A stretch of DNA of 34,441 nt. Origin: Chitinivibrionia bacterium (GTDB lineage: Bacteria > Fibrobacterota > Chitinivibrionia > Chitinivibrionales > Chitinivibrionaceae). Positions 1 to 34,441 of this stretch are shown here, one piece after another (within the stretch, counting starts at the first letter, position 1; the number at the start of each line of letters is the position of its first letter). A model generated the notes under the pieces. It ran no database searches and had not been told where the DNA came from. It worked only from the letters and a program-made list of their open reading frames with translations. The position numbers and the translations under genes were made by a program. The stretch spans positions 1-34,441 of the forward strand of contig WRAZ01000022.1 in NCBI GenBank assembly GCA_009779925.1, written 5' to 3'.

Positions 1-2
1 AA

Positions 3-638
3 ATTGTGGTTTTCGGCGCTGGTGGTCTGGGGATTGAATTAACGACTTGGATACGCGATATAAATGCGAAAAAAGACCGCTTTGACCTGCTGGGTTTTGT
101 GGACGATACACCTGAATTGCAAGGAAAAACAGTTGCGGGATTTTCGGTGCTTGGCGATAGTTTGTGGCTTCTGAATTACGACGGTGAAATAGGCGTTGTT
201 ATTGCAGTCGGGCTTTCGCAGGGAAGAAAAAAGGTTTTTGAACGCTTTTCGCAAAATCCCAACATTTCTTTTCCGAATATACACGTGGACGAGGACAAAT
301 TTTATCACTCCGAAGTACTCGGCAACGTAAAGGGTTGCGTTATCGGCTATCACAATTTAATATCCCGTTTTGCGACTTTTGGCGATTTTGTTTTTATCGA
401 CGGGCTTAGTTGCGTTGGACACGGCGCAAAAATCGGAAGTTTTGCGTCTCTTTTTATTGGCTCGCATATTCCGGGAGACGTAATAATCGGCGAATGCGCA
501 CAAATCAACAGCGGCGCAAGAATTATGCCTGGAAAGTCCGTCGGCGAAAACGCTACCGTCGGAATGGGGTCGATTGTAATAAAAAATGTTGCGGCGAATA
601 CAACCGTATTTGGGAATCCGGCGAAAGCCATATGTTAA
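3..638 (+). CDS. NeuD/PglD-family sugar O/N-acetyltransferase, 5' end cut by the window
   Basis: The N-terminus begins with a Rossmann-like nucleotide-binding strand (VVFGAGGLG, then LGFVDD) as in the PglD_N domain. About 100 residues later a left-handed beta-helix of hexapeptide repeats follows (IGSFASLFIG, IIGECAQINSGARIMPGKSVGENATVGMG cut short here), ending in VFGNPAKAI, the usual end of this family. Such enzymes transfer an acetyl group from acetyl-CoA to an amino sugar or sialic acid during surface-glycan synthesis in the cytoplasm. The reading frame is open to the window edge, and the family normally has two or three residues before the first strand, so the true start lies just upstream; the GTG at 6 is probably internal. 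The next gene, an FkbM methyltransferase, starts 13 bases after the stop and fits the same glycan operon. The exact sugar substrate cannot be told. Confidence 0.85.
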   Translation: MVVFGAGGLGIELTTWIRDINAKKDRFDLLGFVDDTPELQGKTVAGFSVLGDSLWLLNYDGEIGVVIAVGLSQGRKKVFERFSQNPNISFPNIHVDEDKFYHSEVLGNVKGCVIGYHNLISRFATFGDFVFIDGLSCVGHGAKIGSFASLFIGSHIPGDVIIGECAQINSGARIMPGKSVGENATVGMGSIVIKNVAANTTVFGNPAKAIC

Positions 639-651
639 ACAAGGAGAAAAA

Positions 652-1743
652 ATGGATTTTATCGAAGATTTGCAAAAAGTTCCAATGGCAAAAAACGAAG
701 ACGTAGAGTATCTGAAACAATCGGAATTGCCGTTGGTTTTGTATGGGGCGGCGGATTTGGGGCGTAATGTAAAACGTTTTTTGGAGATAAATAACGTCAA
801 AGTTGACTTTGTTGTCGTCGATAAAGAATATTGGCAGCCAAATATGAAATTGAGCGATTATGTAATTCAGCCGATAGAAAATATTTTAGCGAATAATTTC
901 AAATTTAATATTGTAGTGGCATTTTATAGTGGTTTTGCGGAAAAAATCGCAAGGTTAAAAGAAAATGCGCAAATACAAAGATGTCTGTTTTTTCATCCGC
1001 TCAATGTGGCATTTGTAGATTGTTATCACGACTCTGATTTTCTTAATCGACATTCTACTGCCCTTACAGATCTGTATAGCAACTTGACAGATGATTTATC
1101 ACGTCGGATAATGTTGGAATATATTAAGGCAAGAAAATCGGCAAACTCAACAGATCTTGTAAAATTGAATGTTCCGAATGAATTGCAGTGTTTTCCCGAC
1201 TTTTTACCGCTTGCGGATAATGAAATATTTGTTGATTGCGGAGCTTTTAACGGCGATACTATAAAGGTGTTTCTTAACAAAACAAACGGAAAATACAACA
1301 AAATTTTTGCTTTTGAACCGGATACGGTTAGCGCGCAACAATGCAGAGAGTTGCTTGCCAATCAAGGGCGCGAGGACGTCTTGTTTGAAAAAGGCGCTTG
1401 GAGCGGAAAAGCAATGTTGCGCTTTGATAATCGAGGCAATATGACTTCAGTTATCAGCGAAAAAGGAAATATACAAATAGAATTAGACAGTATTGACAGC
1501 GTATTGGGCGACGAAAAAGCTACTTTTATCAAAATGGATATTGAAGGCGCTGAATTTGAAGCGCTAAAAGGCGCTCAAAACCAAATAATAGCCAATAAAC
1601 CCAAACTTGCAATTTGTGTTTATCACAAACAAGAAGACTTAATAACAATTCCGCAATATATTTTGTCGCTGAATCCCGATTACAAATTATACTTGCGACA
1701 TTATGGCGCTTTCTGTACGGAACTTGTCCTATACGCAATATAA
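652..1743 (+). CDS. FkbM-family SAM-dependent methyltransferase
   Basis: A 363-residue protein. The start at 652 is chosen because an AAGGAG site lies five bases upstream and the frame before it overlaps the preceding gene. Residues about 20-130 hold a PglD_N-like Rossmann segment (LPLVLYGAADLGRN, VDFVVVD). Residues about 190-360 are an FkbM methyltransferase domain: SAM-binding strand NEIFVDCGAFNGDT, acidic strand IFAFEPD, the LDSID segment and FIKMDIEGAEFEAL, which is the family signature. Such enzymes O-methylate sugars or other small acceptors and are common in O-antigen, capsule and glycoprotein loci. It follows the acetyltransferase at 13 bases, so co-transcription is likely. An N-terminal nucleotide-binding fold joined to FkbM recurs in glycan clusters; the acceptor is unknown. 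Confidence 0.85.
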   Translation: MDFIEDLQKVPMAKNEDVEYLKQSELPLVLYGAADLGRNVKRFLEINNVKVDFVVVDKEYWQPNMKLSDYVIQPIENILANNFKFNIVVAFYSGFAEKIARLKENAQIQRCLFFHPLNVAFVDCYHDSDFLNRHSTALTDLYSNLTDDLSRRIMLEYIKARKSANSTDLVKLNVPNELQCFPDFLPLADNEIFVDCGAFNGDTIKVFLNKTNGKYNKIFAFEPDTVSAQQCRELLANQGREDVLFEKGAWSGKAMLRFDNRGNMTSVISEKGNIQIELDSIDSVLGDEKATFIKMDIEGAEFEALKGAQNQIIANKPKLAICVYHKQEDLITIPQYILSLNPDYKLYLRHYGAFCTELVLYAI

Positions 1744-1751
1744 CCGAAAAA

Positions 1752-1788
1752 ATGAACAAAAAAAGCGCTATTTGTTTTTTTTGTTCAT
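1752..1788 (+). terminator. AT-rich hairpin after the FkbM gene, possible terminator
   Basis: Thirteen bases (1752-1764, ATGAACAAAAAAA) pair exactly with 1776-1788 (TTTTTTTGTTCAT) around an 11-base loop. It sits 8 bases after the FkbM stop and ends the glycan operon. The stem is A/T-rich and the T run is inside the stem, not after it, so a classic Rho-independent terminator is only possible. Confidence 0.4.
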
Positions 1789-1897
1789 AGAAAGTTTCTG
1801 CAAAAACCTTGCGTTGTTGTAGGAAATAAATTATTTTACTTCAGAGAATTTCAAATAAACGGTGATTTTTGCCAAACACAAGAAAAAGGAGTTTAAA

Positions 1898-2224
1898 ATG
1901 AAAAAAGTTTTAATTTTGGTGTTATTTGCATTTTTTGCGCAGATATTTGCGCACGGAGTATTGATTTTGGTTGAAGATAACCGCGACGGAACTATTTATG
2001 TTGAGGCGGGATTTTCAACGGGAGGAAGCCCTGCTTCGGGAGCGTACGTGATTTTGCGGGAAAGAGAAACAGGGCGCACAATTTTTACGGGCAACCTTTC
2101 GGACGACGGGCGTATTACAATCGAACAGCCGACTGTGCCATATACGGTAACCGTGCGCATTGACGACGAACATTCCGTAACCAGAAACGGTCCGCTTGCG
2201 AGAAACAGACGTGGAGCAGAATAA
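1898..2224 (+). CDS. small exported CbiL/DUF4198-like protein of a metal-uptake cassette
   Basis: A 108-residue protein. The start at 1898 follows AAAAGGAG and opens with a clear signal peptide (MKKVLILVLFAFFAQIFA, cut after IFA). The mature part begins HGVLILVEDNRDGTIYVEAGFS and continues with GAYVILRERETGRTIFTGNLSDDGRITI. This is the short beta-sandwich pattern seen in periplasmic CbiL/DUF4198 and carboxypeptidase-regulatory-like domains, which accompany nickel, cobalt or zinc transporters. The N-terminal histidine of the mature protein is a plausible metal ligand, by analogy with that group. It stands 40 bases upstream of a ZnuA-like gene and is probably in one transcript with it. Family placement is by eye and moderate; the metal is unknown. 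Confidence 0.55.
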   Translation: MKKVLILVLFAFFAQIFAHGVLILVEDNRDGTIYVEAGFSTGGSPASGAYVILRERETGRTIFTGNLSDDGRITIEQPTVPYTVTVRIDDEHSVTRNGPLARNRRGAE

Positions 2225-2264
2225 AAAATGCCGTTCCGGCGGCAGGCAAAAGGAGGCAGTGTAA

Positions 2265-3152
2265 ATGAAAACACGGATTTTAACAATAGTTTTGTTGCTT
2301 TTTGCGACTTGTTTTGCGCAAGGGCGGCAACAGCAACGACTGCAAATCGGCGTCAGTTTGCACCCTTATTACAGCTTCGCTCGGAATATTGTAGGCGACA
2401 GAGCGGACGTTATACCTATGATTAGCCCTAACGTTAATCCGCACGGTTATCGGATAATTCCCGAAGATATTGAGCGGGCGATGGGGCTTGACGTTGTAAT
2501 TCTCAACGGGGTAGGACACGACGAATTTGCGCTTCAGATACTTAGGGCGGCGGGCAATTTAAATCGAATACACAAAATTTTTGCCAACGACGGCGTTGCG
2601 CTTATTCCGCAGTCGATAAATACAAATCAGGTAAATTCGCACACTTTTATTTCGATTTCCGCGTCTATTCAGCAGGTTTTTACGATAGCGACCCGTCTTG
2701 CTGAAATCGACCCTGCAAATGCGCAGTTTTTCCGTCAGAATGCGCAGAGATACGCGCGACAGTTAAGGCAACTTCGGGCGGAATTTATGGAAAAACTTGC
2801 AGATTACAAGGAAAACGATTTCAGATGCGCTACAATTCACGGCGGGTATTCGTATCTTTTGCAGGAGTTCGGCTTTCAGGTGGAAGCGGTTATAGAGCCG
2901 AGCCACGGGATAGCTCCGACCGCTTCGCAAATGATGGAAACGATAGAGAAAATCCGCGCCGTCAATGTTCAGGTGGTTTTTTCGGAGAGCGATTTTCCGC
3001 CGACGTTTTTAAGGACAATTCAGGAAGAAACGGGCGTCCGCGTGGTTAAACTTTCGCATTTGTCATACGGTGAATACAGCGCGGAATTCTTTGAAAGAGG
3101 AATGCGCTTTAACTTGGAGCAATTACTTAGAGCAGTGAGCGGGAGAGATTGA
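2265..3152 (+). CDS. ZnuA/TroA-type metal ABC transporter substrate-binding protein
   Basis: A 295-residue exported protein with a strong AAAGGAGG site before the ATG and a signal peptide ending in FAQG. It follows the cluster A-I (ZnuA/TroA) plan: GVSLHPYYSFARNIVGD near the mature N-terminus, the first ligand motif NPHGY (His60), the second in NSHTF (His126, normally DPHxW), the third in IHGGYSYLL (His192), and VFSESDFPP near Glu241. The usual fourth acidic ligand late in the protein looks like serine (VVKLSHLS), so the site may be three-histidine only. Such proteins capture Zn or Mn in the periplasm and pass it to an ABC permease. No ATPase or permease gene lies in this window, so its partner must be elsewhere. 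The stop overlaps the region of the next gene's start, suggesting coupling. Confidence 0.85.
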   Translation: MKTRILTIVLLLFATCFAQGRQQQRLQIGVSLHPYYSFARNIVGDRADVIPMISPNVNPHGYRIIPEDIERAMGLDVVILNGVGHDEFALQILRAAGNLNRIHKIFANDGVALIPQSINTNQVNSHTFISISASIQQVFTIATRLAEIDPANAQFFRQNAQRYARQLRQLRAEFMEKLADYKENDFRCATIHGGYSYLLQEFGFQVEAVIEPSHGIAPTASQMMETIEKIRAVNVQVVFSESDFPPTFLRTIQEETGVRVVKLSHLSYGEYSAEFFERGMRFNLEQLLRAVSGRD

Positions 3153-3154
3153 AA

Positions 3155-4099
3155 ATGTTTAGAGTGTTTGTGATTATTTTGCTTTCTCTTACTTTAGCGT
3201 TTGCGAGAGGGGAGCGCCGAAATCGCGCGGCGACTGCGACGGCACAACCTGCGCCGCAAGAAATACGTCTTGCTGTTGCCGTAAGCATTCCTGCTTTGGG
3301 CGCGCTTTCGCGTGAAATTTTACGCGGAGTGCCCGTCGATGTTTTAGAGCCGTTCGGCACAGATTTTACTATGGACGAATTTGACGGGCTCGCATCCGAA
3401 TACAGCGACGAACTCGACGAAATCGCACCGAGGGTCGCGGCTGTTGTCGGAATTCGCTCGATTATTCCCGATGACCCGATATTCGTGCAACTTCGCCACA
3501 GAAACATACGGGTCGTTGAAATAGACTGCGCCATACCGCCAAGCCCGACAGGTTCGGCAATTCCGCTGATACGCACGTCTAACGGAGAGATAAATCCTTT
3601 CGTTTGGCTTTCGCTTGCAAACGCCGTTCGTATGGCAGAAATCCTGGAGAGTGATTTCAGCGCGCTTTTTCCGAAGTATGCTTGTGTCATTTCGGCTAAT
3701 TTGCTCGATTTTAAGCGGCGTTCGCTTGCACTTCGCAACGAATATACGCGGAAACTCCTTGAAATAGACAATTTCAGCGCAGTTGCATTAAGCGGAATTT
3801 TTGATTATTTGCTTATGGATATAGATGTTTTTGTTGTCGCAAGATTTTTGCCGGAATACGATTGGAATGAGGAGACAGCGCGAAAATTTCGCGATTTGGT
3901 AGAAAGCGGAGAGGTCGGCGTTGTAATAAACCGTTGGCAAACAGGCGCTCCTGCCTCGGAAATTATGGAAGAAAAAGGTGTTAGAACTGCTGTCCTGAGA
4001 ACGGGAATTCCTGCGCTGAGTCATTTCGATGACGGTTTTTTAGCATTCTGGGAGAGAAATGTTTCTGCTATAGCAGGTGCGTTTCAAATAAAAGAATAA
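3155..4099 (+). CDS. degenerate ZnuA-like periplasmic protein without the histidine ligands
   Basis: A 314-residue exported protein (signal peptide MFRVFVIILLSLTLAFA). The ATG at 3155 has GGGAG upstream; a TTG at 3149 is a weaker alternative. It is a diverged paralogue of the gene just before it. The ligand motifs can be aligned but each histidine is gone: FGTDFTMDEF (Phe71 in place of the first His), INPFVWLSLANA (Phe149 where DPHVWLDPxNA is usual) and ALSGIFDYLL (Ser213 where HxxFxYL is usual). The fold signature is otherwise kept. It therefore probably cannot bind zinc in the standard way; it may bind another ligand, act as a partner of the active copy, or be a decaying duplicate. The open frame and its tight coupling to the upstream gene argue that it is expressed. 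Confidence 0.7.
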   Translation: MFRVFVIILLSLTLAFARGERRNRAATATAQPAPQEIRLAVAVSIPALGALSREILRGVPVDVLEPFGTDFTMDEFDGLASEYSDELDEIAPRVAAVVGIRSIIPDDPIFVQLRHRNIRVVEIDCAIPPSPTGSAIPLIRTSNGEINPFVWLSLANAVRMAEILESDFSALFPKYACVISANLLDFKRRSLALRNEYTRKLLEIDNFSAVALSGIFDYLLMDIDVFVVARFLPEYDWNEETARKFRDLVESGEVGVVINRWQTGAPASEIMEEKGVRTAVLRTGIPALSHFDDGFLAFWERNVSAIAGAFQIKE

Positions 4100-4142
4100 A
4101 AAAAAGAATATTTTATTGCGCAGGCTTATTACAATATATTAT

Positions 4143-4158
4143 ATTAAGTTAACTTAAT
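4143..4158. promoter_or_regulatory. 16-bp perfect palindrome upstream of the phosphorylase-like gene
   Basis: ATTAAGTTAACTTAAT is an exact palindrome about 100 bases before the start at 4261, in the only long gap before this operon. It is a candidate operator for a dimeric repressor or activator; no regulator is identified. Confidence 0.4.
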
Positions 4159-4210
4159 TCTGCTTTTAGGCGGAAAGTTGAATTGATTGCGTTTTAAGCC
4201 AAACCTTAAA

Positions 4211-4238
4211 GTTGGCACTAACACTGATGTTGGTACTA
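4211..4238 (+). repeat. two 10-base direct repeats before the phosphorylase-like gene
   Basis: GTTGGCACTA (4211-4220) and GTTGGTACTA (4229-4238) differ at one base and are 18 bases apart, about two helical turns. They lie 22 bases before the start codon, so they could be an operator or lie in the leader RNA. The function is unknown. Confidence 0.35.
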
Positions 4239-4260
4239 TTAAATGCAAAGAGGTAATCTA

Positions 4261-6693
4261 ATGAATGATGACAACAAGTTTTTAGAAAAATATTTCAAAT
4301 ATTTTCGTGCGAAAGATGAAAATTCCGCTACACAATACGATAAATATATCGGTATAAGCGGCGTTTTACGTGCGCACGTCATAGAAAATTGGATTAAAAC
4401 GCAAAAAGCATATTTAGGTAATAATGAAATAAGACGAATTTATTATTTGTCTTTAGAATATAATCTCGGTTCGCCAATAAAAATGCATTCCGTTTCAAAC
4501 GAACTTCAATCTCATCTCGACATAATGCTCGAGCAGGAAGGAATTGAACGAAGTGAAATAAACGCCAAAGAGCCGCCTATGGATTTGGGAAACGGGTTTA
4601 TCGGGGAATTTTCCGCAAATATTCTTGAAGTGCTTGCCTCTAAAGGTATTCCGTCGGTTGCCTACGGGCTTTGGTATGGTATGGCGCAATTCAGGCAAGC
4701 TGTTAAAAATAATTCGGATAAAAGCATTCTCGGACAGTTGGAAAGACCATATTATTGGTCGTCTTTGTATAATCCGTGGGTTGTTGATAGACCTGAATAC
4801 AATAATCACGTGTGTTTCGGCAGTCGCTCATGCTACGGCGGTTGTTTAGGCAAGAAAAATCCCGACGAGTCCATTTGGATTTGCGGCGACAGAGTTATGG
4901 CGACACCTGTGGATTTTCCGATTTCGGGGTATCGAAACAAAGTCGTTAATACATTGCGCTTTTGGAACGCTTTGCCGAGCGAGGACTTTTCTTCGGATTA
5001 TATGCTTCACAGCGATTACGTACGCGCTTGCGACGAAAAAAGCGATTCCGTAAAGTTTTTGCGCTATTTGTTCAGCGAGGAAGTGTCTCAACAAACAAGC
5101 GAACTGCATATAAAACAACAATATTTCTTGGCTGCGGCGTCGATAAAAGATATATTGCGTCGGCATTTATCGCAAAATAATTCTATCGAAACCATTTGCG
5201 ACAAGGCGCAGATTATTCTTGCGGACAGTCGTATGGGATTTGCCATAATTGAATTTATACGGATTTTAATTGCTCATTTCGAAATTTCCGTCGAAAAAGC
5301 CGTGGGTATTGCCCGAAAAACATTTGTTATATCGCTTCCGCTTGTGGACGGCGGTCAATTTCCTAAAGTGCCTCTCTATATTTTAGAAACCCTTTTGCCG
5401 CAACACGTTAACGTAATTATGAAAATTAACCATTGGCTTCTCGATAAAGCGAGAAAGGAATATGGTGCTTCCGATGATGACCTGCGTGAAATTTCGCTTA
5501 TTGAAGAGGGCGCTATAAAGAAAATCTGTATGGCAAACCTTTCGCTTATGTTTTCGGGAAGCGCTTTCTCGTATTCTCAGAGCGGCGCAGACCATATAAA
5601 AAATGTTGCGCTTCCAAAGACTTCCCGCATATATTCGGTTGATATAAAACCGACTTTTTCGGGCGTTTCTCTTCGCAGATGGTTGCTTTATTCTAATAAA
5701 CACCTCGCGGATTTGATAACATCCAAGATTGGCGAAGGTTGGATTAAGGAAAACTCTAAACTTGCCGATTTTGAGCGCTACTCGCAAAACGCCGCCATAC
5801 AGAAAGTATTTACTCAAATAAAAGCGTACGCTAAAGAGGAGTTTCTCGAAAAAATGTTTAACGATATTGCAATTGCAAAAAACTCTTTGCTCGATACGCT
5901 TTTTATTACGCACATACGAAAAATAACCCTCGGCAACTCGCAGGTTTTAATGCTTCTTTATATTGCGGCGCGCTATTTAAGGCTGAGACGTGGAGAAAAA
6001 CTTGTTTCTCGCGCATATTTTTTCACAGGAAGAGCGTTGCCCTTTGATTTTTACGGCAAGCAGCTGGTATCGCTTGTGAATATTTTCTCACGAGCGCTTA
6101 AGGATTGCAAAGAATTGCAGGTGCATTTTGTTTACAACTGCACAACCTCTTTGGAAGAGGAACTTTTAGCTATCGGAGATATGGCGGAATTTATTTCGTC
6201 GCCTTATTCTTTAGAACCATCGTCGTTTAGTGCGGTAAGGGCGGCGGCTAACGGAATGGTGCCGCTTTCGGGAGCAAATTCCGTGGATATAGACACCGTT
6301 TCAAAAATTGGGCTGGATTCTTGCTTTTATTTGGAAAATACCGACAAAGACATCAGTGGATACGACATAAACGCGTATGTGGAAAACACACCTGTCCTTA
6401 AGGAAGCCTTTGAATTAGTGGAAAAATGGATTAAAGATTATTCGGGCGGCGAAGAAGAAGAGGGAAAAATTAATCCTCTTTGGGAAAATTTGCGTTATCG
6501 GGACGAAATGAAAATATTTTCGTTTTTTGACGAATATTGCCGAGCACAAGACAAAATAGACGCCGCATTCGCTGATAAGTCGGAATGGTCGTCGATGGCT
6601 TTACGAAATATCGCACGCTCAAGCGCAGGTTCGCTCGACAATACAATTTGCTCCTTATACGGAGATTATACTAATAAAGTGGTGGACTTGTAA
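4261..6693 (+). CDS. catalytically dead glycogen phosphorylase homologue (pseudoenzyme)
   Basis: An 810-residue intact protein, close to the usual GlgP length. ATG 4261 is preferred over 4243 because AGAGGT precedes it. GT35 blocks are visible along its whole length: RRIYYLSLEYNLGS, LGNGFIGEFSANILEVLAS, YNPWVVDRPEY, ISGYRNKVVNTLRFW, LHIKQQYFLAAASIKDILRR, ILETLLPQHVNVIMKINH, ISLIEEGAIKKICMANLS, GVSLRRWLLYSNKHLADLI. The catalytic motifs are not kept. QLNDTHPA has become ILADSRMG (His to Arg324); the NHTVLPEAL block has become LPLVDGGQF; KRIHEYKRQ has become IRKITLGNSQ; and EASGTGNMK has become EPSSFSAVR, which puts Arg660 where the PLP-carrying lysine should be. It should therefore not bind PLP or phosphorolyse glycogen. 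It may still bind glucan or a regulator. It is one base upstream of a PTS Enzyme I gene and surely co-transcribed with it. Confidence 0.85.
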   Translation: MNDDNKFLEKYFKYFRAKDENSATQYDKYIGISGVLRAHVIENWIKTQKAYLGNNEIRRIYYLSLEYNLGSPIKMHSVSNELQSHLDIMLEQEGIERSEINAKEPPMDLGNGFIGEFSANILEVLASKGIPSVAYGLWYGMAQFRQAVKNNSDKSILGQLERPYYWSSLYNPWVVDRPEYNNHVCFGSRSCYGGCLGKKNPDESIWICGDRVMATPVDFPISGYRNKVVNTLRFWNALPSEDFSSDYMLHSDYVRACDEKSDSVKFLRYLFSEEVSQQTSELHIKQQYFLAAASIKDILRRHLSQNNSIETICDKAQIILADSRMGFAIIEFIRILIAHFEISVEKAVGIARKTFVISLPLVDGGQFPKVPLYILETLLPQHVNVIMKINHWLLDKARKEYGASDDDLREISLIEEGAIKKICMANLSLMFSGSAFSYSQSGADHIKNVALPKTSRIYSVDIKPTFSGVSLRRWLLYSNKHLADLITSKIGEGWIKENSKLADFERYSQNAAIQKVFTQIKAYAKEEFLEKMFNDIAIAKNSLLDTLFITHIRKITLGNSQVLMLLYIAARYLRLRRGEKLVSRAYFFTGRALPFDFYGKQLVSLVNIFSRALKDCKELQVHFVYNCTTSLEEELLAIGDMAEFISSPYSLEPSSFSAVRAAANGMVPLSGANSVDIDTVSKIGLDSCFYLENTDKDISGYDINAYVENTPVLKEAFELVEKWIKDYSGGEEEEGKINPLWENLRYRDEMKIFSFFDEYCRAQDKIDAAFADKSEWSSMALRNIARSSAGSLDNTICSLYGDYTNKVVDL

Positions 6694-6694
6694 G

Positions 6695-8497
6695 ATGATG
6701 GGGGGGAAGCCAAAAATTTATTCGGGAACTTCGATAGCCGCAGGAAAAGGGCTTGGACAGGCGGTTATAGTCGAGGTTAAGAACGACAACATAATACGAA
6801 GAATTACGCGAGACGAAATTTTATTAGAGACAGACAGATTTGAAAACGCAAAACTGCAGGCGACAAAATATTACGATGACCTGTCTAAAGTCTTAAGAGC
6901 GAAAGCCGGTACGGGAAGCGATGACGCCTCTATAATTGAAATATATAAATGTATAGTGAACGACCCGATGCTTAGCAGAAGTGTTATGTATAATATTCGC
7001 ACGGAGTTGTTTTCCGCCGAAAGCTCCGTCCAAAAAGTCGCCAATGATATGATGGAGGAGTTTAAGTCTATCGAAGATGAATATATAAGGGAGCGAGATA
7101 AAGATATATGCGAGGCGGGCAAAAGAATTCTGCATTATCTCGGTTGCGATAATTTTGAAGAAAGAATATTTGAAAAAGATGTGGTTTTGTTTATAAACGG
7201 TCCGCTTATTTTGTCTCACATCGTTGGTAAAAACATAGAAAAAATAAAAGGAGTGGTGTGTTTGGCGTCGGGAAAAACTTCGCACGCCGCTATCGTTGCT
7301 CGTTCAAATTCAATTCCCGTAATTTCCGACGTGGACTTGCTGAAGTTAAACTTGGTTGAAGGAAATAACGTTTTAATTGATTGCGATGTGGGAACTTTTA
7401 CGATAAATCCGACTAAAAAATCGATTAACGAATATAATTCTTATATTAACGAAAAGAATTTGCGAAAGCGCGGATTACCCGCCTTTTTGAAACGTCCTGT
7501 TTTCACCAATGACGGAATGTCTATTTCGGTAATGGCAAATGTGTCTATCGAAGATGACGCGAGACTTGCAGTCGAAAACGGCGCTGACGGAATAGGTCTT
7601 GTGCGTACCGAAATATTATTTACCGAATACGCGGAATTTCCGTCCGAAAGCGAGCAAATTCGCTATTACGAAGGTATTTTTAACAAAATAGGGAGCGGCA
7701 AAAAAGTTAATATTCGCGTTATGGACGTGGGCGGCGACAAAATGGTCAAATTTATAAATGATATACCACGTGAAGAAAACCCGTTTATGGGTTGGCGGGC
7801 TGTGCGAATTTATCGTGAGAGAACCGAGTTTTTACATAAACAACTTGTTGCAATACTCAAAGCGGGGGAGGGCAAAAAATACGGAATAATGTTCCCTATG
7901 ATAACCACTCTTTCCGAATGGGATTTTTTGCGCAACTTTACCATAAAAACGGCTGATGAATTGGGAATAAAATGTCCGAGTTTGGGCGTTTTGCTTGAAG
8001 TGCCGCTTGCAATTTTAGAAATAGAGTCGTTTTTAAGCACCTTAGAATTTGCGTCTATCGGTACCAACGACCTTATGCAATATTTATCTGCCGCCGACCG
8101 AAGCAACGCTAAGGTTAACTATCTCTACAATCCGCTTGAGCCCGCGTTTCTGAAAATAGTGAAAACTGCCATAGACCAATGTGTTTCGGGCGGAAAGCCT
8201 ATTTCGATGTGCGGCGATATGGCGGCGCGTCCGGAGTGTACCATTTTGCTTTTGGGGCTTGGGCTTACTCGTTTCAGCGTTTCACCGCCTACGATACCGA
8301 TTATAAAGGAAATAATCAGCTGTATTCCCCTTATGAAAATTAAGGAAGAGACAAATCATTTGCTTTTGAATAAAAGAAGTGCAAAAGATGTTGCCGATTG
8401 GCTTCAGTATATTAACGGCAAATACTGTGCGCACATTTTTAAGAAGCACGGCTTTATTCCGCTATACGGCGATTATTATGATAAAGGAAATTTCTGA
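6695..8497 (+). CDS. ptsI: PTS Enzyme I, phosphoenolpyruvate-protein phosphotransferase
   Basis: A 600-residue protein, starting at ATG 6695 or 6698, one base after the upstream stop, so translation is probably coupled. Enzyme I takes phosphate from PEP onto a histidine and gives it to HPr. All key parts are visible: the N-terminal GTSIAAGKGLGQA, the phosphohistidine motif GKTSHAAIVAR (His197), IGLVRTEILFTE, MDVGGDKMVKF, NPFMGWRAVRIYRE, FPMITTLSEW, IGTNDLMQYLSAADRSN, and the catalytic cysteine in SMCGDMAARPE (Cys506). Unlike its phosphorylase-like neighbour it looks catalytically competent. No HPr or Enzyme II gene is in the window. The family also contains nitrogen-type EI (PtsP) and FruB fusions, but no GAF or HPr domain is present here. 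It converges on the SUMF1-like gene with a 13-base gap. Confidence 0.9.
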   Translation: MMGGKPKIYSGTSIAAGKGLGQAVIVEVKNDNIIRRITRDEILLETDRFENAKLQATKYYDDLSKVLRAKAGTGSDDASIIEIYKCIVNDPMLSRSVMYNIRTELFSAESSVQKVANDMMEEFKSIEDEYIRERDKDICEAGKRILHYLGCDNFEERIFEKDVVLFINGPLILSHIVGKNIEKIKGVVCLASGKTSHAAIVARSNSIPVISDVDLLKLNLVEGNNVLIDCDVGTFTINPTKKSINEYNSYINEKNLRKRGLPAFLKRPVFTNDGMSISVMANVSIEDDARLAVENGADGIGLVRTEILFTEYAEFPSESEQIRYYEGIFNKIGSGKKVNIRVMDVGGDKMVKFINDIPREENPFMGWRAVRIYRERTEFLHKQLVAILKAGEGKKYGIMFPMITTLSEWDFLRNFTIKTADELGIKCPSLGVLLEVPLAILEIESFLSTLEFASIGTNDLMQYLSAADRSNAKVNYLYNPLEPAFLKIVKTAIDQCVSGGKPISMCGDMAARPECTILLLGLGLTRFSVSPPTIPIIKEIISCIPLMKIKEETNHLLLNKRSAKDVADWLQYINGKYCAHIFKKHGFIPLYGDYYDKGNF

Positions 8498-8510
8498 AAA
8501 AAATTATAAA

Positions 8511-9257
8511 TTAATGTGCGCATCTGACGCCGATGCTGATTTCGCCCGCCTCGGGTGCAAACCACTGACGATTTGTTCCTCTTAGCGCTCGCTCTTCGCT
8601 GTACCAGCCGCCGCCTCGAATTACATTGAAACGTCCGACTTGCGGACCTCTCGGATTGTGTTGCGGTGCAAATTGATAGAAATCCTGCTCGTATCTGTCG
8701 TTTACCCATTCCCAAACGTTTCCGTTCATATCGACCAATCCAAAATCGCCTACTCCGTCAAAAGTGTAAACCTGCACGGAACTTCGGCTTCTGAAACGCG
8801 CTCTTTGCGGCGTAGGTCTTTCGTTGCCCCACGAAAAGGTGGTTCTTCCGCCGTTGGTTGCGGCAAATTCCCATTCGGCTTCGGTCGGAAGCCTGCCGCC
8901 TCTAAACCTGCAATATTCGCTTGCCTGTCTCCAAGTTATGCAAATGACAGGGTTGTTGGGTGCAAGCAATTCTTCGGGCGGCGTCATTCTTGTAAGTCCT
9001 TGGTTTGTCCATAAAAAACAATTAGCGGTATTTGGACGAGAACATCTTCCTGCATTCACGCATTGCTGATAATCGTTGTTGCTGACGGGGCGTTTGTCGA
9101 GACGGAATGCGTCCACCGTTATTTCGCGCACGGGTCTTTCGTCGGGATTTCCTCTTTCGCTTCCTCTGTTAAAAGTTCCGCCGCGAATTTGCACGATTTC
9201 ACTGAAAGAAAACGCCGCCGTAGCCAAGCAGAAAATTAAAAGCAGAAGCGCTTTCAT
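8511..9257 (-). CDS. secreted SUMF1/FGE-sulfatase-domain protein, non-catalytic
   Basis: A 248-residue protein with signal peptide MKALLLLIFCLATAAFSFS. The rest is one formylglycine-generating-enzyme-like fold: IRGGTFNRGSERGNPDERPVRE (start of the domain, shortened), FRLDKRPVSNNDYQQC, PVICITWRQASEYCRFRGGRLPTEAEWEFAA, FGLVDMNGNVWEWVND, and the end FNVIRGGGWYSEERALRG...IGVRCAH. True FGE carries two cysteines around GGSWxCxxxxCR; here the segment is GGGWYSEERALRG, so the catalytic pair is absent and the domain is likely a binding or structural module. Such proteins are abundant in Fibrobacter-like and Bacteroidota genomes. Its ATG overlaps the stop of the PEGA gene by four bases (ATGA), so the two are translationally coupled. 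Confidence 0.85.
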   Translation of the reverse strand: MKALLLLIFCLATAAFSFSEIVQIRGGTFNRGSERGNPDERPVREITVDAFRLDKRPVSNNDYQQCVNAGRCSRPNTANCFLWTNQGLTRMTPPEELLAPNNPVICITWRQASEYCRFRGGRLPTEAEWEFAATNGGRTTFSWGNERPTPQRARFRSRSSVQVYTFDGVGDFGLVDMNGNVWEWVNDRYEQDFYQFAPQHNPRGPQVGRFNVIRGGGWYSEERALRGTNRQWFAPEAGEISIGVRCAH

Positions 9258-9955
9258 CGGCTTCGGCTTTCCTGCATTGCCATTGAAACAAACATTACAG
9301 ACAAAAATACTATAATTCCTGCCCTGTCCATTCTCCGTCTTTTTGTGGCGAGTTCTTCTTCGCTGAGTGTATCGGTTTTGTCTTTTTCTTCTTCTTCGCT
9401 TTCCGCTTGTGTTGCCGTATCACGACCTCGCGTTCTTGCGGGAGCCTGCACCTGCTGATTTTCCGAAATAAGCGCTATGGAAAGCGTATCATTTTGTCCT
9501 GCCGATAAAGTGAAAGTTGTATCAAAAAGGGTAAAGCCCTCTTTAAGAAGCATAATGTTGTATTCGCGCGGCTCAAGCTCGTCGGCAAAAAACGGAGTAG
9601 TCCCCGAAACTCGACGATTGACAAGAATTGTGGCACCGTCGGGTGTTGTAGTAATTGCAAGCGATGCCATTGTCGCTTCTTCGACAACGATTTCCGCTTC
9701 GGCTTCGACAAGCTCAGCCACCGAGCCGAGCTCAATTTCTGCTGTGGTTATTTCGCCTGCTTCTTCCGTCGTTTCGTACGAAATTTCGGCAATCTCTTCA
9801 AGCGTTTCTGCAACGCTTTGCGAAGTCTCGATATTTATGTCTGTCGGCTCGTACGGTAAAATTTCCATATCGGCGCTTGTCAAAGGCGCAGGCATAGGAA
9901 CAGTTGCAAACGAAAAAGTTGCTAATATCAATAACATTATAAAAATATTTTTCAA
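9254..9955 (-). CDS. PEGA-domain exported protein
   Basis: A 233-residue protein starting at TTG 9955, with GAGGAG seven to eight bases before it, and a signal peptide (MKNIFIMLLILATFSFA). Residues about 30-90 are acidic, rich in Glu, Thr and Ala (low complexity). Residues about 95-165 form a PEGA domain: LAITTTPDGATILVNRRVSGTTPFFAD, LEPREYNIMLLKEGF. A charged linker follows and then a hydrophobic stretch near the C-terminus (AGIIVFLSVMFVSMAM), which may anchor it in a membrane. PEGA domains are short beta modules found in surface proteins. It is coupled to the SUMF1-like gene and follows the micro-membrane genes in the same direction, 22 bases after the 40-residue ORF. Confidence 0.75.
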   Translation of the reverse strand: MKNIFIMLLILATFSFATVPMPAPLTSADMEILPYEPTDINIETSQSVAETLEEIAEISYETTEEAGEITTAEIELGSVAELVEAEAEIVVEEATMASLAITTTPDGATILVNRRVSGTTPFFADELEPREYNIMLLKEGFTLFDTTFTLSAGQNDTLSIALISENQQVQAPARTRGRDTATQAESEEEEKDKTDTLSEEELATKRRRMDRAGIIVFLSVMFVSMAMQESRSR

Positions 9956-9977
9956 GTCAAATCTCCTCTTTAGTTCG

Positions 9978-10100
9978 TTAAGCAGTGGCTAACCTTGCTC
10001 CGTTTTTTGTTTGTCTGTTTGACAAATAGTCAAATCCTACTCCCATCACTAGCATTGCACCAGCAATCATACCAATAAGCGTAAGAAATTCTGTATTCAT
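9978..10100 (-). CDS. 40-residue one-TM micro-membrane protein
   Basis: A short ORF, ATG at 10100 and TAA at 9978, with AAAGGA nine bases before the start. The protein reads MNTEFLTLIGMIAGAMLVMG followed by VGFDYLSNRQTKNGARLATA: one hydrophobic helix (residues 5-22) and a basic tail. It lies five bases after the two-TM 101-residue gene and repeats the layout of the 65/37-residue pair upstream, so it is likely a real gene. It resembles no family I can name. Confidence 0.6.
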   Translation of the reverse strand: MNTEFLTLIGMIAGAMLVMGVGFDYLSNRQTKNGARLATA

Positions 10101-10104
10101 AAGT

Positions 10105-10410
10105 TTATTCCTTTCTCTTTGAAGACATATTCACTAACACAAAACCAACAGCCATCATTGCAACAATTATGCCGCCTAAATGCATAGCGTTCAATCCCTC
10201 GGTAATTTCTGACGAATTGAAAAACCTGTCAATGAATATACCGATAAATATTAGTTTGCTGAAATCAAAAAACAGCGTCCCCGTTAATTCCAGCAAGTCC
10301 TTTTTTTCTTTTTTCCCACACTTAGGACAATCGGAAACTTCGATTTTCCCTTTAACTATTTCTACCTTTGAAACTCTGCCGATATTTCTTCGCGTTCTGA
10401 TGTTTCTCAA
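10105..10410 (-). CDS. 101-residue two-TM protein with CxxC motif
   Basis: It begins at TTG 10410, four bases after a perfect AGGAGG; no ATG fits. Residues 1-27 are basic. Residues about 28-32 are CPKCGKK, half of a zinc ribbon, so a metal site would need a dimer. Then come two hydrophobic helices (LTGTLFFDFSKLIFIGIF and HLGGIIVAMMAVGFVLVN) and a basic tail SSKRKE. The second half aligns by eye with the 65-residue protein encoded at 10596-10793 (FFDFSKLIFIGIFID against FFNISALTFAGAVVA; VAMMAVGFVL against LASIGFFGVG), so the two are paralogues, this one with an added N-terminal finger. The layout is like small two-helix proteins of the DUF6722 kind, which is only a suggestion. The function is unknown. 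Confidence 0.65.
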   Translation of the reverse strand: MRNIRTRRNIGRVSKVEIVKGKIEVSDCPKCGKKEKKDLLELTGTLFFDFSKLIFIGIFIDRFFNSSEITEGLNAMHLGGIIVAMMAVGFVLVNMSSKRKE

Positions 10411-10482
10411 AAATCCTCCTGCTTTTTTATTAAAAATACTTTATTCCACACTCAATTGCGAAAAAAATATTTTGCTGAATTG

Positions 10483-10596
10483 TTATACCGGTGTTAAAAT
10501 GCCGCGTTTTTCGAGTTTAGTTTCTACTATTCCCGTAATATACATAAAAATAATCATTATGCCAACAGCACCCATTGCCATTAAAAAAGTTTCCAT
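10483..10596 (-). CDS. 37-residue one-TM micro-membrane protein
   Basis: ATG at 10596, TAA at 10483. The stop of the 65-residue gene and this start overlap by one base (TAATG), and AGGAGGTGAG stands just before, a very strong ribosome site inside the upstream gene. The protein is METFLMAMGAVGIMIIFMYI then TGIVETKLEKRGILTPV: one helix (residues 4-24) and a tail LEKRGIL. The tail matches LERKGIL in the 42-residue ORF at 14229-14357, so the two are related. The function is unknown. Confidence 0.65.
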   Translation of the reverse strand: METFLMAMGAVGIMIIFMYITGIVETKLEKRGILTPV

Positions 10597-10793
10597 TACT
10601 CACCTCCTCGTGATAAATAGCCCACACCAAAAAAGCCAATCGAAGCAAGGAATCCCCAAGCGGCGTGTTCGGGACTGCCGCCCCAATCAAACAAATTCGC
10701 AACAACAGCTCCCGCAAAAGTAAGTGCGCTTATATTAAAGAAGAAATCACCTACTGACGCTTTCCGATTTTCGCCATATCTTAAAAATCTCAT
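10596..10793 (-). CDS. 65-residue two-TM micro-membrane protein
   Basis: ATG at 10793 with GGAGG spaced five to six bases. A longer frame exists upstream to 10922 but it runs through the GH8 terminator and has no ribosome site, so it is rejected. The protein has a basic start (MRFLRYGENRKASVG), a first helix (FFFNISALTFAGAVVANLF), a loop DWGGSPEH, and a second helix (AAWGFLASIGFFGVGYL). It is paralogous to the C-terminal half of the 101-residue protein. It is the first gene of the micro-gene operon; its promoter must lie in 10794-10870. Confidence 0.65.
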   Translation of the reverse strand: MRFLRYGENRKASVGDFFFNISALTFAGAVVANLFDWGGSPEHAAWGFLASIGFFGVGYLSRGGE

Positions 10794-10870
10794 CAAATCC
10801 TCCAAGTCAATATAAAAATACATTATTTTTACGACTAACAGCGAGAATATTTGCATTTGTCTTAAAAAAT

Positions 10871-10902
10871 AAAAAAGGTGAACCGATTGGCTCACCTTTT
10901 TT
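10871..10902 (-). terminator. Rho-independent terminator of the GH8 gene
   Basis: AAAAAAGGTGA (10871-10881) pairs exactly with TCACCTTTTTT (10892-10902) around a 10-base loop, 20 bases after the GH8 stop. Read on the minus strand, the stem is followed by TTTTTTATTTTTT. The T tracts on both sides mean it may work in both directions. Confidence 0.85.
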
Positions 10903-10922
10903 GTTTTCTGTTCTGCTTTCAT

Positions 10923-13031
10923 TTATCTCGTCAGCAACATTTTCCGTGAAGTATTAAACCCGTTTCTGCCTCTTACGTTTACTATCAACGTTTGATTTCT
11001 TTGTATCGAAGCGGGGATATTGAATGTGCCTACACCTGCCGCATTAAGGTTGATGTCTTGAGTGAAAAGCATACGACCTCTTACGTCCGTAATTTGCAAA
11101 CTAACCATCTGCTCACTCGGAATGTTGAAGTTAATTGCGTTTCGCGTAATAGTCATTCCTCTGCCTGCAACTCTCGCCGCACCACTGCTTACAGGTCTGT
11201 TTTGCGGGATAATTGATACGGGGCTGTCGCAACCGAAGCCAACGAATTCGAGGCTTGTGATTGTTCCTGTAGTTGCAGTCGTTCCGTCTGCCGCGAGCAT
11301 AATGCTTACAATATTTGCCTGATTATTCGGCTGGCAAAGAGTCATATTCTCAGGATCCATACACGCCCACAACTGCTCGAACAATGCGGGATTTAAGCGA
11401 ACTGTGCGAGAAGTGGCGCTGGCAGGAATTACTTCTGATGTATAACCTGCACCGTTATTAGATAAAGCAGGGTCGCCGAGTATCAATCTCATAGGTCCGG
11501 TTGAAGTGTAAGTAAGTACTATTTCGCTTACGTACTCAAAATCTCCTTCGTCAAAAGCGACCCAAATCATAGACCAAGAACCGGCGTTGGCTCTGTTAAG
11601 AGAGAAATTTACTTGTGTTCCTGTGGGGGTCACAGTTGCTGAAGACCCCGGTCCGGGCTCTACTCCCCAACCGGTTGACCAAGTTGCAACGTCCATAGGG
11701 GGAATATCGCAACCGTCGCCCGGCTCAACTCCTGTACCTGTTGATGCAGGAGCCCACCAGTTTTGTGAAAGAAGAAGCATATTCAAAACTTGAATAGCTA
11801 CCGAATACACGTCGGTGGGAGTTTGGGCTCTCAAATAATTGTACATACTGTTTAAGAAATTTTGGTTTGTAGAACTGCCGACCATTCCTGCGGCAAACGG
11901 CGCCATAAACGACATACTTGTCCAGTCCGTGTGGGGATTGTTTACTCGTTGTCCCGCTAAGGTGAAACCTTGCCCTGCATTTATGTTATTAGGGTTTCCT
12001 CCTGAAATTCCATTCAACCAAGTAGTAATTCTGTTCATTTGCGTTCTTGCGCGAGTTTCGCCGTAGTGAATGTAGTCCATTGCTAAAAACCATGGTACTC
12101 TGCAAGCGTTAAACGAATAATTCCATTGATTGTGTTCTCCGCTGACCAATGCTTCATTTGTACCTTGGCGAACTACTCTTGCAGGAATACCTATTACGAA
12201 ATCGGGCATAAGACCGGTAGTCGAATGGGAGACGCTGTTCAAAAGATTGTAAACCGTGTCAGCTGCAATTCTCCAATAGTCTTGACTTGTTGCTCTTGCA
12301 AACGCTTTGAAATGGGCAGGTCGCCAATCGGAAGACCTCGAAGTTGTTCTTTGCGCCTCCAAATCAGTTGTTTGACCGGCATTTTGCCAATCGCCGAGTT
12401 TTGTTCTGTGTGAAGCGTTGTTCGGCTGACCATTATGCATATTTGCTTGTCTCAGCCCTGCGATAATTTGATGTGCGTCGTTCATATACTGTAAATTTGT
12501 CGGGCTACCCCATTGGTCGTGAGCCAAAAGTAAAGCGTAAGCCATATCCAAACAACCATCTGTTGCATTGTTGCTTCTGCGTGCGAGGTCAGGTCTTGCA
12601 GGGCTACCTGTCGGAAAAACCGTCCACGACATCAATCTATGGTCTGTCATTGACGGCATTGCTTTTCTCAAAGCGTTCATCTCGTCAAATATTTGTCTTT
12701 CGTCGCCTCTTACGCCTGCCATAAGTGCAAAAATTTTCATTGCATATCCGTGTGCTTCGGAAATCGTGAGGGCACTTGCCGATACTCCTGTTCCGGTTGC
12801 TCTAATCCAAGCAAAACCGTTTCCACGTCCAAGGAAAGTGTCTCTGTAATGATTGTATCTTGCTATTACGTCATTGTTCATTTGTTGTGGGTTTTGAATG
12901 TTTGGTCTTATCGGATTTCCGCCCATCTCAAATCTACCCTCTTGCGGAAAAGGTCGGTTGTTTGCCCAAAGCGGTATTACTAAAACCGCTGAAAGTCCCA
13001 GAGCGATTAGTGCGTTTTTTTTGTTAAGCAT
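10923..13031 (-). CDS. secreted GH8 glycosidase (endoglucanase/xylanase type) with binding module and C-terminal sorting tail
   Basis: A 702-residue protein; GGAG lies 11 bases before ATG 13031. The signal peptide ends in VIPLWA. Residues about 55-440 are glycoside hydrolase family 8: the catalytic acid in TISEAHGYAMKI (Glu92), the substrate-site aspartate in NNATDGCLDMAYALLLAHDQWG (Asp158, written short of the full motif), and NACRVPWFLAMDY, the later family motif. GH8 enzymes invert the bond in beta-1,4 glucans, xylan or chitosan. A Gly/Pro linker with two EPG repeats (about 445-475) leads to a beta-sandwich, probably carbohydrate-binding (about 480-620). The last 70 residues (ITDVRGRMLFTQDI...NTSRKMLLTR) resemble a type IX secretion C-terminal domain. 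Its own terminator follows. Which polymer it cuts cannot be told from sequence. Confidence 0.85.
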   Translation of the reverse strand: MLNKKNALIALGLSAVLVIPLWANNRPFPQEGRFEMGGNPIRPNIQNPQQMNNDVIARYNHYRDTFLGRGNGFAWIRATGTGVSASALTISEAHGYAMKIFALMAGVRGDERQIFDEMNALRKAMPSMTDHRLMSWTVFPTGSPARPDLARRSNNATDGCLDMAYALLLAHDQWGSPTNLQYMNDAHQIIAGLRQANMHNGQPNNASHRTKLGDWQNAGQTTDLEAQRTTSRSSDWRPAHFKAFARATSQDYWRIAADTVYNLLNSVSHSTTGLMPDFVIGIPARVVRQGTNEALVSGEHNQWNYSFNACRVPWFLAMDYIHYGETRARTQMNRITTWLNGISGGNPNNINAGQGFTLAGQRVNNPHTDWTSMSFMAPFAAGMVGSSTNQNFLNSMYNYLRAQTPTDVYSVAIQVLNMLLLSQNWWAPASTGTGVEPGDGCDIPPMDVATWSTGWGVEPGPGSSATVTPTGTQVNFSLNRANAGSWSMIWVAFDEGDFEYVSEIVLTYTSTGPMRLILGDPALSNNGAGYTSEVIPASATSRTVRLNPALFEQLWACMDPENMTLCQPNNQANIVSIMLAADGTTATTGTITSLEFVGFGCDSPVSIIPQNRPVSSGAARVAGRGMTITRNAINFNIPSEQMVSLQITDVRGRMLFTQDINLNAAGVGTFNIPASIQRNQTLIVNVRGRNGFNTSRKMLLTR

Positions 13032-13183
13032 AATTGTTAAATCTCCTTATTGTTAAGCTTTTGTTTTTTTTACATTAAATTAAATATAGCATAAAATATA
13101 AAGAATTTCCTAAAAAAGAGTGATTGCTTGCAAAAAACTGTGAATTAAACTGAATATTGTGGCTTAAATGTTAAGGTAAAAGA

Positions 13184-13213
13184 AAAGAAAGCAGGTTTTT
13201 TCCTGCTTTCTTT
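13184..13213 (-). terminator. 12-bp stem terminator, minus strand
   Basis: AAAGAAAGCAGG (13184-13195) pairs with CCTGCTTTCTTT (13202-13213) with a T6 loop; on the minus strand TTTTCTTTTA follows. It would terminate the truncated micro-gene copy at 13223-13263. Its right arm is the first part of the 62-bp direct repeat, so the second repeat copy (14209) has only half of this hairpin. Confidence 0.7.
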
Positions 13214-13263
13214 GTAATTTGTTTAGGCGGTAGCTACCCCACTCCATCGTTGAAGTATGCCTT
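13202..13263 (+). repeat. 62-bp direct repeat, copy A (left of the Rpn gene)
   Basis: It begins CCTGCTTTCTTTG and ends GAAGTATGCCTT. It matches 14209-14269 with five substitutions and one extra base. The two copies enclose a 945-bp segment that contains little besides the Rpn nuclease gene. On the minus strand the repeat carries the last 13 codons of the one-TM micro-gene and half of its terminator. Confidence 0.85.
13223..13263 (-). pseudogene. C-terminal fragment of a one-TM micro-membrane gene
   Basis: The minus strand reads GILQRWSGVATA-stop, against GILQRWSGVATT-stop in the intact copy at 14229-14357. Three of the four base differences in this stretch are silent. Upstream of this the match ends abruptly at 13264 and no start is present, so this is a remnant. 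Confidence 0.7.
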
Positions 13264-13366
13264 AAGTCTGAATTTCCCCCGGCTTCAACAAAATTCTCGC
13301 TAATTCTCTAAAATTTCCGTGCGCTTGTGAGGCAAATAGTATTTTATATAAATACAGGAGGGAAAA

Positions 13367-14197
13367 ATGGAGACGGCGGCAAACAGGGAATATAAAAGCA
13401 GTGTTTTTGCTAGTTTGTTTGGCGAAAAAGAGGTTTTGTTGGAATTGTATAATGCAATTAATAACACAAATTACGGAAAAGATACAGATGTAAAAATGGC
13501 AACGCTTGACGGTGTTTTGTTTAGAGGCGGACTGCAAAACGACCTTTCGTTTATGATTGACGACAAATTTGTAGTTTTAATAGAACACCAATCGACAGTT
13601 AACGAAAATATGCCGTTCAGAATGCTGAATTACATCTCGGAAGTATATAAAAACGTAATAGACGGCAAGGCGATTTACAAAGAACGCAAGGTGATGATAC
13701 CGCATCCTGAGTTTATTGTTTTATACAACGGCGAAGACGATTACCCTGATCATGCAACGCTTAAATTGTCGAATTCGTTTAAGTTGCGCGGAGAAGAATG
13801 TCCGATAAATCTTGAAGTAATCGTAGAGGTTTATAACATAAACAAGGGACGAAACCCCCAATTTGCGGAAAAGAGCGAAAATCTGAACGGTTATGAAGAG
13901 TTTATGGCGGTAATACGTGCAAATGAAGCCGGCGGTATGGACAAGAAAGAAGCGATAATAGAAGCGGTAAAATATTGTCAAAGCCACAGAATTTTGGAAG
14001 ATTATTTAATAAATAAAGGACAGGAGGTTATTACTATGCTGTTAAAAGAATGGGATTTGGAGACTGCGCAAAAAGTGCGAGAGGAAGAACGAGTGGAACG
14101 AATAGCAATAAACATGCTGAAAAAAGGCATGTCTGTCGATGATGTTGCTGAATTGACAGGTCTCTTCGTTGATGACGTTCTGCGATTGGAATACTAA
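13367..14197 (+). CDS. Rpn-family PD-(D/E)XK nuclease (putative transposase-like)
   Basis: A 276-residue protein with AGGAGGG before the ATG. The N-terminal part (about 5-150) is the PDDEXK_2/Rpn domain: YKSSVFASLFGEKEVLLELYN, then the nuclease core NDLSFMIDDKFVVLIEHQSTVN with catalytic Asp, Glu and the Gln of the E-x-Q motif, then MPFRMLNYISEVYKNV and PEFIVLYNGEDDYP. The middle is helical; the last 40 residues (ERIAINMLKKGMSVDDVAELTGLFVDDV) look like a small helical repeat often at the end of this family. Rpn proteins are Mg-dependent DNA nucleases that promote RecA-independent recombination and behave as selfish or defence genes. The flanking 62-bp direct repeats mark a recent insertion or duplication event. 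Confidence 0.85.
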   Translation: METAANREYKSSVFASLFGEKEVLLELYNAINNTNYGKDTDVKMATLDGVLFRGGLQNDLSFMIDDKFVVLIEHQSTVNENMPFRMLNYISEVYKNVIDGKAIYKERKVMIPHPEFIVLYNGEDDYPDHATLKLSNSFKLRGEECPINLEVIVEVYNINKGRNPQFAEKSENLNGYEEFMAVIRANEAGGMDKKEAIIEAVKYCQSHRILEDYLINKGQEVITMLLKEWDLETAQKVREEERVERIAINMLKKGMSVDDVAELTGLFVDDVLRLEY

Positions 14198-14208
14198 TCG
14201 CGCAATAT

Positions 14209-14269
14209 CCTGCTTTCTTTTAATTTGTTTAGGTAGTAGCTACGCCGCTCCATCGTTGAAGTATGCCTT
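14209..14269 (+). repeat. 62-bp direct repeat, copy B (right of the Rpn gene)
   Basis: 61 bases here match 13202-13263. It starts 11 bases after the Rpn stop and enters the intact one-TM micro-gene on the minus strand. Beyond 14269 the two copies share nothing. Confidence 0.85.
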
Positions 14270-14357
14270 TTCGTTCGAGATGTTCGCCTGACTTTATTAT
14301 TATAGCGGCTATACCGCAGAACACCACCAACGGTATGCCTATTGTTTGCATTGCCAT
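14229..14357 (-). CDS. 42-residue one-TM micro-membrane protein, orphan copy
   Basis: The protein starts MAMQTIGIPLVVFCGIAAII and ends IKSGEHLERKGILQRWSGVATT. It has one helix and a tail with LERKGIL, like LEKRGIL in the 37-residue protein at 10483-10596. The start is uncertain: no Shine-Dalgarno precedes 14357, and the frame runs open upstream to a TAA near 14397 without another start. So it may be a 5'-truncated gene rather than a working one. Its two-TM partner is missing. The Rpn segment has separated it from its terminator. Confidence 0.45.
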   Translation of the reverse strand: MAMQTIGIPLVVFCGIAAIIIKSGEHLERKGILQRWSGVATT

Positions 14358-14404
14358 ATTTATGGATGTTTTGGGGTATTTGATGGGAGAGGCTTAGTTT
14401 ATTT

Positions 14405-15580
14405 GTGAAAAATATTAAAGTTGCGTTTTTGGTTATATTCTTTTTTTTGTCGGTCGCTCTTTTTGCGGACGATACCCAAAACCAAACCGCTCAGAGCCGA
14501 GATTTTAGTTTGTCGGGCTTTGGAGGCGCTTTGTTTCCGACAATTTATGGTGAAAACAGGTCGTGGCTTTGGGTTGTTTTGCAATTTAAATACAAAGATT
14601 TTCTTAGGGAAGGGCAACACCTTTATTTTGACGTGGGAGCTTGGCAAGACAGGCATTTCGGAACAACTATGCACATTCCGTTGGGAGCAAGCAATTATTT
14701 TTTTGACATAGGCGGACTTGTCGGCAGAAGACCGTCGCTTGTTTTTGAAGAAGAACTTTCGCCGTATCTTAATACTTTTACGCGTTTTGGGCGAAATATT
14801 TCGGAAAGACACAGAGTTTGCTACGAAATTGCCCCGCGTTTCAGAAGATACAGCCTAATGTCGCAAAACACTCGCGGCGATTGGCTGAGCGGCGACATTA
14901 TAGACGAATTTTGGGAAGTTTATCAAAGACTGCAATACCGATTTAGGCTGAGCGACAATCTTTATCCGCCTATGCTTTCTACTTTTGCGCAAATTTCGCT
15001 TAATACAAACATAATGCTTGCGTTTGAAAACGTATTTTGGGGAATTTCGGGAGAATTAAGCCAAAATATTCCTGTTTCTTACAGAGCGAGGCAGTCATTT
15101 TTGCTGAGAACAAGATTTGATACCACGCCGATAGGAGAACGCCACAGATACGGCGGATTTTTAACAGGCGGCGCGTTTTTTGTCCGCGGTTGGAACGACA
15201 ATTTTATCGGAAGCAGAGACAGCGTAAATTTCGGCAATAGAATAGTCGGCACTGCAGAATATCAGTTTTATATTGCAACGCTTCCCGAAATGCGTATGGG
15301 TGCTTTTTCTTGGGTTGACCACACATTAAGCGGATTTAGACCTGTAATGACAGGTGCGCTGTTTTTGGACGCAGGCTATCTGTTTGAGACTTTTAGTTCG
15401 CCGAGAGAAAGCATAAACGCAAATGCGGCAAGCGCAGGTATTGCAATTCGTCTTTTACAGCCGCGAATGCGTTCGGGCGCGTCGCTTGACTTCGCTTGGC
15501 AAATTTCGGGAACGCAAAAATATTTAAACAAAAATCGCAATTATCCTGTTGTCCATTTGGGTTTTGTTCAACACTTTTAG
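14405..15580 (+). CDS. Omp85/BamA-like outer-membrane barrel protein
   Basis: A 391-residue protein starting at GTG 14405, with GGGAGAGG about 12 bases before. The signal peptide is VKNIKVAFLVIFFFLSVALFA. No POTRA domains are visible. The body is an alternating aromatic/hydrophobic beta-strand sequence; GGAFFVRGWNDNFIG near residue 260 matches the VRG(F/Y) loop-6 motif of the Omp85 surface-antigen superfamily, and the chain ends in VHLGFVQHF with a terminal Phe, as expected for an outer-membrane barrel. It could help lipid or protein transport, but without POTRA domains the job is open. It converges on the FapA-like gene with a four-base overlap of the stop codons. Confidence 0.6.
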   Translation: MKNIKVAFLVIFFFLSVALFADDTQNQTAQSRDFSLSGFGGALFPTIYGENRSWLWVVLQFKYKDFLREGQHLYFDVGAWQDRHFGTTMHIPLGASNYFFDIGGLVGRRPSLVFEEELSPYLNTFTRFGRNISERHRVCYEIAPRFRRYSLMSQNTRGDWLSGDIIDEFWEVYQRLQYRFRLSDNLYPPMLSTFAQISLNTNIMLAFENVFWGISGELSQNIPVSYRARQSFLLRTRFDTTPIGERHRYGGFLTGGAFFVRGWNDNFIGSRDSVNFGNRIVGTAEYQFYIATLPEMRMGAFSWVDHTLSGFRPVMTGALFLDAGYLFETFSSPRESINANAASAGIAIRLLQPRMRSGASLDFAWQISGTQKYLNKNRNYPVVHLGFVQHF

Positions 15581-17310
15581 TCTTCTGTGCCTTTTTTTAG
15601 CCCGTATTGCTTTTTTGTCTGGATTGTTATTGTATCGGGTCTGTCGGCGCTTGCTTGCTCGTTTGCACCATCTTTGCCTTCGGGTGTTTTTACGGCAATC
15701 AGCGGTCCGCCGACAATTTCTGCGCCTTCGAGATAGTATTTTCTCGCAAAAACGTTGTCTTTTATGTAATATTTGTATCTGCCGATTTTTATGACAGTTC
15801 CCGCAAATCCGTTTTTCAAAATTGCAATATGACCTGTGTGTTGTCTTTCTTCGGCAAGTTTTGCGTTTATTGCGGTAAGGTTATTTTCCACGAGTTCACT
15901 CTTTGCTTTTATTTCCTCATATTTTTTCTTGCTTGCCAGATAATCGTTGTATTGCGGGCTTCCTTCTTTGTAGCCGAATGTTTTTATCGCCGTCGTTTTG
16001 TTTTTGTAGGCGTAATCTGAGTTTTTAAGCAATTCTGCGAGCGGTTTTTGCACTTCTTCCAATTTAGCGCGCTTTGCAATCAATTCTTTTTCGAGTTGGC
16101 TGTAAAGTGTTAGTTCGGTTGCAACTCCTTCTTCATTTGATGAGTTTGAGACAGTAATGCTTTCGTTAGCCTCTATTTTTCCGCCGACAACCGCCGATTT
16201 TTCGTTGAGAGTTTTATAATTTTTGCAAATTACGTTGCAATGGTGCATATAATTTCCGACATTTACGTCTCCTTCTATGCACTCAAAATCGGTGTCCTGC
16301 GCAAAATTTATGCTGATTGCGGTTTTTGCCGAGATAAACGTATTGTTTTTCCCTATTATTCCGCCGCTTATTTTTACCGAACCGCCTTTGGATTTTATTG
16401 TTGCACTTTCCACCATTCCGTGAATAACAATATCGCTTTCGCTTTCTACGCAAAAATCCGCCGCAACGTTTCCTTCAACATCTATCGCTCCCGGAAATCT
16501 CACATTTCCTGTATTGTAATCGACATTTTTTAATTCCAGACGTTCTTTTATAGAGAGCAGTCCTGCTTTGTTTATTAGCACGCCCGTTGTGTCCGCAACA
16601 AGATTTTTACCGTCTTCCGATACCGAAATAAACTGTGCGGGCTTCATAACAAATTCTTTTCGCGGTTTGGGCGGCACGGCGTTTCCTAAAACGTCTGTTC
16701 CCGGAGTTCCGTGGTCGGCGGGAATTTGCGTTCCTATAATGTCGCCCGCAAATATGGTGGTAAATGCCGAAATTTCTCTGTAATCCACAGAGCCGTCTTC
16801 CAGTTTTTTAGGCTCACTGCTTTTTTCCGTGTTGACTTTCATTTCTAAGGAACCGTCATATCCTTCTATGGGCGGAACTCCCTCCGCAACCAAATGAAAT
16901 TGCTCATAAAGTTGCTTCACGAGTATGTCTTCGAGAACATTATGCTTAATACCGAAAACTACTCCGACAATTTTTAGGCGCGCCAAAAGTTTATCGACAG
17001 TAAGGTTTTTTGCTTTCGCGTCAATAGAGACGCCCATATACACTTTCATCGGATTTGTTTTTACCGTTATAAGTTGGTCGAGTTCTCTGTCGTAGTCAAT
17101 AGGTATATCGCCGATACACTCCCAACTGCCGCTTGCTTTTTTTATAACCCTTTTGACAAGTTCCAAATCACCGCCGAGTACATTTTCGTACAACTCGGTG
17201 AATTTCTCAATCAACGGCTCTTTTTCCGTTTCCGGATAAACCATTATATAAAGTTTGCCGTCTTCATCTCTGCTTTCGACAATATTTGCAATTTCATCCA
17301 ATATAGCCAT
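15577..17310 (-). CDS. FapA/DUF342-family protein
   Basis: A 577-residue protein. ATG 17310 is chosen because AAGGGG precedes it; a frame running upstream to 17424 lacks a site. The middle (about 130-400) matches the FapA (formerly DUF342) pattern: VAEGVPPIEGYDGSLEM, VDYREISAFTTIFAGDIIGTQIPADHGTPGTDVLGNAV (shown in part), ISVSEDGKNLVADTTG, then a right-handed beta-helix-like run (VEGNVAADFCVESESDIVIHG, SVKISGGIIGKN). A coiled coil follows (about 430-530, LEKELIAKRAKLEEVQKPL), then a short C-terminal domain. DUF342 proteins occur in flagellar assembly (FapA) and in many non-flagellate lineages, where they may form polymer-like scaffolds. There is no flagellar gene nearby. Confidence 0.8.
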   Translation of the reverse strand: MAILDEIANIVESRDEDGKLYIMVYPETEKEPLIEKFTELYENVLGGDLELVKRVIKKASGSWECIGDIPIDYDRELDQLITVKTNPMKVYMGVSIDAKAKNLTVDKLLARLKIVGVVFGIKHNVLEDILVKQLYEQFHLVAEGVPPIEGYDGSLEMKVNTEKSSEPKKLEDGSVDYREISAFTTIFAGDIIGTQIPADHGTPGTDVLGNAVPPKPRKEFVMKPAQFISVSEDGKNLVADTTGVLINKAGLLSIKERLELKNVDYNTGNVRFPGAIDVEGNVAADFCVESESDIVIHGMVESATIKSKGGSVKISGGIIGKNNTFISAKTAISINFAQDTDFECIEGDVNVGNYMHHCNVICKNYKTLNEKSAVVGGKIEANESITVSNSSNEEGVATELTLYSQLEKELIAKRAKLEEVQKPLAELLKNSDYAYKNKTTAIKTFGYKEGSPQYNDYLASKKKYEEIKAKSELVENNLTAINAKLAEERQHTGHIAILKNGFAGTVIKIGRYKYYIKDNVFARKYYLEGAEIVGGPLIAVKTPEGKDGANEQASADRPDTITIQTKKQYGLKKGTED

Positions 17311-17500
17311 AAAACACCCCTTGTTTTTTTGGGTTGCGCGTGCATACCCTATTATTAACGTCAAAAATAATATAAAATCAATAGTAATGGCGAGTTTTTT
17401 TGATAATTTTAAGTTTTTTCCCATATTGCACTCTTTCCAAATATTATTTTCACGGCTATTTATTAGACTTATTAAATAAAAAACGGGAGAGGTATCTTTT

Positions 17501-18277
17501 ATGAAGATGATGAAAATCTTTGCGGCGATTTTGGTTTTGGCAACCGTTTTGCTGGCTCAGACAGGTCAGGTGAGACCGAGGGTTTTGGCGTTTGAAGAAG
17601 GCGACGACGAATTCGCTTTCGGTGTCCTTGCAGGTATTAACAAAGGAAGCGGCTTCGGCATAGTTCCGCTGATTTGGGACAGAGCCGCATTCGGCGGAAT
17701 GTTCTCTTTCGGCGCCGAACTGCGTATGTATTGGCAGAGGTACGATTATGGTTATTTGTGGCATAGACATTGGCACGGTGGTTATTGGCACGGTCTTAAT
17801 TGGCTTCGGACCGGTCAAGATGAACTTGGTTGGTTTAATGATTACGGTTGGGGAGGTATTCCTATTTATCGCCAGTATCATCACGGAGGACCTCGTTTGG
17901 CTTTTGACAGGAACGGCAATCTTACAAACGAGCTATATAATCCATTTTGGAATGATTGGCGCGATGAAGTTTACACAAGATTTGGCATTAACCCAAATTT
18001 CAGATTTATGTTTCACCCGTTCGGAATGCCATCTCTTAGAGGAAAGGTCGATGTAGCAAGACATATAGACCCGTATATCGGATTTAAAATCGGCGCTTCT
18101 TTAATATTTGACGACAAAGACGACCCGTTTATCAGAAAAGGCGACCGCGTAAGATTTGAATTTCCCGAATTTAATTGGTATGTTATAGGTCTTCGTTGGT
18201 ATTTCCGCGAACACGTATCACTTATGACGGAAATTTCGCAATACGATTTTTCGATAGGTTTTTCGTTTAATTTCTAA
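17501..18277 (+). CDS. predicted outer-membrane barrel protein with Trp/His-rich loop
   Basis: A 258-residue protein, ATG at 17501 (17507 also possible), GGGAGAGG upstream. The signal peptide is MKMMKIFAAILVLATVLLAQ. The body has beta-barrel-like strands (GVLAGINKGSGFGIVPL, FGMFSF, YIGFKIGASLIF, WYVIGLRWYFREHVSLMTEISQ) and a C-terminal strand ending in GFSFNF with Phe last. Residues about 80-130 form a loop dense in Trp, His and Tyr (GYLWHRHWHGGYWHGLNW), with histidines at alternating spacing. I do not recognise the family. It is divergent from the FapA-like gene (190-base gap) and has a strong terminator from a palindromic repeat. Confidence 0.55.
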   Translation: MKMMKIFAAILVLATVLLAQTGQVRPRVLAFEEGDDEFAFGVLAGINKGSGFGIVPLIWDRAAFGGMFSFGAELRMYWQRYDYGYLWHRHWHGGYWHGLNWLRTGQDELGWFNDYGWGGIPIYRQYHHGGPRLAFDRNGNLTNELYNPFWNDWRDEVYTRFGINPNFRFMFHPFGMPSLRGKVDVARHIDPYIGFKIGASLIFDDKDDPFIRKGDRVRFEFPEFNWYVIGLRWYFREHVSLMTEISQYDFSIGFSFNF

Positions 18278-18315
18278 ATCCTTGCCGGACGGACGATTTT
18301 TGTAGGGGCAGATTT

Positions 18316-18350
18316 GTAGGGGCAGGTTTCAAACCTGCCCTTGTTTTTTT
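18316..18350 (+). terminator. GTAGGGGC palindrome used as a terminator
   Basis: GGGCAGGTTT (18320-18329) and AAACCTGCCC (18331-18340) form a 10-bp stem with one loop base, followed by TTGTTTTTTT. It is a good Rho-independent terminator for the gene ending at 18277. The unit GTAGGGGCAGG... is a repeat; a partial copy GTAGGGGCAG lies at 18302-18311, and an inverted near-copy lies at 19373-19397. Confidence 0.8.
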
Positions 18351-19425
18351 ATCTACCAACCCTGATAGGTACAACCACCTGCATAGTTTGCCGATGATTA
18401 ACCCCGCCATCTGTGGGAATAAACGAAAGAGTAAAATTAACCTTCGCCTCGTCTCTGTCTAAAAAGCGCACTAAAATATCCGCCTGTCCGAAGTCCGCCA
18501 AAAATCTGTCGTCGCCTGTCTCAAATTCGTAAGGAAAACGCACAACATCTCGCACCTTAAAATAATGCGAATAGCCGATGTCGAACAGTCCGAAGTCAAG
18601 CCCCGTATAAACTTCTACTCCCGCGCTTATTTGATAATTTTTAGTAAATTCTCTTTGTCTGTTATACCTGAACATTCCGCGAAATCCGCCTCTGAATTCC
18701 CTTATACGTGAATTTTGCTCGCCAAGCGCACGATACGAAATATTCCCCACAAACGCACCGACATCTTCGACGTGGTCGCCGTGTCCGACGCCGCTTCTTA
18801 ACGCTATGTGGTCATAAATAAACTGATAGCCGAGTAAAAGATAACTTTGGTCGTTTAATATAAATGTGCCGGTAAGATTATGTCCGTGGATAAATCTTTC
18901 GCGAGTGTTTTCGCTTTGCATTCCCACCCAATCAGCCCAAACTGCCCAATTAAGCGCACCAAAATCCTGCTCGAAAAAAAGTCCCTGAAACACAGGATTT
19001 TGAAACTGCCAATGTTTCGATAAAATATAATCGTGATAATTTATAAGTAAACTTCGCGGCATAGTTCCAAAAACAAAGTTGTTTATGTCGTCCTGAAACC
19101 GAAAAGACATAATCGGCGAAAATCCGTCGCCTGTATTTTCGTCGCCATACTGCTGAAAGAAATTTACGCCGATAAAAACACCGCTGTTTCTGCTTGGCAA
19201 AAAGCCCACGGATAAATCGGCATTTGCACCGAAAACTGTCCCTGACCCTTCAGCCCCGAACTTGTTTTCGAGATTATCAAAAATTCCGTGGAAATTTCCC
19301 TCTATGGACAAAGGCGCGGCAAAAGTGATTTGGGCAATAAAAAGAATTGCAAAAATAACAACTGCTACGTAAGGGCAGGTTTTAAACCTGCCCCTACCAC
19401 CATATTTTAATACCCGAAATTCCAC
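18349..19425 (-). CDS. predicted outer-membrane beta-barrel protein; signal peptide carries a palindromic repeat
   Basis: A 358-residue protein. GTG 19425 with GAGGA upstream is the only good start; it overlaps the end of the sigma gene by 19 bases. The signal sequence has a long n-region (MEFRVLKYGGRGRFKTCPY) and a core VAVVIFAILFIAQITFA. The DNA of GGRGRFKTCP is the 25-bp GTAGGGGC palindrome, so a repeat seems to have inserted in frame. The mature part is a run of beta strands (GVFIGVNFFQQYG, FVFGTMPRSLLIN, LLLGYQFIYDHIALR, VNFTLSFIPTDGG) as in outer-membrane proteins; no family is recognised. The palindrome may mean an earlier start was displaced, and the true N-terminus could differ. Confidence 0.55.
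   Translation of the reverse strand: MEFRVLKYGGRGRFKTCPYVAVVIFAILFIAQITFAAPLSIEGNFHGIFDNLENKFGAEGSGTVFGANADLSVGFLPSRNSGVFIGVNFFQQYGDENTGDGFSPIMSFRFQDDINNFVFGTMPRSLLINYHDYILSKHWQFQNPVFQGLFFEQDFGALNWAVWADWVGMQSENTRERFIHGHNLTGTFILNDQSYLLLGYQFIYDHIALRSGVGHGDHVEDVGAFVGNISYRALGEQNSRIREFRGGFRGMFRYNRQREFTKNYQISAGVEVYTGLDFGLFDIGYSHYFKVRDVVRFPYEFETGDDRFLADFGQADILVRFLDRDEAKVNFTLSFIPTDGGVNHRQTMQVVVPIRVGR
19373..19397 (-). repeat. GTAGGGGC palindromic repeat inside a coding sequence
   Basis: On the minus strand this is GTAGGGGCAGGTTT-A-AAACCTGCCC, differing in one base from 18316-18340. The two lie in opposite orientation at the two ends of the barrel gene 18349-19425. Confidence 0.85.
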
Positions 19426-20294
19426 GACTGTTCCTCGTTGCTTGAAATTCCCAGATAGTCTTTCAGACGGTTTCTTGCGTCTTCGTCTTTGTAGAGTTTG
19501 CGGAGCGCTTTGTCGCGGGTAAGGCGCACTCTTTCGCGGGTAATTCCGAGTTCTGCACCTATTTCTTCGAGCGTTTTGGTGGACGAAAAATTTATTCCGT
19601 AATACATTCGTATTATTTTTTCTTCTTTGTCGTTAAGTATCGGCAATTCGTGAATAACTTTTTCTATTTCGTTGCGAAGTTCAAGAAGCATCATATCTTC
19701 GTTCTGCGATGGGTCAATCCCTATTGTGTCGAGCAGGGTCTGCGTGTTTTCTTCGTCCTGCACTTGCGAAATCGGGCGGTCGAGCGAAGTGTTTTTACTC
19801 TTCTCCATTATTTCTATAATGTCGTCTTTATGCTTCTTAAATTCGGGCTCTTCTATCGCTTTGTTGAAATCGCCGTCAAATTTTTCGAGCGTTTGTCTGA
19901 ATTTTGACAAAAGCGTAATTTTATTAACGGGGATATGTACCGTACTCATTCTGTCGAAAATCGCTTTTTGAATTGCTTGTCTCACCCACCAAACGGCATA
20001 AGAGATAAATTTAACGTCTTTGCTTTTGTCAAATCTTTTTGCCGCTTTCAAAAGTCCGAGGTTTCCTTCGTTAACCAGTTCCAAAAACGAAAGTCCGCCT
20101 GTTATTTTGTGTTTTCTCGCTTCTTTGGCGACGAAACGAAGGTTTGCGGTGACTAGCTTCTCTTCCGCTCCGGGGACTTTGTTGATTACGTCGTCTATAA
20201 GTATTTCTTCTTCTTCTTCACTCAACAATTTGAACTTGCTTACGTCCCTGAAATATAATTGCTCTGCTTTTGATTGCTCTCTTTGTTTTTTCAT
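19407..20294 (-). CDS. rpoD: RpoD/SigA-type sigma-70 factor
   Basis: A 295-residue protein, the short form without region 1.1 seen in Bacteroidota and Fibrobacterota. Region 1.2 is YFRDVSKFKLLSEEEEE. Region 2 is NLRFVAKEARKH, GGLSFLELVNEGNLGLLKAAKRFD (partial) and KFISYAVWWVRQAIQKAI. Region 3 is VHIPVNKITLLSK and onward. Region 4 is EEKIIRMYYGI, TLEEIGAELGITRERVRLTRDKALRKL. The helix-turn-helix keeps Arg-Glu-Arg but has Leu where housekeeping sigmas have the Gln of RERIRQI. It directs core RNA polymerase to promoters. No Shine-Dalgarno precedes ATG 20294. The neighbour upstream is glgC, with a hairpin between. It is probably the primary sigma, but another sigma-70 in the genome cannot be excluded. 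Confidence 0.85.
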   Translation of the reverse strand: MKKQREQSKAEQLYFRDVSKFKLLSEEEEEILIDDVINKVPGAEEKLVTANLRFVAKEARKHKITGGLSFLELVNEGNLGLLKAAKRFDKSKDVKFISYAVWWVRQAIQKAIFDRMSTVHIPVNKITLLSKFRQTLEKFDGDFNKAIEEPEFKKHKDDIIEIMEKSKNTSLDRPISQVQDEENTQTLLDTIGIDPSQNEDMMLLELRNEIEKVIHELPILNDKEEKIIRMYYGINFSSTKTLEEIGAELGITRERVRLTRDKALRKLYKDEDARNRLKDYLGISSNEEQSWNFGY

Positions 20295-20323
20295 AATAGT
20301 GTTTTTTATTTATTTAAAGGGTT

Positions 20324-20358
20324 CGCGAGCGCAAAACCTGCAAGGCTTCACGCTCGCG
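20324..20358. repeat. inverted repeat CGCGAGCG...CGCTCGCG between glgC and the sigma gene
   Basis: An exact 8-bp stem (20324-20331 with 20351-20358) encloses a 19-base loop, in the 74-base gap between the two genes. There is no T run on either side, so it is not a standard terminator; it could be a dispersed palindrome or a processing site. Confidence 0.5.
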
Positions 20359-20368
20359 TATTAAAAAA

Positions 20369-21649
20369 TTAAACCTGCCGCTGACTTTTCTGATTACTCG
20401 GGTTTGTCACAACGACAATTCCGTCATCCGAAACAAAATATTTCTTTTTGTCATCTTCCAAGTCGAAGCCGATTTTTGTGTTCGGCGGAATACAAACGTC
20501 TTTGTCAATAATCGCTCTTTTTATATGACAGTTTTCGCCTACGTCAACGTTCGGGTGCAGTATGGAATCTTCGACTTTTGCAAAGCTGTGAACGCGCACG
20601 CTTCGCGATAAAACCGAGTTAATCACTTCGCCGCCCGAAATTATACAACCGCTCGAAACAATCGAGTCAATTGCTGTTCCGACTCTTTTGTCTTTTCCTG
20701 AAGTATCGCTACCGAATACAAATTTTGCAGGCGCGGCTTTTTCGCTTCCTGTTCTGATAGGCCACGATTCGTTATACAAATTGATTTCGGGGATAACGTC
20801 TTTCAATGTCATATTTGCACGATAATACGCTTCCAGTGTTCCTACGTCTTCCCAATACATACATTGCTCGGGCGATTCTCCGGGGATTACGTTTTTGTGG
20901 AAATCGTAAACATAAACAGGGTATTCGTTGTAAATAGACGGAATAATGTTTTTGCCGAAATCGTGCGAAGAGTTTTCGTCAGCCGCGTCTTCCTCTAATT
21001 TTCTTGTTAAAAATCCTGTGTTAAAAATGTAATTACCCATTGAGCAAAGAGCCATTTTGGGATTACCCGGCATTGGTTTGGGATTATCGGGTTTTTCTTC
21101 AAATCCTATCATTCTTCCGTTAGGGTCAACCTGAATTACGCCGAATTGACTTGCTTCGCTTATCGGCTTGGGAATTGCCGCGACAGTCGCAACCGCTCCG
21201 TTGTCTCTGTGGAACGCAAGCATTCTCGAAATATCCATTTTGTAAATATGATCTGCGCCGAAAACCGCGACAAAATCGGGTTTTTCGTCATAAATCAAGT
21301 TCATATTCTGATAAATCGCGTCTGCAGTTCCCTGATACCAATTCTTTCCCGTTCTCATCTGCGCGGGAACAGGGTCGATATAATGACCAAGAATGTTTGA
21401 CAAACGCCAACCGTTAGTCAAATGTTTAATAAGCGAATCGGCTTTAAATTGGGTGAGTACTTTAATTTTGAATATACCCGAATTCACGAAATTGTTCAAA
21501 ACAAAGTCGATAATTCGATATTTCCCGCCAAAAATCACCGCCGGTTTGGCTCTGTCGCGAGTAAGCGGATAAAGCCGAGAACCCTCGCCGCCCGCCATAA
21601 TCATAGCCAATACGTTCGCATAACCAGACGCTTTTCTGTAAGTTTCCAT
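20369..21649 (-). CDS. glgC: glucose-1-phosphate adenylyltransferase (ADP-glucose pyrophosphorylase)
   Basis: A 426-residue protein. ATG 21649 is chosen because GGGAGGG precedes it. GlgC makes ADP-glucose from ATP and glucose-1-phosphate, the committed step of glycogen synthesis. Motifs: MIMAGGEGSRLYPLTRDRAKPAV (the nucleotide loop, shown in part), FGGKYRIIDFVLNN, WYQGTADAIYQN, GADHIYKMD, IGFEEKPDNP, and a left-handed beta-helix at the C-terminus (VHSFAKVEDSILHPNVDVG, shown in part) that binds effectors. Length is close to E. coli GlgC (431). It is upstream of the sigma gene and downstream of efp. Together with the phosphorylase-like gene at 4261 it is a second glycogen-related gene in the window. 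Confidence 0.95.
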   Translation of the reverse strand: METYRKASGYANVLAMIMAGGEGSRLYPLTRDRAKPAVIFGGKYRIIDFVLNNFVNSGIFKIKVLTQFKADSLIKHLTNGWRLSNILGHYIDPVPAQMRTGKNWYQGTADAIYQNMNLIYDEKPDFVAVFGADHIYKMDISRMLAFHRDNGAVATVAAIPKPISEASQFGVIQVDPNGRMIGFEEKPDNPKPMPGNPKMALCSMGNYIFNTGFLTRKLEEDAADENSSHDFGKNIIPSIYNEYPVYVYDFHKNVIPGESPEQCMYWEDVGTLEAYYRANMTLKDVIPEINLYNESWPIRTGSEKAAPAKFVFGSDTSGKDKRVGTAIDSIVSSGCIISGGEVINSVLSRSVRVHSFAKVEDSILHPNVDVGENCHIKRAIIDKDVCIPPNTKIGFDLEDDKKKYFVSDDGIVVVTNPSNQKSQRQV

Positions 21650-21686
21650 AAAGCGCACCCTCCCTTTGTATAAGTTTAAGTTTTGT

Positions 21687-22259
21687 TTATTTTTCAATTC
21701 TTCCCGAATATTCGCCGTTTGTTGTGTTTACGATAACAGTTTCGTCCGCTTCAATGAACATAGGAACTTGGATTACCAAGCCCGTCTCAAGTGTTGCAGG
21801 TTTTGTAACACTTCCCGAAATGGTTGCACCTTTAATTCCCGGTTCGGTTTCCGTAATTTTTAATTGAACGGTTGTGGGTGGTTGAACACCGATTGGTTTG
21901 TTGTCGTAAAGCATAATCTGACAAGTGTTGTTTGGAAGCAAATATCCCATTGCGTCGCCGGCTTCATCTTCCTTAAGTGTAATTTGCTCGAAATTTTCGC
22001 TGTCCATAAACACATAGCCGTCGCCGTCTTCGTAAAGATACTCAAACTGCTTTGTTTCGACAAAAGCGGTATCAACTTTTTCGTCCGTTCTGAAACGGTG
22101 TTCGACTTTTCGTCCGTTAATAATATTTTTTAGCATTGCAGAAATGTTGTTTGAACCGCGTCCTGTTTTTGTGTGTGAGAAATCAATAACTCTACACGGT
22201 TGCCCTTCGTAAAGAAGAACCATTCCTCTTGAAATATCTCCTGCTTTAATTGTAGCCAT
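21687..22259 (-). CDS. efp: elongation factor P
   Basis: A 190-residue protein from ATG 22259, with AGGAG seven bases before; the GTG at 22268 is a weaker start inside that site. EF-P rescues ribosomes stalled at proline runs. The N-terminal KOW-like domain ends in a tip loop THTKTGRGSNN-type (here SHTKTGRGSNN): Arg34 stands where E. coli has the modified Lys34. The later OB domains show YVFMDSENFEQITL, NKPIGVQPPTTVQLKITETEPGIKG (partial) and KPATLETGLVIQVPMFI, all standard. With arginine at the tip, EpmA lysylation is ruled out; a rhamnose (EarP) or no modification is possible. The start of glgC is 37 bases downstream, so they may be co-transcribed. Confidence 0.95.
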   Translation of the reverse strand: MATIKAGDISRGMVLLYEGQPCRVIDFSHTKTGRGSNNISAMLKNIINGRKVEHRFRTDEKVDTAFVETKQFEYLYEDGDGYVFMDSENFEQITLKEDEAGDAMGYLLPNNTCQIMLYDNKPIGVQPPTTVQLKITETEPGIKGATISGSVTKPATLETGLVIQVPMFIEADETVIVNTTNGEYSGRIEK

Positions 22260-22286
22260 TTTTTGCACTCCTTAAAATTTTATAAA

Positions 22287-23798
22287 TTACTCATTTTCTT
22301 CAATCGGTTCCACCAAAAATACATCATTGTTTCTATCAGATGCAGTGTTTTCTTGATTTTGCACCGAATTTGCGTTATTTTGTCCGCTTACCGCCGGAAT
22401 GGGGAGCGTCCAAAGGGTCGGACTAATCGGATTTCTGCTCCACATATCCAAGACTTCGGTTGCGGCAATTCGCAGATTTTCGTCTTGATGATGCACAAAA
22501 TCCCTTATTCGCGGCTCAACCGTGCGGTCGTTAATTTTGCCGAGCGACGAAATTACCTCTATTTTTTCGCGGTTGTCGATAGTAAATTCCAAAATATCCA
22601 AAAGGACGGGAATTTCGTATCTTGCTCTTAATTCGCCGAGCATTGTAATCGCTCTCAGCCGAATATCGCCGCGCCCGCGTTCGTTTCGCGCAATTTGAGC
22701 TATGATTTCTTCGCCCGGTCTGCCGTATCTGCGCACTTCGTCCAAAATTCTGCGCACCTCAAACGGGTCAAAGCGTGTCGCCGAATATGCTTGTGTGTAG
22801 GCTACGAGACGCGAGAAAATTTCCGTAAAATGCGGCGGAAGCGTATCGCGCATAGCCTCGTGCATTGCCCAAGAAATCAGCAGAGAATCTACTGAATTAA
22901 ACGCTTTTTCGTTTCGTTCGCGCAATGCTTCGTTTTCAATTTTCAGCGTATCAATTTGAGAAGAAAGTTCGTTTATGCGCGTTTCGTGAATTGCCAAAAC
23001 GTCTTCCATTGCTCTCAACGCAAATCTTCCGTCTCTAAATTTTCTGCGTCCGCCCCAAGCTATCGAAGTCCCCACGACAATTCCCGGTTTTATCCAGTCT
23101 TGGCGCGATTTCGGAGTAAGTGTTATACCTAAATCTTTTCTGTCCGAAAAGAATATGCCTTCCAAATCAAGCAGTGAAAAATAAAATTCGGCGTTGTTGT
23201 TTTCTCCAAATCTTATGGTTGTCGTCAGCGCCAGATAAAAGTTTTTTTGTTGCGTGAAACCTTCGAGCGTAAAAATGAAATCGCTGCCAATTCCCTGTTC
23301 CATAGCGATAAATCCGTTGAATTTATCTCTTCTGCTGTCGGGAATTGTCATTACTCCGCCGTGGAAACGAGTGTTAAAAGCGTTAGCGCTTTTTCCGACA
23401 ACCAAGAAATATTCTCCCGTAAAATCTTTGTCGCCCGTTTCAAGTCGGCTTCTTGCACGCGCTTCGTTGTTAAAAATATTGCGGACGCCTATAGCAAGCG
23501 ACGGCGCGCCGTTCATACCGTATTCGTTGAGCAGTCGTCCCTTAAAGCCTAAATTAATTCCGCCCGTATATCCTAAATTTACCTCGACCCATTCGCTTGC
23601 GCCCATAGTAAGTCCGCCGATAGAATAGCCCGTAAGTCCTCTGCCGAATTCCGTGTTAAGAAAAATGTTGTAATTTGCCACAAACTGCCCTGCGCCTATA
23701 ATGTCTGCGCTCGGCGTAAATCTCGTAGTTGCCCAGCGTGTTTTCGCAGGGACGCTTGATACAATCATTATTAAAAGCAAAATTACGATTTTTCTCAT
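22287..23798 (-). CDS. beta-barrel-like protein with coiled coil and HEAT-like C-terminus
   Basis: A 503-residue protein. ATG 23798 has GAGGTG before it; a longer frame upstream overlaps lysS and is rejected. The signal peptide is MRKIVILLLIMIVSSVPA. Residues about 20-260 look like beta strands (FVANYNIFLNTEFGRGL, WVEVNLGYTGGINLGFKG, FYLALTTTIRFGENNNAEFYF). Residues about 280-320 are a coiled coil (HETRINELSSQIDTLKIENEALRERN, shown in part). Residues about 370-470 are helical and HEAT-like (IRLRAITMLGELRARYEIPVLLDIL; KIEVISSLGKINDRTVEPRI; LRIAATEVLDMW). The order outer-membrane-like barrel, coiled coil, helical repeats is unusual; I cannot name the family. It lies eight bases after lysS, so probably in its transcript. 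Confidence 0.6.
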   Translation of the reverse strand: MRKIVILLLIMIVSSVPAKTRWATTRFTPSADIIGAGQFVANYNIFLNTEFGRGLTGYSIGGLTMGASEWVEVNLGYTGGINLGFKGRLLNEYGMNGAPSLAIGVRNIFNNEARARSRLETGDKDFTGEYFLVVGKSANAFNTRFHGGVMTIPDSRRDKFNGFIAMEQGIGSDFIFTLEGFTQQKNFYLALTTTIRFGENNNAEFYFSLLDLEGIFFSDRKDLGITLTPKSRQDWIKPGIVVGTSIAWGGRRKFRDGRFALRAMEDVLAIHETRINELSSQIDTLKIENEALRERNEKAFNSVDSLLISWAMHEAMRDTLPPHFTEIFSRLVAYTQAYSATRFDPFEVRRILDEVRRYGRPGEEIIAQIARNERGRGDIRLRAITMLGELRARYEIPVLLDILEFTIDNREKIEVISSLGKINDRTVEPRIRDFVHHQDENLRIAATEVLDMWSRNPISPTLWTLPIPAVSGQNNANSVQNQENTASDRNNDVFLVEPIEENE

Positions 23799-23806
23799 TT
23801 TACACC

Positions 23807-25309
23807 TCAATCTTCTTCGTTGTTTCTCTGTTCGTCGTGTTTGGGTCTCAATAGCGGGAATAACACCACGTCGCGTAAGTTTTGCGTGTTTGTCAAGAGC
23901 GCGACTATTCTGTCTATCCCCATACCCCAACCCGAAATTGGCGGAAGTCCGTATTCTATGCACTGTAAAAAGTCGTAGTCCACAGCCATTGCGTCTAAGT
24001 CGCCGTCTGCTCTTGCTTGCGCTTGTTGCTCAAAACGCTCTTCTTGGTCAACGGGGTCAACCAGTTCGCTGTATGCGTTTATCACTTCCCAGCCGTTTAC
24101 GACCAACTGAAAGCGGTCGGTTTCAAGCGGATTATCGTCGTTTTTGCGAGCGAGCGGTGAAAGGTCTATCGGGTGCTTTATTACGAAAGTCGGATTTACG
24201 AGTTGCGGACGGCTCACCTTTTTATAAAGAAGGTCAATGAGTGTTCCGCGCCCTGCTTTTCTTATGTCGGTAGAAGTGTCGAGCGTAATTCCTTTTTCTT
24301 TAATTTGCTCCAAAATTTTTTCTTTGGTATCGCAAACGTAAATGTCAATTCCGCAGTCCTTGAAAATCAAATCGCGGAAAGAAATTCGTTCCCATTCGCC
24401 TGCAAAATCTATGCTTATGCCGTCGTATCCTATCTGTAATCCGCCTTTAATTTCGGTTAACAAATGCTTCAGCAGTTTTTCGGTAAAGTCCATATTATCC
24501 TGATAATTCCAATATGCCGCATAGTATTCAAGCAAGGTAAAATCAGGCAGGTGAGAAGCGTCAACGCCTTCGTTTCTGAAACTCCTTGCGAATTCATACA
24601 CTCGCTCAAAACCGCCTGCAATCGCTCTTTTCAGATAGGTTTCAGGCGCAATCCGCAAAAAGACGTCGATGTCGAGCGCGTTGTTGTGCGTAATGAACGG
24701 ACGGGCGAGCGCGCCGCAAGCGTGATTTGTAAGAACGGGCGTATCTATTTCTTGGAAATCGTGGTCGTTCAAAAAGTCGCGGATTACTCTTATGACTTTT
24801 GTACGCGTCTTAAAGCGGTCAAGCGCCTCGGGGTCGGAAATTAACTCCAAATATCTCTTGCGGAGGCGAATTTCATCGTCGCTTATTCCGTGGAATTTTT
24901 CGGGGAGATTGCGCAAGGTTTTCGAGAGGAATTTCCACTCTTTTACGTCTATTGTTTTTTCGCCTGTTTTTGTTGTAATAAGCGTTCCGGTTATTCCTAT
25001 GAAATCGCCAATATCGACCACTTCTTTAAAATATGCGAAACTGTCGCCAAGCACATCTTTTTGAAGCGCGAACTGGATTTTTCCGTGAAATCCGAAAAGG
25101 TGTCCGAATGCCAATTTTCCGAAGTATCTTGCGGCGACTACGCGTCCTGCAAGCGTAATGTTTTCGGTGCCTTCGGGCAAGTTCTGCGCCTCGGCGATAG
25201 TGTGGGTTGTCTCAAATCTCTCGACGTAGGGAAGGTCGCCTCGCTCTTTGATTTTGGCGATTTTGTCGAACCTGACCTGCATTTGCTCGTTGAAATCTTT
25301 TCTGCTCAT
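23807..25309 (-). CDS. lysS: lysyl-tRNA synthetase, class II
   Basis: A 500-residue cytoplasmic enzyme that charges tRNA-Lys. The N-terminal OB fold is ITLAGRVVAARYFGKLAFGHLF (partial) with IGITGTLITTKTGE. Class II motifs: motif 1 around RTKVIRVIRDFLNDHDFQEIDTPVL (partial), motif 2 FARSFRNEGVDASHLPDFTLLEYY (partial) and motif 3 ISGWGMGIDRIVALLT. The binding-site segments FVIKHPIDLSPLARKN and NGWEVINAYSEL are standard. Length is the usual about 500. Adk stands 15 bases upstream. Nothing odd seen. Confidence 0.95.
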   Translation of the reverse strand: MSRKDFNEQMQVRFDKIAKIKERGDLPYVERFETTHTIAEAQNLPEGTENITLAGRVVAARYFGKLAFGHLFGFHGKIQFALQKDVLGDSFAYFKEVVDIGDFIGITGTLITTKTGEKTIDVKEWKFLSKTLRNLPEKFHGISDDEIRLRKRYLELISDPEALDRFKTRTKVIRVIRDFLNDHDFQEIDTPVLTNHACGALARPFITHNNALDIDVFLRIAPETYLKRAIAGGFERVYEFARSFRNEGVDASHLPDFTLLEYYAAYWNYQDNMDFTEKLLKHLLTEIKGGLQIGYDGISIDFAGEWERISFRDLIFKDCGIDIYVCDTKEKILEQIKEKGITLDTSTDIRKAGRGTLIDLLYKKVSRPQLVNPTFVIKHPIDLSPLARKNDDNPLETDRFQLVVNGWEVINAYSELVDPVDQEERFEQQAQARADGDLDAMAVDYDFLQCIEYGLPPISGWGMGIDRIVALLTNTQNLRDVVLFPLLRPKHDEQRNNEED

Positions 25310-25324
25310 AATTGTTCTCTGTCC

Positions 25325-25903
25325 TTAATTTTTCAGTTTGTCGATTTCCGATATGATTTGCGCCGTTATTTCTTCAATGCTTCCCGTTCCGTTAATCGAA
25401 ATAACCTTGCCGCCGTCTTCATAAAATTTCATTACGGGAAGCGTTTTGGCATTGTATTCCAAAAAGCGATTTTGTATAACTTCGGGAGTATCGTCTTTTC
25501 TGCCTTCGATTTCAGCTCTTTTCAAAAGTCTTGCGACGAGTTCTTCTTGCGGAACGTCGAGCGAAACAAGCGCGCTTACCGAGGTTTTGAGTTTGCACAT
25601 CATTTCTTCGAGAGCGTGGCACTGTCCGACCGTGCGCGGAAAACCGTCAAACAAGAAACCGGAATAGTTTACGCTGTTTTTCATTATGTGGTTTTCCAGC
25701 AATTCGACGACAATTTCGTCGCTCAGAAGACCACCTGCTTCCACAATGTTCTTTGCTTTCAGCCCGAGCGTGCTTTCGGCTTTTATCTCGGCTCTGATAA
25801 TGTCGCCCGTAGAAATATGCCCTAAATTATACTTTTCAGTAATAAATTTCGCTTGAGTGCCTTTTCCTGCTCCCGGCGCTCCAAACAAAACGATATTTAG
25901 CAT
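25325..25903 (-). CDS. adk: adenylate kinase (short form)
   Basis: A 192-residue protein that interconverts ATP + AMP and 2 ADP. The P-loop is FGAPGAGKGTQAKF at residues 6-19, then HISTGDIIRAEI (AMP site), GFLFDGFPRTVGQC, and RAEIEGRKDDTPEVIQNRFLEY. The LID is short, as in the small-variant enzymes of Bacteroidota-type bacteria, against 214 residues for the E. coli long form; there is no zinc LID. It is the first gene of the minus-strand run with lysS 15 bases downstream. Confidence 0.95.
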   Translation of the reverse strand: MLNIVLFGAPGAGKGTQAKFITEKYNLGHISTGDIIRAEIKAESTLGLKAKNIVEAGGLLSDEIVVELLENHIMKNSVNYSGFLFDGFPRTVGQCHALEEMMCKLKTSVSALVSLDVPQEELVARLLKRAEIEGRKDDTPEVIQNRFLEYNAKTLPVMKFYEDGGKVISINGTGSIEEITAQIISEIDKLKN

Positions 25904-26135
25904 AAATAAACCCTTTCATTAAAAATTCTTATATAAAAAATACAATTTTGCCGTTCATTAAAAGTGAAAATAACTAAAAAAACATAAAAAATGCAGGAAA
26001 TATGGGATTTTAAGAAAAAAATTCGGTTTGGCTCTTGGGCAAATTATATTTTACCGTAATATTTTCGTAGTGCGTGGTTAACAAGCAGGTTGCTTGGGTT
26101 TTACTAATTTAAAAAATAAAAAGGACATAAACTTT

Positions 26136-27344
26136 ATGAACAGGCTATTATTTGTAGATACTTCACCCAAGAACCTTGAGGCGTACAAAACGCTTTTCGC
26201 AAAAAAAACGTCGGAATGGGAATGTCGCTTTGCCGATAACTTAAAGGCGGCTTTCGATGAAATGTCAAAGGTCGAGTTTAATATGATTGTGTGCGACATA
26301 AAAATGCCGGTGCTTAACGGTGTTTCGATTTTAGATACCGTGGCGCAGATGTATCCTCATATAATCAGAGTGGTTTTAGTGCCGAGTTTGAGCGCGGACT
26401 TCCCGAAACATTTGGTTAAATATGCACATAGAGTACTTGTTCGCCCCGAAAGTTGCCAAAAACTTGAGGATACGCTGATTAGAATTTACGAATTATACAA
26501 AACCATTATGCGCCCGCAGGCAATTAAATATATAGAAGGGATTGAAACAATTCCGTCGTTGCCTAAGGTTTACAGCGACCTTATAGCAGAACTCGAAAGC
26601 CCCTCGCCGTCGGTCAAAAAAGCGGCGTCGCTGATTTCGGCGGACATCGGTATGAGTGCGTCAATTCTTAAAATGGTGAATTCGGCGTATTTCGGACTGT
26701 CGCAAAGAATTACTTCGCCCGAATTTGCAGTTTCGCTTTTGGGGCTCGATATTGTTCAGGGACTTGTTTTGACGGCGCACCTTTTCACGTCGTTTTCCAA
26801 TGCCGAAGCAAAACTTTTGCACTTGGAAGACATTGTTGACCACTGTCTTATAACGGGTTTTTTGGCGAAAGAAATCGCAAAACACGAAAACTTGCCTTTG
26901 GCAAACTCCGACATTTACATTGCAGGAATTTTACACGACATAGGAAAATTGATTTTTGTTTCGCATTCTCCCAAACTTTACAAGCAGGTTATAGATGCGG
27001 CGCAGGATAAAAAAATCCCGTTTTATGACGCCGAAGACGAAATGTTCGGAGCGACACACGCCGAAGTAGGCGCGTACTTGCTTGGTCAGTGGGGACTTTC
27101 CGAAACGATAGTGGAACTTATTGCGTACCATCATAGTGCAACAAATCCCAAACACTTGGATATGGAATTAAGCATTCTTAAAGCGGCTAACATTTTTGCA
27201 AGAGAGGTGCTTCCTATGGAAGAGTTAAACCCGTGTGATTTGTCTGATAAAATATTTGCCGCAAGCCCGCTTATGACAACAAAAAGAGATGAGTGGTATG
27301 CCATTGCAATGAAAGCGATAACCGAATCGTCAATGAAAATATAA
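26136..27344 (+). CDS. response-regulator-like HDOD domain protein
   Basis: A 402-residue protein starting at ATG 26136 after AAGGAC. Residues 1-120 are a receiver domain: RLLFVDTSP, phospho-acceptor candidate in CDIKMPVLNG (about Asp54), and VLVRPES. It lacks the second acidic residue (VDT instead of VDD) and has Arg for the switch Lys of the KP motif, so phosphorylation may be weak. Residues about 135-340 are an HDOD domain: IPSLPKVYSDLIAELESPSPS, ISADIGMSASILKMVNSAYFGL (partial), SPEFAVSLLGLDIVQGL, and ILHDIGKLIFVSH, with the HD pair intact. HDOD proteins with receivers control motility, stress or c-di-GMP pathways in other bacteria. Its target is unknown. The transaldolase gene starts 14 bases after the stop. 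Confidence 0.85.
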   Translation: MNRLLFVDTSPKNLEAYKTLFAKKTSEWECRFADNLKAAFDEMSKVEFNMIVCDIKMPVLNGVSILDTVAQMYPHIIRVVLVPSLSADFPKHLVKYAHRVLVRPESCQKLEDTLIRIYELYKTIMRPQAIKYIEGIETIPSLPKVYSDLIAELESPSPSVKKAASLISADIGMSASILKMVNSAYFGLSQRITSPEFAVSLLGLDIVQGLVLTAHLFTSFSNAEAKLLHLEDIVDHCLITGFLAKEIAKHENLPLANSDIYIAGILHDIGKLIFVSHSPKLYKQVIDAAQDKKIPFYDAEDEMFGATHAEVGAYLLGQWGLSETIVELIAYHHSATNPKHLDMELSILKAANIFAREVLPMEELNPCDLSDKIFAASPLMTTKRDEWYAIAMKAITESSMKI

Positions 27345-27358
27345 GCAGGGGAGAGCAA

Positions 27359-28309
27359 ATGACGCTTCTTGAACAGTTAAAAAAAATTACGGTAATAGTC
27401 GAAGATACGGGCGATATTGACACTATAAAAAAACACAAGCCGCAGGACGCAACTACAAACCCGTCGCTTCTTTTGCAAGCGGCAAAACTTCCGCAATATA
27501 AACATCTTATAGACGACGCACTGAAAATTCCGCGCGCGTCGGGCGACAATTTGCTTGACGTAATGCGTCCGATTTTGGAAAAATTATCGGTGAATTTTGC
27601 AAAAGAGATTTTAGCGGTGGTTGATGGTCGCTGTTCGGTCGAAATAGACCCGACTTTTTCGTTCGACACCGAAAACACAATCCTTTCGGCAAGACGAATA
27701 ATTGCGCTTTTTGAAAACGACGGTATCTCGCGTTCGCGCGTACTTATTAAGATTGCGGCAACTTGGGAGGGAATAAAAGCGGCGGAAATTCTGGAGAAAG
27801 AAAATATTCACTGCAATCTTACCTTGCTTTTCAGTTTTGCGCAGGCGCTTGCTTGCGGCGAGGCGGGCGTTAAACTTATTTCGCCTTTTGTCGGCAGAAT
27901 TTTGGATTGGTACAAGAAAAACGAAAATCCCGACGGCTACCCTGCCGAAAAAGACCCGGGTGTGCTTTCGGTCAGTAAAATTTACAATTATTACAAAAAA
28001 TTCGACATAAAAACCGAAATTATGGGTGCAAGCTTCAGAAATCTCGGCGAAATAGTAGAGCTTGCAGGTTGTGATTTGCTTACGATTGCCCCCAATTTTA
28101 TAGAAGAGCTTGCAAACACCGAAGGCGATTTACAACAAAAATTGTCGGCAGTATCGGCAAAAGAAATGCCGCTGGAAAAAATCGCTCTCGACGAAAAAAC
28201 TTTCCGTTGGCTTCATAACGAAGACGCAATGGCTACCGAAAAACTTGCCGAAGGTATCAGGAAATTCACTGTTGATTTGACAACGTTGGCGCAGTTTTTG
28301 CAAAAATGA
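27359..28309 (+). CDS. tal: transaldolase
   Basis: A 316-residue protein, nearly the length of E. coli TalB (317), starting at ATG 27359 with GGGGAGAG upstream. It transfers a dihydroxyacetone unit in the non-oxidative pentose phosphate pathway. Motifs: PQDATTNPSLLLQAA, VEIDPTFSFDTE, and the Schiff-base lysine in VLIKIAATWEGIKAAE (Lys131), then NLTLLFSFAQALACGEAGVKLISPFVGRILDW (partial), TEIMGASFRNLGEI and LTIAPNFIEEL. It follows the HDOD gene closely and may share its transcript, although the two have no obvious joint role. Confidence 0.93.
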   Translation: MTLLEQLKKITVIVEDTGDIDTIKKHKPQDATTNPSLLLQAAKLPQYKHLIDDALKIPRASGDNLLDVMRPILEKLSVNFAKEILAVVDGRCSVEIDPTFSFDTENTILSARRIIALFENDGISRSRVLIKIAATWEGIKAAEILEKENIHCNLTLLFSFAQALACGEAGVKLISPFVGRILDWYKKNENPDGYPAEKDPGVLSVSKIYNYYKKFDIKTEIMGASFRNLGEIVELAGCDLLTIAPNFIEELANTEGDLQQKLSAVSAKEMPLEKIALDEKTFRWLHNEDAMATEKLAEGIRKFTVDLTTLAQFLQK

Positions 28310-28340
28310 GAAAAAATATAAACATTATAGGAGTTTCAGA

Positions 28341-28715
28341 ATGAAAAAATTATTAGTTTTTTTGTTGATGTTGTCGCTTTTGGCGTGTTCTTCCGTGCCG
28401 AGAGAGATAAGAATGGTTCAGGACGGTCAATTTGACGAATTTGATTTTACCGTCAAGCAACTAGTTCAAACAAACTGGGAAAACCCGCTGTGGAGAGTGG
28501 AAAACGGGAAAGTAATCGTATCCGGTGAGTTGGACAACGAAGGTGAGCGAATGAATTACGCTTTGGAATTTTCCGTCGATAAACCCCAAAACACTTTTGA
28601 ATTTGAGCGACTTTTTATCAACGGCGAAGAAGCTGACGACTTTTCAACAATGATGATTATCACCATTATGGCTTTGACTACGGCAATAGCGCTTGATGCA
28701 ACTTTACCCGAATAA
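28341..28715 (+). CDS. small predicted lipoprotein
   Basis: A 124-residue protein with TATAGGAG before the ATG and a lipoprotein signal: MKKLLVFLLMLSLLAC with Cys16 as the lipid site. The middle is a small beta-rich part (FDFTVKQLVQTNWENPLWRVE, partial; VIVSGELDNEGERMNYALEFSV). The C-terminus has a hydrophobic helix (STMMIITIMALTTAIAL), unusual for a lipoprotein and perhaps a second membrane contact. I do not recognise the family. It is 12 bases upstream of the PorV/PorQ-like gene. Confidence 0.6.
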   Translation: MKKLLVFLLMLSLLACSSVPREIRMVQDGQFDEFDFTVKQLVQTNWENPLWRVENGKVIVSGELDNEGERMNYALEFSVDKPQNTFEFERLFINGEEADDFSTMMIITIMALTTAIALDATLPE

Positions 28716-28727
28716 GGAAGCGTCCAA

Positions 28728-29744
28728 GTGAAAATCGCGGCGGTTTGCTTTTCGGTCTTATTGGCTTTATCGACGACGCAGGGAGCAACTGCGGTAGGGT
28801 TTGACTTCTTAAATCTTCCCGTTTCCGCAAGAACGGCGGGCGGGACTGTGTCGTTAATCGGCGAAAGAGACAATAATTTATCTGTAAGAACAAATCCCGC
28901 TATGCTTGCAGGAATAAGCAGACCTGCATTTTCAATAGATTTCAGTCCCGTAATTATGGATATATACAGAGGAGCGTTTTCGGTTGCATTCTTGCTCGAA
29001 AACGGCTTTGTTCTTGCGCCTTCGGTTTCGTACGTAAACTTTGGAACGCTCGACCCCGTCGATGAAAACGGCGACCCGATAAATGCCTATATTTCGCCTT
29101 TTTCGCTCAGTGTTGAGACTGCTTTAGCAAGAAATTTTTACGAAAGATTAAGTATTGGCGCACGCCTTAAATTTATTCACGAGCAAATTTCGCAAGAGAT
29201 GGCAGGGCATTGGGGCGGTTATTTTTCTGGCGGCTTTGCAATTGACGCAGGAATTTTTGCACAGCGCAACTTTTTTAGATATTCCGCAGGCTTCAGAAAC
29301 ATAGGATTTGCTTACGATAACTATGAAAGCGATGTCGATTTGCGTATGCCTGCTTCGTCGTTTGTCGGTGTAGGAATTATTATTGAAAACGAAGCAAAAC
29401 TATATTGGTTTTTTGAGGCGGAAAACTTTTTTCACGCTTATGGCGACGGTCATTCTCCATTATTTTTCCGCACAGGCTTTGAATTTCCCGTTCATCGCGA
29501 CATTTTAATTTTACGGACGGGAACGGCTTTTACGCCCGATGATGTTCGCCACGTCTTCAATACTTTCAGAGGGCAAACCGTTAAGGCGTGGGAATATTCG
29601 AGTCAAAACTGGCTTTTGGCTTCAGTCGGTGCAACAATAAACGCAAGAATTGCAAGAAATTTGCTTTCACTCGACATCGCTTGCCAGTTCCGCAAAGACG
29701 GCTTAAAACCGTCGTTTTTATTTTCAGGTACGATGTATTTTTGA
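28728..29744 (+). CDS. PorV/PorQ-family outer-membrane protein
   Basis: A 338-residue protein starting at GTG 28728 after AAGGAAG. A signal peptide ends near TTQGA. The N-terminal motif FDFLNLPVSARTAGGTVSLIGERDNNLSVRTNPAML (shown in part) fits the PorV/PorQ (UPF0164) type; the rest is barrel-like strands ending in GTMYF. PorV and PorQ belong to type IX secretion, where PorV carries cargo with a C-terminal domain; distant homologues occur without it. The GH8 protein here has such a tail, so the two fit, but no other T9SS gene is in the window. Confidence 0.65.
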   Translation: MKIAAVCFSVLLALSTTQGATAVGFDFLNLPVSARTAGGTVSLIGERDNNLSVRTNPAMLAGISRPAFSIDFSPVIMDIYRGAFSVAFLLENGFVLAPSVSYVNFGTLDPVDENGDPINAYISPFSLSVETALARNFYERLSIGARLKFIHEQISQEMAGHWGGYFSGGFAIDAGIFAQRNFFRYSAGFRNIGFAYDNYESDVDLRMPASSFVGVGIIIENEAKLYWFFEAENFFHAYGDGHSPLFFRTGFEFPVHRDILILRTGTAFTPDDVRHVFNTFRGQTVKAWEYSSQNWLLASVGATINARIARNLLSLDIACQFRKDGLKPSFLFSGTMYF

Positions 29745-29763
29745 TGGAAAAAGAGAGAATTTT

Positions 29764-30723
29764 ATGAAAATAGCATTTTTCGGCACAGCGGATTTCGGGA
29801 TTTCGGCGTTAAAAGCGATACTGAATTCACATCACGAAATTTCGGCAATAATAACTAATCCGCCAAAACCTGCGGGGCGCGGCTTGCATTTGCGCAAATC
29901 GCCGATAAATATATTTGCCGAAGAGCAAAGAATTGCGCCGATTTTTACTCCCGAAAGCATAAAAGACGAAAAATTTATAGAAGAATTAAAGAAAATCGAA
30001 GCGGATTTGTTTGTGGTAGTGGCGTTTTCGATTTTGCCGAAAGTTGTTTTTTCTATACCAAAATACGGCACATACAATATTCACGCGGCGCTTCTGCCTG
30101 CATTTCGAGGACCTGCGCCAATTCAGCGGGCAATCGAAAGCGGTGCGAAGACGACGGGCGTTTCGGTTTTCAGAATTGACATGGGAGTTGATACCGGCGA
30201 TATAGTATTGCAAAAAGAGTGCGAAATTCAGTCCGACGACGACACCCCGTCGCTTTACGAAAAATTAAGTGTTTTGGGTGCAACAGCTCTTATGGCGGCG
30301 CTCGAAAAAATAGAAAACGGCGAGGTAGAATACAAATCGCAAGATAAAACAAAAGCGACAAAAGCGCCGCTCCTAAAAAAAGAAGAGGCTATAATAAATT
30401 GGCAAGAGAGCGCAGTACAAATCGCCAACAAAATCCGCGCCTTTAAACCATTTCCAAGTTCTTACACTACACTTTCAGACGAACAAATAATAATCGAAAA
30501 AGCGTCTGCCCAAAATATAGAGACGCGACGCTCGCGTCTTGATACGAATAATACGGACGGCAAAATTGGCGAAATCATAGAAATTACAAAAAACGAAATC
30601 TGTGTGCAGACAGGCGACGGCGTTTTGGTCATTACAGAACTGAAACCCGCGGGAAAAAGAGCTATGTCGGCGCGAGATTTTATTAACGGAAAACAAATTA
30701 AAGAGGGAATTATATTAAAATGA
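29764..30723 (+). CDS. fmt: methionyl-tRNA formyltransferase
   Basis: A 319-residue protein with AGAGAG before the ATG. It formylates initiator Met-tRNA from 10-formyl-THF. The catalytic domain shows IAFFGTADFGISALKA, PPKPAGRGL, FVVVAFSILPK, YNIHAALLPAFRGPAPIQRAI (partial; catalytic Asn and His), SVFRIDMGVDTGDIV. The C-terminal domain has RAFKPFPSSYTT and ITELKPAGKRAMSARDFI. Residues about 253-264 (ETRRSRLDTNNT) do not fit other Fmt sequences and come from a palindrome in the DNA (30521-30539), probably an in-frame insertion in the linker of the C-terminal domain. The stop overlaps rsmB by four bases (ATGA). Confidence 0.93.
   Translation: MKIAFFGTADFGISALKAILNSHHEISAIITNPPKPAGRGLHLRKSPINIFAEEQRIAPIFTPESIKDEKFIEELKKIEADLFVVVAFSILPKVVFSIPKYGTYNIHAALLPAFRGPAPIQRAIESGAKTTGVSVFRIDMGVDTGDIVLQKECEIQSDDDTPSLYEKLSVLGATALMAALEKIENGEVEYKSQDKTKATKAPLLKKEEAIINWQESAVQIANKIRAFKPFPSSYTTLSDEQIIIEKASAQNIETRRSRLDTNNTDGKIGEIIEITKNEICVQTGDGVLVITELKPAGKRAMSARDFINGKQIKEGIILK
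30521..30539. repeat. palindrome AGACGCGA-CGC-TCGCGTCT inside fmt
   Basis: An exact 8-bp stem with a 3-base loop in the reading frame of fmt, encoding TRRSRL. It looks like a small dispersed palindromic element; repeats of the type AGAGACGCGA...TCGCGTCTCT are common in bacterial genomes. Confidence 0.7.
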
Positions 30724-32369
30724 CAGGCGAAAACAGAAGAGAGCGGAGCGAAGAAAAACGCGATTACAACCGAGACGGCAGGCGTGATAACCGCGATAAC
30801 AGCAGGCGTGAAGACAGGCGTTTTGGCGACAGACAAGACGATAGGCGCGGCGGTGGCGGTGGCAATCGCGGGAATGCAAGATTTGAAAAAAGAAACGACA
30901 AAGACAGAAGTTTCGGACCGAGAAGACGTGAAGAACGCCCACTCCGCGAAGACGGTAGCGGCGGTCGCAACATTCGCAGGCTTAACGAAAGAATAACAGA
31001 CGCGCGAAGCATTGCATTTGAAGTGCTTTTTAAGTTTTTTATTAAAGGCTTCGACATAGAAACAACAATTGACAAGCTTTTCGACCAAAAAGATTTTATT
31101 ACAAAAGAGCCGCTCGTCTCTCAAACGGAAAAACGGCTTGCTTACGAAATAATTTACGGCGTTTTGCGAAATAAATCTCTGCTCGATTTTGCAGTAGAAA
31201 AATATCTGGCGGTGCCCGTTCGCGAGGAAGAAGCGTTAAAGGTAATACTTCAAATCGGCGCGTACCAAATATTATATCTGACAAAAATTCCCGACTTTGC
31301 GGCAGTGAACGAAAGCGTAAATTTATGTAAAAGACATTCGCAGACAAGTAAATTTTCGGATTTGACAAACGCTGTTTTAAGAAAACTTATAGCTGAAAAA
31401 GCCGCCTCTCGCGGACGAAATTTCCCCGAAATATCGAACAGCGTGCCGTTCGCCGAAAAAATTGCAATAGAATATTCGCACCCGCTTTGGCTTGTGGAAA
31501 GATGGATAGAGCAGTTTGGCAAAACGCCCACGCAAAAGATTTTGCAGTTCAATAATACTATCCCCGATATTTTTATTCGCAGAAACGTCGCTCTTACAAG
31601 CAAGAATAAGTTTGAGGCGACAGTCGCCAAAAGCTGTGCAAACGGCGTTGCGCGCGGCGTGGGCTTTAACGGTTTGTATTACAAATTACAGGCAGGCGAG
31701 CGAATTGACAGAAACGACTTGTTTTTGTCGGGGCAATGCACGGTTCAAGCGCCGTCTTCGGGCTGGGTAGTCGCCTTGCTCGATGTTGAAAACGGCAAAA
31801 AAATTCTCGATTTGTGCGCTGCGCCCGGTGGAAAAACAACGCTTCTTTCCGAAGTTGCGCCTAATTCTCAAATTGTTGCGGCAGATATAAGTTTCTCGCG
31901 GACAAAAATGATTTCGGATACGCTCAAACGCCTTTCCATAAGAAACGTTGATATTGTCGCCGCAGACGCAAAAAGTTTGGGAATGTCTGAAAAATTCGAC
32001 TTTTGTCTAATCGACGCGCCGTGCAGTGCAACGGGAGTAATAAATCACCACCCCGAAGCGCGTTGGATACGCGACGAAGAGGCAATCAAAAAAGCGGCGG
32101 CGCGCCAAAAGGAAATCCTGAAAAGCGCAGTGCAAACAGTTGATGTCGGTGGAATTATTGTTTACTCTACCTGTTCTCTCGAAAACGAAGAAAATAGAGC
32201 TCAGGTCGAGATTTTTTTAGAGGAAAACCCGAATTTCGTCCTTATTCCTGCAAAAGAAAAGATAAAAGACGGACAATTATTATCGGACAACGGTGATTTC
32301 TTGGAAATAACGCCGAACAAAAACGGCGCCGACGCTATTTTTGCGGCGAGATTTCAGAGAGTAGAATAA
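30720..32369 (+). CDS. rsmB: 16S rRNA m5C967 methyltransferase with a long charged N-terminal tail
   Basis: A 549-residue protein; RsmB is usually about 430. Residues about 95-230 are a NusB-like RNA-binding domain (ARSIAFEVLFKFF, LAYEIIYGVLRNKSLLDF, EALKVILQIGAYQILYL). Residues about 345-549 are the methyltransferase: ILDLCAAPGGKTTLLSEVAP, then the acceptor-site DAPCSATGV (Cys435) and the catalytic YSTCSLENEEN (Cys485). It methylates C967 of 16S rRNA in E. coli. Residues 1-95 are an extra tail, almost only Arg, Asp, Glu, Gly and Asn (DRRGGGGGNRGN), disordered and RNA-helicase-tail-like. Its start overlaps fmt (ATGA), as in many fmt-rsmB operons, so this start is well supported. Confidence 0.93.
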   Translation: MTGENRRERSEEKRDYNRDGRRDNRDNSRREDRRFGDRQDDRRGGGGGNRGNARFEKRNDKDRSFGPRRREERPLREDGSGGRNIRRLNERITDARSIAFEVLFKFFIKGFDIETTIDKLFDQKDFITKEPLVSQTEKRLAYEIIYGVLRNKSLLDFAVEKYLAVPVREEEALKVILQIGAYQILYLTKIPDFAAVNESVNLCKRHSQTSKFSDLTNAVLRKLIAEKAASRGRNFPEISNSVPFAEKIAIEYSHPLWLVERWIEQFGKTPTQKILQFNNTIPDIFIRRNVALTSKNKFEATVAKSCANGVARGVGFNGLYYKLQAGERIDRNDLFLSGQCTVQAPSSGWVVALLDVENGKKILDLCAAPGGKTTLLSEVAPNSQIVAADISFSRTKMISDTLKRLSIRNVDIVAADAKSLGMSEKFDFCLIDAPCSATGVINHHPEARWIRDEEAIKKAAARQKEILKSAVQTVDVGGIIVYSTCSLENEENRAQVEIFLEENPNFVLIPAKEKIKDGQLLSDNGDFLEITPNKNGADAIFAARFQRVE

Positions 32370-32380
32370 ACATATTTCTC

Positions 32381-32446
32381 GTAGGGGCGTATTGCATACG
32401 CCCGGTAAATACAAAAGCGATTTGGGCGTATGCAATACGCCCCTAC
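32381..32446. repeat. nested GTAGGGGC palindrome between rsmB and dus
   Basis: Two perfectly complementary 23-bp arms (32381-32403 and 32424-32446) with a 20-base spacer. Each arm is itself a small palindrome (GGGCGTA-TTGCA-TACGCCC) and starts GTAGGGGC, the same skeleton as the elements at 18316 and 19373. The right arm contains the TAG stop of dus (32443-32445). It separates two convergent genes and can act as a bidirectional transcription barrier. Confidence 0.9.
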
Positions 32447-33384
32447 ATTGATTTTAACAGCATTTTTGCATCGGCAACATTATTACATTTCATAATATTG
32501 TTTCGGATTTGCGAGCATCCCTCAAAACCCTTGATATACCACGCAAGGTGTTTTTTCATTTCGCCTAAGAATGCGTTTTCGCCGTAAAATTCTTCAAAGT
32601 ATTGCAAATGTTTTTTTGCGGCGGCGATTTTGTCTTCCCACGTTATTACTTTGGGCGCCTCGCCTGCTAAATACCTTTTTATTTCGTCGAAGATAAACGG
32701 GTTTCCGAATGAGCCGCGACCGAGCATAATTGCGTCGCAACCTGTTTGAGCGTAAATTTCCGCCGCGTCTTTGCCTGAACATATATCTCCGTTTCCGATT
32801 ACGGGAATTTTTACGCTGTCTTTCAATATTTTTATTCGTTCCCACATTGCAACGCCCGAATAGCCCATCGCTCTTGTTCGCGCGTGGAGTGTTATTGCCG
32901 AAATTCCGCAATCTTCGGCAATTTTTCCGTATTCTTTTTCTATAAAACTTTTGCTGTCCCAACCGCAACGAATTTTTACGAATACAGGCGTTTTTCCGCT
33001 TGCCTTTACTACATTTTCCGTAATTTCGGCAAAAAGTTTCGGGTCTTTAAGGAGCGCGGCGCCTCCGTTTTTTGAGACGACTTTATGAACGGGGCAACCC
33101 GAATTTATGTCGATAAAATCAGGATTTACTTCTTCGCATATCTGTTTTGCCGCGCGCGCCATCAAGTCGGGCTTGCTCCCGAAAATCTGCACGCCGCCCG
33201 GTCTGTCCCAAGGTTGCAGCATCATCATTTGTTTGGTTTTTTCGCTTAAATAAAAAAGCCCTTCAGCGCTTATCATTTCGCTTACGCAGACGTCCGCACC
33301 ATACTCTTTGCACATTCGCCTAAAAACCGCGTCGCCCACTCCAGCCATAGGTGCGGTGAATATTTTTTTTGTTATGTCAAACAT
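32443..33384 (-). CDS. dus: tRNA-dihydrouridine synthase (DusB-like)
   Basis: A 313-residue FMN enzyme that reduces uridines in the tRNA D-loop. GGAG lies before ATG 33384. Motifs: FTAPMAGVGDAVFRRMC, VSEMISAEGL, VQIFGSKPD, IDINSGCPVHKVVSKNGGAALL (partial; catalytic Cys), FVKIRCGW, AITLHARTRAMGYSG, IPVIGNGDICSG, and GCDAIMLGRGSFGNPFIF. Length and motifs fit the DusB group. Its last codon and stop lie in the GTAGGGGC palindrome, so the C-terminus KSM-stop may have been set by that element. It converges with rsmB. Confidence 0.92.
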   Translation of the reverse strand: MFDITKKIFTAPMAGVGDAVFRRMCKEYGADVCVSEMISAEGLFYLSEKTKQMMMLQPWDRPGGVQIFGSKPDLMARAAKQICEEVNPDFIDINSGCPVHKVVSKNGGAALLKDPKLFAEITENVVKASGKTPVFVKIRCGWDSKSFIEKEYGKIAEDCGISAITLHARTRAMGYSGVAMWERIKILKDSVKIPVIGNGDICSGKDAAEIYAQTGCDAIMLGRGSFGNPFIFDEIKRYLAGEAPKVITWEDKIAAAKKHLQYFEEFYGENAFLGEMKKHLAWYIKGFEGCSQIRNNIMKCNNVADAKMLLKSM

Positions 33385-33545
33385 TTTAATCTCCTCATAG
33401 TTTTTCGTCAGAAAATATTATTTGCATAAACAGAAAAACGAAAGAGAGCATTTGAGGAACGAAATTTTACTTTTTATTAACGGCGAATAGTATTTTGTAG
33501 TTGTATGATAAAAAAATTATTCTTATTTTTAAGGAGAATAAATAT

Positions 33546-33776
33546 ATGGAAGCGGTTTTGTTTCAGTCAAACACTCGTCAAGATTTGAAAGAATTTGTCG
33601 GTTTGGCAAAAAAAGTGGGAATAACAGTGCAATATGTGAAAAATTACAATGTTTTTCCTCAAGCGGTAGTCAGACGAAAAAATTTAAGCCGCAATAACGA
33701 TTTGGATATAATAAACCGAAACGTAGATTATCTCAATTCCGAAGCAGAAGATGTTTTAAGTTATCAGGCATTTTGA
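33546..33776 (+). CDS. putative antitoxin of a MazF-type pair
   Basis: A 76-residue protein, ATG 33546 after AAGGAG (a longer frame from 33501 has no site). Residues [20 protein letters not shown] and [10 protein letters not shown] suggest a short beta-alpha unit; the C-terminal half ([18 protein letters not shown], then [13 protein letters not shown]) is polar and probably unfolded until it binds the toxin. It is not a recognisable MazE, PemI, Phd or RelB. Its role is inferred from position: its TGA overlaps the start of the MazF-like gene by one base (TGATG). Confidence 0.6.
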
Positions 33777-34102
33777 TGAGAAGAGGCGATTTATACAGAG
33801 TTTACAAAGGTTCAAAAAACGATACAAAAGATTATCGCATTTTTGTTGTTGTCAGTAGGCAGTTGCTCATAAATTCTTCGTTTTCTACGCTGATTTGTGC
33901 ACCCGTATATTCCAGACACGATGGGCTTTCAACACAAGTTTCAATAGATATTGACGAGGGCATTAAACATTTTTCATCTATACATTGCGACGAATTAGTC
34001 AGTATTCCCAAATATCTCTTGACTAACTATATAGGTAAATTATCTTACAGAAAAATGCAAGAACTTGACAATGCCATTAAATTTGCGTTAGACATTACTT
34101 AA
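33776..34102 (+). CDS. MazF/PemK-family endoribonuclease toxin
   Basis: A 108-residue protein from ATG 33776; the TTG at 33773 would only add one residue and has no separate site. It shows the PemK/MazF pattern: [39 protein letters not shown] (partial), [28 protein letters not shown] (partial), [16 protein letters not shown]. Toxins of this family cut mRNA at short sequences under stress and are held back by an antitoxin made from the gene before. The arginine after the first strand and the Ser/Asp of SSIHCDEL are kept, so activity is plausible. The cut site cannot be predicted. Confidence 0.85.
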
Positions 34103-34308
34103 CACGGGCACATTACGAATAAATCACCTTTTCCGCCTTTGTGCAACAATCGCCCAAACAAAAAAACATCAATATTAAGCTTTCATTCCCCAGCACACCT
34201 TGACTATCTACCTGCCGATAATGTATATTTACAGTAAGTAAGAAACTTAAAAAAAAGTTGGCAAAAAAATGCGGAAAATTGGGCAAAACCCCTCTAAACA
34301 CTTGACAT
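34103..34308. other. intergenic stretch after the toxin gene
   Basis: About 200 AT-rich bases without a convincing gene, RNA or terminator. A TTGACA at 34302-34307 could be a -35 box for a gene beyond the window; a fitting -10 box is not clear. Confidence 0.4.
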
Positions 34309-34328
34309 ATACGTTGCCCATAACGTAT
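34309..34328. promoter_or_regulatory. 7-bp inverted repeat next to the tandem array
   Basis: ATACGTT-GCCCAT-AACGTAT is a perfect inverted repeat followed by six T. It lies directly before the 8-bp array and overlaps the spacer of a possible promoter (TTGACA at 34302). It can be an operator or a weak terminator. Confidence 0.4.
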
Positions 34329-34333
34329 TTTTT

Positions 34334-34441
34334 CGGGACTTCGGGACTTCGGGACTTCGGGACTTCGGGACTTCGGGACTTCGGGACTTCGGGACTTCGG
34401 GACTTCGGGACTTCGGGACTTCGGGACTTCGGGACTTCGGG
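34334..34441 (+). repeat. tandem array of the 8-bp unit CGGGACTT, open at the window edge
   Basis: From 34334 to the last base (108 bases) the unit CGGGACTT repeats 13.5 times with no mismatch. The unit is not a multiple of three, so each reading frame cycles through all 8 codon phases; neither strand contains a stop in any frame. The array's full length is unknown because the window ends in it. Confidence 0.95.

Follow-up and report, generated by a model that had tools for sequence, protein, structure and literature searches.

The analysed stretch (hereafter the window), 34,441 nucleotides of a contig from a Chitinivibrionia bacterium, carries on its forward strand, at positions 4261-6693, a gene for a divergent paralogue of the glycogen phosphorylases (GP) of family GT35, a pseudo-phosphorylase designated here psGlgP. 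Its reading frame runs uninterrupted through 810 codons up to a TAA stop. An alternative in-frame ATG is present at 4243, and the start at 4261 was favoured because AGAGGT lies six bases upstream of it. The 810-residue product matched the Pfam Phosphorylase profile (PF00343) with 392.8 bits against a gathering score of 27, covering profile positions 2-704 of 713, and was aligned with rabbit GP over residues 8-798 (313 bits, E = 4e-92). Its AlphaFold2 model (mean pLDDT 82, pTM 0.84) was shown by Foldseek to resemble rabbit GP along the whole length (TM 0.88). Meanwhile, psGlgP scored below the cut-off of the NCBIfam phosphorylase family TIGR02093 (414.9 versus 552.9 bits). A preliminary description of this DNA had stated that the frame is intact over the 810 codons and that many GT35 structural blocks are kept; the former was found to be so up to the stop codon, and the latter was in good agreement with the nearly full-length profile match and with the modelled fold. 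From these sequence and model comparisons, psGlgP is a full-length GT35 member by descent, with a predicted phosphorylase fold.

The following gene on the same strand (6695-8497), which starts one base past the psGlgP stop, encodes a 600-residue Enzyme I (phosphoenolpyruvate-protein phosphotransferase) of the phosphotransferase system (PTS), as identified with PF02896, PF05524, PF00391 and TIGR01417 (415.2 bits; cut-off 341.7). The catalytic residues of this protein, the phosphorylated His196 and Cys506, are present together with the arginine motif, GTND and the motifs GIGLVRTE, GGDK and NPFMGWR, and it is the sole Enzyme I in the genome. The downstream boundary of the psGlgP-Enzyme I operon is formed by a convergent pair of genes on the reverse strand (8511-9955) encoding FGE-sulfatase-like and PEGA-domain proteins. 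Upstream of psGlgP, two tandem genes (2265-4099) encode ZnuA-like periplasmic metal-binding proteins, the second of which is a weak match (43 bits) restricted to the C-terminal portion of the profile; psGlgP is likewise preceded by this pair in G001, an independent genome from the genus of the window. Further genes on the reverse strand encode a secreted GH8-domain protein with a long C-terminal extension (10923-13031) and a glgC-like ADP-glucose pyrophosphorylase (20369-21697), the latter placing glycogen synthesis genes in the window along with psGlgP.

To describe the active site, psGlgP was aligned with rabbit GP, whose residue numbering is used below, and with canonical GlgP of Fibrobacterota; all motif coordinates are on the forward strand. 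As the preliminary description had claimed, the PLP motif EASGTGNMK was found to have become EPSSFSAVR (6214-6240; G675S, T676F, K680R), so that the PLP Schiff-base lysine K680, which was Lys in 28 of the 28 canonical copies compared, is replaced by Arg660 at the end of the motif. The replacements reported for the other two motifs were also reproduced by the alignment: the acceptor-site motif NDTHPA now reads ADSRMG (5221-5238; residues 321-326 of psGlgP), in which the active-site His is Arg324 (H341R) and Asp339 is kept here while being Gly in other families, and the substrate-phosphate motif KRIHEYKRQ reads IRKITLGNSQ (5914-5943; residues 552-561; K568R, R569K, Y573G, K574N). In addition, the glycine loop GNGGLG of the phosphate/donor site reads GNGFIG (4588-4605; G135F, L136I), and H377P and N484S were recognized as further substitutions; Lys and Asn accordingly replace R569 and K574 of the substrate-phosphate site, and Phe replaces the loop residue G135. 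The assertion that every catalytic motif is destroyed was thus nearly literally true, except that E672, D339, N133 and W491 remain. The segment KINHWL (5422-5439), which includes N407, a residue shared by all canonical copies and paralogues, is also present.

In an enzyme, conservation is normally strongest at the active site. When the columns invariant in the canonical copies were examined, psGlgP of the window was shown to keep 10 of 47 (21%) within the active-site shell, a list chosen by us from known GP residues, versus 68 of 129 (53%) elsewhere (Fisher p = 3e-4), a pattern that is the reverse of that of a normal enzyme, with the active site least kept. The same losses were observed in G001. 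A compensated frameshift was rejected as their origin, since conserved residues flank each motif on both sides in register. Compared with GlgP and the GT35 family (PF00343, TIGR02093), psGlgP shows clear homology, being collinear over approximately 790 residues with a full-length fold, but differs in lacking the PLP lysine, the phosphate site and the donor and acceptor residues, in its score below the family cut-off, and in its location in an operon with Enzyme I. Judged from its residues, psGlgP of the window is probably a catalytically dead phosphorylase. No pseudoenzyme of the glycogen phosphorylase family was found in the literature searched.

On a different contig, the window's genome (G000) also possesses a canonical GlgP that is intact (G000:C29:11997-14138, 1111 bits). 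A search for GT35 copies in 61 related genomes, the relatives with GTDB names being Chitinispirillales, Chitinispirillaceae and Chitinivibrionales bacteria, revealed a divergent second copy in 39 of the 40 genomes of the window's order by our count, the exception (G035, 82% complete) having canonical GlgP alone; only canonical-like copies were detected in the fetched genomes of other orders. The phylogenetic tree split the canonical copies, including that of rabbit, from the divergent ones by one fully supported branch, and the divergent copies roughly track the taxonomic families, which is the pattern expected from one old duplication. The window's family is represented by five genomes (G000-G004) in three genera, G000 and G001 belonging to one genus. 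A scan of a species collection with two short patterns (80 loci kept), which rare members elsewhere could escape, yielded outside Fibrobacterota only paralogue-segment matches that score closer to canonical GlgP and have no adjacent Enzyme I.

Within the order, Enzyme I was the next gene after psGlgP, on the same strand, in all 36 genomes in which the contig continues; in the remaining three psGlgP genomes the contig stops within 68 bases. Taking as the Enzyme I start the candidate nearest the psGlgP stop, exact starts being unproven, a possible start lies 11 bp or less from that stop in 30 of the 36, with an ATGA overlap in 18 of these. No Enzyme I was found in the flanks, mostly 2-3 kb long, of 29 canonical GlgP loci belonging to the phylum, nor in those, at most 5 kb long, of 59 GlgP loci in other phyla. 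Since Enzyme I occurs throughout the phylum, its mere presence is uninformative, and it is the adjacency that is informative. No psGlgP neighbour other than Enzyme I recurs outside close relatives of the same genus; the ZnuA pair and the GH8-like, Omp85-like and FapA-like genes were considered as conserved neighbours and rejected, being common to G001 only.

The psGlgP-linked Enzyme I genes formed one clade (SH-aLRT 100) in a quick tree in which long branches are present; this clade adjoins the ordinary Enzyme I of Fibrobacteraceae and their relatives, and the additional Enzyme I genes of the order fall elsewhere in the tree. The linked genes keep the catalytic motifs, and the small genomes of the order, including that of the window, have no Enzyme I besides the linked copy. 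Up to eight Enzyme I-like genes occur in large genomes of this order, such as G022, G028 and G025, and the sampled unlinked ones represent separate lineages. Furthermore, the branch lengths of psGlgP and Enzyme I were shown to covary on a fixed tree when canonical GlgP was taken into account (partial r 0.79, 33 branches), and also without the window's family (partial r 0.61), a covariation that rests on one control gene and to which adjacent genes may be led by shared relaxed constraint of other origin. The Enzyme I of the window is typical of PtsI (TIGR01417) in its score and retained catalytic residues, but differs in that its fixed neighbour is a GT35 pseudoenzyme, with ptsH located elsewhere. 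A fixed pairing of this kind was not found in the literature searched. The preliminary description had suggested a role in glucan sensing or scaffolding, which is conjectural; the strongest functional lead for psGlgP is its invariant coupling to Enzyme I, a feature absent from that description.

One HPr was identified in the window's genome (PF00381, 86 bits), having the intact His15 motif GIHARPA and the Ser46 region, and its gene ptsH lies apart from that of Enzyme I. At locus L096:7534-9232, a gene resembling that of a ribosome hibernation factor is followed by an MlaD-like gene and then by the HPr gene, an arrangement that recalls the rpoN-hpf-pts order of other bacteria. Two EIIA_2 domains were detected in the genome, both in fusions, namely, a Na+/H+ antiporter with a C-terminal PTS_EIIA_2 (L179:1489-3411; G000:C3:3773) and a PTS_EIIA_2 fused to a DacZ-like diadenylate cyclase (DAC) (L180:1474-2820; G000:C11:30543), the domain composition of the latter suggesting PTS control of c-di-AMP synthesis. 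Meanwhile, no match to HPr kinase, PTS_EIIC or mannose-type EIIA (EIIA-man) was obtained in this genome. Because Enzyme I, HPr and the two EIIA fusions occur without a match to these three components, the PTS of this organism is probably regulatory, the permeases searched for being those of the PTS_EIIC family, as distinct from the Sor, Gat and Lac types. This composition is similar to that of a regulatory PTS of the PTS-Ntr type, which likewise has Enzyme I, HPr and EIIA domains without a PTS_EIIC match, but is distinct in that the EIIA domains are fused to the antiporter and the cyclase.

The glycogen phosphorylase of E. coli is a binding partner of HPr, which controls its oligomeric state and activity (PMC11046441), the phosphorylation state of HPr determines the activity of the HPr-glycogen phosphorylase complex (PMC4029488), and the PDB entries 9s8b and 9s8k contain glycogen phosphorylase plus HPr; the GT35 fold is thus a known docking partner of the PTS. 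Because HPr both binds and regulates GlgP in E. coli, we propose by analogy that psGlgP may be a catalytically dead GlgP acting as a regulatory partner of the PTS, a proposal in which our confidence and our doubt are about equal. It draws further on the invariant pairing with Enzyme I, the single clade and kept motifs of the linked Enzyme I genes, the covariation in rate, the persistence of psGlgP in genomes where no canonical GlgP was found, the composition of the PTS in the window's genome, and the conservation of the cap and storage-site segments described below. In this scheme, a duplicated GlgP freed of catalysis would have become a dedicated PTS partner, and synthesis of psGlgP and Enzyme I from a two-gene operon would match their dosage. 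The protein would have abandoned phosphorolysis while keeping the fold of a phosphorylase, its N-terminal cap and the non-catalytic glucan-site region, and its binding partner would be Enzyme I or HPr, by analogy with the complex of canonical GlgP and HPr in E. coli. A glucan and a sugar phosphate are the candidate ligands; with either of them bound, psGlgP might tune the flow of phosphate that starts at PEP and runs via Enzyme I and HPr into the EIIA domains serving as regulatory outputs, control in this direction being presumed; the outputs here would be the Na+/H+ antiporter-EIIA and EIIA-diadenylate cyclase fusions. The more general statement, that a GT35 pseudoenzyme present across the order and translated together with Enzyme I represents a novel kind of PTS regulatory subunit, which informs the PEP phosphorelay of glucan or energy status and outlasts GlgP in some lineages, is advanced tentatively, our doubt slightly exceeding our confidence. 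Like the E. coli system, the proposed one would tie the PTS phosphorelay to a GT35 protein; however, the partner in E. coli is an active enzyme that is not encoded with Enzyme I, whereas here a putatively dead paralogue stands beside Enzyme I and canonical GlgP is separate and unlinked.

Alternatively, psGlgP might regulate canonical GlgP, either through mixed dimers or by titrating HPr away from it. Such a role would be consistent with the presence of both copies in most genomes, with the retention of K41, D42 and T47 of the N-terminal cap together with R193, R309 and R310 in all five members of the window's family, and with the regulation of GlgP by HPr in E. coli described above. However, psGlgP was the sole PF00343 match, with Enzyme I kept, in six genomes of 68-99% completeness (G005, G011, G026, G029, G032 and G039), including G032 (99%), G029 (96%) and G026 (95%), and a real loss of canonical GlgP is indicated by the fact that G005 and G011 represent two genera of one family. 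These six genomes disfavour the regulation of canonical GlgP as the sole role of psGlgP, and since the invariant partner is Enzyme I and not GlgP, we consider this explanation unlikely. As for glycogen breakdown in the psGlgP-only genomes, it may proceed by another route, or the canonical gene may be missing from the bin.

Another explanation is that the paralogue is still an enzyme, acting on a different substrate with the PLP kept and the donor and acceptor sites altered in most families, and that only the copies of the window's family are dead. Outside this family, the PLP pocket was indeed found to be largely preserved (K680 in 33/33, T676 in 31/33, W491 in 34/34, N133 in 31/33, K574 in 29/34 and E672 in 29/33), whereas at the substrate site L136 (0/33, Lys in 29), D339 (0/34, Gly in 34), H341 (0/34, Arg in 27), P342 (0/34, Cys in 32) and D283 (0/34, Glu in 34) were all lost. 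Replacements such as L136K, D339G and H341R are themselves conserved, which implies a site that is repurposed or locked rather than drifting, and the conserved replacements at 136, 339, 341 and 342 would suit such an enzyme, as would the six genomes in which the paralogue is the only GT35 protein. On the other hand, the phosphate-binding R569 was kept in only 6 of 34 copies (Pro in 6), Y573 in 11, H377 in 12 and N484 in 17; G135, T676 and K574 are gone in all five members of the window's family; and conservation of the PLP segment, which reaches 98% in canonical copies, is among the lowest of any segment in the paralogues. An enzyme of altered specificity is thus regarded as improbable. The distribution of these residues indicates a stepwise erosion, in which the substrate site was lost first across the order and the PLP pocket subsequently in the window's family. 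It follows no simple marker at K680, for which an Arg-bearing clade had been suggested as a check: Arg occupies this position in G000, G001 and G003, but G002 and G004 have Lys within an equally wrecked motif, and the other families keep Lys as well.

A third possibility, that psGlgP is drifting and stays open only through translational coupling to an essential downstream Enzyme I, could explain the tight overlap of the two genes and the long branches of the window's family (0.9-1.1 substitutions per site, versus 0.2-0.3 for canonical GlgP). Pairwise NG86 estimates, however, gave a dN/dS of 0.20 for G000-G001, a rough ratio as dS (1.5) is near saturation, and of 0.04-0.05 for the most closely related pairs in a different genus. 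Between G002 and G004, dN was 0.09, synonymous sites being saturated. The comparison of dN/dS across relatives, which the preliminary description had called for, therefore gave values well below 1 wherever measurable, and psGlgP is under purifying selection. Moreover, all five members of the window's family have 56 of the canonical-invariant columns unchanged, the losses are clustered at the active site instead of being random, and the fold is confidently predicted, so that mere drift appears very unlikely.

In a set of 18 genomes common to both, mean pairwise identity was lower for the paralogue (0.46) than for canonical GlgP (0.65), yet conservation in the paralogues exceeded that in canonical GlgP at residues 34-60, corresponding to the N-terminal cap and the next helix, and at 430-438. 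The latter residues, which we take to be part of the glycogen storage site of muscle GP, lie within the retained segment SLIEEGAIKK (5494-5523 on the forward strand; rabbit 429-438), where S429, E432, E433 and G434 are present in all five members of the window's family and K437 in four of them; Gln401 and the aromatic residue at 404 are lost in G000 and G001. The original reading of psGlgP as a pseudoenzyme with a non-catalytic role was supported by an undisrupted gene in each of the five genomes of the family, by the active site-specific erosion and the low dN/dS, and further by the coexisting intact GlgP and the order-wide paralogue family. Lastly, most of the genomes are metagenome bins, but an assembly or gene-calling artefact has a negligible probability and was ruled out, as the motif regions align without a change of frame and independent bins of several genera share the open frame, the motif losses and the downstream gene.

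If the pairing of psGlgP with Enzyme I is functional, then the active GlgP bound by HPr, the paralogue that keeps PLP without the substrate site, and the paralogue without PLP would constitute a series in which the transition from a metabolic enzyme to a signalling part can be studied. With the catalytic and regulatory roles placed in separate genes, the question of why the PTS is wired to glycogen would become testable. Meanwhile, most paralogues of the order outside the window's genus pass the automatic TIGR02093 cut-off (596-902 bits), and for this reason their database annotations as phosphorylases are probably wrong.
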